Origin: Opitutia bacterium
GTDB taxonomy: Bacteria; Verrucomicrobiota; Verrucomicrobiia; Opitutales; Opitutaceae
Reading direction: 5' to 3'
DNA: 34,422 nt
Assembly: GCA_016187925.1 (NCBI GenBank)
Contig: JACPIS010000043.1
Span: 1-34,422, forward strand
In this document: one piece after another, positions 1 through 34,422 of the stretch
Numbering within the stretch: position 1 is the stretch's first letter
Layout of the letters: the number at the start of each line of letters is the position of its first letter
Notes under the pieces: model-generated
The model's database searches: none
What the model was told of the DNA's origin: nothing
The model's input: the letters and a program-made list of their open reading frames with translations, nothing else
Position numbers and translations under genes: made by a program

Positions 1-2
1 CC

Positions 3-104
3 GCGGGCAAACTCCCCATGGTCGCGCTCGTCGCGGTGATGCGCAAAATGCTTCATGTGCTCAACCGGCTCCTCGCCGATCCCCACTTTGTCCTTGCCCA
101 GTAA
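3..104 (+). CDS. IS110-family transposase, C-terminal end (cut by window edge)
   Basis: The open frame entering from the left edge encodes about 33 residues ending in TAA at 102-104. The peptide has the pattern G-K-x-P-M-V-A-L-V-A-x-M-R-K followed by an amphipathic helix with L-N-x-L-L. This is the usual last stretch of IS110/IS116/IS902 transposases, where it follows the C-terminal helix-hairpin-helix region (family knowledge). The DEDD catalytic domain would lie outside the window, so whether the element is intact cannot be judged. No other frame here gives a comparable peptide. The assignment rests on a short but characteristic motif. Confidence 0.7.
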   Translation, partial: AGKLPMVALVAVMRKMLHVLNRLLADPHFVLAQ

Positions 105-112
105 ACACCGCT

Positions 113-135
113 GCTTCGCTTCGCTCAGGATGACA
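113..135 (+). repeat. Dispersed intergenic repeat, TTCGCTCAGGATGACA type
   Basis: A G/C-biased sequence ending in TCAGGATGACA directly follows the transposase stop. A related sequence occurs in inverse orientation at 29071-29097 (TGTCATCCTGAACGCAGCG...). Both are outside genes. Such CAGGATGACA units are scattered through intergenic DNA of many bacteria. No function is assigned. Confidence 0.5.
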
Positions 136-282
136 TGCAAAAGAGGACCGAAACGAGTTCTTGTGGGACGGCTGTGGTCATGGACCGCCGCTGCAATTCA
201 AGCAGCCGCGCCGTTTCGATTTTTTGACGGCACAAGCTTTCGGGGTTATGGTCTGAACACTCGGTCCCACCCCTTGCGTACC

Positions 283-864
283 ATGAAAGTCCTTAACTTC
301 ATCCCCGCCGCCCTCGTCGCGGCTGCGCTCTCGGCCTCGTCCCTCTTCGCCCAGGAAGCCGCTGCGCCGTCTCCGGCCCCGGTTGCCGTCGACCACGTTA
401 TTTATCTCGCGAAGCTGCCCACGCCGGCCGAGCTCATGAAGGGCGCGGAGACCCAGCACGCCACCATCGAGCGCATCGATCAGACCAGCGCGCAGATCAC
501 CGTCACTTACCAGTACTCCAGCGGACGCAAGGTCACTTTCGCCTACACGCTGCTTTCCGCGGTCGCCGCCGATGTCCCGGTGCTCACTTCGACCGCTCCG
601 GTCGTTTCCGCTCCGGCGCCTTCGCCCGATGTGACGGTGGTGGCTCCGCCGCCAACGACCACCGTCGTCTACACCACGCCGCCTCCGCCCGTATATTATT
701 ACGAACGCCCCGTACGCTACTACGACCCGGCCTGGGATTGGGTCGCACCGCTCGCCGTCGGCGTGAGCCTCGGCTGGGTCTGGCACGGCGGCCACCATTA
801 TGACCGTGCATACCATGGTCACGGCTGGCGCGGCGGTCATCACGGTGGCTGGCGGCGCCACTGA
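283..864 (+). CDS. Exported Pro-rich and His/Gly-rich hypothetical protein
   Basis: A 193-residue protein. The ATG at 283 is chosen because it is followed by a clear signal peptide (MKVLNF, a hydrophobic Ala/Leu core, cleavage likely after S-L-F-A near residue 22). The frame is open further upstream but codes for nothing signal-like. The mature part has a small folded-looking segment (about residues 35-105), then a linker rich in Pro, Val and Thr with runs of Tyr, and a tail rich in His, Gly, Trp and Arg from about residue 160. His/Gly-rich tails can bind metal ions, but that is only a possibility. A terminator follows. I recognise no named family. It is probably periplasmic or surface exposed. 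Confidence 0.7.
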   Translation: MKVLNFIPAALVAAALSASSLFAQEAAAPSPAPVAVDHVIYLAKLPTPAELMKGAETQHATIERIDQTSAQITVTYQYSSGRKVTFAYTLLSAVAADVPVLTSTAPVVSAPAPSPDVTVVAPPPTTTVVYTTPPPPVYYYERPVRYYDPAWDWVAPLAVGVSLGWVWHGGHHYDRAYHGHGWRGGHHGGWRRH

Positions 865-889
865 GAAAACGGCGCACTGTGCTCCTCCG

Positions 890-916
890 GCCGGCGGCTG
901 TGTTCGCCGGCTTTTT
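890..916 (+). terminator. Rho-independent terminator
   Basis: A perfect 7-bp GC stem (GCCGGCG at 890-896, CGCCGGC at 905-911) encloses an 8-base loop and is followed by five T (912-916). It lies 26 bases after the stop of the exported His/Gly-rich protein and ends that transcript. Confidence 0.85.
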
Positions 917-994
917 CATGCCCTGACAACTCGTCACGGTTCAGGGCTCGTCACGGGACGGTGAACCTTTATCACTGCTCGCACCCTGCCTGTC

Positions 995-1816
995 ATGAAA
1001 CGCCTCCGCCTGCTCCTTGCCTTCCCGCTGCTCGTGCTGGTCGCGGCGGTCTACGCCGCCGAGCCGGTCCCGCCGGCCGCTCCGACTTTCGCCGCGATCA
1101 CCGCGCCCGCCACGCTCGCGGCGCACCGTACCTTCGTGTTCGTCCACGGCGCGTGGGCGGGCGGCTGGCATTTCCGAAAAATCGACCCGCTCCTCACCGC
1201 GCACGGCCACAAGGTCTGGCGCCCCACGCTCACCGGCCTCGGCGAACGCGTGCATCTCGCCAGCCCCGCGATCCATCTCTCGACGCACATCGACGACATT
1301 GTGAACACCATCCTTTGGGAGGACCTGCACGACGTCGTGCTCGTCGGCCACAGTTACGGCGGCTTGGTCATCACCGGCGTCATGGACCGCATCCCCGACC
1401 GCATCGGGCAGGTTATCTTCCTCGACGCCATCGTGCCCAACGACGGCGAGAGCATGAACGCCGCCTTCGGCGTGCCTGAGACCGACGTGAAGGGCGACTT
1501 CATCGTTCCCGGCTGGGTGAAGCCCGGCAAACCCATCCCGTACGATGTCCCGCATCCGGCCAACACCCTGCGCGAACCCGTCTCCTTCCAGAACCCCGCC
1601 GCGCTCAAGCTCCCCGCCACGTTCGTCCTCTACGTCGAGGCGGGCAAGAAGCCCGAGGAGGCGCGCTTCTACCGCTTCTACCAACGCGCCCAGGCCCGCG
1701 GCTGGTCGCTCCGCACGCTGGAGGCCAACCACAATCCCCAGTGGTTCAAGCCCGCCGAGCTCGCCGCGTTGCTTGAGGACATCGTTGCCGCCAACCCTGA
1801 GCGTCCGCACCGATGA
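995..1816 (+). CDS. Secreted alpha/beta hydrolase (salicylate-esterase / methylesterase-like)
   Basis: A 273-residue alpha/beta hydrolase with a signal peptide (hydrophobic residues 5-20, cleavage about A21/A22). Visible motifs are the oxyanion-hole HG at 51-52 within H-G-A-W-A-G-G-W, the nucleophile elbow G-H-S-Y-G-G with Ser120, and a C-terminal catalytic His246 in N-H-N-P-Q-W-F. The HGAWxGGW plus GHSYGG pairing is typical of the plant-type methylesterase/EstC-like branch that cleaves small esters. The substrate is not deducible. The enzyme should act in the periplasm or outside the cell. Its TGA overlaps the ATG of the next gene by four bases, so the two are translationally coupled, although their functions have no obvious link. 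Confidence 0.85.
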
Positions 1817-2076
1817 CGGCGCCGAAATCCAACGACCCGCTGCACGGCGTCACGCTCGAGCGCCTGCTCACCGCGCTCGTCGGGCATTACGGCTGGGCCG
1901 AGCTCGGCCGCCGCGTGCCCGTGCGCTGCTTTCTCTTCGACCCGAGCATCAAGTCGAGCCTCACCTTCCTCCGCAAAACCCCTTGGGCCCGCGCCAAGAT
2001 CGAGGAGCTCTATGTGCAGTGGGCGCGACGGCAGAAAACAGAAGACGGAGGACGGCGGACAGGGCCAGGAAGTTGA
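1813..2076 (+). CDS. VF530 (DUF2132) family small DNA-binding protein
   Basis: An 87-residue protein. Residues about 8-70 match the VF530 family: [10 protein letters not shown] near the start, then H-Y-G-W-x-E-L-G, F[20 protein letters not shown] and a final E-x-L-Y. VF530 domains form a small helical fold proposed to bind DNA. The start is the ATG of the ATGA overlap with the hydrolase stop. The last 16 or so residues are Arg/Gly/Glu-rich and extend beyond the family domain. They are encoded by low-complexity repeat-like DNA, and the stop codon itself lies in a GTTGAAAG repeat, so this tail probably comes from intergenic DNA. Confidence 0.85.
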
Positions 2077-2157
2077 AAGACGAAGGTTGAAAGACTCGCA
2101 CCGGTTTCCGGGCGACTTCCGCCCACCCGGCGCTTTCAACTCTCAACCCTCAACTCC
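2072..2157. repeat. Opposed GTTGAAAG-type degenerate repeats
   Basis: A plus-oriented run (2072-2096, two GTTGAAAG units) faces a minus-oriented run (2133-2157, CTTTCAAC plus TCTCAACCCTCAAC). GTTGAAAG at 2086-2093 and CTTTCAAC at 2133-2140 can pair. The block fills the gap between two convergent genes and contains the VF530 stop codon. Related units lie at 4377-4403, 12110-12128 and 21626-21655. Confidence 0.6.
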
Positions 2158-2170
2158 CCATCAGCTCCGC

Positions 2171-3025
2171 TCACTGCACGAATTTCTCCATGAAGCGCCG
2201 CACGTCGAGCGACACTTGCTTGGCGAGGTTCGGCACGACCCAGCGGAAAAGCTGGCGCACCTCGTAGTGCAGGCCGGCGGAGGGGACGAAGGCTGGATCG
2301 GCCAGTGCAACTTTGGTGGCATTCGCGGTCTTTTGCCGCGTGTAGACATCGGCGAACGGTTGCTCGTGTCTGACGTTGCTGCCCGGGCGTCCCCACGCGG
2401 TCTGGCGCCGTTCGAGCGAGATCGCGTCGCCGCGCACGCAATGGTCGGCCACGTAAAGCTCGAAGCTGTCCACGTTGCCGGTGCGTTTGTCGCGCCAAGC
2501 AAAGAGGCGCGCGTCGCTGTCGGACTGGTATTGCTCGCGGTCGAGACCCGGCGGGTTGCGCAGCCGGCCGGTGAAGCGCAGCGGCGCGAAGGTCGCGCCC
2601 ATCACCACCGATTCCAGCAGCTGCAGATAGGCCTTCTGCGTGTTGATGTCGGGAAACTGCAGCGAGAGCCCGCACACCGCGTATTCGCGGTAAGTGCGGA
2701 AATGCGCCACCGTGCACGGGATCTCCAGCTCGTGCTGCTCGAGCGTCAGATGCAGGCGGGTGCGCTCGCCGCGCGCCGTCATCGCCGCCGGCAGGACCTG
2801 CAGGCTGACCCCCGTGCTGGAGAAATCCACCAGCCGGCCGGCCCAGTTGCGTCCGTCACCCAGCTCGTACTTGTTGGCCTCGTCGGCATCGTCGGTGCCG
2901 ATGAGATTGATCACCGCCTTCAACGGGAAGCCCGGCCCCACGGGATAACGGCGGGCCTTGCGCTTGTCGCGCAGCCGCGAGAGGTAGTCACGTTTGAAGT
3001 TCAGGATGCGGCGGAAGAAAAGCAC
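2171..3025 (-). CDS. PilZ-domain protein
   Basis: A 284-residue protein starting with GTG at 3025. The N-terminal half carries the two PilZ signatures that bind cyclic di-GMP: an RxxxR (Arg22-Arg26, in R-K-A-R-R-Y-P-V) and D-x-S-x-x-G (Asp67-Gly72, D-F-S-S-T-G) on a beta-rich stretch to about residue 125. The second half (about 130-284) has no recognised domain and ends in a hydrophobic/basic helix. There is no signal peptide or membrane segment, so it should be a cytosolic c-di-GMP receptor. Its output is unknown. It is convergent with the VF530 gene and divergent from the HExxH membrane protein gene, so it appears to be transcribed alone. Confidence 0.75.
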   Translation of the reverse strand: MLFFRRILNFKRDYLSRLRDKRKARRYPVGPGFPLKAVINLIGTDDADEANKYELGDGRNWAGRLVDFSSTGVSLQVLPAAMTARGERTRLHLTLEQHELEIPCTVAHFRTYREYAVCGLSLQFPDINTQKAYLQLLESVVMGATFAPLRFTGRLRNPPGLDREQYQSDSDARLFAWRDKRTGNVDSFELYVADHCVRGDAISLERRQTAWGRPGSNVRHEQPFADVYTRQKTANATKVALADPAFVPSAGLHYEVRQLFRWVVPNLAKQVSLDVRRFMEKFVQ

Positions 3026-3214
3026 GGCCTATGGGAAGACGCATTTCGCTCCGGTTCAAGCCCGGGATGCGTTTCACGCTAGGGCCGAAGTGCCCATTCC
3101 GCCCCTGCGCATTTCTTGTGTTGCCGGGCAATGACTCGGGAAAAGCGCGCCGACGGGCGAAGAGAGACGCCGCAGCCTCGACACGCGCGCGCCGAGCCGC
3201 CAGTTTCCCGCGCC

Positions 3215-4381
3215 ATGGACGCAGCCGATCTCGCGCGAGCTTACGCCCTGCTGGGCCTCGAGCCCGGCTGCACGGTCGACGAGCTCGAGCGTGCGTTCAT
3301 GCGGAAGAATTTCGGCCTCATCAAGGGCAACGGTGCTGCGGACACGCCGGACGCGGCCCTCGCGGTCCGTCGCGCGCAGCTCCGCGCCGCACACGCCGCC
3401 GTCGCGGCCGATCTCCAGCGACGGCACGAAGCCGACCACCGGCACGAGCGTCCGTCCGGCCTGTTCGCCGCCGCAGACGACTCGACACCGCGACCGACCG
3501 CAGTCGACTCGACTCCGCCGCGACCGGCCGGACTTATCACGCCGCCGGCCATCGCTCCGCGCGATCCGCACGCCGACGAGTTTGCGCCATTCACCTTCGA
3601 CAACTGGAAGGTCAACGTCCTCGTGCCGCCGCTGCTGCTCGGGTTTGTGTTCCTGGCCAACCTCAGTCCGTTCGGCCTGTTCCTGCAGGGTTTTCGGGTG
3701 TGGATGCACGAGTTCGGCCACGCCACCGCCGCGTGGCTCACCGGCCATCGCGCGCTGCCGCTACCCTTCGGGTGGACACCCGTCGAGGGCGAACATTCCA
3801 ACTTCGTCTACTTCGGCCTGCTCTTCCTGCTCGGCATGCTCTTCTGGGCCGGCTGGCGCGAGCGCAAGGTCTGGCCGATGCTCACCGCCGTCGCGCTCGC
3901 CGCGCTGCAAGCCTACATGACATGGCGCCTGCCGGAGCACCGGCAGGAGTTTTGGTGGAGTGCGTTCGGCGGGGTGGGCGGGCAGTTCTACCTCAGCACG
4001 CTGTTCATGCTCTCGTTCTACGTGCAGCTGCCCGAGAAATTCAGATGGGGCATGTGCCGCTACGTGTTCTTCGGCATCGGCGCCACCGCGTTTCTCGACA
4101 TCCATGTGTTCTGGCTGAAAGTCTGGCACGGCGTGGAGGAGATCCCCTTCGGCACGCTCATCGGTGGCGAGGAGGACACCGGCGGCGACATGAACAAGCT
4201 CATGACCGACTACGGCTGGACGAAATTCCAAATCCGCCACGCCTACCACGTGCTCGGCAACGCGTGCTGGACCGCCCTCGCTCTCACCTACGCCGCCTTC
4301 GCCCTCCGCCTGAACAAGCTCGCGGACCTCGCCGTCGCGAAGTTCGGCCACGCGTCGGCGGAGCAGAGGGGCAGAAGTTGA
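3215..4381 (+). CDS. Multipass membrane protein with HExxH motif and degenerate J-like N-terminus
   Basis: A 388-residue protein. The start at 3215 (M-D-A-A-D-L) is preferred because upstream codons in the same frame code only Arg-rich filler. Residues 1-70 look like a J domain (A-Y-A-L-L-G-L-x-P-G-C-T-x-x-E-L-E-R-A-F) but lack the HPD tripeptide. Residues 75-125 are a Pro/Asp-rich linker. From about 135 on there are roughly six hydrophobic segments (135-158, 197-214, 219-234, 256-272, 282-300, 345-365). H-E-F-G-H at 165-169, at the end of the first membrane helix, is a zinc-protease-like motif as in site-2 (M50) peptidases. A matching distal N-x-x-P-D-G motif is not evident, so peptidase activity is uncertain. 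The stop codon lies in a GTTGAAAG repeat. Confidence 0.7.
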   Translation: MDAADLARAYALLGLEPGCTVDELERAFMRKNFGLIKGNGAADTPDAALAVRRAQLRAAHAAVAADLQRRHEADHRHERPSGLFAAADDSTPRPTAVDSTPPRPAGLITPPAIAPRDPHADEFAPFTFDNWKVNVLVPPLLLGFVFLANLSPFGLFLQGFRVWMHEFGHATAAWLTGHRALPLPFGWTPVEGEHSNFVYFGLLFLLGMLFWAGWRERKVWPMLTAVALAALQAYMTWRLPEHRQEFWWSAFGGVGGQFYLSTLFMLSFYVQLPEKFRWGMCRYVFFGIGATAFLDIHVFWLKVWHGVEEIPFGTLIGGEEDTGGDMNKLMTDYGWTKFQIRHAYHVLGNACWTALALTYAAFALRLNKLADLAVAKFGHASAEQRGRS

Positions 4382-4403
4382 AAGATGAAAGTCGAAGGTC
4401 GGA
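4377..4403 (+). repeat. GTTGAAAG-type degenerate repeat
   Basis: GTTGAAAGATGAAAGTCGAA and flanking bases, the same class as the repeat at 2072-2096 and in the same position relative to an upstream gene: the TGA inside GTTGAAAG is the stop codon of the membrane protein gene. Confidence 0.55.
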
Positions 4404-4440
4404 AGCCCGGGTAACAGCGACGCGTCCGCGCACTTCGCCC

Positions 4441-4495
4441 TTGGCAGCCCGTGCGCGGCTGCTTTGCTCCCACCCGGGCCGACGCACGCCGGCGT
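4441..4495 (+). repeat. 55-bp dispersed repeat, copy 1
   Basis: Matches 6305-6359 over 55 bases with four mismatches. The best-conserved part is 43 bases with one mismatch (4453-4495 versus 6317-6359). It starts with TTGGCAGC and contains GCTTTGCTCCCACCCGGGCC. The two copies are direct repeats before and after the DUF4062/ATPase gene. Frames running through it give the same artefactual peptides at both places, so upstream starts in this DNA are unlikely to be real. Confidence 0.85.
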
Positions 4496-4567
4496 TCGCG
4501 GCGAGAACATCCATGCTTGCCCAGAAGTCATGAACTGAAAAAGCAGCCTACGTCTGAACTGCCCGCC

Positions 4568-6142
4568 ATGCCCGAGAAAAAGCACATCTTTATCAGCAGC
4601 GTCCAGAAGGAGTTCTCCGGGGAACGGGCGGCGTTGTGCGACTGGCTGCGGAGCGACCCGCTTATGCGGCGGTTCTTCGAGCCGTTCCTGTTCGAGGAGG
4701 TGCCGGCCTCCGACCGCCGGGTCGACGAGGTGTATCTCGACGAGGTCGGACGCTGCGACATTTACCTCGGACTCTTCGGGAACGACTACGGATTCGAGGA
4801 TCACGAGGGCGTTTCACCCACGCAACGGGAGTTCGATCGCGCCACGACTCTGGGCAAGACACGGTTGATCTTCGTCAAGGGTGCGGATGGCCGGACCCGG
4901 CACCCGAAGATGCAGGCGCTCGTCCGGCAGGCGGACGGTGAGCTGATCCACAAGCGGTTTGTCACGGCGGCCGAGCTGATCGCCGGCGTCTATGCTGCGC
5001 TCGTGCAGTATCTGGAGGATAAGGAACTCATCCGCCATGGTCCGTTTGACGCCGCGCCCTGTCCCGCCGCCACCCTCGCTGATCTCGATCCGGAGCGCAT
5101 GACTTGGTTTCTGCGCGAGGCCCGGCGCGCCCGCGGCTTTCCGCTCTCCGAGCAGGCTTCCCCGGAGGAACTGCTCACCCACCTGAATCTCCTCAATGCC
5201 GGCCGGCCGACCCACGCCGCCGTGCTGCTCTTCGGCCGGCAGCCCCAGCGGTTTCTGCTCTCGTCCGAGGTCAAGTGCGCGCACTTCCACGGCACGCAGG
5301 TGGCGAAGCCCATCCCGTCCTACCAGGTTTACAAGGGCACGGTGTTCCAGCTCGTGGATGCCGCCGTCGATTTCGTGCTGTCGAAACTCGCCCTGGCCGT
5401 CGGAACGCGCGCCGAGAGCAACCAGGCCCCCGTCGCCTACGAACTTCCGCCCGAGGTCGTCCGCGAGGCTATCGTCAACGCCGTCGCTCACCGCGACTAC
5501 ACCAGCAACGGCAGCGTGCAGGTGATGCTTTTTTCCGACCGGCTGGAGGTCTGGAACCCCGGCGCGCTGCCGCCTTCGCTCACCCTGCAAAATCTCCGCG
5601 AGCCGCACGGCTCCGTGCCCGGCAACCCGCTCGTGGCCGAGCCGCTCTACCTCACAAAATACATCGAGCGCATGGGCACGGGCACGCGCGACATGATCCG
5701 CCGCTGCCGCGAGGCCGGCCTGCCCGAGCCGGAGTTCACTGTCACCGACGGTTTCGTGATCGCGCTGCGCCGTCCGCAGCCACCGACCGGACAAGCCACC
5801 CCGCAAGTTACCCCGCAAGTTAAAGCGCAACAGGAGAGGGCTTTGGTGGAGTTGGGCACGACCCTGGGTCTGTCCACCCCGCAAGCTACCCCGCAAGTCG
5901 CCACTCAAGTCGCCAAGGCGCTGGCCGCTGCCGCCGCCACCGGACCGCGCGAGGCATTGCAACAAGCGGCAGGCATCCTCGACCGCGAACATTTCCGCAA
6001 CGCTTACCTTGAGCCGTTGCTCGCGGCCGGCTGGCTCGAACGCACCATCCCCGACAAGCCCACCAGCCCGAACCAACGCTACCGCCTTACCGAAAAAGGC
6101 CGGGCTTGGCTGGCCGCGATGCCGAAGGGCCCCCAAGCCTGA
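4568..6142 (+). CDS. DUF4062 plus RecG-type ATPase (HATPase_c_4) protein
   Basis: A 524-residue protein. The ATG at 4568 is chosen because translation further upstream reads through the 55-bp repeat, and because DUF4062 domains begin like this one (K-K-H-I-F-I-S-S-V-Q-K-E-F). Residues 1-150 are DUF4062, which has a Rossmann-like/TIR-like fold and is common in NLR-like and signalling proteins. Residues about 175-400 match the ATPase of COG2865 regulators: E-A-I-V-N-A-V-A-H-R-D-Y (300-311), W-N-P-G-x-L-P-x-x-L-T (329-339) and R-M-G-T-G-T-R-D-M (368-376). A Gln/Thr/Pro linker follows with repeated T-P-Q-V units (411-418 and 437-448), then a C-terminal winged-helix-like part. In most relatives the N-terminal domain is a Schlafen/AlbA_2 domain; here DUF4062 takes its place. 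It is probably a sensor or regulator, possibly anti-phage given its nuclease neighbours. Confidence 0.8.
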   Translation: MPEKKHIFISSVQKEFSGERAALCDWLRSDPLMRRFFEPFLFEEVPASDRRVDEVYLDEVGRCDIYLGLFGNDYGFEDHEGVSPTQREFDRATTLGKTRLIFVKGADGRTRHPKMQALVRQADGELIHKRFVTAAELIAGVYAALVQYLEDKELIRHGPFDAAPCPAATLADLDPERMTWFLREARRARGFPLSEQASPEELLTHLNLLNAGRPTHAAVLLFGRQPQRFLLSSEVKCAHFHGTQVAKPIPSYQVYKGTVFQLVDAAVDFVLSKLALAVGTRAESNQAPVAYELPPEVVREAIVNAVAHRDYTSNGSVQVMLFSDRLEVWNPGALPPSLTLQNLREPHGSVPGNPLVAEPLYLTKYIERMGTGTRDMIRRCREAGLPEPEFTVTDGFVIALRRPQPPTGQATPQVTPQVKAQQERALVELGTTLGLSTPQATPQVATQVAKALAAAAATGPREALQQAAGILDREHFRNAYLEPLLAAGWLERTIPDKPTSPNQRYRLTEKGRAWLAAMPKGPQA

Positions 6143-6250
6143 CCGCAGTCGCCGCACGTTCGAAGGTCGAGTGCTTCGTCCTCGAACGAAACAACCCGTA
6201 CTCAAACCCACCACCCGCGCCGTAGCCCAACTGACCCTCTACGAACCCGA

Positions 6251-6285
6251 CGCGCCCGCGATCCCACCCCGCGGGCGCGTTTTTT
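6251..6285 (+). terminator. Strong Rho-independent terminator
   Basis: A perfect 10-bp stem (CGCGCCCGCG at 6251-6260, CGCGGGCGCG at 6270-6279) with a 9-base loop and six T (6280-6285). It lies 109 bases after the DUF4062 gene and separates it from the nuclease gene. Confidence 0.9.
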
Positions 6286-6304
6286 GCGCAAAAAAAATTC
6301 ACGA

Positions 6305-6359
6305 TTGGCAGCAAGCGCGCGGCTGCTTTGCTCCCACCCGGGCCAACGCACGCCGGCGT
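6305..6359 (+). repeat. 55-bp dispersed repeat, copy 2
   Basis: Second copy of the repeat at 4441-4495, in the same orientation. It lies between the terminator and the start of the membrane-anchored nuclease gene. Together the copies bracket a 1.9-kb segment holding a single gene with its own terminator. Confidence 0.85.
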
Positions 6360-6384
6360 CTCCGGTGTTCTTCTTCTTACTGTC

Positions 6385-7257
6385 ATGGCCCGTTATCGCC
6401 GTCGCTCCCCGAGAAAATCTTCGTCCGCCGAACTGGTCTGCGCCATTGCTGCGCTGCTTTTTGCCGGAATATACTTTTCGCCAGACTTCAGGCGGCTGCT
6501 AGTTGGCCTTCTCATCTTGATCCTGATCGCCGCAATCTTGGCGCTGATCGGATGGATTGCCTACCGAAAATGGAGGAAACGTGCGGATGCGCCGGGGCAA
6601 ACAGGTGCCATTGCAGCGGTCGCTCCGAGTAATCAACAGGCGGCGGATGCTTCGGCCACGCCACCGCTGATGCGGCCGGCTCCGCAGCGCTTGCTCGAGT
6701 GGTCGCCCGTTCTGCTCTCCCGGTTGGAGTGGAAACGCTTCGAAGATGTGGTCGCGGCCTACATACGGGTGATCGGACACCAGGCCCGCACCACCCGGAT
6801 TGGTCCGGATGGTGGCGTCGATGTCGAGGTGCTCGACCCTGCGACCGGGCAGGTCGTGATGCTCGTGCAATGCAAGGCGTGGGATGCCTACAAGGTGGGG
6901 ATCAAGCCACTGCGGGAACTCTTTGGCGTCATGGCGGCGGCCAAGATTACCCAAGGGGCCTTTTTCACGACGGGAGAATACACGCAGGATGCACTCGTCT
7001 TCGCTCGGGAAAATCAGCTCGATGCCGTCGATGGGGCGGAATTTATCTCGCGCATTCGGCAACTGTCCGCTGCCAGTCAGCTGCGGCTGCTGGAAGCAGC
7101 CACGCAGGGCGACTACACCACACCCACCTGTCCTGGCTGTGGGGTGAAGATGATCCTGCGCACGGCAGAGAAAGGGCGGAACACAGGCGACAGCTTTTGG
7201 GGCTGCCGCAACTACCCTCGCTGCAAGCAGACTTTCCGGCTGCCCAAGGCTGCATGA
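6385..7257 (+). CDS. Membrane-anchored Mrr-type restriction endonuclease with topoisomerase zinc ribbon
   Basis: A 290-residue protein from the ATG at 6385; the longer reading starts inside the 55-bp repeat. Two hydrophobic helices (about 15-31 and 38-60) precede a basic/polar linker. Residues 105-235 are an Mrr_cat nuclease domain: F-E-D-V-V near 119-123, the catalytic Asp146 in D-G-G-V-D-V-E-V and Gln162-x-Lys164 in V-Q-C-K, the D-x(n)-QxK form of the PD-(D/E)xK fold. Residues 247-285 are a C4 zinc ribbon of the topoisomerase type (Cys249, Cys252, Cys274, Cys280, with F-W-G-C-x-x-Y-P-x-C). Such proteins cleave foreign or modified DNA. Two N-terminal helices suggest attachment to the inner membrane with the nuclease in the cytosol. 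The restriction-modification gene follows within 60 bases. Confidence 0.85.
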   Translation: MARYRRRSPRKSSSAELVCAIAALLFAGIYFSPDFRRLLVGLLILILIAAILALIGWIAYRKWRKRADAPGQTGAIAAVAPSNQQAADASATPPLMRPAPQRLLEWSPVLLSRLEWKRFEDVVAAYIRVIGHQARTTRIGPDGGVDVEVLDPATGQVVMLVQCKAWDAYKVGIKPLRELFGVMAAAKITQGAFFTTGEYTQDALVFARENQLDAVDGAEFISRIRQLSAASQLRLLEAATQGDYTTPTCPGCGVKMILRTAEKGRNTGDSFWGCRNYPRCKQTFRLPKAA

Positions 7258-7315
7258 TTGCTCACTTCATCGAGCCGCTCCGCGCTTGCCGCGCGGCCCA
7301 ACGCCCGCTCTCTTC

Positions 7316-10249
7316 ATGACACCCCGCATGTCTCAGTCAGCCCGGTCCCAGATTGTCGTGACGCTCTCCCGAGAGGAGATGAAAACCCGAGCCCTCGCTT
7401 TCGCGAAGTCCTGGGCCGGTCCGCAACGAGAAGAAGCTGAGGCCAAGACCTTCCTCGATCAATTCTTCGCCATTTTCGGACGCGACCGCCGTGCCGTCGA
7501 CGCCCGGCACGAACATCGCATTGAGCGCGAAGGGCAGGGCGAGGGTCGCATCGACCTTCTCTGGCCGGGCAAGCTCATCGTTGAGATGAAGTCCACCGGT
7601 CGCGACCTCTCAGCTGCCAAGGGCGGCGCTGCCGCACAAGCCTTCGACTATGTCAACCACCTCGACGCGGAGGACCGCCCGCGCTGGGTGCTCGTCTCCG
7701 ACTTCGCCCACTTCGTGCTCTACGACCTCGGCGAGGAGGTGCACGACTACCTCAAGGGCCTCGCTTCAGCGCGTCGCGCCAAGCCCACCCTCGCTGCGCA
7801 GTTCACTCTCCGCGACCTGCCGGACAAGCTCCGTTACTTCGCGTTCATTCGTGACGAGGAGCAGCACCTCTTCCAAACGGAGCCTGATGTTAACCTAAAG
7901 GCCGTCACCCTCCTCGGCGAATTGCACGACGAGCTGAAGAAAACCGGCTACACCGGCCACCAGCTTGAGCGCTTTCTCGTCCGCGTGCTCTTCTGCCTTT
8001 TCGCCGAAGACACCGATATCTTCGAGTGGCATTCTTTCACCCGCCTCGTCCAACGGGCCAAGACCAACCTCGGCCCGCGCCTCGCCCAGCTCTTCCAGGT
8101 CCTGCATCAGGACCACGCCTCCCGCTCTACCGCTCTAGATCCTGAACTTGCCGCTTTCCCCTACGTAAATGGCGGCCTCTTCGCCGAGAAACTCGACATC
8201 GCCGAGATGACCGCGGCCCACCGCGCTGCCCTCCTTGCGTGCTGCCAATTCGATTGGAGCCGCATTTCACCCGGCGTCTTCGGCTCCCTCTTCCAAGGCG
8301 TTATGGACAAGAAGGAGCGCCGAGCCAAGGGTGCTCACTACACCTCCGAGGAAAACATCCGTCGCGTTATCGATCCACTCTTCCTCGAAGACCTGAAGGC
8401 GCGCTTCGCCAAACTGAACTCCGGCGCCGCGAAGAAAAGGGCCCTTGAGCAGTTTCACCAGGAACTCGCCACCCTCCGCTTCCTCGACCCTGCCTGCGGC
8501 TGCGGCAACTTCCTCGTCGTTGCCTACCGGGAGCTCCGTGCACTCGAGCTCGACCTGCTCCGCGCCCAATACGGCGACCAGCTCCCGCTCGGCCTCGACG
8601 TCGGCGACCTCGCCCGGCTCAACGTCGATCAATTCTACGGTATCGAGCTTGAGGAGTTTCCCGCCCTCATCGCCGAGACCGCCCTCTGGCTCACCGACCA
8701 TCAGGTCAACATGGCTTTCTCCAAAGCCTTCGGCCGCCACTACGCCCGCATCCCACTCAAGAAATCGCCAACAATCGTCCACGGTAACGCCCTGCGTCTC
8801 GACTGGAAGGCCATTTTACCTCCCGAGCAATGCGGGTTTGTCCTAGGCAATCCACCATTCGTCGGCAGCAAGCTGATGACCGAGGCACAAAGCGCAGACA
8901 TGGAATTGATCGCCGGCGACATTAGGAGCCACGGTGTGCTCGATTATGTCACTGCGTGGTATCTAAAGGCGGCCGACTACATTCAAGGCACCCGCATTGG
9001 CTGCGCATTCGTTTCGACTAACAGTATCACACAGGGCGAGCAGGTGAGCGTGCTCTGGGGCGAGCTGTTCAAGCGTCGGATTCAACTTCACTTCGCGCAT
9101 CGCACCTTCGTTTGGAGCAACGAAGCGAGCGGAAATGCGCATGTGCACGTCGTTATTCTCGGGTTCGGTCTCTTCGAAGCTCAAACAAAGCGCCTCTACA
9201 GCTACAGCGACACAGGGCAGCAATCCTTCGAAAGCGGCACGGCCAATATCAATCCTTACTTGATCGTCGGTGGAAACACTCTCGTAGCAGCGCGCTCAAC
9301 TCCGCTCTGTACTGTTCCCGCCAGTGCCAACGGCAGCATCCCCGCCGATGGTGGTAATTTGCTCCTCGATCCCGAAAGCAAAACCGCGCTGCTCGCCGCC
9401 GAGCCAGCGGCTGCTAAATGGATTCGCCCCTATCTCGGAGCAGAGAGTTTTCTGCACGACCAGCCGCGCTACTGTCTTTGGCTAAAAAATTGCTCGCCGC
9501 ACGAGCTGCGCTCCATGCCGAGCGTCATGGAGCGCGTTGCAGCCGTGAAAGCCATGCGCCTCGCCAGCGACAAAGAGGCTACACGCAAGAAGGCTGACAC
9601 TGCCGCGCTGTTCACCGAAGATCGCCAGCCAGCCTCCGGTCACTACCTCGCACTGCCCCGCACGTCATCCGAATCACGCCGCTACGTTCCCATCGGGTTT
9701 CTCGCCGCCGAAATCGTTGCTGCCAACGATCTCCAGATTGTTCCCGATGCCACACGATATGAATTCGGCGTAGTGACCAGCTCCATGCACATGGCGTGGA
9801 TGCGCATCACGTCCGGCCGACTAGAATCGCGTTATCGTTACTCCGTTAAACTCACCTACAACACCTATCCATGGCCGGAGCCGGACGCGAGACAACGCGC
9901 AGCCATCGAGGAAACAGCGCAGGAGGTATTGGACGCCCGTGCACCCCACCTTGACCGCGGCGCGAGCCTGGCTGATCTCTACGACCCACTGGCCATGCCC
10001 GCCGAGTTGCTGAAGGCGCACCAAGCCCTCGACCGCGCCGTGGATCGTAGCTACCGCTCAGCGCCGTTCACCAGCGATCGCGAACGCGTAGAATTTCTCT
10101 TCGCGCTCTACGAGAAGCTCGTCGCACCGCTGGCACCCGCCGCCAAGCCAAAGCGCTCAAAGAGAAAGTCCGTTGAATACAGCGCACAGGCCGAGGCCGA
10201 CGCCGCGCATCACTACTTCACCGCCAAGGAAGACCCGCCGAAGGAGTAA
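7316..10249 (+). CDS. MmeI-like (type IIL) single-chain restriction endonuclease / adenine methyltransferase
   Basis: A protein of 977 residues from the ATG at 7316; ATG 7328 is an equally possible start, and neither has a good ribosome site. The N-terminal nuclease has Asp80 followed nine residues later by E-M-K (90-92), the D-x9-ExK spacing of MmeI. A helical connector (about 160-330) leads to a gamma-class N6-adenine methyltransferase with G-A-H-Y-T-S-E (339-345, motif X), D-P-A-C-G-C-G-N-F (391-399, motif I) and G-N-P-P-F-V-G (511-517, motif IV). Roughly 600-850 is the target-recognition region, and the rest is helical. MmeI-type enzymes methylate one strand and cut at a fixed distance from the site. 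No separate methylase or specificity subunit is needed, and none is present. All catalytic motifs look intact. Confidence 0.9.
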   Translation: MTPRMSQSARSQIVVTLSREEMKTRALAFAKSWAGPQREEAEAKTFLDQFFAIFGRDRRAVDARHEHRIEREGQGEGRIDLLWPGKLIVEMKSTGRDLSAAKGGAAAQAFDYVNHLDAEDRPRWVLVSDFAHFVLYDLGEEVHDYLKGLASARRAKPTLAAQFTLRDLPDKLRYFAFIRDEEQHLFQTEPDVNLKAVTLLGELHDELKKTGYTGHQLERFLVRVLFCLFAEDTDIFEWHSFTRLVQRAKTNLGPRLAQLFQVLHQDHASRSTALDPELAAFPYVNGGLFAEKLDIAEMTAAHRAALLACCQFDWSRISPGVFGSLFQGVMDKKERRAKGAHYTSEENIRRVIDPLFLEDLKARFAKLNSGAAKKRALEQFHQELATLRFLDPACGCGNFLVVAYRELRALELDLLRAQYGDQLPLGLDVGDLARLNVDQFYGIELEEFPALIAETALWLTDHQVNMAFSKAFGRHYARIPLKKSPTIVHGNALRLDWKAILPPEQCGFVLGNPPFVGSKLMTEAQSADMELIAGDIRSHGVLDYVTAWYLKAADYIQGTRIGCAFVSTNSITQGEQVSVLWGELFKRRIQLHFAHRTFVWSNEASGNAHVHVVILGFGLFEAQTKRLYSYSDTGQQSFESGTANINPYLIVGGNTLVAARSTPLCTVPASANGSIPADGGNLLLDPESKTALLAAEPAAAKWIRPYLGAESFLHDQPRYCLWLKNCSPHELRSMPSVMERVAAVKAMRLASDKEATRKKADTAALFTEDRQPASGHYLALPRTSSESRRYVPIGFLAAEIVAANDLQIVPDATRYEFGVVTSSMHMAWMRITSGRLESRYRYSVKLTYNTYPWPEPDARQRAAIEETAQEVLDARAPHLDRGASLADLYDPLAMPAELLKAHQALDRAVDRSYRSAPFTSDRERVEFLFALYEKLVAPLAPAAKPKRSKRKSVEYSAQAEADAAHHYFTAKEDPPKE

Positions 10250-10298
10250 ACCATGCCCGCCAGCTGGCGTGAGAGTGATTTCACCGTTATCTTCACCC

Positions 10299-10757
10299 AT
10301 GAACGAACTCCCTCCCTTGTTGCGTGATCAACGGAAGGTCGATGCCGAGCATTTGAAGCTGCTGGGCGTTTTTCATTACGTGCTGGGCGGGTTGTCGGTC
10401 GTGGGGCTCGGGTTTCTGTGTATGCATTGGGCGTTCATGCACGCGATCATGGGCGACCCGGCGACGTGGCAGAACTCGAAGGGCGGGCCGCCGCCGCCGC
10501 AGATGCTGGCGGTCTTCCAGTGGTTCTATCTGTTCTTCGGCACCGTCATCGTGCTGCACGGGGTGATGAACACGCTCTCGGGCTGGCTCATCTTTCGGCG
10601 CCGGGGGCGGATGTTCAGCCTGATCGTCGCGGGGCTCGATTGCCTCATGTTTCCCTTCGGGACGGCGCTGGGCGTGTTCACCTTCATCGTGCTGCTGCGC
10701 GACTCCGTGCAGGAAGTCTACGGGGCTGCGGACACGAATCGCGGTCCGGGAGCCTGA
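10299..10757 (+). CDS. Small multipass membrane protein, unknown function
   Basis: A 152-residue protein. The ATG at 10299 is chosen because the hydrophobic protein starts there, while the earlier frame overlaps the 3' end of the restriction gene. A polar N-terminus (20 residues) is followed by three or four hydrophobic stretches (about 22-50, 69-98 and 105-135), a G-G-P-P-P-P loop and a charged C-terminus with R-R-R-G-R before the last segment. Similar small inner-membrane proteins are common in this kind of genome but I cannot name a family. It starts 49 bases after the restriction enzyme gene, so co-transcription is possible without implying a shared function. Confidence 0.65.
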   Translation: MNELPPLLRDQRKVDAEHLKLLGVFHYVLGGLSVVGLGFLCMHWAFMHAIMGDPATWQNSKGGPPPPQMLAVFQWFYLFFGTVIVLHGVMNTLSGWLIFRRRGRMFSLIVAGLDCLMFPFGTALGVFTFIVLLRDSVQEVYGAADTNRGPGA

Positions 10758-11159
10758 GCGCCGTCGCGTGTGACCGCAGTCGGAATTCTCCGCAGATTGC
10801 GCAGAGCGACGCGGATGAAGACCTTGGAAGTGAAGTTCGGGCGTTCCCAGCTCCGCTCGCGAAGTAAAACCCCAAAGGCACGCCGGCATCAGGTAACTCT
10901 CCGGAAATCCGTGCTCATTCGCGTAATCAGCGGAGTTCTTCTGTCTGAGCCCTGCACTGTCTTCCATCCTCGGATGCCTGTCTTCTGCTTCTTGTGTCTT
11001 GGCGTGAGGTCTGAGCCCGCCCTCTGATGTCCGCTCTCTGGACTCTGTCTTCCGATCTTCGTCCTCCGGCGCTCCCTCCGTTTTGACGCTTCCTTGGCGA
11101 TTGCTCGCTTGCCACAGGCGGGGGGCGTGGCTGTGTTCGGAGCCTCCTTTGACCCCAGA
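10758..11159. other. Gene-free 400-bp stretch with decayed intergenic repeats
   Basis: No convincing gene. It contains motifs resembling widely dispersed intergenic repeats: CCGCAGATTGCGCAGAGCGA at about 10790, TCCGTGCTCATTCGCGTAAT at about 10909, and a long C/T-rich run (about 10935-11085) of loosely repeated CTGTCTTC, TCTGATGTCC, CTCTGGACTCTGTCTTCCG and similar words. The opposite-strand counterpart appears at 2030-2066. No promoter or terminator could be assigned with confidence. Confidence 0.5.
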
Positions 11160-12047
11160 ATGAGCTTCGTCTCCTTTATCGTCGTTTATGGTGCGGTGTT
11201 CTGCGTGGCGTTGTTCGGTGCGATGGCGTGGTTGAAGCGCAAGCGCCGGCCGAAGCTGCCGTTCAAGCCCGAGCGCGACCGGTTGCTGCGCGGCCCGGGC
11301 GAGTCGCTCCGGCAGAAGATTCAGGAGATGGACGACGAGCTGGTGCTGCTCCTCACGGGCCTGATGCTCGGGCCGCTGGTCTGTGGCCTCGGGCTGCTCT
11401 ACCTGCTGAATCAGGCGGCGGTGGGCGCGCCGGGCCTGCGGCTCGGCGCGGCGGCGGTGACGACCGCCGTGACCCTCTGGCTGGGCGCGCTCTATCTCGG
11501 CCGGAAAGGCCTGAAGCGCGGCAACCATTATCTGGGCTGGTTCGGCGAGCGCATGACGGCCGAGGAGCTGGAGCCGTTGCGCGAGAAGGGTTGGAAGATT
11601 TTCCACGACGTGCCGGTCGAGCGCGGCGGCTACGAGTGCAACATCGACCACGTGGCGGTGGGGCCGGGCGGGGTGTTCGCCATCGAGACCAAGATGCGCC
11701 GCAAAGGTAACGCGCGCCCGGGCCGCAAGGATTACGAGGTGTTCTACGACGGCGAGCACCTCAGCTGGCCCTGGGCGGAGGACACCTACGGCATCCCGCA
11801 GGCCATGAACAATGCCCGCGACCTGCGCGAGTGGCTGGAGCAGCTGACCGGCGTGCACGTGGAGGTGACCGCGGTGCTGACGTTCCCCGGCTGGTTCGTG
11901 GCCGAGCGCAAGCGCGGGCCGGTGCGCGTGGTGCACGTGAGCTTCCTCCCGCACCTGCTCACCGCGAAAGCCGATGTGCTCGCGCCGAAGCAGATCGAAA
12001 TATTCGCCCGTCAGCTCGAAGCCCGCTGCCGCGACGTGGAGTATTGA
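11160..12047 (+). CDS. Membrane protein with NERD (nuclease-related) domain
   Basis: A 295-residue protein starting at ATG 11160. The first 25 residues form a membrane anchor, and two more hydrophobic segments lie at about 62-85 and 98-117. Residues about 123-240 are a NERD domain: G-E-R/W at 128-131, N-I-D-H-V-A-V-G-P-G-G-V-F-A-I-E-T-K at 161-178 with Asp163, Glu176 and Lys178 in the D...ExK arrangement. NERD is related to PD-(D/E)xK nucleases and is often tied to membranes or helicases; its role is mostly unproven. The gene is flanked on both sides by decayed repeat DNA, so it appears to stand alone. The DNA-processing link to the upstream restriction block is suggestive only. Confidence 0.8.
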   Translation: MSFVSFIVVYGAVFCVALFGAMAWLKRKRRPKLPFKPERDRLLRGPGESLRQKIQEMDDELVLLLTGLMLGPLVCGLGLLYLLNQAAVGAPGLRLGAAAVTTAVTLWLGALYLGRKGLKRGNHYLGWFGERMTAEELEPLREKGWKIFHDVPVERGGYECNIDHVAVGPGGVFAIETKMRRKGNARPGRKDYEVFYDGEHLSWPWAEDTYGIPQAMNNARDLREWLEQLTGVHVEVTAVLTFPGWFVAERKRGPVRVVHVSFLPHLLTAKADVLAPKQIEIFARQLEARCRDVEY

Positions 12048-12271
12048 GGGCGGAGCGAGGCGGCGAGAGGCGAGGGCGAGAGGCGAGGGGCTAGAGGAGG
12101 GAGGCTAGGGTTGAGGCCTAGAGTTGAGTGTACGATGGGCTTTCGTGCCTTCTCATGCCTCTTCGTGGCCCCGGTCTGCTGATCGCTGACTGCTGACGGC
12201 TGAACGCGGATCGATACGGCTCCGCCGGATAAGCCGTGCCATCAGTGCCGTCCGTGGCTAACGCTTCGCTC
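12048..12271. repeat. Degenerate low-complexity intergenic DNA
   Basis: The gap contains a purine-rich tandem repeat of period 14 (GGCGAGAGGCGAGG, 12062-12090), GTTGAG words (12110-12128) and a CTGCTGAtCGCTGACTGCTGACGGCTGA-like tract (12176-12203). No gene, and no clear promoter for the HIT gene that follows. Confidence 0.55.
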
Positions 12272-12742
12272 ATGCGCCACCTTCTTCTGTTGCTGCTCTC
12301 GGTCATCGGCCTCGCGGCCGCGGAAACCAAACGCTGCGTGTTCTGCGAGATCGTCGCCGGCCAGCGCGAGCAGGCGGCGGTCTATCGCGACGACAAGGTC
12401 ATGGCCTTCATGACCATCGGTCCGGTCAACCCCGGCCATGTGCTCGTCATCCCTCTCGTCCACGCCGACAATTACCTGGAGGTGCAGCCGGAGGCACTGG
12501 GCGCGATGCTGGCCGCGGCGCAGAGGATCGGCCGCGCGCTGCAGCTGACAGATTTGAACGCCGAGGGCATCCAGCTGCTGATGAACACGGGCCGGGCGGC
12601 GGGGCAGACGGTGTTTCACGCGCATCTGCACGTCATCCCACGGCACACAGGCGACAGCGGCATCGAGCAAAAATCCGAGGCACCGCGGCCCACGATGGCG
12701 GAGTTGGAAGCCGTGGCGGCTAAGATTCGCGTGAAGCTTTGA
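12272..12742 (+). CDS. HIT-family nucleotide hydrolase with a signal peptide
   Basis: A 156-residue protein. The ATG at 12272 begins a hydrophobic signal-like stretch (residues 2-17, M-R-H followed by a Leu run, ending G-L-A-A-A). The HIT domain follows immediately: C-V-F-C-E-I (Cys22, Cys25, the usual zinc-type start), N-P-G-H-V-L-V-I-P (53-61) and the catalytic triad H-A-H-L-H-V-I-P-R with His116, His118 and His120. HIT enzymes (Hint branch) hydrolyse phosphoramidates or nucleotide conjugates in the cytosol. A secreted member is unusual. The HIT domain needs only residues about 20-150, so the leader is additional. The earlier in-frame start only adds residues from repeat DNA. Confidence 0.85.
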   Translation: MRHLLLLLLSVIGLAAAETKRCVFCEIVAGQREQAAVYRDDKVMAFMTIGPVNPGHVLVIPLVHADNYLEVQPEALGAMLAAAQRIGRALQLTDLNAEGIQLLMNTGRAAGQTVFHAHLHVIPRHTGDSGIEQKSEAPRPTMAELEAVAAKIRVKL

Positions 12743-12768
12743 GCTGGGCGTTGCGCCTGCGGTCCGCA

Positions 12769-13164
12769 TCAACCGCGCGACGTGCGGCGGAAGTGCGTGC
12801 TGCGAGTGTCGATGTCTTCGGCTTGCGGCGGGCGCACGCGTTTGGCCGCGGGGTGGGGTGGCAGGCGAATCGAGGGGCCGATGGGCAGATCCTGCTCCAG
12901 CGGTTTGGCGTCGGACACCGGATCGGGCACGGGCTCGGTCCACGCCATGACGGGACCTTTGTAGAAGACGACTTCGGCGTGGCTGTTGTAGATCCACAGC
13001 TCGAAGCCGTGGCCGGTGGTGCGCACCAGCGGAGCGCCCAGCGTGGCGGCGGTGTCCGCGGCGCTCATGCCGCGCCGGAGCTGCGCCCAACGGTCCGGTC
13101 CGCCGGCCAAGCCGAAACAGAGCACGCCGCAAAAGGCGAGGGCGGCGACGAGGCGACGCGTCAT
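12769..13164 (-). CDS. Small exported SmpA/BamE-like protein
   Basis: A 131-residue protein starting at 13164. Signal peptide at residues 1-20 (T-R-R, then an Ala/Leu/Phe core, cleavage near G-L-A-G). The short domain after it (about 25-75) has W-x-x-L-R-R-G-M-S...A-x-x-L-G-A-P and W-I-Y...V-V-F-Y, the beta-alpha arrangement of SmpA/OmlA (BamE-like) domains, which detect or bridge partners in the envelope. There is no lipobox, and the C-terminal 50 residues are Pro/Arg-rich and probably disordered. It is convergent with the HIT gene. The family assignment is moderate because the domain is short. Confidence 0.6.
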   Translation of the reverse strand: MTRRLVAALAFCGVLCFGLAGGPDRWAQLRRGMSAADTAATLGAPLVRTTGHGFELWIYNSHAEVVFYKGPVMAWTEPVPDPVSDAKPLEQDLPIGPSIRLPPHPAAKRVRPPQAEDIDTRSTHFRRTSRG

Positions 13165-13373
13165 ACCCGGTATATCGGTCGGGGCGTGACGGAACTTAAC
13201 GCGGATTTCCCGCTCTCAGCAGCATGGTTGCCGAAAAACCCTCCCGCTCTTCCTCCGGCGTCGTACGCTCCGCGCGAAATTCCGCCCTTCTCCGTGGTGA
13301 AGTGCATGTGAAAGGCGGGGCGGTTACGCGCCGGGGTTTGACACCGCGGGTGGCGTTGGAACCAAACTCGGGC

Positions 13374-13754
13374 ATGAACACGATGAGTCCGGCTTCCTTG
13401 GTGCCTGCGAGTTTCCTGAGTTATGCGAGCTGCCTGCTGCCCGAGCCGGCACCGCGCGCCGCTGCGACTGCGCCGCGGCTGCATGCGCTGCCGAACATGA
13501 ACGCCGAGGCGGAGGGCGTGCTGCGCGCCCCGCTCACTCCGGCGGAGAAGCGCGTGCTCGATCTCGTGCTCGCCGGACTGGCGGACAAGGAGATCGCCAG
13601 CGTGCTCGATCGCGCCGTGCCGACAGTAAAGCACCAGGTGAGCGCCATCCTGCAGAAGTACCGCGTGCCCTCGCGGGCGCGCTTGATGGCGGTGCTGCGT
13701 GCGAATAACACGAGCGACACGACAATCTCGTATTTCGACCGGACCGGCAGCTGA
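13374..13754 (+). CDS. LuxR-type HTH transcriptional regulator (short)
   Basis: A 126-residue protein. Residues 54-108 form a LuxR/GerE helix-turn-helix: L-T-P-A-E-K-R-V-L-D-L-V-L-A-G-L, K-E-I-A-S-V-L, T-V-K-H-Q-V-S-A-I-L-Q-K-Y. The first 50 residues are low-complexity (Ala/Pro/Leu) and show no receiver or ligand domain, so it is a stand-alone DNA-binding domain whose input is unknown. ATG 13374 is preferred; ATG 13383 is possible, and the more upstream frame is Ser/Arg-rich filler. A terminator follows at once. It lies just upstream of the flavin-transferase operon and might regulate it, which is speculation from position alone. Confidence 0.75.
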   Translation: MNTMSPASLVPASFLSYASCLLPEPAPRAAATAPRLHALPNMNAEAEGVLRAPLTPAEKRVLDLVLAGLADKEIASVLDRAVPTVKHQVSAILQKYRVPSRARLMAVLRANNTSDTTISYFDRTGS

Positions 13755-13781
13755 GACTCCCATCACACCACCGGCAACAGG

Positions 13782-13812
13782 GCGGCCCGCGGAAATCGCG
13801 GCCGCTTTTTTT
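13782..13812 (+). terminator. Rho-independent terminator of the LuxR-type gene
   Basis: Stem GCGGC/GCCGC plus CGCG/CGCG with one bulged C (13782-13791 against 13797-13805), a 5-base loop and seven T (13806-13812), 28 bases after the stop codon. Confidence 0.85.
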
Positions 13813-14200
13813 GTCCCGTCAAACACGGCGGAGCGGCCGGAATTTTTTTTCACGCCGGACCCGCGCACATGCTGACGTAACGAACTAGGTACGTTCGGGT
13901 GGAGTGGTTTTTCAGGTCGGAAATATACGGCAAATTTTGCGAAAACCCACGTTGGTGCATTAGCATTCTTTGCGGCGAAAAAAATCCAGTATTTGCGTGT
14001 TTTCAGAGGAGAAAACGAAGCACGGAGAAATTTTCCTGCGCATATTTTGTGTTGTGAAAAGCACCGCGCGACTCCCCGCATCCCTCGCAGCGGGTGTGCA
14101 AAATTTGCGAAGGCTTTGTGAACGCGTCGTAATCTTTTTGCGTGCGTGCATTTTTTTGGAGCAAACGCGCGGCGTTGCTGTTCTGAGTGCGCACACACTC
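13813..14200 (+). promoter_or_regulatory. AT-rich leader and promoter region of the flavin-transferase operon
   Basis: A gene-free 388-bp stretch, clearly more AT-rich than its surroundings. It contains two near-identical 14-mers, GCAAATTTTGCGAA (13930-13943) and GCAAAATTTGCGAA (14098-14111). The first 11 bases of one are the reverse complement of those of the other, and each is nearly palindromic. There is also a CGAAC-n7-GTTCG inverted repeat (13881-13897). These are candidate operator sites. The open frame crossing this DNA codes for Cys/Phe/Arg-rich filler and is not considered part of the next gene. Confidence 0.5.
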
Positions 14201-15400
14201 ATGCAAATGTTACACAAAAACAAAAACTCCGTCGCGAGCGCCTGGCTGCGCCGTGGCTCGCTGGCTGCGCTCTGGTGGTTCTGCGCTCCGCGCCTGGCGC
14301 GCGCAGAGGACACGCTCACCTACAAGTTCCAGACCTGGCAGGAAGACAACCAACGCGTCCGCGTCGATGCGCACTATGCGCAGATCGAAAAGGATCTCGG
14401 CACGGACATGCATGTGAAGGTCATGGGTCTCATCGACTCGATCGCGGGCGCGACGCCCACCGGCGAGAAGGCGCAGACGCCCGGCGACCCCGTGCCGCTC
14501 GCGCACATGGAGGACCGGCGCAAGGCATGGTCCGCCGATCTCAACCGTCAGTTTCACCGGGTCGGCGTGTCGGCGGGCTTCGCCGTCAGCCGCGAGAGCG
14601 ATTACGTCTCCAAAGGCTGGTCGCTGAACACGGTCACCGATTTCAACCAGAAGAACACGAACCTGCTCCTCGGCTACGGTCGCACGGACGACACGATCAT
14701 GGAGCGGAAACTCGGCTGGACCGTCGACCGCTTCAAGGACGGCAACGATTACATCATCGGCGTCACGCAGCTCATCGACCCGAACACCGCCGTGACCGCC
14801 AACCTGTCCTACGGCCAGTCGCGCGGGTTCATGAGCGATCCGTACAAGATCGTCTCGACCCACCTGCTCGACGCCGACCCGGGCACCTATTACACGCCGC
14901 CGGAGAACCGGCCGCGCGAGAAGAACAAGACCACGCTGTTCCTCGGGGTGAACCGCAACTTCGAAAAACTGAACAGCGCGCTCGACCTGTCCTACCGCCT
15001 TTACCACGACTCCTTCGGCATCACCAGCCACACGGTCGACCTGAAGTGGATCCAGCCCATCGGCGAGCACTTCATCATCGAGCCGTCGATCCGCCACTAC
15101 CGCCAATGCGCGGCCGACTTCTACTACTACGATCTCGACGCCGCTCATGTCATCACCTCCTACGAGCCGCTGCTCGGCGAGACCGGCACGGGCCGCGCGC
15201 CGTTCTACTCCTCGGATTACCGCCTCTCCAACATGGAGACGCTCGACCTCGGGCTGAAAGTCACCTGGAAGATCAAGCCGTGGATCGCGGTGGATGTGGC
15301 CTACAACCGCTACACGTCCCGCGGCCTGGATTGGATCACTCCCGATGACGTCTACAGCAAGGCCAACACGTTCACGATCGGCCTGAAACTCACGCGCTGA
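14201..15400 (+). CDS. DUF3570 outer-membrane beta-barrel-like protein
   Basis: A 399-residue protein. The start at 14201 (or the ATG at 14207) gives a signal peptide with W-L-R-R, a hydrophobic core at 18-30 and cleavage at R-L-A-R-A/E-D (35/36). The mature protein alternates short polar and aromatic beta strands, with many Tyr/Asp pairs and repeated S-R-E-S-D-Y, S-Y-G-Q-S, Y-R-L-Y-H-D-S-F strands, and ends in T-F-T-I-G-L-K-L-T-R, an outer-membrane-type last strand. This matches DUF3570, predicted outer-membrane proteins often encoded beside ApbE, thioredoxin-like and DUF4266 genes. It is the first gene of a five-gene operon, five bases before the ApbE gene. Its role, possibly a pore or surface scaffold, is not known. 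Confidence 0.85.
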   Translation: MQMLHKNKNSVASAWLRRGSLAALWWFCAPRLARAEDTLTYKFQTWQEDNQRVRVDAHYAQIEKDLGTDMHVKVMGLIDSIAGATPTGEKAQTPGDPVPLAHMEDRRKAWSADLNRQFHRVGVSAGFAVSRESDYVSKGWSLNTVTDFNQKNTNLLLGYGRTDDTIMERKLGWTVDRFKDGNDYIIGVTQLIDPNTAVTANLSYGQSRGFMSDPYKIVSTHLLDADPGTYYTPPENRPREKNKTTLFLGVNRNFEKLNSALDLSYRLYHDSFGITSHTVDLKWIQPIGEHFIIEPSIRHYRQCAADFYYYDLDAAHVITSYEPLLGETGTGRAPFYSSDYRLSNMETLDLGLKVTWKIKPWIAVDVAYNRYTSRGLDWITPDDVYSKANTFTIGLKLTR

Positions 15401-15405
15401 ACGCC

Positions 15406-16392
15406 ATGTGCGCTCTCGTCCAATCCAACACGGCGCACCCCGCGGCGAGCACGGGCGCCAATGTGCCGCTCCGCGTCCTGCGGTGGCACGCGCTCGGCAC
15501 GCAGTGCGAGGTGCAATACGCGTGCGCCGACTCCGGCCACGCCCGCGCCTTCGAGAACGAGGCGACCGGCTGGGTCGCGGCCTTCGAGGCGAAATACTCG
15601 CGCTTCCGGCCGGACAGTCTCATCAGCCGCATCAACGCCGCGGCGGGCGGCGACTGGGTGCCGGTCGATCCGGAGATGGATGCGTTCCTTGATCTGTCCG
15701 GCTCGCTGCATCAGCTCACCGGCGGTGTGCTCGACGTCACCGCGCTGCCGCTCATGCGGCTGTGGGACTACAAGGCCGCCACGCCGCGCATCCCCGCGCC
15801 GCAGGAGGTCGCCGCCGCGCTGCGGCTCGTCGGCTGGAGCAAGGTCCAGCGTGCGCCGGGCCGTGTGCGCCTGCCCCTGCCGGGCATGGCGCTCGATTTC
15901 GGCGGCTGGGGCAAGGAATACGCCGTCGACATGATCGCGCAGCTCGCGCGCCGCCACGGGATCGAGCAGGCGCTCGTCGACTTCGGCCACGATTTGTGCG
16001 CCGTCGGCGCCGCGCCGGGCAAGCCGGGCTGGCACATCGGCTTGGAGGACCCCGCGCAGCCGGGCGTCGCCTGCTGGGGCAGCATCGCCGCACGGGATTG
16101 CGGCGTGGCCAGCTCGGGCGACTACATCCGCGGCTTTACGCAGGACGGCCGGCGCTACGGGCACATCATCGACCCGCGCAACGGCCGCCCGGTGGCCAAC
16201 GGCTGCCGCCAGGTGACGGTCGTCGCCCGCACGTGCGTGCAGGCCGGCGTGCTGTCCACCGCAGTTTTCATCCTCGGCCCGGTCACCGGGCTGAGACTCG
16301 TCGAAGAAATCATGGGCGTGGAGGCCGCGATCGTGGCCGACACCGCCCGCCATCAAACCAAGGGGTTCAATCGTTATGTTGTCGCTCATTAA
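15406..16392 (+). CDS. apbE: ApbE-family FAD:protein FMN transferase-like protein
   Basis: A 328-residue protein with the ApbE core: F-E-A-K-Y-S-R-F-R-P-D-S-L-I-S-R-I-N (60-77), L-D-F-G-G-W-G-K-E-Y-A-V-D (163-175), S-S-G-D-Y (236-240) and H-I-I-D-P-R-N-G (253-260). ApbE enzymes attach FMN from FAD to Thr/Ser of exported redox proteins. Two oddities are visible. There is no signal peptide or lipobox, although most family members act outside the cytoplasm. And the C-terminal A-D-x-L-S-T signature reads A-G-V-L-S-T (280-285), so the metal-binding Asp is Gly281. No protein in this window carries the flavin-acceptor motif. It overlaps the thioredoxin gene by 17 bases. Confidence 0.85.
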   Translation: MCALVQSNTAHPAASTGANVPLRVLRWHALGTQCEVQYACADSGHARAFENEATGWVAAFEAKYSRFRPDSLISRINAAAGGDWVPVDPEMDAFLDLSGSLHQLTGGVLDVTALPLMRLWDYKAATPRIPAPQEVAAALRLVGWSKVQRAPGRVRLPLPGMALDFGGWGKEYAVDMIAQLARRHGIEQALVDFGHDLCAVGAAPGKPGWHIGLEDPAQPGVACWGSIAARDCGVASSGDYIRGFTQDGRRYGHIIDPRNGRPVANGCRQVTVVARTCVQAGVLSTAVFILGPVTGLRLVEEIMGVEAAIVADTARHQTKGFNRYVVAH

Positions 16393-16879
16393 GAAAACAT
16401 CCGTCGGCGTGGCGGCTTTGTTCGCCAGCGCCTTGCTGGCCTCGGCCGAGGTCAAGGTCGGCCAGCCGTTTCCCGCGCTCGAGAACTACCGCCTCGAGGG
16501 CCAGCTGCCCGCGGCCGCCGGCCGCGTCGTGCTCGTCGACTTCTGGGCGACGTGGTGCGCGCCGTGCCGGGCGTCGTTCCCCGCCTACAGCGCGCTGCAA
16601 CGCGAGCTCGGCGACCGGGGCTTCACCATCATCGCCGTCAGCGTCGACAAGAAGCAGGGCGAGTATGACGAGTTCCTGAAGAAATTCACCCCGAGCTTCA
16701 CCGCCGTGCGCGACGGCCAGCAGCGCCTGGCCGCGGAACTCCATGTGCCGAGCATGCCGACCAGCTACCTGGTCGATAAGCGCGGCGTGCTGCGCGCCGT
16801 GCACAGCGGCTTCCACGGCGACGCCTCGGTCAAGGAACTGCGCAACCAGATCATCGAATTGCTGGAGGAAAAACCATGA
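16376..16879 (+). CDS. TlpA/ResA-like exported thioredoxin-fold protein
   Basis: A 167-residue protein starting inside the end of apbE. Signal peptide 1-24 (K-K near the start, Ala/Leu core, L-A-S-A/E). The thioredoxin fold has V-L-V-D-F-W-A-T-W-C-A-P-C-R (52-65) with the redox Cys61 and Cys64, and the cis-Pro loop S-M-P-T-S-Y (about 125-130). This is the AhpC-TSA/Redoxin form of TlpA/ResA proteins, which reduce or isomerise disulfides in the periplasm. Its stop overlaps the next ATG, so it is translationally coupled to the Cys-containing DUF4266 lipoprotein, an attractive but unproven partner. Confidence 0.9.
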   Translation: MLSLIKKTSVGVAALFASALLASAEVKVGQPFPALENYRLEGQLPAAAGRVVLVDFWATWCAPCRASFPAYSALQRELGDRGFTIIAVSVDKKQGEYDEFLKKFTPSFTAVRDGQQRLAAELHVPSMPTSYLVDKRGVLRAVHSGFHGDASVKELRNQIIELLEEKP

Positions 16880-17094
16880 ACAAGAAATGCCTGATTCTTC
16901 TCTCGCTCGGCGCGCTGGCGCTGCTCAGCGGCTGCACCACCGTGCAGCCGTGGGAGCGGGCCACGCTGGCCGATTACCGCATGCGCCCGGACCGCGACCC
17001 GCTGATGGTCGCGATGACCGAGCACATCTACTTCTCACGCGAAGCCTCTTCCGGCGGCCGCGGGGTCGGCGGCAGCGGCTGCGGCTGCAACTAA
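16876..17094 (+). CDS. DUF4266 small lipoprotein
   Basis: A 72-residue lipoprotein. Residues 1-19 are a lipoprotein signal ending in the lipobox L-S-G-C (Cys20). The rest matches DUF4266: V-Q-P-W-E-R (23-28), L-A-D-Y-x-M (31-36), a central H-I-Y-F-S-R-E-A (50-57) and a Gly-rich end G-G-S-G-C-G-C-N (65-72). The paired Cys69 and Cys71 at the extreme C-terminus are the striking feature of the family and could bind metal or be redox active. A GGAGG site at 16864-16868 inside the preceding gene serves this start. The mature protein is only about 52 residues and should sit in a membrane leaflet facing the periplasm. Confidence 0.88.
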   Translation: MNKKCLILLSLGALALLSGCTTVQPWERATLADYRMRPDRDPLMVAMTEHIYFSREASSGGRGVGGSGCGCN

Positions 17095-17105
17095 CCGAGA
17101 CCACC

Positions 17106-20100
17106 ATGATAACTCCCCCAGATTCCACGCCGGTCATCCAACTGATGAGCCGGCTGGCCCTCCGCTACCGCTGGTTGCACGCGCCGGTCGGACTCCTGCT
17201 CGTGCTGCTGCAGCGCACCCCCGCGCTCCGGGTGATCGCCGGACTCGAGTTCGTCGCCGGCAACGTGGCCGGCGACGGCTTGAAGTACGTCTTTACCGTC
17301 GCGGCCCTCGGCGCCTACAACTCGCTTGCGGGTGCGACCACGTTCTCCGTCTCCGGCGCCACGCCCGCCAGCGGCCCGGCCGGCACGAACTTCACGATCC
17401 CTGGCACCACCGGCACCGCGATGAACATCTCGTTCACCGTGACGGGTGCCCCGGGCAATCCCAAGTCCTGGAGCGTTACCGGCACGCTGCCCGCGGGCCT
17501 CTCGGTTACGGGCGGCAATCCCGTCAACGTGACCTCGCCCTTCAAGATGACCATCACCGGCACGCCGACGGCCTCGGGCAATTTCCCCGTGACGGTCACG
17601 GCCTGGGATTCCACCGGGGCCAAGGGCAACAAGGCCAGCATCAACTGCACCTTCAGCATCACCGGCGGCGTGGTCACGACTCCACCGTCGTTCAGCATGC
17701 ATCCGTCCAGCGTCACCGTGACGGCGGGCGGGGCGGTCACCTTCTCGGCGACCGCCGGCGGTGCGCCGCCACCGAACTATCAATGGCAGAAGAACGGGGC
17801 GAATATCGCGGGAGCGACGGCGGCGAGCTATAGCATCGCCGGTGCGCAGGCGGGAGATGCCGGCACTTACACCGTGGTCGCCACGAACAGCGCGGGCACG
17901 GCCACCAGCAACGGTGCGGTTCTCACGGTCAACGCGGCCGCCACAGCGCCCGCGATCAGTACGCAACCGCAGAGCGTGACCGTCACGGCCGGCGGCGCCG
18001 CCAGCTTCTCGGTCACGGCGACGGGCACGGCTCCGTTGTCCTACCAGTGGCAGAAAGGCGGGGCGAACATCGCCGGCGCCACCAGCGCGAGTTACTCGAT
18101 CGCCAGCACGCAAGCGGCCGACGCCGGCAGCTACGCCGTCGTGGTGACGAACAGCGCGGGCTCGGTCACGAGCAGCGCCGCCACGCTCACCGTCAACGCG
18201 GCCGCCGTGGCACCTTCGATCACCGGGCAACCGCAGGCGGTCACGACCACCGCGGGTTCCGGCGCGAGCTTCTCGGTCACGGCCACCGGCACCGCGCCGT
18301 TGTCCTACCAATGGAGGAAGGACGGGGCGAACATCGCGGGCGCGACCAGCGCCACCTACACGATCGCCAGCGTGCAGGCGGCCGACGCCGGCAGCTACAC
18401 CGTGGTCGTTTCGAACTCTGTCGGCTCGGCCACTTCCAGCGCCGCCGCTCTCACCGTGAGCGCAGCCTCGGTGGCACCCACCATCGCGGCCCAACCGCAG
18501 GCGGTGACGGTGACGACCGGCGGCAGCGCGAGCTTCTCGGTCACGGCCAACGGCACGGGTCCATTGTCCTATCAATGGAAAAAGGACGGCGCGAACGTCG
18601 CGGGTGCGACCAGCTCCAGCTACTCTATCGCCAGCGCGCAAGCCGGCGATGCGGGCAGCTACACCGTGGTGGTCACTAACAGTGTCGGCTCGGTCACCTC
18701 CGCCGCCGCCTCGCTCACCGTGAGCGCCGCGGCCGTGGCTCCGACCATCAGTGCGCAGCCGCAGAACGCGACGGTCAGCGCCGGCTCCGCCGCGAGTTTC
18801 TCGGTCACGGCGACCGGCACGGGTCCGTTGAGTTATCAATGGCGCAAGAGCAGCGTGAACATCGTGGGCGCCACGGCGGCGACCTACAGCATCGCCAGCG
18901 CGCAGGCCGTGGACGCCGGCAATTACACCGTCGTCGTCAGCAACAGCGTCGGCTCCGTGACCAGCAACGTGGCAACCCTCACCGTCAACACGGCGAGCGG
19001 CCCGGCACCGGTCATTTCCAAGCCGCCGCTGAACGAGACGGTCGCCATCGGCCGCACCGTGAGCTTCTCCGTCGCGGCCGACGGTGCCAGCAGCTACCAG
19101 TGGCAGGTCTCCTCCGACGGCGGCCTCACTTGGAACAATGTCGCGAACAACTCCACCTACAGTGGCGCGACGAGCTCGCGCCTCACCATCGCGAATGCCG
19201 GCACGGATATGAGCGGTTATCTCTACCGGGCCACGGCAACGGGCACCGGCGGCTCTGTGACGACGGGCAACGTGACCCTGACGGTCGCAGCGCCCGTGCT
19301 GCCCGGTCCGACCGCCGTGTGGCTCCAGCCGAGCGGCCAGATGGTGGTGAGCGACAGCAATGCCAACGTCATCCACGCGATCACCACCGGCGGCCAGGCG
19401 AGTTCACTTGCGGGCGTCGCAGGGCAGCAAGGCTCCAGCGACGGCAGCGGCAGCAACGCCCTGTTCCGCACACCGGGCGGCCTCGTCCTCGATGCGTCGG
19501 GCAACGCGTACCTCGCCGACACCGGCAACTCGCTCATCCGGAAAATCAGTTCCAGCGGCGCGGTCACCACGGTGGCCGGCTCCGCGAGCAACCAGGGTTT
19601 CCGCGACGGCGCCGGCAACGCGGCGTGGTTCAACACGCCCGCCGATATCGCCGCGGACGGCTCCGGCAACGTCTACATCGCCGACACCGGCAACTCCGTC
19701 ATCCGCAAGCTCGCGACCGACGGCACCGTGACCACGTTCGCCGGCTCCGCCGGCCAGCGCGGCGGTGCCGACGGCACGGGCGCCGGTGCGCGCTTCAACC
19801 AGCCCGGCGGCATCGTCGCCGACGGCTCGGGCAACGTCTATGTGGCCGACACGTTCAACCACACGATCCGCAAGATCACTCCGTCCGGCGCCGTCTCGAC
19901 GCTCGCCGGCGTGCAGGGCATCAGCGGGGTGGACGACGGCACGGGCGCGGCGGCGTTGTTCAACCAGCCGGGCGGTCTGGCCATCGATACCGCGGGCAAC
20001 CTCTACGTGGCCGACACCGGCAACAACACGGTCCGCGTGCTCTCGCCGGCCGGTGCGGTCCGGACCATCGCCGGTCTGCCCACGATCGCGGGCCTGGAGG

Positions 20101-20411
20101 ATGGCGCCGGTTTCGCGGCGCTGTTCAACCAGCCCAAGGATCTCAGCCTCGATGCATCGGGCAACGTCTACGTGGCCGACTACGGCAACGCCGCCATCCG
20201 CAAGATCACGCCCAGCGGCACCGTCAGCACGCTCAGCCTGAGCCAGTCTTCCAACACGCCGACTCCTACACCGACGCCCACGCCGACGCCGTCGCCCTCG
20301 ACCGGCTCGCCGGGCACCGACGGCGCCAAGTCCGGTGGCGGTGCGCCGAGTGTCTGGTTCCTGCTCCTGCTGGCCGGCGCGACGGCGCTGCGGCGCAGGA
20401 TTCGAGCATGA
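17106..20411 (+). CDS. Giant exported Ig-like / NHL beta-propeller protein with GlyGly-CTERM-like tail
   Basis: A 1101-residue protein starting 11 bases after the DUF4266 stop. The N-terminus (1-80) is an unusual leader with Arg/Leu-rich hydrophobic segments (L-L-L-V-L-L-Q-R-T-P, then a second segment ending near S-L-A-G-A). Residues about 80-190 form a putative-Ig (He_PIG-like) domain. Residues 193-632 are five near-identical Ig-like domains of 88 residues each (nt 17682-19001), without cysteines. A sixth, divergent Ig domain runs to about 730. Residues 733-1045 are six NHL repeats (F-x-x-P-x-G-l-x-x-D-x-x-G-N-x-Y-v-A-D-x-x-N), forming a six-bladed propeller. A P-T-P-T linker leads to a tail S-G-G-G-A-P-S, a hydrophobic helix and R-R-R, like GlyGly-CTERM sorting signals. 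It is probably surface-anchored and adhesive or protein-binding. Confidence 0.85.
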   Translation: MITPPDSTPVIQLMSRLALRYRWLHAPVGLLLVLLQRTPALRVIAGLEFVAGNVAGDGLKYVFTVAALGAYNSLAGATTFSVSGATPASGPAGTNFTIPGTTGTAMNISFTVTGAPGNPKSWSVTGTLPAGLSVTGGNPVNVTSPFKMTITGTPTASGNFPVTVTAWDSTGAKGNKASINCTFSITGGVVTTPPSFSMHPSSVTVTAGGAVTFSATAGGAPPPNYQWQKNGANIAGATAASYSIAGAQAGDAGTYTVVATNSAGTATSNGAVLTVNAAATAPAISTQPQSVTVTAGGAASFSVTATGTAPLSYQWQKGGANIAGATSASYSIASTQAADAGSYAVVVTNSAGSVTSSAATLTVNAAAVAPSITGQPQAVTTTAGSGASFSVTATGTAPLSYQWRKDGANIAGATSATYTIASVQAADAGSYTVVVSNSVGSATSSAAALTVSAASVAPTIAAQPQAVTVTTGGSASFSVTANGTGPLSYQWKKDGANVAGATSSSYSIASAQAGDAGSYTVVVTNSVGSVTSAAASLTVSAAAVAPTISAQPQNATVSAGSAASFSVTATGTGPLSYQWRKSSVNIVGATAATYSIASAQAVDAGNYTVVVSNSVGSVTSNVATLTVNTASGPAPVISKPPLNETVAIGRTVSFSVAADGASSYQWQVSSDGGLTWNNVANNSTYSGATSSRLTIANAGTDMSGYLYRATATGTGGSVTTGNVTLTVAAPVLPGPTAVWLQPSGQMVVSDSNANVIHAITTGGQASSLAGVAGQQGSSDGSGSNALFRTPGGLVLDASGNAYLADTGNSLIRKISSSGAVTTVAGSASNQGFRDGAGNAAWFNTPADIAADGSGNVYIADTGNSVIRKLATDGTVTTFAGSAGQRGGADGTGAGARFNQPGGIVADGSGNVYVADTFNHTIRKITPSGAVSTLAGVQGISGVDDGTGAAALFNQPGGLAIDTAGNLYVADTGNNTVRVLSPAGAVRTIAGLPTIAGLEDGAGFAALFNQPKDLSLDASGNVYVADYGNAAIRKITPSGTVSTLSLSQSSNTPTPTPTPTPTPSPSTGSPGTDGAKSGGGAPSVWFLLLLAGATALRRRIRA
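17682..19001 (+). repeat. Five tandem 264-bp Ig-domain repeats
   Basis: Exact unit borders are 17682, 17946, 18210, 18474 and 18738, each encoding 88 residues. Units 2-5 are the most alike, for example in F-S-V-T-A-T/N-G-T-x-P-L-S-Y-Q-W and D-A-G-S-Y-T-V-V-V. Such arrays can gain or lose units by recombination. Confidence 0.9.
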
Positions 20412-20469
20412 TTTGATCAGGGGCAACTCAAGGACCTCGCCCGCGATTGGGCGGGGTCCGTCTCTCATC

Positions 20470-20505
20470 GCGGCGCGTCGGCTATCCGGCGCGCCGCTTG
20501 TTTTT
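20470..20505. terminator. Terminator between the operon and the convergent kdgK
   Basis: A perfect 8-bp stem (GCGGCGCG at 20470-20477, CGCGCCGC at 20490-20497) with a 12-base loop, then TTGTTTTT (20498-20505). It suits the plus strand and may also serve the leftward kdgK transcript, which ends 11 bases away. Confidence 0.8.
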
Positions 20506-20515
20506 CGCCCGAAGA

Positions 20516-21613
20516 TTACCGCACGACGCGCGCCCCGCCGCCGGCGATCTGCTTTTCGACTTCCTGGCGCGTGGCCATGGAGGTGTCGCCGGGCGTGGTG
20601 GAGGCGAGCGCGCCGTGCGCGGCGCCGTAGTCGACGGCCTTTTGCGCGTCGTTGAACTGGAGGAAGCCGAACTGCAGGCCGGAGGCGAACGAGTCGCCGC
20701 CGCCGACGCGGTCGAGGATCTCGAGCTCGGGATATTTCCGGCTCTCGTGGAATCTGCCGGCGTGCCAGAGGATGGCGGACCAGTCGTTCTTCGTGGCGGT
20801 GATGACGCGGCGCAGCGTGGTGGCGGCGACCTTGAAGTTGGGATACGCCTGCACCGCGGTCTCGATCATGGCCTTGAAGGCGTCGGTCTTGATGGCCGAG
20901 AGGCGATGGTCGACGCCCTTGACCTCGAAGCCGAGCGAGGCGGTGAAGTCCTCCTCGTTGCCGATCATCACGTCGACGTACCGGGCGATCTCGCGGTTGA
21001 CCTCCTGCGCCTTCTGCAGGCCGCCGATGGATTTCCAGAGGGACGGGCGGTAATTCAGGTCGTAGCTGACGATGGTGCCGTGCTGCTTGGCGGCCTTGAC
21101 GGCCTCGATGGTGAGCGCGGCGGTGGACTCGGAAAGCGCGGCGAAAATGCCGCCGGTATGGAACCAGCGTGCGCCGAGCCGCCCAAAGATATTTTCCCAG
21201 TCGAAGTCGCCCGGCTTGAGCTGCGAGGCGGCGGTGTGGCCGCGGTCGGGCACGCCGACGGCGCCGCGGATGCCGAAGCCGCGCTCGGTGAAGTTGAGGC
21301 CATTGCGCACGGTGCGACCGATGCCGTCGTCCTCGCGCCAGCGGATGAAATCAGGAGCGACGCCGCCCTGCAGGATGAAGTCCTCGACGAGGCGGCCGAC
21401 CTCGTTGTCGACGAAGGCGGTGCAGACGGCGGTTTTCAGGCCGAAGCATTTGCGCAGGCCGCGCGAGGTGTTGTATTCGCCGCCGCCCTCCCAGGCGCTG
21501 AAGGAGCGGGTGGTGCGGATGCGGCCCTCGCCCGGATCGAGACGGAGCATGACTTCGCCGAGCGAAATCTGGTCAAAGGCGCAGGAAGCGGCCGGCTTGA
21601 AGTCGAGGGGCAT
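20516..21613 (-). CDS. kdgK: 2-keto-3-deoxygluconate kinase (PfkB family)
   Basis: A 365-residue PfkB-type sugar kinase starting at the ATG complementary to 21611-21613. G-G-G-E-Y-N-T-S (43-50) is the sugar-side signature and D-R-V-G-G-G-D (301-307) is the catalytic/ATP motif with Asp307 as the general base; the commoner form is D-T-x-G-A-G-D. It phosphorylates 2-keto-3-deoxy-D-gluconate to KDPG, the step between UxuA and Eda, both encoded just upstream on the same strand. It is the last gene of the leftward operon. About 110 bases of repeat DNA (GTTGAGAG words and a GTAGGG element) separate it from uxuA. Substrate specificity is inferred from context. Confidence 0.85.
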   Translation of the reverse strand: MPLDFKPAASCAFDQISLGEVMLRLDPGEGRIRTTRSFSAWEGGGEYNTSRGLRKCFGLKTAVCTAFVDNEVGRLVEDFILQGGVAPDFIRWREDDGIGRTVRNGLNFTERGFGIRGAVGVPDRGHTAASQLKPGDFDWENIFGRLGARWFHTGGIFAALSESTAALTIEAVKAAKQHGTIVSYDLNYRPSLWKSIGGLQKAQEVNREIARYVDVMIGNEEDFTASLGFEVKGVDHRLSAIKTDAFKAMIETAVQAYPNFKVAATTLRRVITATKNDWSAILWHAGRFHESRKYPELEILDRVGGGDSFASGLQFGFLQFNDAQKAVDYGAAHGALASTTPGDTSMATRQEVEKQIAGGGARVVR

Positions 21614-21625
21614 GGGGTGGAGGGG

Positions 21626-21724
21626 AGCGGTTGAGAGTTGAGGGATGAGAGTTGAAGAAGGGATTTGATTCGTAGGGTTGCGCCTGGTGTGCGGCCTCCG
21701 GCGCGACACAAGGTCGCGCCCTAC
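21626..21724. repeat. GTTGAGAG words and a GTAGGG...CCCTAC palindromic repeat
   Basis: Between uxuA and kdgK. 21626-21655 is a run of GTTGAGAG/GATGAGAG words. 21672-21724 starts GTAGGGTTGCGCC and ends GGTCGCGCCCTAC, a long imperfect palindrome of the same class as 27313-27360 and 28900-28975. The stop codon of uxuA (21721-21723, TAG on the minus strand) lies inside the CCCTAC end. Confidence 0.7.
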
Positions 21725-22803
21725 GTGGGGGTGACGGACGGAGTGGTGCGAGCGGGCAAGGCGCTCGTCAGTGCGCGTTGGTAGGCCCAGAGCATTTTGT
21801 TGGCGGCGTAGCGGTCGATGGCCGGGTAGCCGTTGGTGGCACTGTCGCTTTCGTAGAAGAGGTCGAGTCCGTGGTCGGAGCGGAAGATGCCGTCCCAGCC
21901 GGCGTCCACCAGCGTGCGCACGACTTCGAGCAGGTCGAAGTTGGCGTCGGGATTGGCGTGGTCGGCCTCGTGGAAACACTTTTCTCCGGTGGTCTTGACC
22001 GCGCGGAGGTGGGCCCACGCGATGGAGTCCTTGAACTCGCGGACCATCGCCGGGATGTTATTGGCCGGATCGGCGCCGTAACTGCCGGTGCAGAAGCACA
22101 GCGCGTTCGAGCGGTGCGGATAGAGCGCGAGCAGACGGCGGATGTCCGCCGGGCCGGTGAGCAACGCGGGCAAGCCGAGGTAGGACCACGGCGGATCGTT
22201 CGGATGCGCGGCGAGGCGGATGCCGTGCTCCGCCGCGACCGGTACGAGCGCGGCAAGCGCGTAGCGGACGTTTTCCCAGAAACCGTCGATGCCGAGATCG
22301 GCATAGGATTTTTGCAACGCGGTGAATTCCTCCGCACTGTAGCGGCGCGACCAGCCGGGCAGGAATAGCCCGTGCGAGAGATCGAGGGCGGCCATGGCCC
22401 GGTGGTCGTAGGCGAGGCCGTGGGTGCCGTTCGGGTGCAGCCGGGCCAGCTCGGTGCGGCCCCAGTCGAGCGGCATGAGGTTGTAAGTGACGATGAGTTC
22501 GCCGGAGTCGGGGAAAACGGTGCGCAGGTGGGCGAGGGTGCGGCGGTAGTTCTCGAGATGCAGGTCGCGCTCGGGTTGACCGAGCTTCATGGCATCGGTC
22601 CAGAACACGCTCTCGACCGGGCCGAGCGCGAGGTCGTGCGCCGTGAGTTCGGCGCGGAGGCGGCGCAGGTCCTCGAGCGGCCATACTTCGCCCGGCGGCA
22701 CGTGGTGCAGGTGGGTGACGACGAGCGGACGCGGCGTCATTTGCCGGATCCACGTCAACGGGACGCGATCCGAGTGACCATACCAGCGAAAGGCAGTCTG
22801 CAT
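21721..22803 (-). CDS. uxuA: D-mannonate dehydratase
   Basis: A 360-residue protein. The start is the ATG complementary to 22801-22803, where the family typically begins (M-Q-T-A-F-R-W-Y-G). Family signatures are F-R-W-Y-G-x-x-D-x-V-x-L-x-x-I-R-Q at the N-terminus, T-H-L-H-H-V-P-P-G-E-V-W (about 30-41), C-F-C-T-G-S-Y-G with a metal-binding Cys and neighbouring His, and R-S-D-H-G in the C-terminal third. It removes water from D-mannonate to give 2-keto-3-deoxy-D-gluconate and needs a divalent metal. It is close to the usual length (E. coli UxuA is 394). It lies 40 bases downstream of eda and shares its transcript. The stop codon is supplied by a dispersed repeat, so the last few residues (T-P-S-V-T-P-T) may be recent. 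Confidence 0.93.
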   Translation of the reverse strand: MQTAFRWYGHSDRVPLTWIRQMTPRPLVVTHLHHVPPGEVWPLEDLRRLRAELTAHDLALGPVESVFWTDAMKLGQPERDLHLENYRRTLAHLRTVFPDSGELIVTYNLMPLDWGRTELARLHPNGTHGLAYDHRAMAALDLSHGLFLPGWSRRYSAEEFTALQKSYADLGIDGFWENVRYALAALVPVAAEHGIRLAAHPNDPPWSYLGLPALLTGPADIRRLLALYPHRSNALCFCTGSYGADPANNIPAMVREFKDSIAWAHLRAVKTTGEKCFHEADHANPDANFDLLEVVRTLVDAGWDGIFRSDHGLDLFYESDSATNGYPAIDRYAANKMLWAYQRALTSALPARTTPSVTPT

Positions 22804-22843
22804 GAGGGCGTGGGACCTAAACAGAGGGGAAGGGTTGCGCGGC

Positions 22844-23479
22844 TCAGGTCTGGTTGGCAGCCGCGACAAACTGCCGGGCGCGCGCGGTGATGGCGGCCCA
22901 GTCGCCGGCCTTGAGCGCGGCGGGCGAAACGAGCGCGGAGCCGGCGGCGGTGGCGAACGCGCCGTTCTTGAGGAACTCGCCGACGGTCTCGGGGGTGACG
23001 CCGCCGGTCGGCATGAGCTCGATCTGCGGGAACGGCGCCTTGATGGACTTGAGGTAGGCGGGACCGTAGAATTCGGCGGGGAAAATCTTCACCACGTCGA
23101 CGCCCAGTTCCCACGAATGGTAGATTTCCGTGGGCGTGAGCGCGCCGCCGAGGACGGGGACGCCGGCGATGCGGCAGGCGGCGATGACGTCCGGGCGCAC
23201 GCAGGGTGTGACGATGAACTTCGCGCCGGCGGCGACGCCGCGGCGGACGGTCTCGGCGTCGAGGACGGTGCCGAGTCCGAGCAGCACTTGCGGCAGCTCG
23301 CGGGCGACCCGCGCGCAGAGCTCCAGGGCGCCGGGCGTGGTCATCGTCAGCTCGATGCAGTTGAGGCCGCCGGCGGAAAGCGCGCGGGCACAGTCGAGCA
23401 GGCTGCCGGAGCGGTCGGCGCGGATGAGCGCGATAACTTTCTCGGCCTTGAGACGGGCGAGGACCTCGGACTTGTTCAT
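22844..23479 (-). CDS. eda: KDPG / KHG aldolase
   Basis: A 211-residue aldolase of the usual size. The catalytic pair is clear: Glu43 in C-I-E-L-T-M-T-T-P and the Schiff-base Lys131 in V-D-V-V-K-I-F-P-A. The phosphate-binding region M-P-T-G-G-V (about 155-160) is also present. It splits 2-keto-3-deoxy-6-phosphogluconate into pyruvate and glyceraldehyde-3-phosphate, the last step of the hexuronate route. The start at 23479 agrees with the family. It is followed by uxuA (40 bases) and preceded by the larA-like gene (140 bases), so it could be read from the larA promoter or from its own promoter in that gap. Confidence 0.93.
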   Translation of the reverse strand: MNKSEVLARLKAEKVIALIRADRSGSLLDCARALSAGGLNCIELTMTTPGALELCARVARELPQVLLGLGTVLDAETVRRGVAAGAKFIVTPCVRPDVIAACRIAGVPVLGGALTPTEIYHSWELGVDVVKIFPAEFYGPAYLKSIKAPFPQIELMPTGGVTPETVGEFLKNGAFATAAGSALVSPAALKAGDWAAITARARQFVAAANQT

Positions 23480-23619
23480 GAGAGGAAACAGGCTGCGAGG
23501 TTCATCAGCCCCGGGCGAGCCGGGCGTCGGGAAAACCGTTACCTGACTTGGACCTGATTACGGGCGATTTATCGGCGGCCAGGGGCCCCCGCTACAGGGG
23601 AAGGATGGACGCTCGCGCC

Positions 23620-24918
23620 TTACAGTTTTCCTCCGGCCCAGTCGGGCTTCTGTCGGAGGTGGTAGAGGCGCTCGCCGGCCTTGCGGACGAGGAAGACGCC
23701 CTCGGACTCGCGATGGGCGTAGGACTCGACGTCGATGGTGCGCCAGTCGCGGTAGCCGAGGTTGATCTCCTTGCACTGCGACTCGCTGAGGCCCGTGGCG
23801 AGCGTCACGCGGACGCGCGGCGTCTCGATGCGGGTGCGCGCGTCGTAGGTGCCGATGCCGTGGACGTGCGTGGAGTGGGCGAGGGTGCCCCAGGGCTCGT
23901 CCTTGAATTTGTCCCACTGCTTGAGGAAGTAGTCGCGGCAATGGTAGCCGATCTTCCGGATGTGTTCGTCGTGGGTCACGGAAACTTCGTGGAGGTGCGG
24001 CGCGTAGATGATGAGCTCGCCGCCGTCGGCGACGACCGGCTCGAGCTTGTACATGCATTTGCCGGCGACCCAGAGCTCGTCGTACATCGGCGGCGCGCAG
24101 GACAACACCGTGTGAAACGGCCGGTCGACGTAATCGATGTGCCGGTCGCGCGAGAGATCGCTGGCGGAATCCCACGCCTGCTCGGGCGTGCCGGCGAAGA
24201 GGCCGGCGAGCTGGCCGTGGCCCTCGACGACCATGCAGAAGCAGAACTTCGGCACCGTGACCATCGCGCCGGCGCGGTCGACGACGTTGCGGACGGGCGT
24301 CCATTTGTTGCCGATGATCATCGGGTTCGTGACGACGGCGCCGAGCCAATGGAAAAAGTTGAGAATGCCCGGGCCCGCGACGCCGGGGAACAGATACTTG
24401 TTGCCGCCCGAGAAGCCGACGACCTCGTGCGGGAAGACCGGACCGACGATCATGATCAGGTCGTAGTCGAAGAGGCGCCGGTTGATGTGCACCGGCACGT
24501 CCATGGCGAACAGGCCGCCAGAGAGCCGTTTGATCTCGTCGGCCGGAATGGCGCCGAGGTCGCGGAGCGCGGCAGGGTTGTTCCACTGGTGGTTGATGAA
24601 CTCGACGTCGCGGTAGGTGGAGGCACGCTCCGCGGCGGTGATGCCGACGCGGGCGTTGATGGCGTCGTCCGGCATCGGCGGGTGCGTGCCGAGGGCGATC
24701 ATGACGTCGAATTTTCGCACGCTGTCACGCAGATGGGCGTGGAGCGACTGGAACATCAGGCCGACCGGCGCGGTGCGCGTGCCGTCGGGGATGATGAGCA
24801 AAACGCGTTTGCCGCGGTAGGCGTCGGCGGAGCAGGCGTCGGCGATGAGGGCGCGGACCTGATCGGCGGAGACGGCCTGGCCCGGCGGGGCGATGCGCTG
24901 GAAAGGGGCGGCGGGCAT
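23620..24918 (-). CDS. LarA-family nickel-pincer 2-hydroxyacid racemase/epimerase
   Basis: A 432-residue LarA homologue. The N-terminal domain has P-D-G-T-R (44-48) and G-T-H-P (77-80). The active site has His110, His164 and Lys174 in P-H-E-V-V-G-F-S-G-G-N-K, and His190. The spacings His-10-Lys-16-His equal those of Lactobacillus LarA (His174, Lys184, His200), where Lys anchors the nickel-pincer cofactor and His200 binds Ni. The cofactor and hydride-transfer chemistry are therefore probably intact. No larB, larC or larE is in the window; they must lie elsewhere. The sugar-acid neighbours argue against lactate as substrate. Gluconate 2-epimerase (gluconate to mannonate) is a known activity in this superfamily and would feed UxuA directly. 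It is the first gene of the leftward operon. Confidence 0.85.
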   Translation of the reverse strand: MPAAPFQRIAPPGQAVSADQVRALIADACSADAYRGKRVLLIIPDGTRTAPVGLMFQSLHAHLRDSVRKFDVMIALGTHPPMPDDAINARVGITAAERASTYRDVEFINHQWNNPAALRDLGAIPADEIKRLSGGLFAMDVPVHINRRLFDYDLIMIVGPVFPHEVVGFSGGNKYLFPGVAGPGILNFFHWLGAVVTNPMIIGNKWTPVRNVVDRAGAMVTVPKFCFCMVVEGHGQLAGLFAGTPEQAWDSASDLSRDRHIDYVDRPFHTVLSCAPPMYDELWVAGKCMYKLEPVVADGGELIIYAPHLHEVSVTHDEHIRKIGYHCRDYFLKQWDKFKDEPWGTLAHSTHVHGIGTYDARTRIETPRVRVTLATGLSESQCKEINLGYRDWRTIDVESYAHRESEGVFLVRKAGERLYHLRQKPDWAGGKL

Positions 24919-25151
24919 GACGGGAAGACAAAAGGATTCGCGGGCGCGTGGCGCAACACGTTCGATGCGGTCCGACGCGATTATTAGTCGAACGTTGCGC
25001 CGGGCACGGTGGGCGGCCGTTTTCGATTAACGATGTTACTTACACGGAGATTGTCAGCCGCGCAGGCACCGCCACACTGCCTGTCTCTCCCTCAATCCCG
25101 CAGGCCCACCCCCTTTCCGCCTGCGCCGACCCGCGACACATTTTGCCTTCC
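24919..25151. promoter_or_regulatory. Divergent promoter/operator region between larA-like and exuT-like genes
   Basis: A 233-bp region serving both arms of the hexuronate regulon. It contains a long inverted repeat, GCGCAACACGTTCGA (24951-24965) against TCGAACGTTGCGC (24988-25000). These match apart from a two-base insertion, with a 22-base spacer. The right arm centres on AACGTT, as in LacI-type operators. A second small palindrome, TAACGATGTTA, is at 25028-25038. No regulator gene is nearby, so the bound protein is unknown. Promoter boxes could not be placed with confidence. Confidence 0.6.
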
Positions 25152-26459
25152 ATGAGCCAGTCCACGCCTGCCACCTCCTCGTCCGGCAACTACCGTTGGG
25201 TCATCTGCGCGCTGCTGTTCTTCGCCACCACGGTCAACTACATCGACCGCCAGATCCTTTCCCTCATCAAGGAAATCCTCGACCGCGAGATCGGTTGGAC
25301 GAACACGCAGTTCGGCTTGGTGAACTCGGCCTTCCAACTCGCCTACGCGTTCGGCTTGCTGGGCTTCGGCTGGTTCGTGGACCGCTACGGGACGAAGATC
25401 GGTTACGCCGTCTCGATCGCGGCGTGGAGCGTGGCGGCCATGGGACACGCGCTCGTCTTCACCTTCACGGGCTTCCTGACCGCGCGCGTGGCGCTCGGGC
25501 TGGGCGAGGGCGGGAATTTCCCCTCGGCCATCAAGGCGACCGCGCTGTGGTTCCCCAAGCGCGAGCGGGCGCTCGCCACGAGCATCTTCAACTCCGGCAC
25601 CAACGTCGGCGCCATCATGGCCCCGGCGGTCGTGCCGTGGATCGCCTATACATGGGGTTGGCACTACGCCTTCATCGCGGCGGGCATCGCGGGCTTCCTC
25701 TGGTTGCTCATGTGGTTCCCGCTCTACAACGTCCCCGAAAAAATCGCCCACCTGACGCAGGCGGAGCGCGATCACATCCTGAGCGACCGCGACGAGCAGG
25801 CGGGCAACGCGGGCGAGAAGCCGTCGTGGGCCTCGCTGCTCGGTTACCGGCAGACGTGGTCGTTCATCGTCGCCAAGTTCCTCACCGATCCCATCTGGTG
25901 GTTCTTCCTGATCTGGCTGCCCGACTATTTCAAGGCCACGCGCGGCCTCGAGATCAAGAAGAGCTGGCTGCACATCGTCTCGATCTACGCGATCATCACC
26001 GTGCTGAGCATCTTTGGCGGCTGGGTCACCGGCTATCTCACCAAGCGCGGCTGGACGGTCACGCGCGCGCGCAAGACCGGCATGCTCATCTTCGCCTGCC
26101 TCGTGGTGCCGATCCTCGCGGTCACGCACGTCGGCGACTGGGTGGCGGTGCTGCTCATCGCGCTGGCCGGCTCAGCGCACCAGGCGTGGTCGGCCAACCT
26201 GTTCACGACCGTCTCCGACATGTTCCCCAAGCACGCTGTCGCCTCCGTCGTCGGCATCGGTGGCATGGCCGGCGCGTTCGGCGGCGCGCTGTTTCCGACG
26301 TTCTCGGGCTGGATCCTCGATTCGGCCAAGGCGTCGGGCAACGTGACGGCGGGCTACGGCGTGCTCTTCGCCATCTGCGCGTCCGCGTACCTGATCACCT
26401 TCGGCCTGCATCACCTGCTCGCGCCGCGCTTCGAGCCGGTCGCGCTCAAGCGGGGTTGA
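25152..26459 (+). CDS. exuT: MFS hexuronate transporter, ExuT-like
   Basis: A 435-residue, 12-helix major-facilitator permease from the ATG at 25152; the earlier frame covers the operator region. Typical anion/hexuronate-symporter features are [21 protein letters not shown] in helix 1, [10 protein letters not shown] in the loop after helix 2, [13 protein letters not shown] in helix 4 and W-F-P-K-R-E-R-A with N-S-G-T-N-V-G in helix 5. This subfamily (ExuT/GudP) takes up glucuronate, galacturonate, glucarate or related acids with protons. The glucuronate enzymes downstream favour hexuronate as substrate. It is the first gene of the rightward operon; uxuB starts 55 bases later. Confidence 0.88.
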
Positions 26460-26514
26460 GCGAATCGCCGGAATTTCATCGCGCCGGCCTGCCCCGCAAA
26501 ATAGGAATCCTCCC

Positions 26515-27303
26515 ATGTCCGCTCCGCACTATCTCGACTCTCTTTTCGGTCTGACCGGCAAGGTGGCCGTCGTCATCGGCGGCACCGGCGAGCTGTGTGG
26601 CGCGATGGCCGGGGGTCTGGCCGGCGCGGGCGCCGAGGTCGTGCTCGTCGGCCGCAACGCCGACAAGGCCGAGGCCCGGCTCAACCAAATCGCCGCCGCA
26701 GGCGGCAACGCGTGGTTTCACACCGCCGAGGCGACCAGCAAGGCGGAGCTGCAGGAGCTGCTCGCCGCCGTGCTCAAGCGCAGCGGCCGGGTCGACATCG
26801 TCATCAACGGCGCGGGCGTCAACTCACCGACGCCGTTCCTCGCCATCACCGAGGAGGAGTTCGACCGTATCGTGCAGGTGAACCTGAAGGGCGTGTTCCT
26901 CGGCTGCCAGGTCTTCGGCCAGCACCTCGTCGAACGCGGGCAGGGCGGCTCCATCATCAACCTCGGCTCGATGTCGGGCGTCGTGCCCCTGTCGCGCGTG
27001 TTCACCTACTCGGCGACCAAGGGCGCGGTGCACAATCTCTCGCTCAATCTCGCGCGTGAGTGGGCGCCGCACCGCGTGCGCGTCAACGTGCTCGTGCCGG
27101 GCTTTTTTCCGGCCGAGCAGAACAAGAAAGTGCTCACGCCCGACCGCGTCGCCGCCATCATGGGCCACACGCCGATGAAGCGTTTCGGCGAGTCACGCGA
27201 ACTCATCGGTGCGACGCTGTTGCTCGCGAGCGACAGCGCCGGGTCGTTCATCACCGGCGAAGAACTCATCGTCGACGGCGGCTACCACGCGATGACTATC
27301 TGA
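26515..27303 (+). CDS. uxuB: SDR-type D-mannonate oxidoreductase (fructuronate reductase)
   Basis: A 262-residue short-chain dehydrogenase/reductase. The cofactor motif is G-G-T-G-E-L-C-G (22-29), with V-N-G/N-A-G-like N-G-A-G at 98-101. The catalytic residues are Ser152 (N-L-G-S-M-S-G), Tyr165 and Lys169 (Y-S-A-T-K), with Asn123 in V-N-L-K-G. The C-terminus D-G-G-Y-H is typical. Bacillus subtilis and many other bacteria use an SDR for fructuronate-to-mannonate reduction instead of the long-chain mannitol-dehydrogenase-type UxuB of E. coli. Its place between exuT and uxaC, with uxuA nearby and no other UxuB in view, supports that role. SDR sequence alone would also allow a KduD-like or gluconate-dehydrogenase function. 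Confidence 0.8.
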
Positions 27304-27312
27304 ATTTGGCCG

Positions 27313-27360
27313 GTAGGGCGCACCGGCCCGGTGCGCCGCGGAGGAGCGGGCCGCTCCGCT
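27313..27360. repeat. GTAGGGCG palindromic repeat
   Basis: GTAGGGCGCACCG... forms a perfect 9-bp hairpin (27317-27325 with 27329-27337, 3-base loop). It is followed by a second GC-rich palindrome (GGAGCGGGCCGCTCC). It lies in the 105-bp gap between uxuB and uxaC and could attenuate transcription or stabilise the upstream mRNA. There is no T-run, so it is not a standard terminator. Confidence 0.7.
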
Positions 27361-27408
27361 CCACCCGATTCAACCCCCGCCTCGTAAAGATTCGCCCCAA
27401 CCTTTCCC

Positions 27409-28830
27409 ATGGCCCGCTCCTTTATCCACGACGATTTCCTGCTGCACACGGCCGCCGCGCGCGACCTCTACCACGGCTTCGCGCAGGCTGAGCCGATCTT
27501 CGACTATCACTGCCACCTGCCGCAGAAGCTCATCGCCGACAACCACCGGTTCGCCGACCTCGCCGAGATCTGGCTCGGGGGCGATCACTACAAGTGGCGT
27601 GCGATGCGCACCAACGGCACGGCCGAGCGGTGCATCACCGGCGAGGCGAGCCCGCGGGAAAAATTCGACGCGTGGTGCGCCACCGTGCCGCACACGCTGC
27701 GCAATCCGCTCTACCACTGGTCGCACCTCGAGCTGAAGCGCATCTTCGGCATCGACGCACCCATTAATCCGACCAACGCCGATGCCATCTGGCGCGAGGC
27801 CAACGCCCAGTTGGCGACCATGCGCGTGCACGACATCCTCGCGGCGAACAAGGTGGCCGTCATCTGCACGACGGACGATCCCGCGGATTCGCTCGCGGAC
27901 CACGAGCGGATCAAGCAGCTCGGCCTCAAAACGCGCGTCTACCCGACGTTCCGCCCGGACAAGGCGCTCGCGGTAAACCAGCCCGCGGTTTTCAACGTCT
28001 GGCTCGAGCGCCTCGGCTGCGCGGCAGGCATGCCAGTCAAGACCTTCGACGACCTGCTCGCCGCGCTGAAGAAGCGGCACGACGATTTCCACGCCGCCGG
28101 CGGCCGGCTCTCCGATCACGGCTTGGAAACGGCGCTCGGCGAACCCTGCACACACGCGGAGGCGCAGGCCGTGTTCGCCGCCGCCCGTGCGGGCCGCGCG
28201 GCCACGCCCGCCGAGTGGGCGAAATATGGCTCGTATCTCATGCTCGAGTTCGGCCGTTGGGACGCGAAGCGCGGCTGGACGAAGCAGCTGCATCTCGGCG
28301 CGCTGCGCAATAACAACACGCGCCTGCTGAAGCAGCTCGGCCCCGACACGGGGTTCGACAGCATCGGCGATTTTCCGCAGGCGCGCGCGCTCAGCTGCTA
28401 CCTCGATGCGCTCGACGCGACCGGCGAGTTGCCGCGCACGGTGCTCTACAATCTCAACCCGGCCGACAACTACGTCTTCGCGACGATGATCGGCAATTTC
28501 CAGGACGGCTCCGTGGCCGGCAAGGTGCAGTTCGGTTCGGGCTGGTGGTTCCTCGATCAGAAGGGGGCGATGGAGTGGCAGCTGAACGCGCTGTCGAACC
28601 TCGGCCTGCTCAGCCGCTTCGTCGGCATGCTCACGGACTCGCGCAGTTTTCTCAGCTACACGCGTCACGAGTATTTCCGCCGCGTGCTGTGCAACCTGCT
28701 CGGCGCCGAGATGGAGCGCGGCGAGCTGCCGGACGACCGCGCGCTCGTCGGCGGAATGGTGAAGGCCATCTGCTTCGCGAACGCGCGCGACTATTTCCGG
28801 CTCGAACTGGATCCGGTGTTCGCGCGGTAG
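27409..28830 (+). CDS. uxaC: Glucuronate (uronate) isomerase
   Basis: A 473-residue protein, the usual length of UxaC (E. coli 470). It has the amidohydrolase-like metal motif F-D-Y-H-C-H-L (31-37, His34 and His36), D-H-Y-K-W-R-A-M-R (57-65), C-T-T-D-D-P (about 152-157) and the C-terminal T-D-S-R-S-F-L-S-Y-x-R-H-E-Y-F-R-R (about 415-431), which is near-diagnostic. It interconverts D-glucuronate and D-fructuronate (and galacturonate/tagaturonate). It is the last gene of the rightward operon. The next 30 bases contain a T7 tract without a stem, then a MITE-like element. Confidence 0.95.
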   Translation: MARSFIHDDFLLHTAAARDLYHGFAQAEPIFDYHCHLPQKLIADNHRFADLAEIWLGGDHYKWRAMRTNGTAERCITGEASPREKFDAWCATVPHTLRNPLYHWSHLELKRIFGIDAPINPTNADAIWREANAQLATMRVHDILAANKVAVICTTDDPADSLADHERIKQLGLKTRVYPTFRPDKALAVNQPAVFNVWLERLGCAAGMPVKTFDDLLAALKKRHDDFHAAGGRLSDHGLETALGEPCTHAEAQAVFAAARAGRAATPAEWAKYGSYLMLEFGRWDAKRGWTKQLHLGALRNNNTRLLKQLGPDTGFDSIGDFPQARALSCYLDALDATGELPRTVLYNLNPADNYVFATMIGNFQDGSVAGKVQFGSGWWFLDQKGAMEWQLNALSNLGLLSRFVGMLTDSRSFLSYTRHEYFRRVLCNLLGAEMERGELPDDRALVGGMVKAICFANARDYFRLELDPVFAR

Positions 28831-28860
28831 ATTTTTTTGTGCGGTCGCTGAGCGGGCTTA

Positions 28861-29007
28861 GAGCCTATCCGAATAACACTTGCTTTGGCGTGCGCCTGGG
28901 TAGGGCGGGGCGGCCCGCCCCGCCGCGGCGCACCGGGCCGGCGACAAGTGCGTCAGCCTTGGCGGTGCGCCCTACCGTGCAAAGTCGGCCGATATTCGGA
29001 TAGGCTC
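28861..29007. mobile_element. 147-bp MITE-like element with 15-bp terminal inverted repeats
   Basis: GAGCCTATCCGAATA (28861-28875) and its exact reverse complement (28993-29007) are the ends, with TTA directly flanking both (28858-28860 and 29008-29010) as a likely 3-bp target duplication. The interior has no gene. It holds a GTAGGG...CCCTAC repeat (28900-28975) with a near-perfect 10-bp hairpin (GGCGGGGCGG, one base, CCGCCCCGCC). GAG ends with a TNA target fit IS5-family elements, so it may be a non-autonomous relative moved by such a transposase. No source element is in the window. Confidence 0.8.
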
Positions 29008-29070
29008 TTAACGCAGCTGGACTCTTCACCGCGTTCAGAATGTCAGGGAATGGAATTTCCTTTCACAGCG

Positions 29071-29097
29071 TGTCATCCTGAACGCAGCGAAGGACCC
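29071..29097 (-). repeat. Dispersed CAGGATGACA-type repeat, inverse copy
   Basis: TGTCATCCTGAACGCAGCGA and following bases, the reverse-oriented counterpart of 113-135. The remaining DNA up to 29210 shows only a small CGCACC/GGTGCG hairpin (29173-29189) and no gene. Confidence 0.5.
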
Positions 29098-29210
29098 AAT
29101 GTCCTGCCGCGTGGCGGACGAAGAGCGGGGCGAGAGCGCGCCCCGGCTCCAGATATTGCAGAGCGTCGCGGACGCACCTTCCGGGTGCGACGTGCGCCGT
29201 TTGAGGTTGT

Positions 29211-30956
29211 TCAGCTGGCCGTCCCGGCGCCGGTGACGAGTTCGCCGACGGTGCCGGACTGGTGGCCGGCGAACTCGGAGCGCAGCTGGCTGCAGTAGGC
29301 GTGCACCTTCCGCTCGAATTTGTGCAGGTTGAAGCTGGGGTAGAGACCCTCGCGCAGGACCGCCCACTCGGCGGTGTCCTCGAGCGGGGTGGCGCTTGCG
29401 AGCACGGGATCACCCGAAGTGCCGACCTCGTTTTGCCGGCAGAGGTCGCGCGCCAGCGAGACGATGGCCACGAGGTGCTTGTCCTCGGTGGCGGCGGCGG
29501 GGCTTTCGGCCCAGCGCAGGACGTTCACGAAGCGACGCGAAAGTCCGGCTTGCTCGGCGAAGGCGGCGGCGAGCTGCGGTGTGGTGCCGCCGAGAAAGAG
29601 TTTTTCGACCGCGCGCAAGGGCTGCCGGTGCACGCGCGCGTGTTCGAGGATGGCCTGGAACCCGCCCGGGCGGAGCCGGGCGAGCAGGAGCACGCCGAGA
29701 TCGTGCAGCTGCCCGGCGGTGCGGGCGGCGGCCTCGAGACTGTAGAACTCGAGGTCCTTGCAGATGAGCTGGGCGATGCGGGCCACGGCGCGCTGGAAGG
29801 TCCAGTAACTGGCCCAGCTGAGCGCGGGCTCGAGATGGAAGGTGCGGCTGTCGATCACGACGAGACGGCGTGCTTCGTCCTGCAGCCGGACTTCGCCGAG
29901 CTGGCCGACGGCGAGGCGTGCGTCCTCGATGCGGCTGAATTCGTCGGCCGGCGGATGGGCGCGGTTGGCCGCGATGAGCATCTGCACCGTGAGGCCGGGA
30001 TCGCGCGCGACGAGGTCCATCAGCGGGTTGATGCACGAGGGATGGCCGTTCGCGACCATCTGGAAGTTCGCCGCCGCGGTATCGATCAACGGCGCGCCGC
30101 CGAGCGCGACGGCCTCGCGCTGAAGCTGCGCCCAGTCGACGAGGGGACAGTGTTGCGCGCCCGGCGCCGCGAGCCACGCCAGGCGTTCGCGATCGAGCGC
30201 GGCGTTGGGTTTTTGCGTCCCGTCCTGCGAGAGGAAGTCGGGGCAGGACCGCTTGCGATCGAGCCAATGGGCGATGAGCTCCGCGGCGAAATCGAGTTGC
30301 GCGAGATCGGCGGGAAACCGGGCCCAGCGGCCTTCGGCGGTGTTTTCCGCGAGCTGGCCGAGAGCCTCGACGAGGCACCAGGCGCCCGCCTCCTCGGCCT
30401 GTTCCCGGAGCGGCCGGCCGGCTCGCTCGACCAGGGCGCTGTCGCGCATGTTCGCGCCTTGCTCGAAAGCGGCGCGCGCGGACGCGAGCGCATCGCGGGT
30501 TGCCGCGAGCTTGTGGTGCAGTTCCGGCGACGTGAGGCCGGTCAACCGGCAGAAGGAAATTTCCTCCTCGAAATGGGTGACGCGCCAGGGGTTGGCCTCG
30601 GCCTTCTCGATCTCGGCGAAGATCTCGTCGTCCTGATACGGCTTGATGAGGAAATTCTGCACATGCTGTTCGATGGCGCGCTTCACGCTGTCGCGGTCGG
30701 CGTGGTCGGTGCAGATGACAATCGGCAGGGCCGCCAGGAGACGGTCGGCCTTGAGCTGGTGGACGAACGAGAGTCCGCCGTCGCCGGTGAGCTTCAACTC
30801 GGCGAACACGAGATCGACGCGGACATTGCGGTGGATGACGTCGAAAGCCTCGGCGGCGGAACCGGCGCATGCCAGGCGATGACCGCCGCGCGCGAGGATG
30901 CCTTGCATGGCTTTTCTCGCCACGTCGCTTGGGTCGACCAGGAGGATGTTGGCCAT
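29211..30956 (-). CDS. Receiver-HDOD protein with Glu at the phosphorylation site
   Basis: A 581-residue protein from the ATG complementary to 30954-30956. Residues 1-120 are a response-regulator receiver: I-L-L-V-D-P-S-D (4-11), Thr83 in I-V-I-C-T-D and Lys105-Pro106 in L-I-K-P-Y. At the phospho-acceptor position the residue is Glu53 (V-F-A-E-L-K-L), not Asp. Residues about 120-270 are helical and Ala-rich. Residues about 270-475 form an HDOD domain (N-P-L-M-D-L-V-A-R-D-P-G-L-T...A-I-x-x-L-G-like G-Q-L-G, and L-H-D-L-G-V-L-L). HDOD proteins act in signalling, motility and stress control without phosphodiesterase activity. Glu53 may mimic permanent phosphorylation. It is transcribed alone, divergent from the Gre-like gene, and its neighbours give no hint of its target. 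Confidence 0.85.
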   Translation of the reverse strand: MANILLVDPSDVARKAMQGILARGGHRLACAGSAAEAFDVIHRNVRVDLVFAELKLTGDGGLSFVHQLKADRLLAALPIVICTDHADRDSVKRAIEQHVQNFLIKPYQDDEIFAEIEKAEANPWRVTHFEEEISFCRLTGLTSPELHHKLAATRDALASARAAFEQGANMRDSALVERAGRPLREQAEEAGAWCLVEALGQLAENTAEGRWARFPADLAQLDFAAELIAHWLDRKRSCPDFLSQDGTQKPNAALDRERLAWLAAPGAQHCPLVDWAQLQREAVALGGAPLIDTAAANFQMVANGHPSCINPLMDLVARDPGLTVQMLIAANRAHPPADEFSRIEDARLAVGQLGEVRLQDEARRLVVIDSRTFHLEPALSWASYWTFQRAVARIAQLICKDLEFYSLEAAARTAGQLHDLGVLLLARLRPGGFQAILEHARVHRQPLRAVEKLFLGGTTPQLAAAFAEQAGLSRRFVNVLRWAESPAAATEDKHLVAIVSLARDLCRQNEVGTSGDPVLASATPLEDTAEWAVLREGLYPSFNLHKFERKVHAYCSQLRSEFAGHQSGTVGELVTGAGTAS

Positions 30957-31171
30957 GGTTTGGGAGCAGGCATGGTGCCTCGCCGACGATGCGGCGGGCA
31001 TCACCCTGTCTCCTCGTTATCGGCGCAGGCAGGGACGAATTTACCGTTTTTCGCGTGTCCAGGGACCGCGGCCCGGGACGATGGTCCGATGAGAGGGCGG
31101 CCGCTGCGCCCCGCGCGACTGAGGACGCGGAGCGGGGTTGTGAAAGCGCGGCTTGCGGCTAGGTTGACGGC

Positions 31172-31696
31172 ATGAGCAAGGCCTTCACGCGCGAAGACGA
31201 CGCGGACGACGCTCCGGTGTTGCCCCGACCGGTGCCGTTGCTGCCGCCGGGAGCGCGCAATTATCTGACGGCGGCCGGCGCCCGGCGCCTGCGCGAGGAG
31301 TTGCAGCGGCTGGCGGAGGTCGAGCGGCCGAAATGGCTGGCGCAAGCCGGCGAAACCGGGGCGCGCGGGGCGGAGGCGAAGGAAGAACTGCAGCGCGTCG
31401 AGCAGCGGATGGCGCATCTCGGGCAGTGTCTGCAGTCGGCCGAGATCGTCGCGCCGCCGCTGCCGCCGCATGACACCGTGCGCTTCGGGGCGACGGTGAC
31501 GGTGCGCGACGCGCGCGGGCAGGAGATGGTCTACCGCATCGTGGGCGCGGACGAAGCGGACTTTGCGCGCGACGAGGTGAGCTGGCTGTCGCCGATCGCC
31601 AAGGCGCTGCTCAATGCCCGGCTGGGCCAGAAGGTGGCGTGCAAGCTGCCGGCGGGCACGACGACGCTGGAAGTGGTGCGGATCGCCTACGGCTAG
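31172..31696 (+). CDS. GreA/GreB-family transcription factor with atypical tip
   Basis: A 174-residue protein. After a Pro-rich N-terminal extension (about 1-28) comes a Gre coiled coil: N-Y-L-T-A-A-G-A-R-R-L-R-E-E-L (30-44), then R-V-E-Q-R-M-x-x-L. The GreB-like C-terminal domain has V-R-F-G-A-T-V-T-V, Y-R-I-V-G-x-D-E-A-D, S-W-L-S-P-I-A-K-A-L-L and a final E-V-V-R-I-A-Y. Normal Gre factors carry G-D-x-x-E-N-A-x-Y at the coiled-coil tip, where the two acids activate RNA polymerase cleavage. Here that stretch reads G-E-T-G-A-R-G-A-E-A. It probably binds the polymerase secondary channel but may not stimulate cleavage, like Gfh-type factors. The start at 31172 fits the family. Confidence 0.85.
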   Translation: MSKAFTREDDADDAPVLPRPVPLLPPGARNYLTAAGARRLREELQRLAEVERPKWLAQAGETGARGAEAKEELQRVEQRMAHLGQCLQSAEIVAPPLPPHDTVRFGATVTVRDARGQEMVYRIVGADEADFARDEVSWLSPIAKALLNARLGQKVACKLPAGTTTLEVVRIAYG

Positions 31697-31793
31697 GGAA
31701 TATTCCGGCCGGATTTGGCTCCGGAAAAACCCGAATTTCAGTACTTGCCGAATGCCGGAAATTGACCCAAGTTGCGCGCGCTTTGGGAAAAAC

Positions 31794-31868
31794 GGTGCGG
31801 TAGCCAAGTGGTAAGGCCGAGCTCTGCAAAAGCTCTATTCGGCGGTTCGATTCCGCCCCGCACCTCCA
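31794..31868 (+). tRNA. tRNA-Cys (anticodon GCA)
   Basis: 75 bases including an encoded CCA (31866-31868). Acceptor stem GGTGCGG (31794-31800) pairs with CCGCACC (31858-31864), with discriminator T31865. The anticodon stem GAGCT/AGCTC encloses the loop CTGCAAA, anticodon GCA. The T-arm GGCGG-TTCGATT-CCGCC spans 31841-31857. All stems pair. The gene is used as the integration site of the island that follows. Confidence 0.97.
31852..31868 (+). other. attL (tRNA-Cys 3' end)
   Basis: Last 17 bases of tRNA-Cys, identical to 34209-34225. A perfect 10-bp hairpin (31867-31876 with 31880-31889) follows directly, as a hairpin also follows the right copy (34224-34232 with 34249-34257). Confidence 0.8.
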
Positions 31869-31936
31869 CCTTTCGGAAGCCGAAAGGTGCCGCACCGAAG
31901 CCGACGGCGAAGGCGGGCCAAGCTGCGAGACGGAGC

Positions 31937-31956
31937 CGGACACTAAAACGGACACC
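31937..31956 (+). repeat. CGGACAC direct repeat, left island copy
   Basis: CGGACACTAAAACGGACACC, matching 34056-34075 with one mismatch. Each copy holds two CGGACAC units. The pair lies just inside the two att sites and may be integrase arm sites or the remains of an excision or deletion event. The rest of 31869-32191 holds only the integrase remnant. Confidence 0.65.
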
Positions 31957-31990
31957 CGATTTTCCGCTCCCGGACAATTCGGCTAACGGG

Positions 31991-32148
31991 AACACCCCCG
32001 ACCGCTTCGCCCAGCTCACCCTCGGCCACACAGCAACGCTGTCCACCGCGCCTACGCGAGAATGGCCAAAGTCACACTGCCGCCGCTGGCGGACTACGAA
32101 AAGGTGGCCACCGCTGCGCCGGTAATTCCACTGTCTACGACCGCTTAG
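31991..32148 (+). pseudogene. Frameshifted C-terminal remnant of a tyrosine recombinase (integrase)
   Basis: One frame reads ...F-A-Q-L-T-L-G-H up to 32029. The next frame continues S-N-A-V-H-R-A-Y-A-R-M-A-K-V-T-L-P-P-L-A-D-Y from 32032 to the TAG at 32146-32148. Restoring one missing base near 32030 gives L-G-H-N-S-N-A-V-H-R-A-Y-A-R, which has the shape of a phage-integrase C-terminus (the L-G-H box followed by the catalytic Tyr, here in A-Y-A). Only about the last 50 codons remain. The position beside attL fits an island integrase. The call rests on motif shape and context. Confidence 0.6.
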
Positions 32149-32191
32149 TATCCCCGCCATAAAAATACTTCCTCCTTGCCTTTGTCCGCCA

Positions 32192-32527
32192 ATGGCGTAT
32201 GGGGCTGGAGTGGAATTCAAGCGCTTCCGCCTCTTCGAGAAGTCCTGCGCCGGCCTGTTTACCGAACACGACGTGTTCGAACTCGAGCTGGTGTTGGTGG
32301 CCGATCCGGAGGCCGGGGACTTGATTCCCGGGGCCAAGGGGCTCCGTAAAATTCGTCGGCCGCTGGCGGGCCGGGGAAAGCGCGGAGGTGCCCGGGTCAT
32401 CTACTACCACATCGTTTCCGACCACCAAATCCTGCTCCTTTACGCCTACGCCAAGAACCAACAGGGCGACTTGACGCCCGTGCAGGCCAAACAACTCGTT
32501 CAACTCATCCAGGAGGAACTCCCATGA
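32192..32527 (+). CDS. RelE/ParE-superfamily toxin (HigB2-like)
   Basis: A 111-residue toxin of a type II toxin-antitoxin pair. E-F-K-R-F-R-L-F-E-K (about 8-17), D-V-F-E-L-E-L-V-L-V-A-D-P-E-A-G-D-L-I-P-G (26-46), G-L-R-K-I-R-R (50-56) and R-V-I-Y-Y-H (about 68-73) match the RelE/HigB2 group paired with NadS-like antitoxins. These are ribosome-dependent mRNA endonucleases. Relatives begin near E-F-K-R-F, so the GTG at 32210 could be the true start; the ATG at 32192 is given here. The stop overlaps the antitoxin ATG. Toxin-first order is usual for this subgroup. Confidence 0.85.
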   Translation: MAYGAGVEFKRFRLFEKSCAGLFTEHDVFELELVLVADPEAGDLIPGAKGLRKIRRPLAGRGKRGGARVIYYHIVSDHQILLLYAYAKNQQGDLTPVQAKQLVQLIQEELP

Positions 32528-32814
32528 AAGCCGCCGCCTTCCAAGAACTGCTCGAAAGCGTTCGCGACGCCGGTGCCTACCTGAAAGGCAACCGCAAGGT
32601 CGTCGCGCGCACCGACCGTGTCTCCCCGCAGTCGGTCGCCGCCATCCGGGCCAAGCTCAAGCTGAGCCAGGCTCAGTTCGCCCGGGCCTTCGGCATCAGC
32701 CTTGATACCCTGCAAAACTGGGAGCAAGGCCGCCGCCAGCCCACCGGCCCGGCCAAGGTATTGCTGAGGGTAGCGGAGCGCCATCCCGAAGCAGTGTTAG
32801 AAGCCGTGGCTTAG
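32524..32814 (+). CDS. HTH-type antitoxin (NadS/HigA-like)
   Basis: A 96-residue XRE-type DNA-binding protein with a helix-turn-helix at about 47-67 (L-S-Q-A-Q-F-A-R-A-F-G-I-S-L-D-T-L-Q-N-W) and the family ending E-Q-G-R-R-Q-P-T-G-P-A-K-V-L-L. It neutralises the toxin encoded upstream and should repress the pair's promoter. An AGGAGG site at 32511-32516 precedes the ATG, one of the few strong ribosome sites in the window. ATGA overlap with the toxin gene ensures coupled synthesis. Confidence 0.9.
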   Translation: MKAAAFQELLESVRDAGAYLKGNRKVVARTDRVSPQSVAAIRAKLKLSQAQFARAFGISLDTLQNWEQGRRQPTGPAKVLLRVAERHPEAVLEAVA

Positions 32815-32910
32815 GTTGGAGGTCTGGTTGACGCTCTAATTTTACGCGCTGCCGCCCTTTGGTCGGAAAGACGCCTTGCCCGCGGTATCTCGCGGCCTCA
32901 ATCTCTCGCT

Positions 32911-33348
32911 ATGACGAACACCGCAATTCTTTGGTTGTTTGTGTGTTTAATGGCCTTGGTCTGCGGCTGCTCCGGTTCCCGCGAAGACCCCAAAGAGTTT
33001 CCACCTGAGCTGATTTCCAAAGTTACCGGGAAGGCGACATTACAGACCGAGACCAATGCTTGGCTTACGCTCGCTATCTATAATGGCACGGAACGGAACC
33101 TAGCAGCGATTGACGTCCTTCTGGAAAACAAGAAGAGCCGTGTGCAGAGAGTATTCAGATTCGAGGTTACTACCACTGCATCCCAAAGAAACGAGGGAGG
33201 GCAAGTCATTGGCACAACCAGAGCCCAATCGTCTGTTCGACCATTCTCAGAAATGAGCTTCGAAGGCTATATTGGTGATTTCCTAAGCGGAGCTACGGGA
33301 CCGGAAGAATGGTCTTGGTCCATTACAGGCGTGCAGGGCTTCAAGTAG
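32911..33348 (+). CDS. Small lipoprotein of unknown function (island cargo)
   Basis: A 145-residue protein with a lipoprotein signal: hydrophobic residues 6-17 and V-C-G-C with the lipidated Cys20. The mature part looks like a single beta-sandwich (W-L-T-L-A-I-Y-N-G-T, F-R-F-E-V-T-T-T-A, M-S-F-E-G-Y-I-G-D), with the 'intrinsic structure changes of a neighbouring field' style seen in small periplasmic Ig/FxLYD-like domains. I cannot name a family. The gene has lower GC than the chromosome around it. It overlaps no other gene; the next gene starts 11 bases after its stop, so the two probably form a unit. Confidence 0.65.
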   Translation: MTNTAILWLFVCLMALVCGCSGSREDPKEFPPELISKVTGKATLQTETNAWLTLAIYNGTERNLAAIDVLLENKKSRVQRVFRFEVTTTASQRNEGGQVIGTTRAQSSVRPFSEMSFEGYIGDFLSGATGPEEWSWSITGVQGFK

Positions 33349-33359
33349 GCTGGCGTCTT

Positions 33360-34049
33360 ATGGATTCTGAAAAACCACCACCGGTTTTACTATCCTCTCC
33401 CGAAAGGTGGTTGGCTGGTTTGATTGGATCATTGCTAGTCGTCCTCAGCGTCGTCGTCTTCTATTTTCCGCCTCGTAGAACCACGGCAGAGTATCAAGGC
33501 TACGACATCACCGCTAAAACAACTGCAGACGCTGACTCAGCGACCGTGGTCATTGCGGTATTCACCGCCGGGTTAGCGTTACTAGCCTATGCCATAAATC
33601 GGATTAGAATAAGACGAATGGCAGGAGCCGGTCTTGAGTTCGATGGCAACCCAGTCGAGGGAACGGCTGCATCTCAGCTTGAAACATCGAACGGAGTAAA
33701 GGCCGGAGCCGCCCAAGGTGCGCCGGATGCGGGCCCAGGAGACAACATTCCGACTTTTCAAGCACTGACGGAGGAGGAGAAACAAATCATCGCCACGCTT
33801 TGGCGCGTGCAGCACGACTATAAGAATAGGCCCTATAATTGGGGATTCACAATTCCCCCTTCATCTAATGAACATCTCTGGTTCTGGCGAGGCTTGAGCA
33901 CGCTGCTACAACGGCGGCTGGTATTTGCAGACGCCAACGGATTGGTCGCACTCACTGAAAGAGGCGTCGAGCACTGCAGGCTCAATTCCGCCGAGATCTT
34001 AGTGCATCCCAAAGCATGGACTAAGTTCGAGCCGCTGGTTGCGCGCTAA
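33360..34049 (+). CDS. Two-TM protein with C-terminal helical domain (island cargo)
   Basis: A 229-residue protein. The ATG at 33360 is chosen because the earlier frame overlaps the lipoprotein gene. Membrane segments at about 17-36 and 62-82 enclose a short loop of 25 residues rich in Thr/Asp that would face the periplasm. A flexible Gly/Ala-rich stretch (95-130) leads to a folded cytosolic domain (about 133-229) that resembles a winged helix: E-E-E-K-Q-I-I-A-T-L-W, L-L-Q-R-R-L-V-F and G-L-V-A-L-T-E-R-G. No named family. It could be a membrane-tethered regulator. It is paired with the lipoprotein gene and shares its low GC. Confidence 0.6.
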   Translation: MDSEKPPPVLLSSPERWLAGLIGSLLVVLSVVVFYFPPRRTTAEYQGYDITAKTTADADSATVVIAVFTAGLALLAYAINRIRIRRMAGAGLEFDGNPVEGTAASQLETSNGVKAGAAQGAPDAGPGDNIPTFQALTEEEKQIIATLWRVQHDYKNRPYNWGFTIPPSSNEHLWFWRGLSTLLQRRLVFADANGLVALTERGVEHCRLNSAEILVHPKAWTKFEPLVAR

Positions 34050-34055
34050 GAGTCA

Positions 34056-34075
34056 CGGACACCAAAACGGACACC
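34056..34075 (+). repeat. CGGACAC direct repeat, right island copy
   Basis: CGGACACCAAAACGGACACC, the partner of 31937-31956. It begins 6 bases after the last island gene and lies 133 bases before attR. Nothing else gene-like is seen between 34076 and 34208. Confidence 0.65.
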
Positions 34076-34208
34076 AATCCGCCCGAAAAGGCAGTTCCGG
34101 AGTAGTCCAAGATTAGGCTTGGTTCACTCTAGGGGAGCGGTCATTTTGGCGGTGCAATCACCGCGTAGGCCGTCGATGAAAAGCCCCACTCGCCCAACGG
34201 GCTCGTAG

Positions 34209-34225
34209 TCCGCCCCGCACCTCCA
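34209..34225 (+). other. attR (duplicate of the tRNA-Cys 3' end)
   Basis: Identical 17 bases to 31852-31868, including CCA. The bases before it do not form a tRNA, so this is the duplicated end left by integration rather than a second tRNA gene. Confidence 0.8.
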
Positions 34226-34422
34226 TCCTTCGCCGAGTGGAACGAGAACGAAGGATGCCCTCCGTAGCTTGAGTGTAGGAGGGCTTAGCCGGACTCATGC
34301 AGCTGAAGCAGTGATCGCCAAAAGGCGCACCGTTTGGCGTCGTTGATGGTGTGAACATTACAAGCGACGATGCCGTCAACATGACGGCGAACCAAACGGT
34401 GCGGTTGGATTTGGGCACCAAA
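34226..34422. other. Right flank of the island: hairpin repeats, no gene assigned
   Basis: Contains a CATCCTTCG/CGAAGGATG hairpin (34224-34257), a GCCCTCC/GGAGGGC palindrome (34257-34284) of a type scattered in bacterial intergenic DNA, and an 11-bp inverted repeat GCACCGTTTGG/CCAAACGGTGC (34327-34337 and 34392-34402) running to the window edge. No supported gene. Confidence 0.5.

Follow-up and report, generated by a model that had tools for sequence, protein, structure and literature searches.

The window analysed here is the entire contig C13 (34,422 bases, from an assembly of 3,995,137 bases), and its forward strand carries five closely packed genes. These encode a 399-residue DUF3570 protein (14,201–15,400, +; PF12094, 224 bits), predicted with AlphaFold and Foldseek to be a 16-strand outer-membrane beta-barrel and a predicted substrate of ApbE; an ApbE FMN transferase (15,406–16,392, +; PF02424, 249 bits); a TlpA/ResA-like thioredoxin with a WCAPC motif and an N-terminal signal-like stretch (16,376–16,879, +; PF00578, PF08534 and PF13905, with AhpC-TSA, Redoxin and Thioredoxin_8 scores of 59–60 bits); a small DUF4266 lipoprotein whose lipobox, LSGC, was read from the sequence and which ends in CGCN (16,876–17,094, +; PF14086, 80 bits); and a protein of 1101 residues, hereafter gene 5 (17,106–20,411, +), in which sequence and Pfam matches delineate an N-terminal module (NTERM), Ig-like domains, NHL repeats and a sorting-like tail. 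The Pfam scores of the first four are well over cut-off. DUF3570 and ApbE genes are separated by 5 bases (15,400/15,406), the ApbE and TlpA genes overlap by 17 (16,376–16,392), the TlpA and DUF4266 genes by 4 (16,876–16,879), and 11 bases precede gene 5 (17,094/17,106). Rechecking of the ORF positions reproduced the layout given in the initial annotation, and both the length and the Ig/NHL content assigned there to gene 5 were borne out (Pfam: Ig_3 224 bits and NHL 108 bits over the whole gene).

A scan of 13,700–20,800 found no sigma-70-like site on the forward strand. Just 3' of gene 5 lies a terminator-like hairpin with a T tail (20,470–20,497, +; 12 pairs, 11 of them G-C), and a second, weak stem of 6 pairs falls within the TlpA gene (16,401–16,415, +). 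Since the five terminator-like sites in the scanned region compare with 4.5 expected by chance, suggestive value lies only in the position and strength of the last hairpin. Beyond gene 5, a pfkB-type kinase gene occupies the opposite strand. The single DsbD_TM gene of the genome is on a different contig from these five genes.

The first four families are not strangers to one another. In the available part of PMC8238504, ApbE, DUF3570, a thioredoxin-like protein and DUF4266 are reported together, with DUF3570 in 227 and DUF4266 in 221 of 285 clusters that include DsbD, and a further 316 clusters holding the four genes without linked DsbD; the DUF3570 protein of C. luteolum is shown there to be flavinylated, at two motifs. 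The set of the first four genes is accordingly already known, and the suggestion that the locus represents an undescribed system does not hold for its core. The accessible text of PMC12052999 gives the minimal ApbE motif as D-x-x-[S/T]-G-A-[S/T], with loss of the D having a minor effect in one reviewed study. Literature searches listed one paper for DUF4266/DUF3570, and none of the papers listed places an Ig-type or giant protein in this system.

The DUF3570 protein is predicted to form a closed outer-membrane beta-barrel. Its AlphaFold model has 16 strands (pLDDT 87, pTM 0.85) with long loops after the odd strands, and the best 50 Foldseek PDB matches are outer-membrane barrels, with low TM-scores (0.29–0.54). 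The sole flavinylation-like site of the protein, D79-S-I-A-G-A-T85 (codons 14,435–14,455, +), was recognised by column conservation and lies where strand 3 of the model ends. Outer-membrane barrels have short turns on their periplasmic side, so that, given the long loops after odd strands, the T85 site would be at the outer end. Across 112 unique sequences of the family, D, G and T/S at this site are each invariant (112/112), position -3 is A in 52, T in 28, S in 26 and V in 6, the strict D..[ST]GA[ST] form is found in 54, and 109 have this single site only; other DUF3570 clades carry N or S instead of D at -6. A possible second site, DYIIGVTQ (183–190), found no support, its -1 position being mainly V/L/I and its last position N in 11/112. 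The idea that the site is lost in distant families also proved wrong, as it reads G[AS][ST] there.

In gene 5, six Ig_3 matches (five over cut-off) span 17,682–19,217 (+) and are followed by an NHL-repeat region at residues about 737–1054 (19,314–20,267, +; stretches of PF01436, PF08450 and PF22701). A further match of the propeller region is to the gluconolactonase-like family SGL (48 bits); this match overlaps the NHL repeats, and Pfam recognised no other enzyme domain in the protein. The sorting-like tail of the initial annotation (residues 1077–1098; 20,334–20,399, +) is GlyGly-CTERM-like, and three rhombosortase genes over cut-off are encoded in the genome (0/14 control genomes have one), but at 14.9 bits it narrowly misses the TIGR03501 cut-off of 15.5. 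Neither Ig nor NHL repeats qualify as the conserved feature of such proteins: among 130 ORFs with NTERM, 117 have an Ig-repeat match to the repeats of the window, just 13 have NHL, and several C-terminal types occur. What is conserved in gene 5 is the N-terminus rather than the Ig/NHL architecture. Nine other ORFs of the genome have Ig_3 matches, seven over cut-off. Gene 5 is unlikely to be a thiol substrate of TlpA/DUF4266, since Cys is lacking beyond the module in 68 of 98 complete unique proteins (70/101 with a looser cut and duplicates). GAT is a usual turn of bacterial Ig domains, and the GAT motifs of the Ig repeats were set aside as multiple flavin sites because the repeats do not have their D in register.

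NTERM is an N-terminal module of about 80 residues with the pattern LLQRTP...LGA[HND][ST]xAGAT. In the window it covers residues 11–78 (17,136–17,339, +), where the LLQRTP block is followed by a hydrophobic stretch ending in YNSLAGAT; column statistics and a profile built from the first ~100 residues of gene 5 (83 rows) define it. The profile has a single match in this genome (97 bits), and the module had no match in Pfam, NCBIfam or the PDB. Its constant parts are L-L-Q-R-x-P (Q 113/115, R 113/115 and P 115/115 in the LLQRTP block) and a final [HNDQ][STA]x[ASTV]GA[TS]. GA[S/T] closes the module in 114 of 115 unique sequences, the single exception being AAT; by column, -3 is A92 S10 V8 T5, -2 is G in 114, and -1 (A) and +1 (T/S) are constant in all 115. 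YD[ST]VAGAT is found in 15 sequences from 13 distant loci. The 84 NTERM sequences of our contig collection overlap the family set of 115, and the two sets are not independent.

N72-S-L-A-G-A-T78 (codons 17,319–17,339, +) is a candidate flavinylation or signal-peptidase site, picked out by its GA[S/T] conservation and by a profile of the DUF3570 site. That profile scored NTERM at 13.7 bits exactly at NSLAGAT, compared with 3.6 for the next best window and 3.1 for the best TlpA window, although the score is due largely to the constant GA[T/S]. YNSLAGATTFS of gene 5 is also close to YNSISGATPTG of another DUF3570 clade. The strict D-x-x-[S/T]-G-A-[S/T] form is found in 1/115 sequences (D at -6 in 18/115, S/T at -3 in 15/115) and NSLAGAT fails it, so we do not class gene 5 as an ApbE substrate and propose only that it acts like one. 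The AlphaFold model of gene 5 is helical up to residue 65 of the stretch modelled, and from residue 69 it forms an Ig-like sandwich, which would place GAT at the junction; Foldseek matches to the NTERM model were confined to its sandwich and were mostly of Ig type.

Gene 5 belongs to the redox system. In a survey of 200 genomes of the family, DUF4266 and NTERM were each found in 113, together in 109 and both absent in 83, with four genomes having DUF4266 only and four NTERM only (Fisher test 9e-46, not corrected for phylogeny); three of the four NTERM-only genomes have DUF3570. We took 120 stretches around DUF4266 matches of the family for neighbourhood comparison, using DUF4266 as the cluster marker (ApbE was matched in 101 of 121 loci). 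Of 122 informative DUF4266 genes, 104 have NTERM on their downstream side, within 700 nt in 88 and further away in 16; for the others, it is upstream or on the other strand in 4 and absent from the stretch in 14, and 13 genomes of these 14 stretches carry an NTERM gene elsewhere (G031 has none). At 14 loci the NTERM gene is 4–5 kb downstream of DUF4266 with other genes in between, which at L149, one of 12 loci with ORFs listed, include a histidine kinase and a protein of ~430 residues without a family. The records of named relatives bear the titles Opitutaceae, Opitutae/Opitutia, Akkermansiaceae, Prosthecobacter and Verrucomicrobiaceae. Ten of 13 distant loci (records titled Akkermansiaceae, Prosthecobacter or Verrucomicrobiaceae, and one with only Verrucomicrobia as title) contain all five genes; L258 has no TlpA match, and L241 and L251 start at the NTERM gene. 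The family of genome G413 has 17 NTERM genomes among 68, all 17 with DUF4266. Across a phylum sample of 288 genomes, DUF4266 was found in 29 and NTERM in 15. Every one of the 15 also has DUF4266 and belongs to the same class as the window, where they make up 15 of the 16 DUF4266 genomes; NTERM is absent from the sample's 13 DUF4266 genomes of other classes.

That gene 5 is kept as the fifth gene is supported by its place downstream of DUF4266 and its recurrence in distant loci. Absence of Ig/NHL genes from nearly all related loci had been named as a finding that would speak against it: this does not hold for Ig, matched in most NTERM ORFs, but does hold for NHL, which is missing from most, and NTERM is absent from the sampled DUF4266 genomes outside the class. 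Membership of gene 5 in the system was rightly proposed in that its N-terminal module tracks the core, whereas the shared module itself and its GA[S/T] site had been overlooked.

We next compared the second motif of DUF3570 between loci with and without gene 5; like the linkage above and the exchange below, this comparison was not corrected for phylogeny. At loci without gene 5, the second motif is present in 10/16 overall. Outside the class, where NTERM is lacking, a second [AST]GA[ST] follows site 1 in 8 of 9 intact DUF3570 proteins (1.55/9 expected by shuffling), a count that excludes the broken L269 and the divergent L277–L279; six of these motifs are [KR]AGAT[PQ] in a Pro-rich insertion and two are SSGAS. 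The two SSGAS motifs lie in Ser-rich sequence and may be due to chance. In L277–L279, no second motif of the DUF3570-site type was found. At NTERM-bearing loci, the second motif occurs in 1 of 114 rows (113 distinct; 16 of the rows are distant, of which 15 are distinct, L260 and L288 being one locus). Loci of the class without NTERM or cytochrome, from the family of G413, have the second site in 2/7 and lack it in 5/7. Among these five, L287 stops 386 nt beyond DUF4266, and the genome of L282 also contains the cytochrome-type locus L281.

Two genera (g74 and g186) have the gene-5 body with an N-terminal c-type cytochrome instead of NTERM. At the gene-5 position, genomes G413 and G464 encode proteins of 1541 and 1614 residues, each starting with a conventional signal peptide and containing a single CITCH heme site, which are 50% identical to one another and whose C-terminal halves align with NTERM-type gene 5 at 27–32% identity over about 480–820 columns (best E about 1e-40). 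When the N-terminal 130 residues of the G413 protein (L275) were scanned alone, PF00034 scored 24.1 bits against a cut-off of 21.3, a match missing from the list when the whole protein was scanned at E 0.001; for the G464 protein (L281), the corresponding N-terminal part gave cytochrome matches below Pfam cut-offs only. Both loci are without a TlpA match.

Taken together, our favoured reading, which we put at a probability of roughly 0.5, is that the core is an envelope electron-transfer system of the published kind and that its class-specific gene 5 most likely carries a second covalent flavin. In its favour are the linkage of NTERM to DUF4266, the near-invariance of GA[S/T], the trade-off with the second DUF3570 motif, the exchange for a cytochrome, and the occurrence of NTERM in one copy beside nine other Ig_3 ORFs. 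We also count in favour of a flavin on NTERM that A at -3 and N or S at -6 are found in DUF3570 sites. We infer a route, to which no direction of flow is assigned, in which inner-membrane DsbD, encoded elsewhere, would be connected to the TlpA-like thioredoxin, the thioredoxin to the CxC lipoprotein DUF4266, DUF4266 to the FMN on the DUF3570 outer-membrane barrel, and this FMN to another on T78 of gene 5, both flavins being attached by ApbE; the repeat body of gene 5 would reach outside the cell and exchange electrons with a further partner. More tentatively, and with a little less than even odds in our estimation, NTERM may be a new membrane-proximal class of ApbE substrate, such that the second flavin has moved from a barrel loop to a giant surface protein, with heme c replacing it in two genera, and a flavin relay runs through the outer-membrane barrel to an Ig-type surface protein.

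Several observations weigh against a flavin on gene 5. The strict ApbE motif is absent at NSLAGAT of gene 5 and occurs in one of the 115 family sequences; GAT recurs within gene 5, in Ig repeats of generic type; and five of the seven in-class loci that have neither NTERM nor cytochrome lack the second DUF3570 motif as well. The two SSGAS motifs, the divergent L277–L279 and the limited cytochrome matches of L275 and L281 also count on this side. Furthermore, the segment reads as a signal-peptide h-region plus AxA, and cleavage between AGA and T would remove the motif. NTERM might be no more than an extended signal peptide cut at this point, which exports the giant protein; the latter would then be a cofactor-free partner of the redox system, or its cargo, an explanation that we consider somewhat unlikely. 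Residues 59–77 follow a positive-hydrophobic-polar-AxA pattern, the -3 and -1 columns are as signal peptidase I prefers them, and the modelled transition from helices to sandwich would agree with such a cut. However, signal peptidase does not require the G at -2 (114/115) or the T/S at +1 (115/115), and the information at -2/-1/+1 is 4.25/4.32/3.99 bits in NTERM as opposed to 1.72/2.81/1.85 for the signal site of TlpA. As a control, the signal site of DUF3570 (2.76/3.63/4.06) is less clear-cut, being as conserved at +1 and less so at -2; a conserved +1 does occur at an ordinary signal site too, with E in 108/112 DUF3570 sequences. A signal peptide also leaves the linkage to ApbE, the cytochrome exchange and the DUF3570 trade-off unexplained, as it does the single NTERM in a genome with nine other Ig_3 ORFs, which shows that this genome does not use NTERM as a general secretion signal. 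Speculatively, cleavage a few residues earlier, after [AV]x[AS] at 65–67, would keep the site near the mature N-terminus.

Alternatively, the system could serve gene 5 as its enzyme or binding partner, with the NHL propeller or the Ig repeats as possible active parts and NTERM as a docking site or membrane anchor for the DUF3570 barrel. The constant LLQRTP block, which flavinylation does not need, could then be a contact site, the propeller does match SGL, and the 14 loci with the NTERM gene 4–5 kb from DUF4266 indicate that the link does not depend on direct adjacency. Yet the body is not conserved, as judged from the scarcity of NHL and the varied C-termini, and the one enzyme-like match in the window overlaps NHL repeats, which leaves this an improbable account. 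Ig proteins are common in the genome, and gene 5 could in principle be a structural adhesin that sits behind the operon by chance or convenience; the co-occurrence of NTERM and DUF4266, and the recurrence of NTERM downstream of DUF4266 even in distant families, already make this unlikely, and we give it very little credence. A fifth partner that closely tracks the core offers a way into the terminal step. Were it to carry the flavin, gene 5 would be a new type of ApbE substrate, and a giant extracellular protein would have a flavin bound covalently. Electron transfer by flavins across the outer membrane becomes directly testable with gene 5 and the predicted DUF3570 barrel.

How does the locus compare with known systems? 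With GlyGly-CTERM/rhombosortase proteins, gene 5 shares a Gly-rich, hydrophobic and Arg-rich tail and the presence of rhombosortases in the genome, but the tail is under the family cut-off and many gene-5 homologues end otherwise. Exchange of flavin and cytochrome modules is known for other proteins, such as fumarate reductases, from the available part of PMC8238504, and resembles the present case in that an N-terminal flavin-type or heme module sits on homologous bodies; here, however, the module sits on a giant protein of Ig type, and its flavin form is only a prediction. As far as the system itself is described in that part of PMC8238504, the window shares with it the clustering of the ApbE, DUF3570 and DUF4266 families, a flavinylation-type site in DUF3570 and the C-terminal CxC of DUF4266 (CGCN in the window). 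It differs in its thioredoxin, which is of AhpC-TSA/TlpA type (PF00578/PF08534/PF13905) whereas that of the paper is PF13899, not among the matches of the window; in having one [S/T]GA[S/T]-type site in DUF3570 instead of two; in its unlinked DsbD; and in a fifth gene with NTERM, which is not mentioned there. The locus is a published kind of envelope electron-transfer system, to which gene 5 is a newly recognised addition in one class of Verrucomicrobiota.

Two DUF4266 genes over the cut-off were found in each of four same-genus genomes (G040, G074, G096 and G177; loci L033, L035, L036, L038 and L039). A single contig carries both operons, spaced 10-14 kb apart, in G040, G074 and G096, and each operon has a separate protein carrying NTERM, the ~80-residue N-terminal module of the giant Ig/NHL protein. 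At 14 loci (L033, L036, L038, L040, L049, L052, L057, L062, L063, L078, L084, L125, L144 and L149), other genes separate DUF4266 from the NTERM gene, which is found 4-5 kb downstream; at L149 the genes in between include a histidine kinase gene and one for a ~430-aa protein that gave no match in a Pfam scan. The genome of the window bacterium itself encodes three rhombosortases over the cut-off, on contigs C9, C27 and C5.

Outside the class of this bacterium, at loci lacking NTERM, the DUF3570 proteins (L262-L268, L270 and L271) carry a Pro/Ala/Ser-rich insertion C-terminal to the flavinylation-like site 1, and in six of these nine the insertion contains [KR]AGAT[PQ]. At L269 (G309) DUF3570 is broken across three frames, reflecting either a pseudogene or a sequencing error. 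No TlpA match was found between ApbE and DUF4266 at L275, L281, L280, L285, L289, L290 or L258, seven loci that include both of those (L275 and L281) where an N-terminal c-type cytochrome replaces NTERM on the gene-5 body.

Upstream of the window operon and on its own strand (+), a gene at 13419-13754 encodes a short LuxR-type HTH protein (GerE, 35 bits), which could regulate the operon. The operon is followed on the minus strand by a pfkB gene (20516-21640); judged by eye only, this resembles a kinase gene (5955-7058 in the DUF4266 orientation) immediately 3′ of DUF4266 at L286, a locus from another genus.
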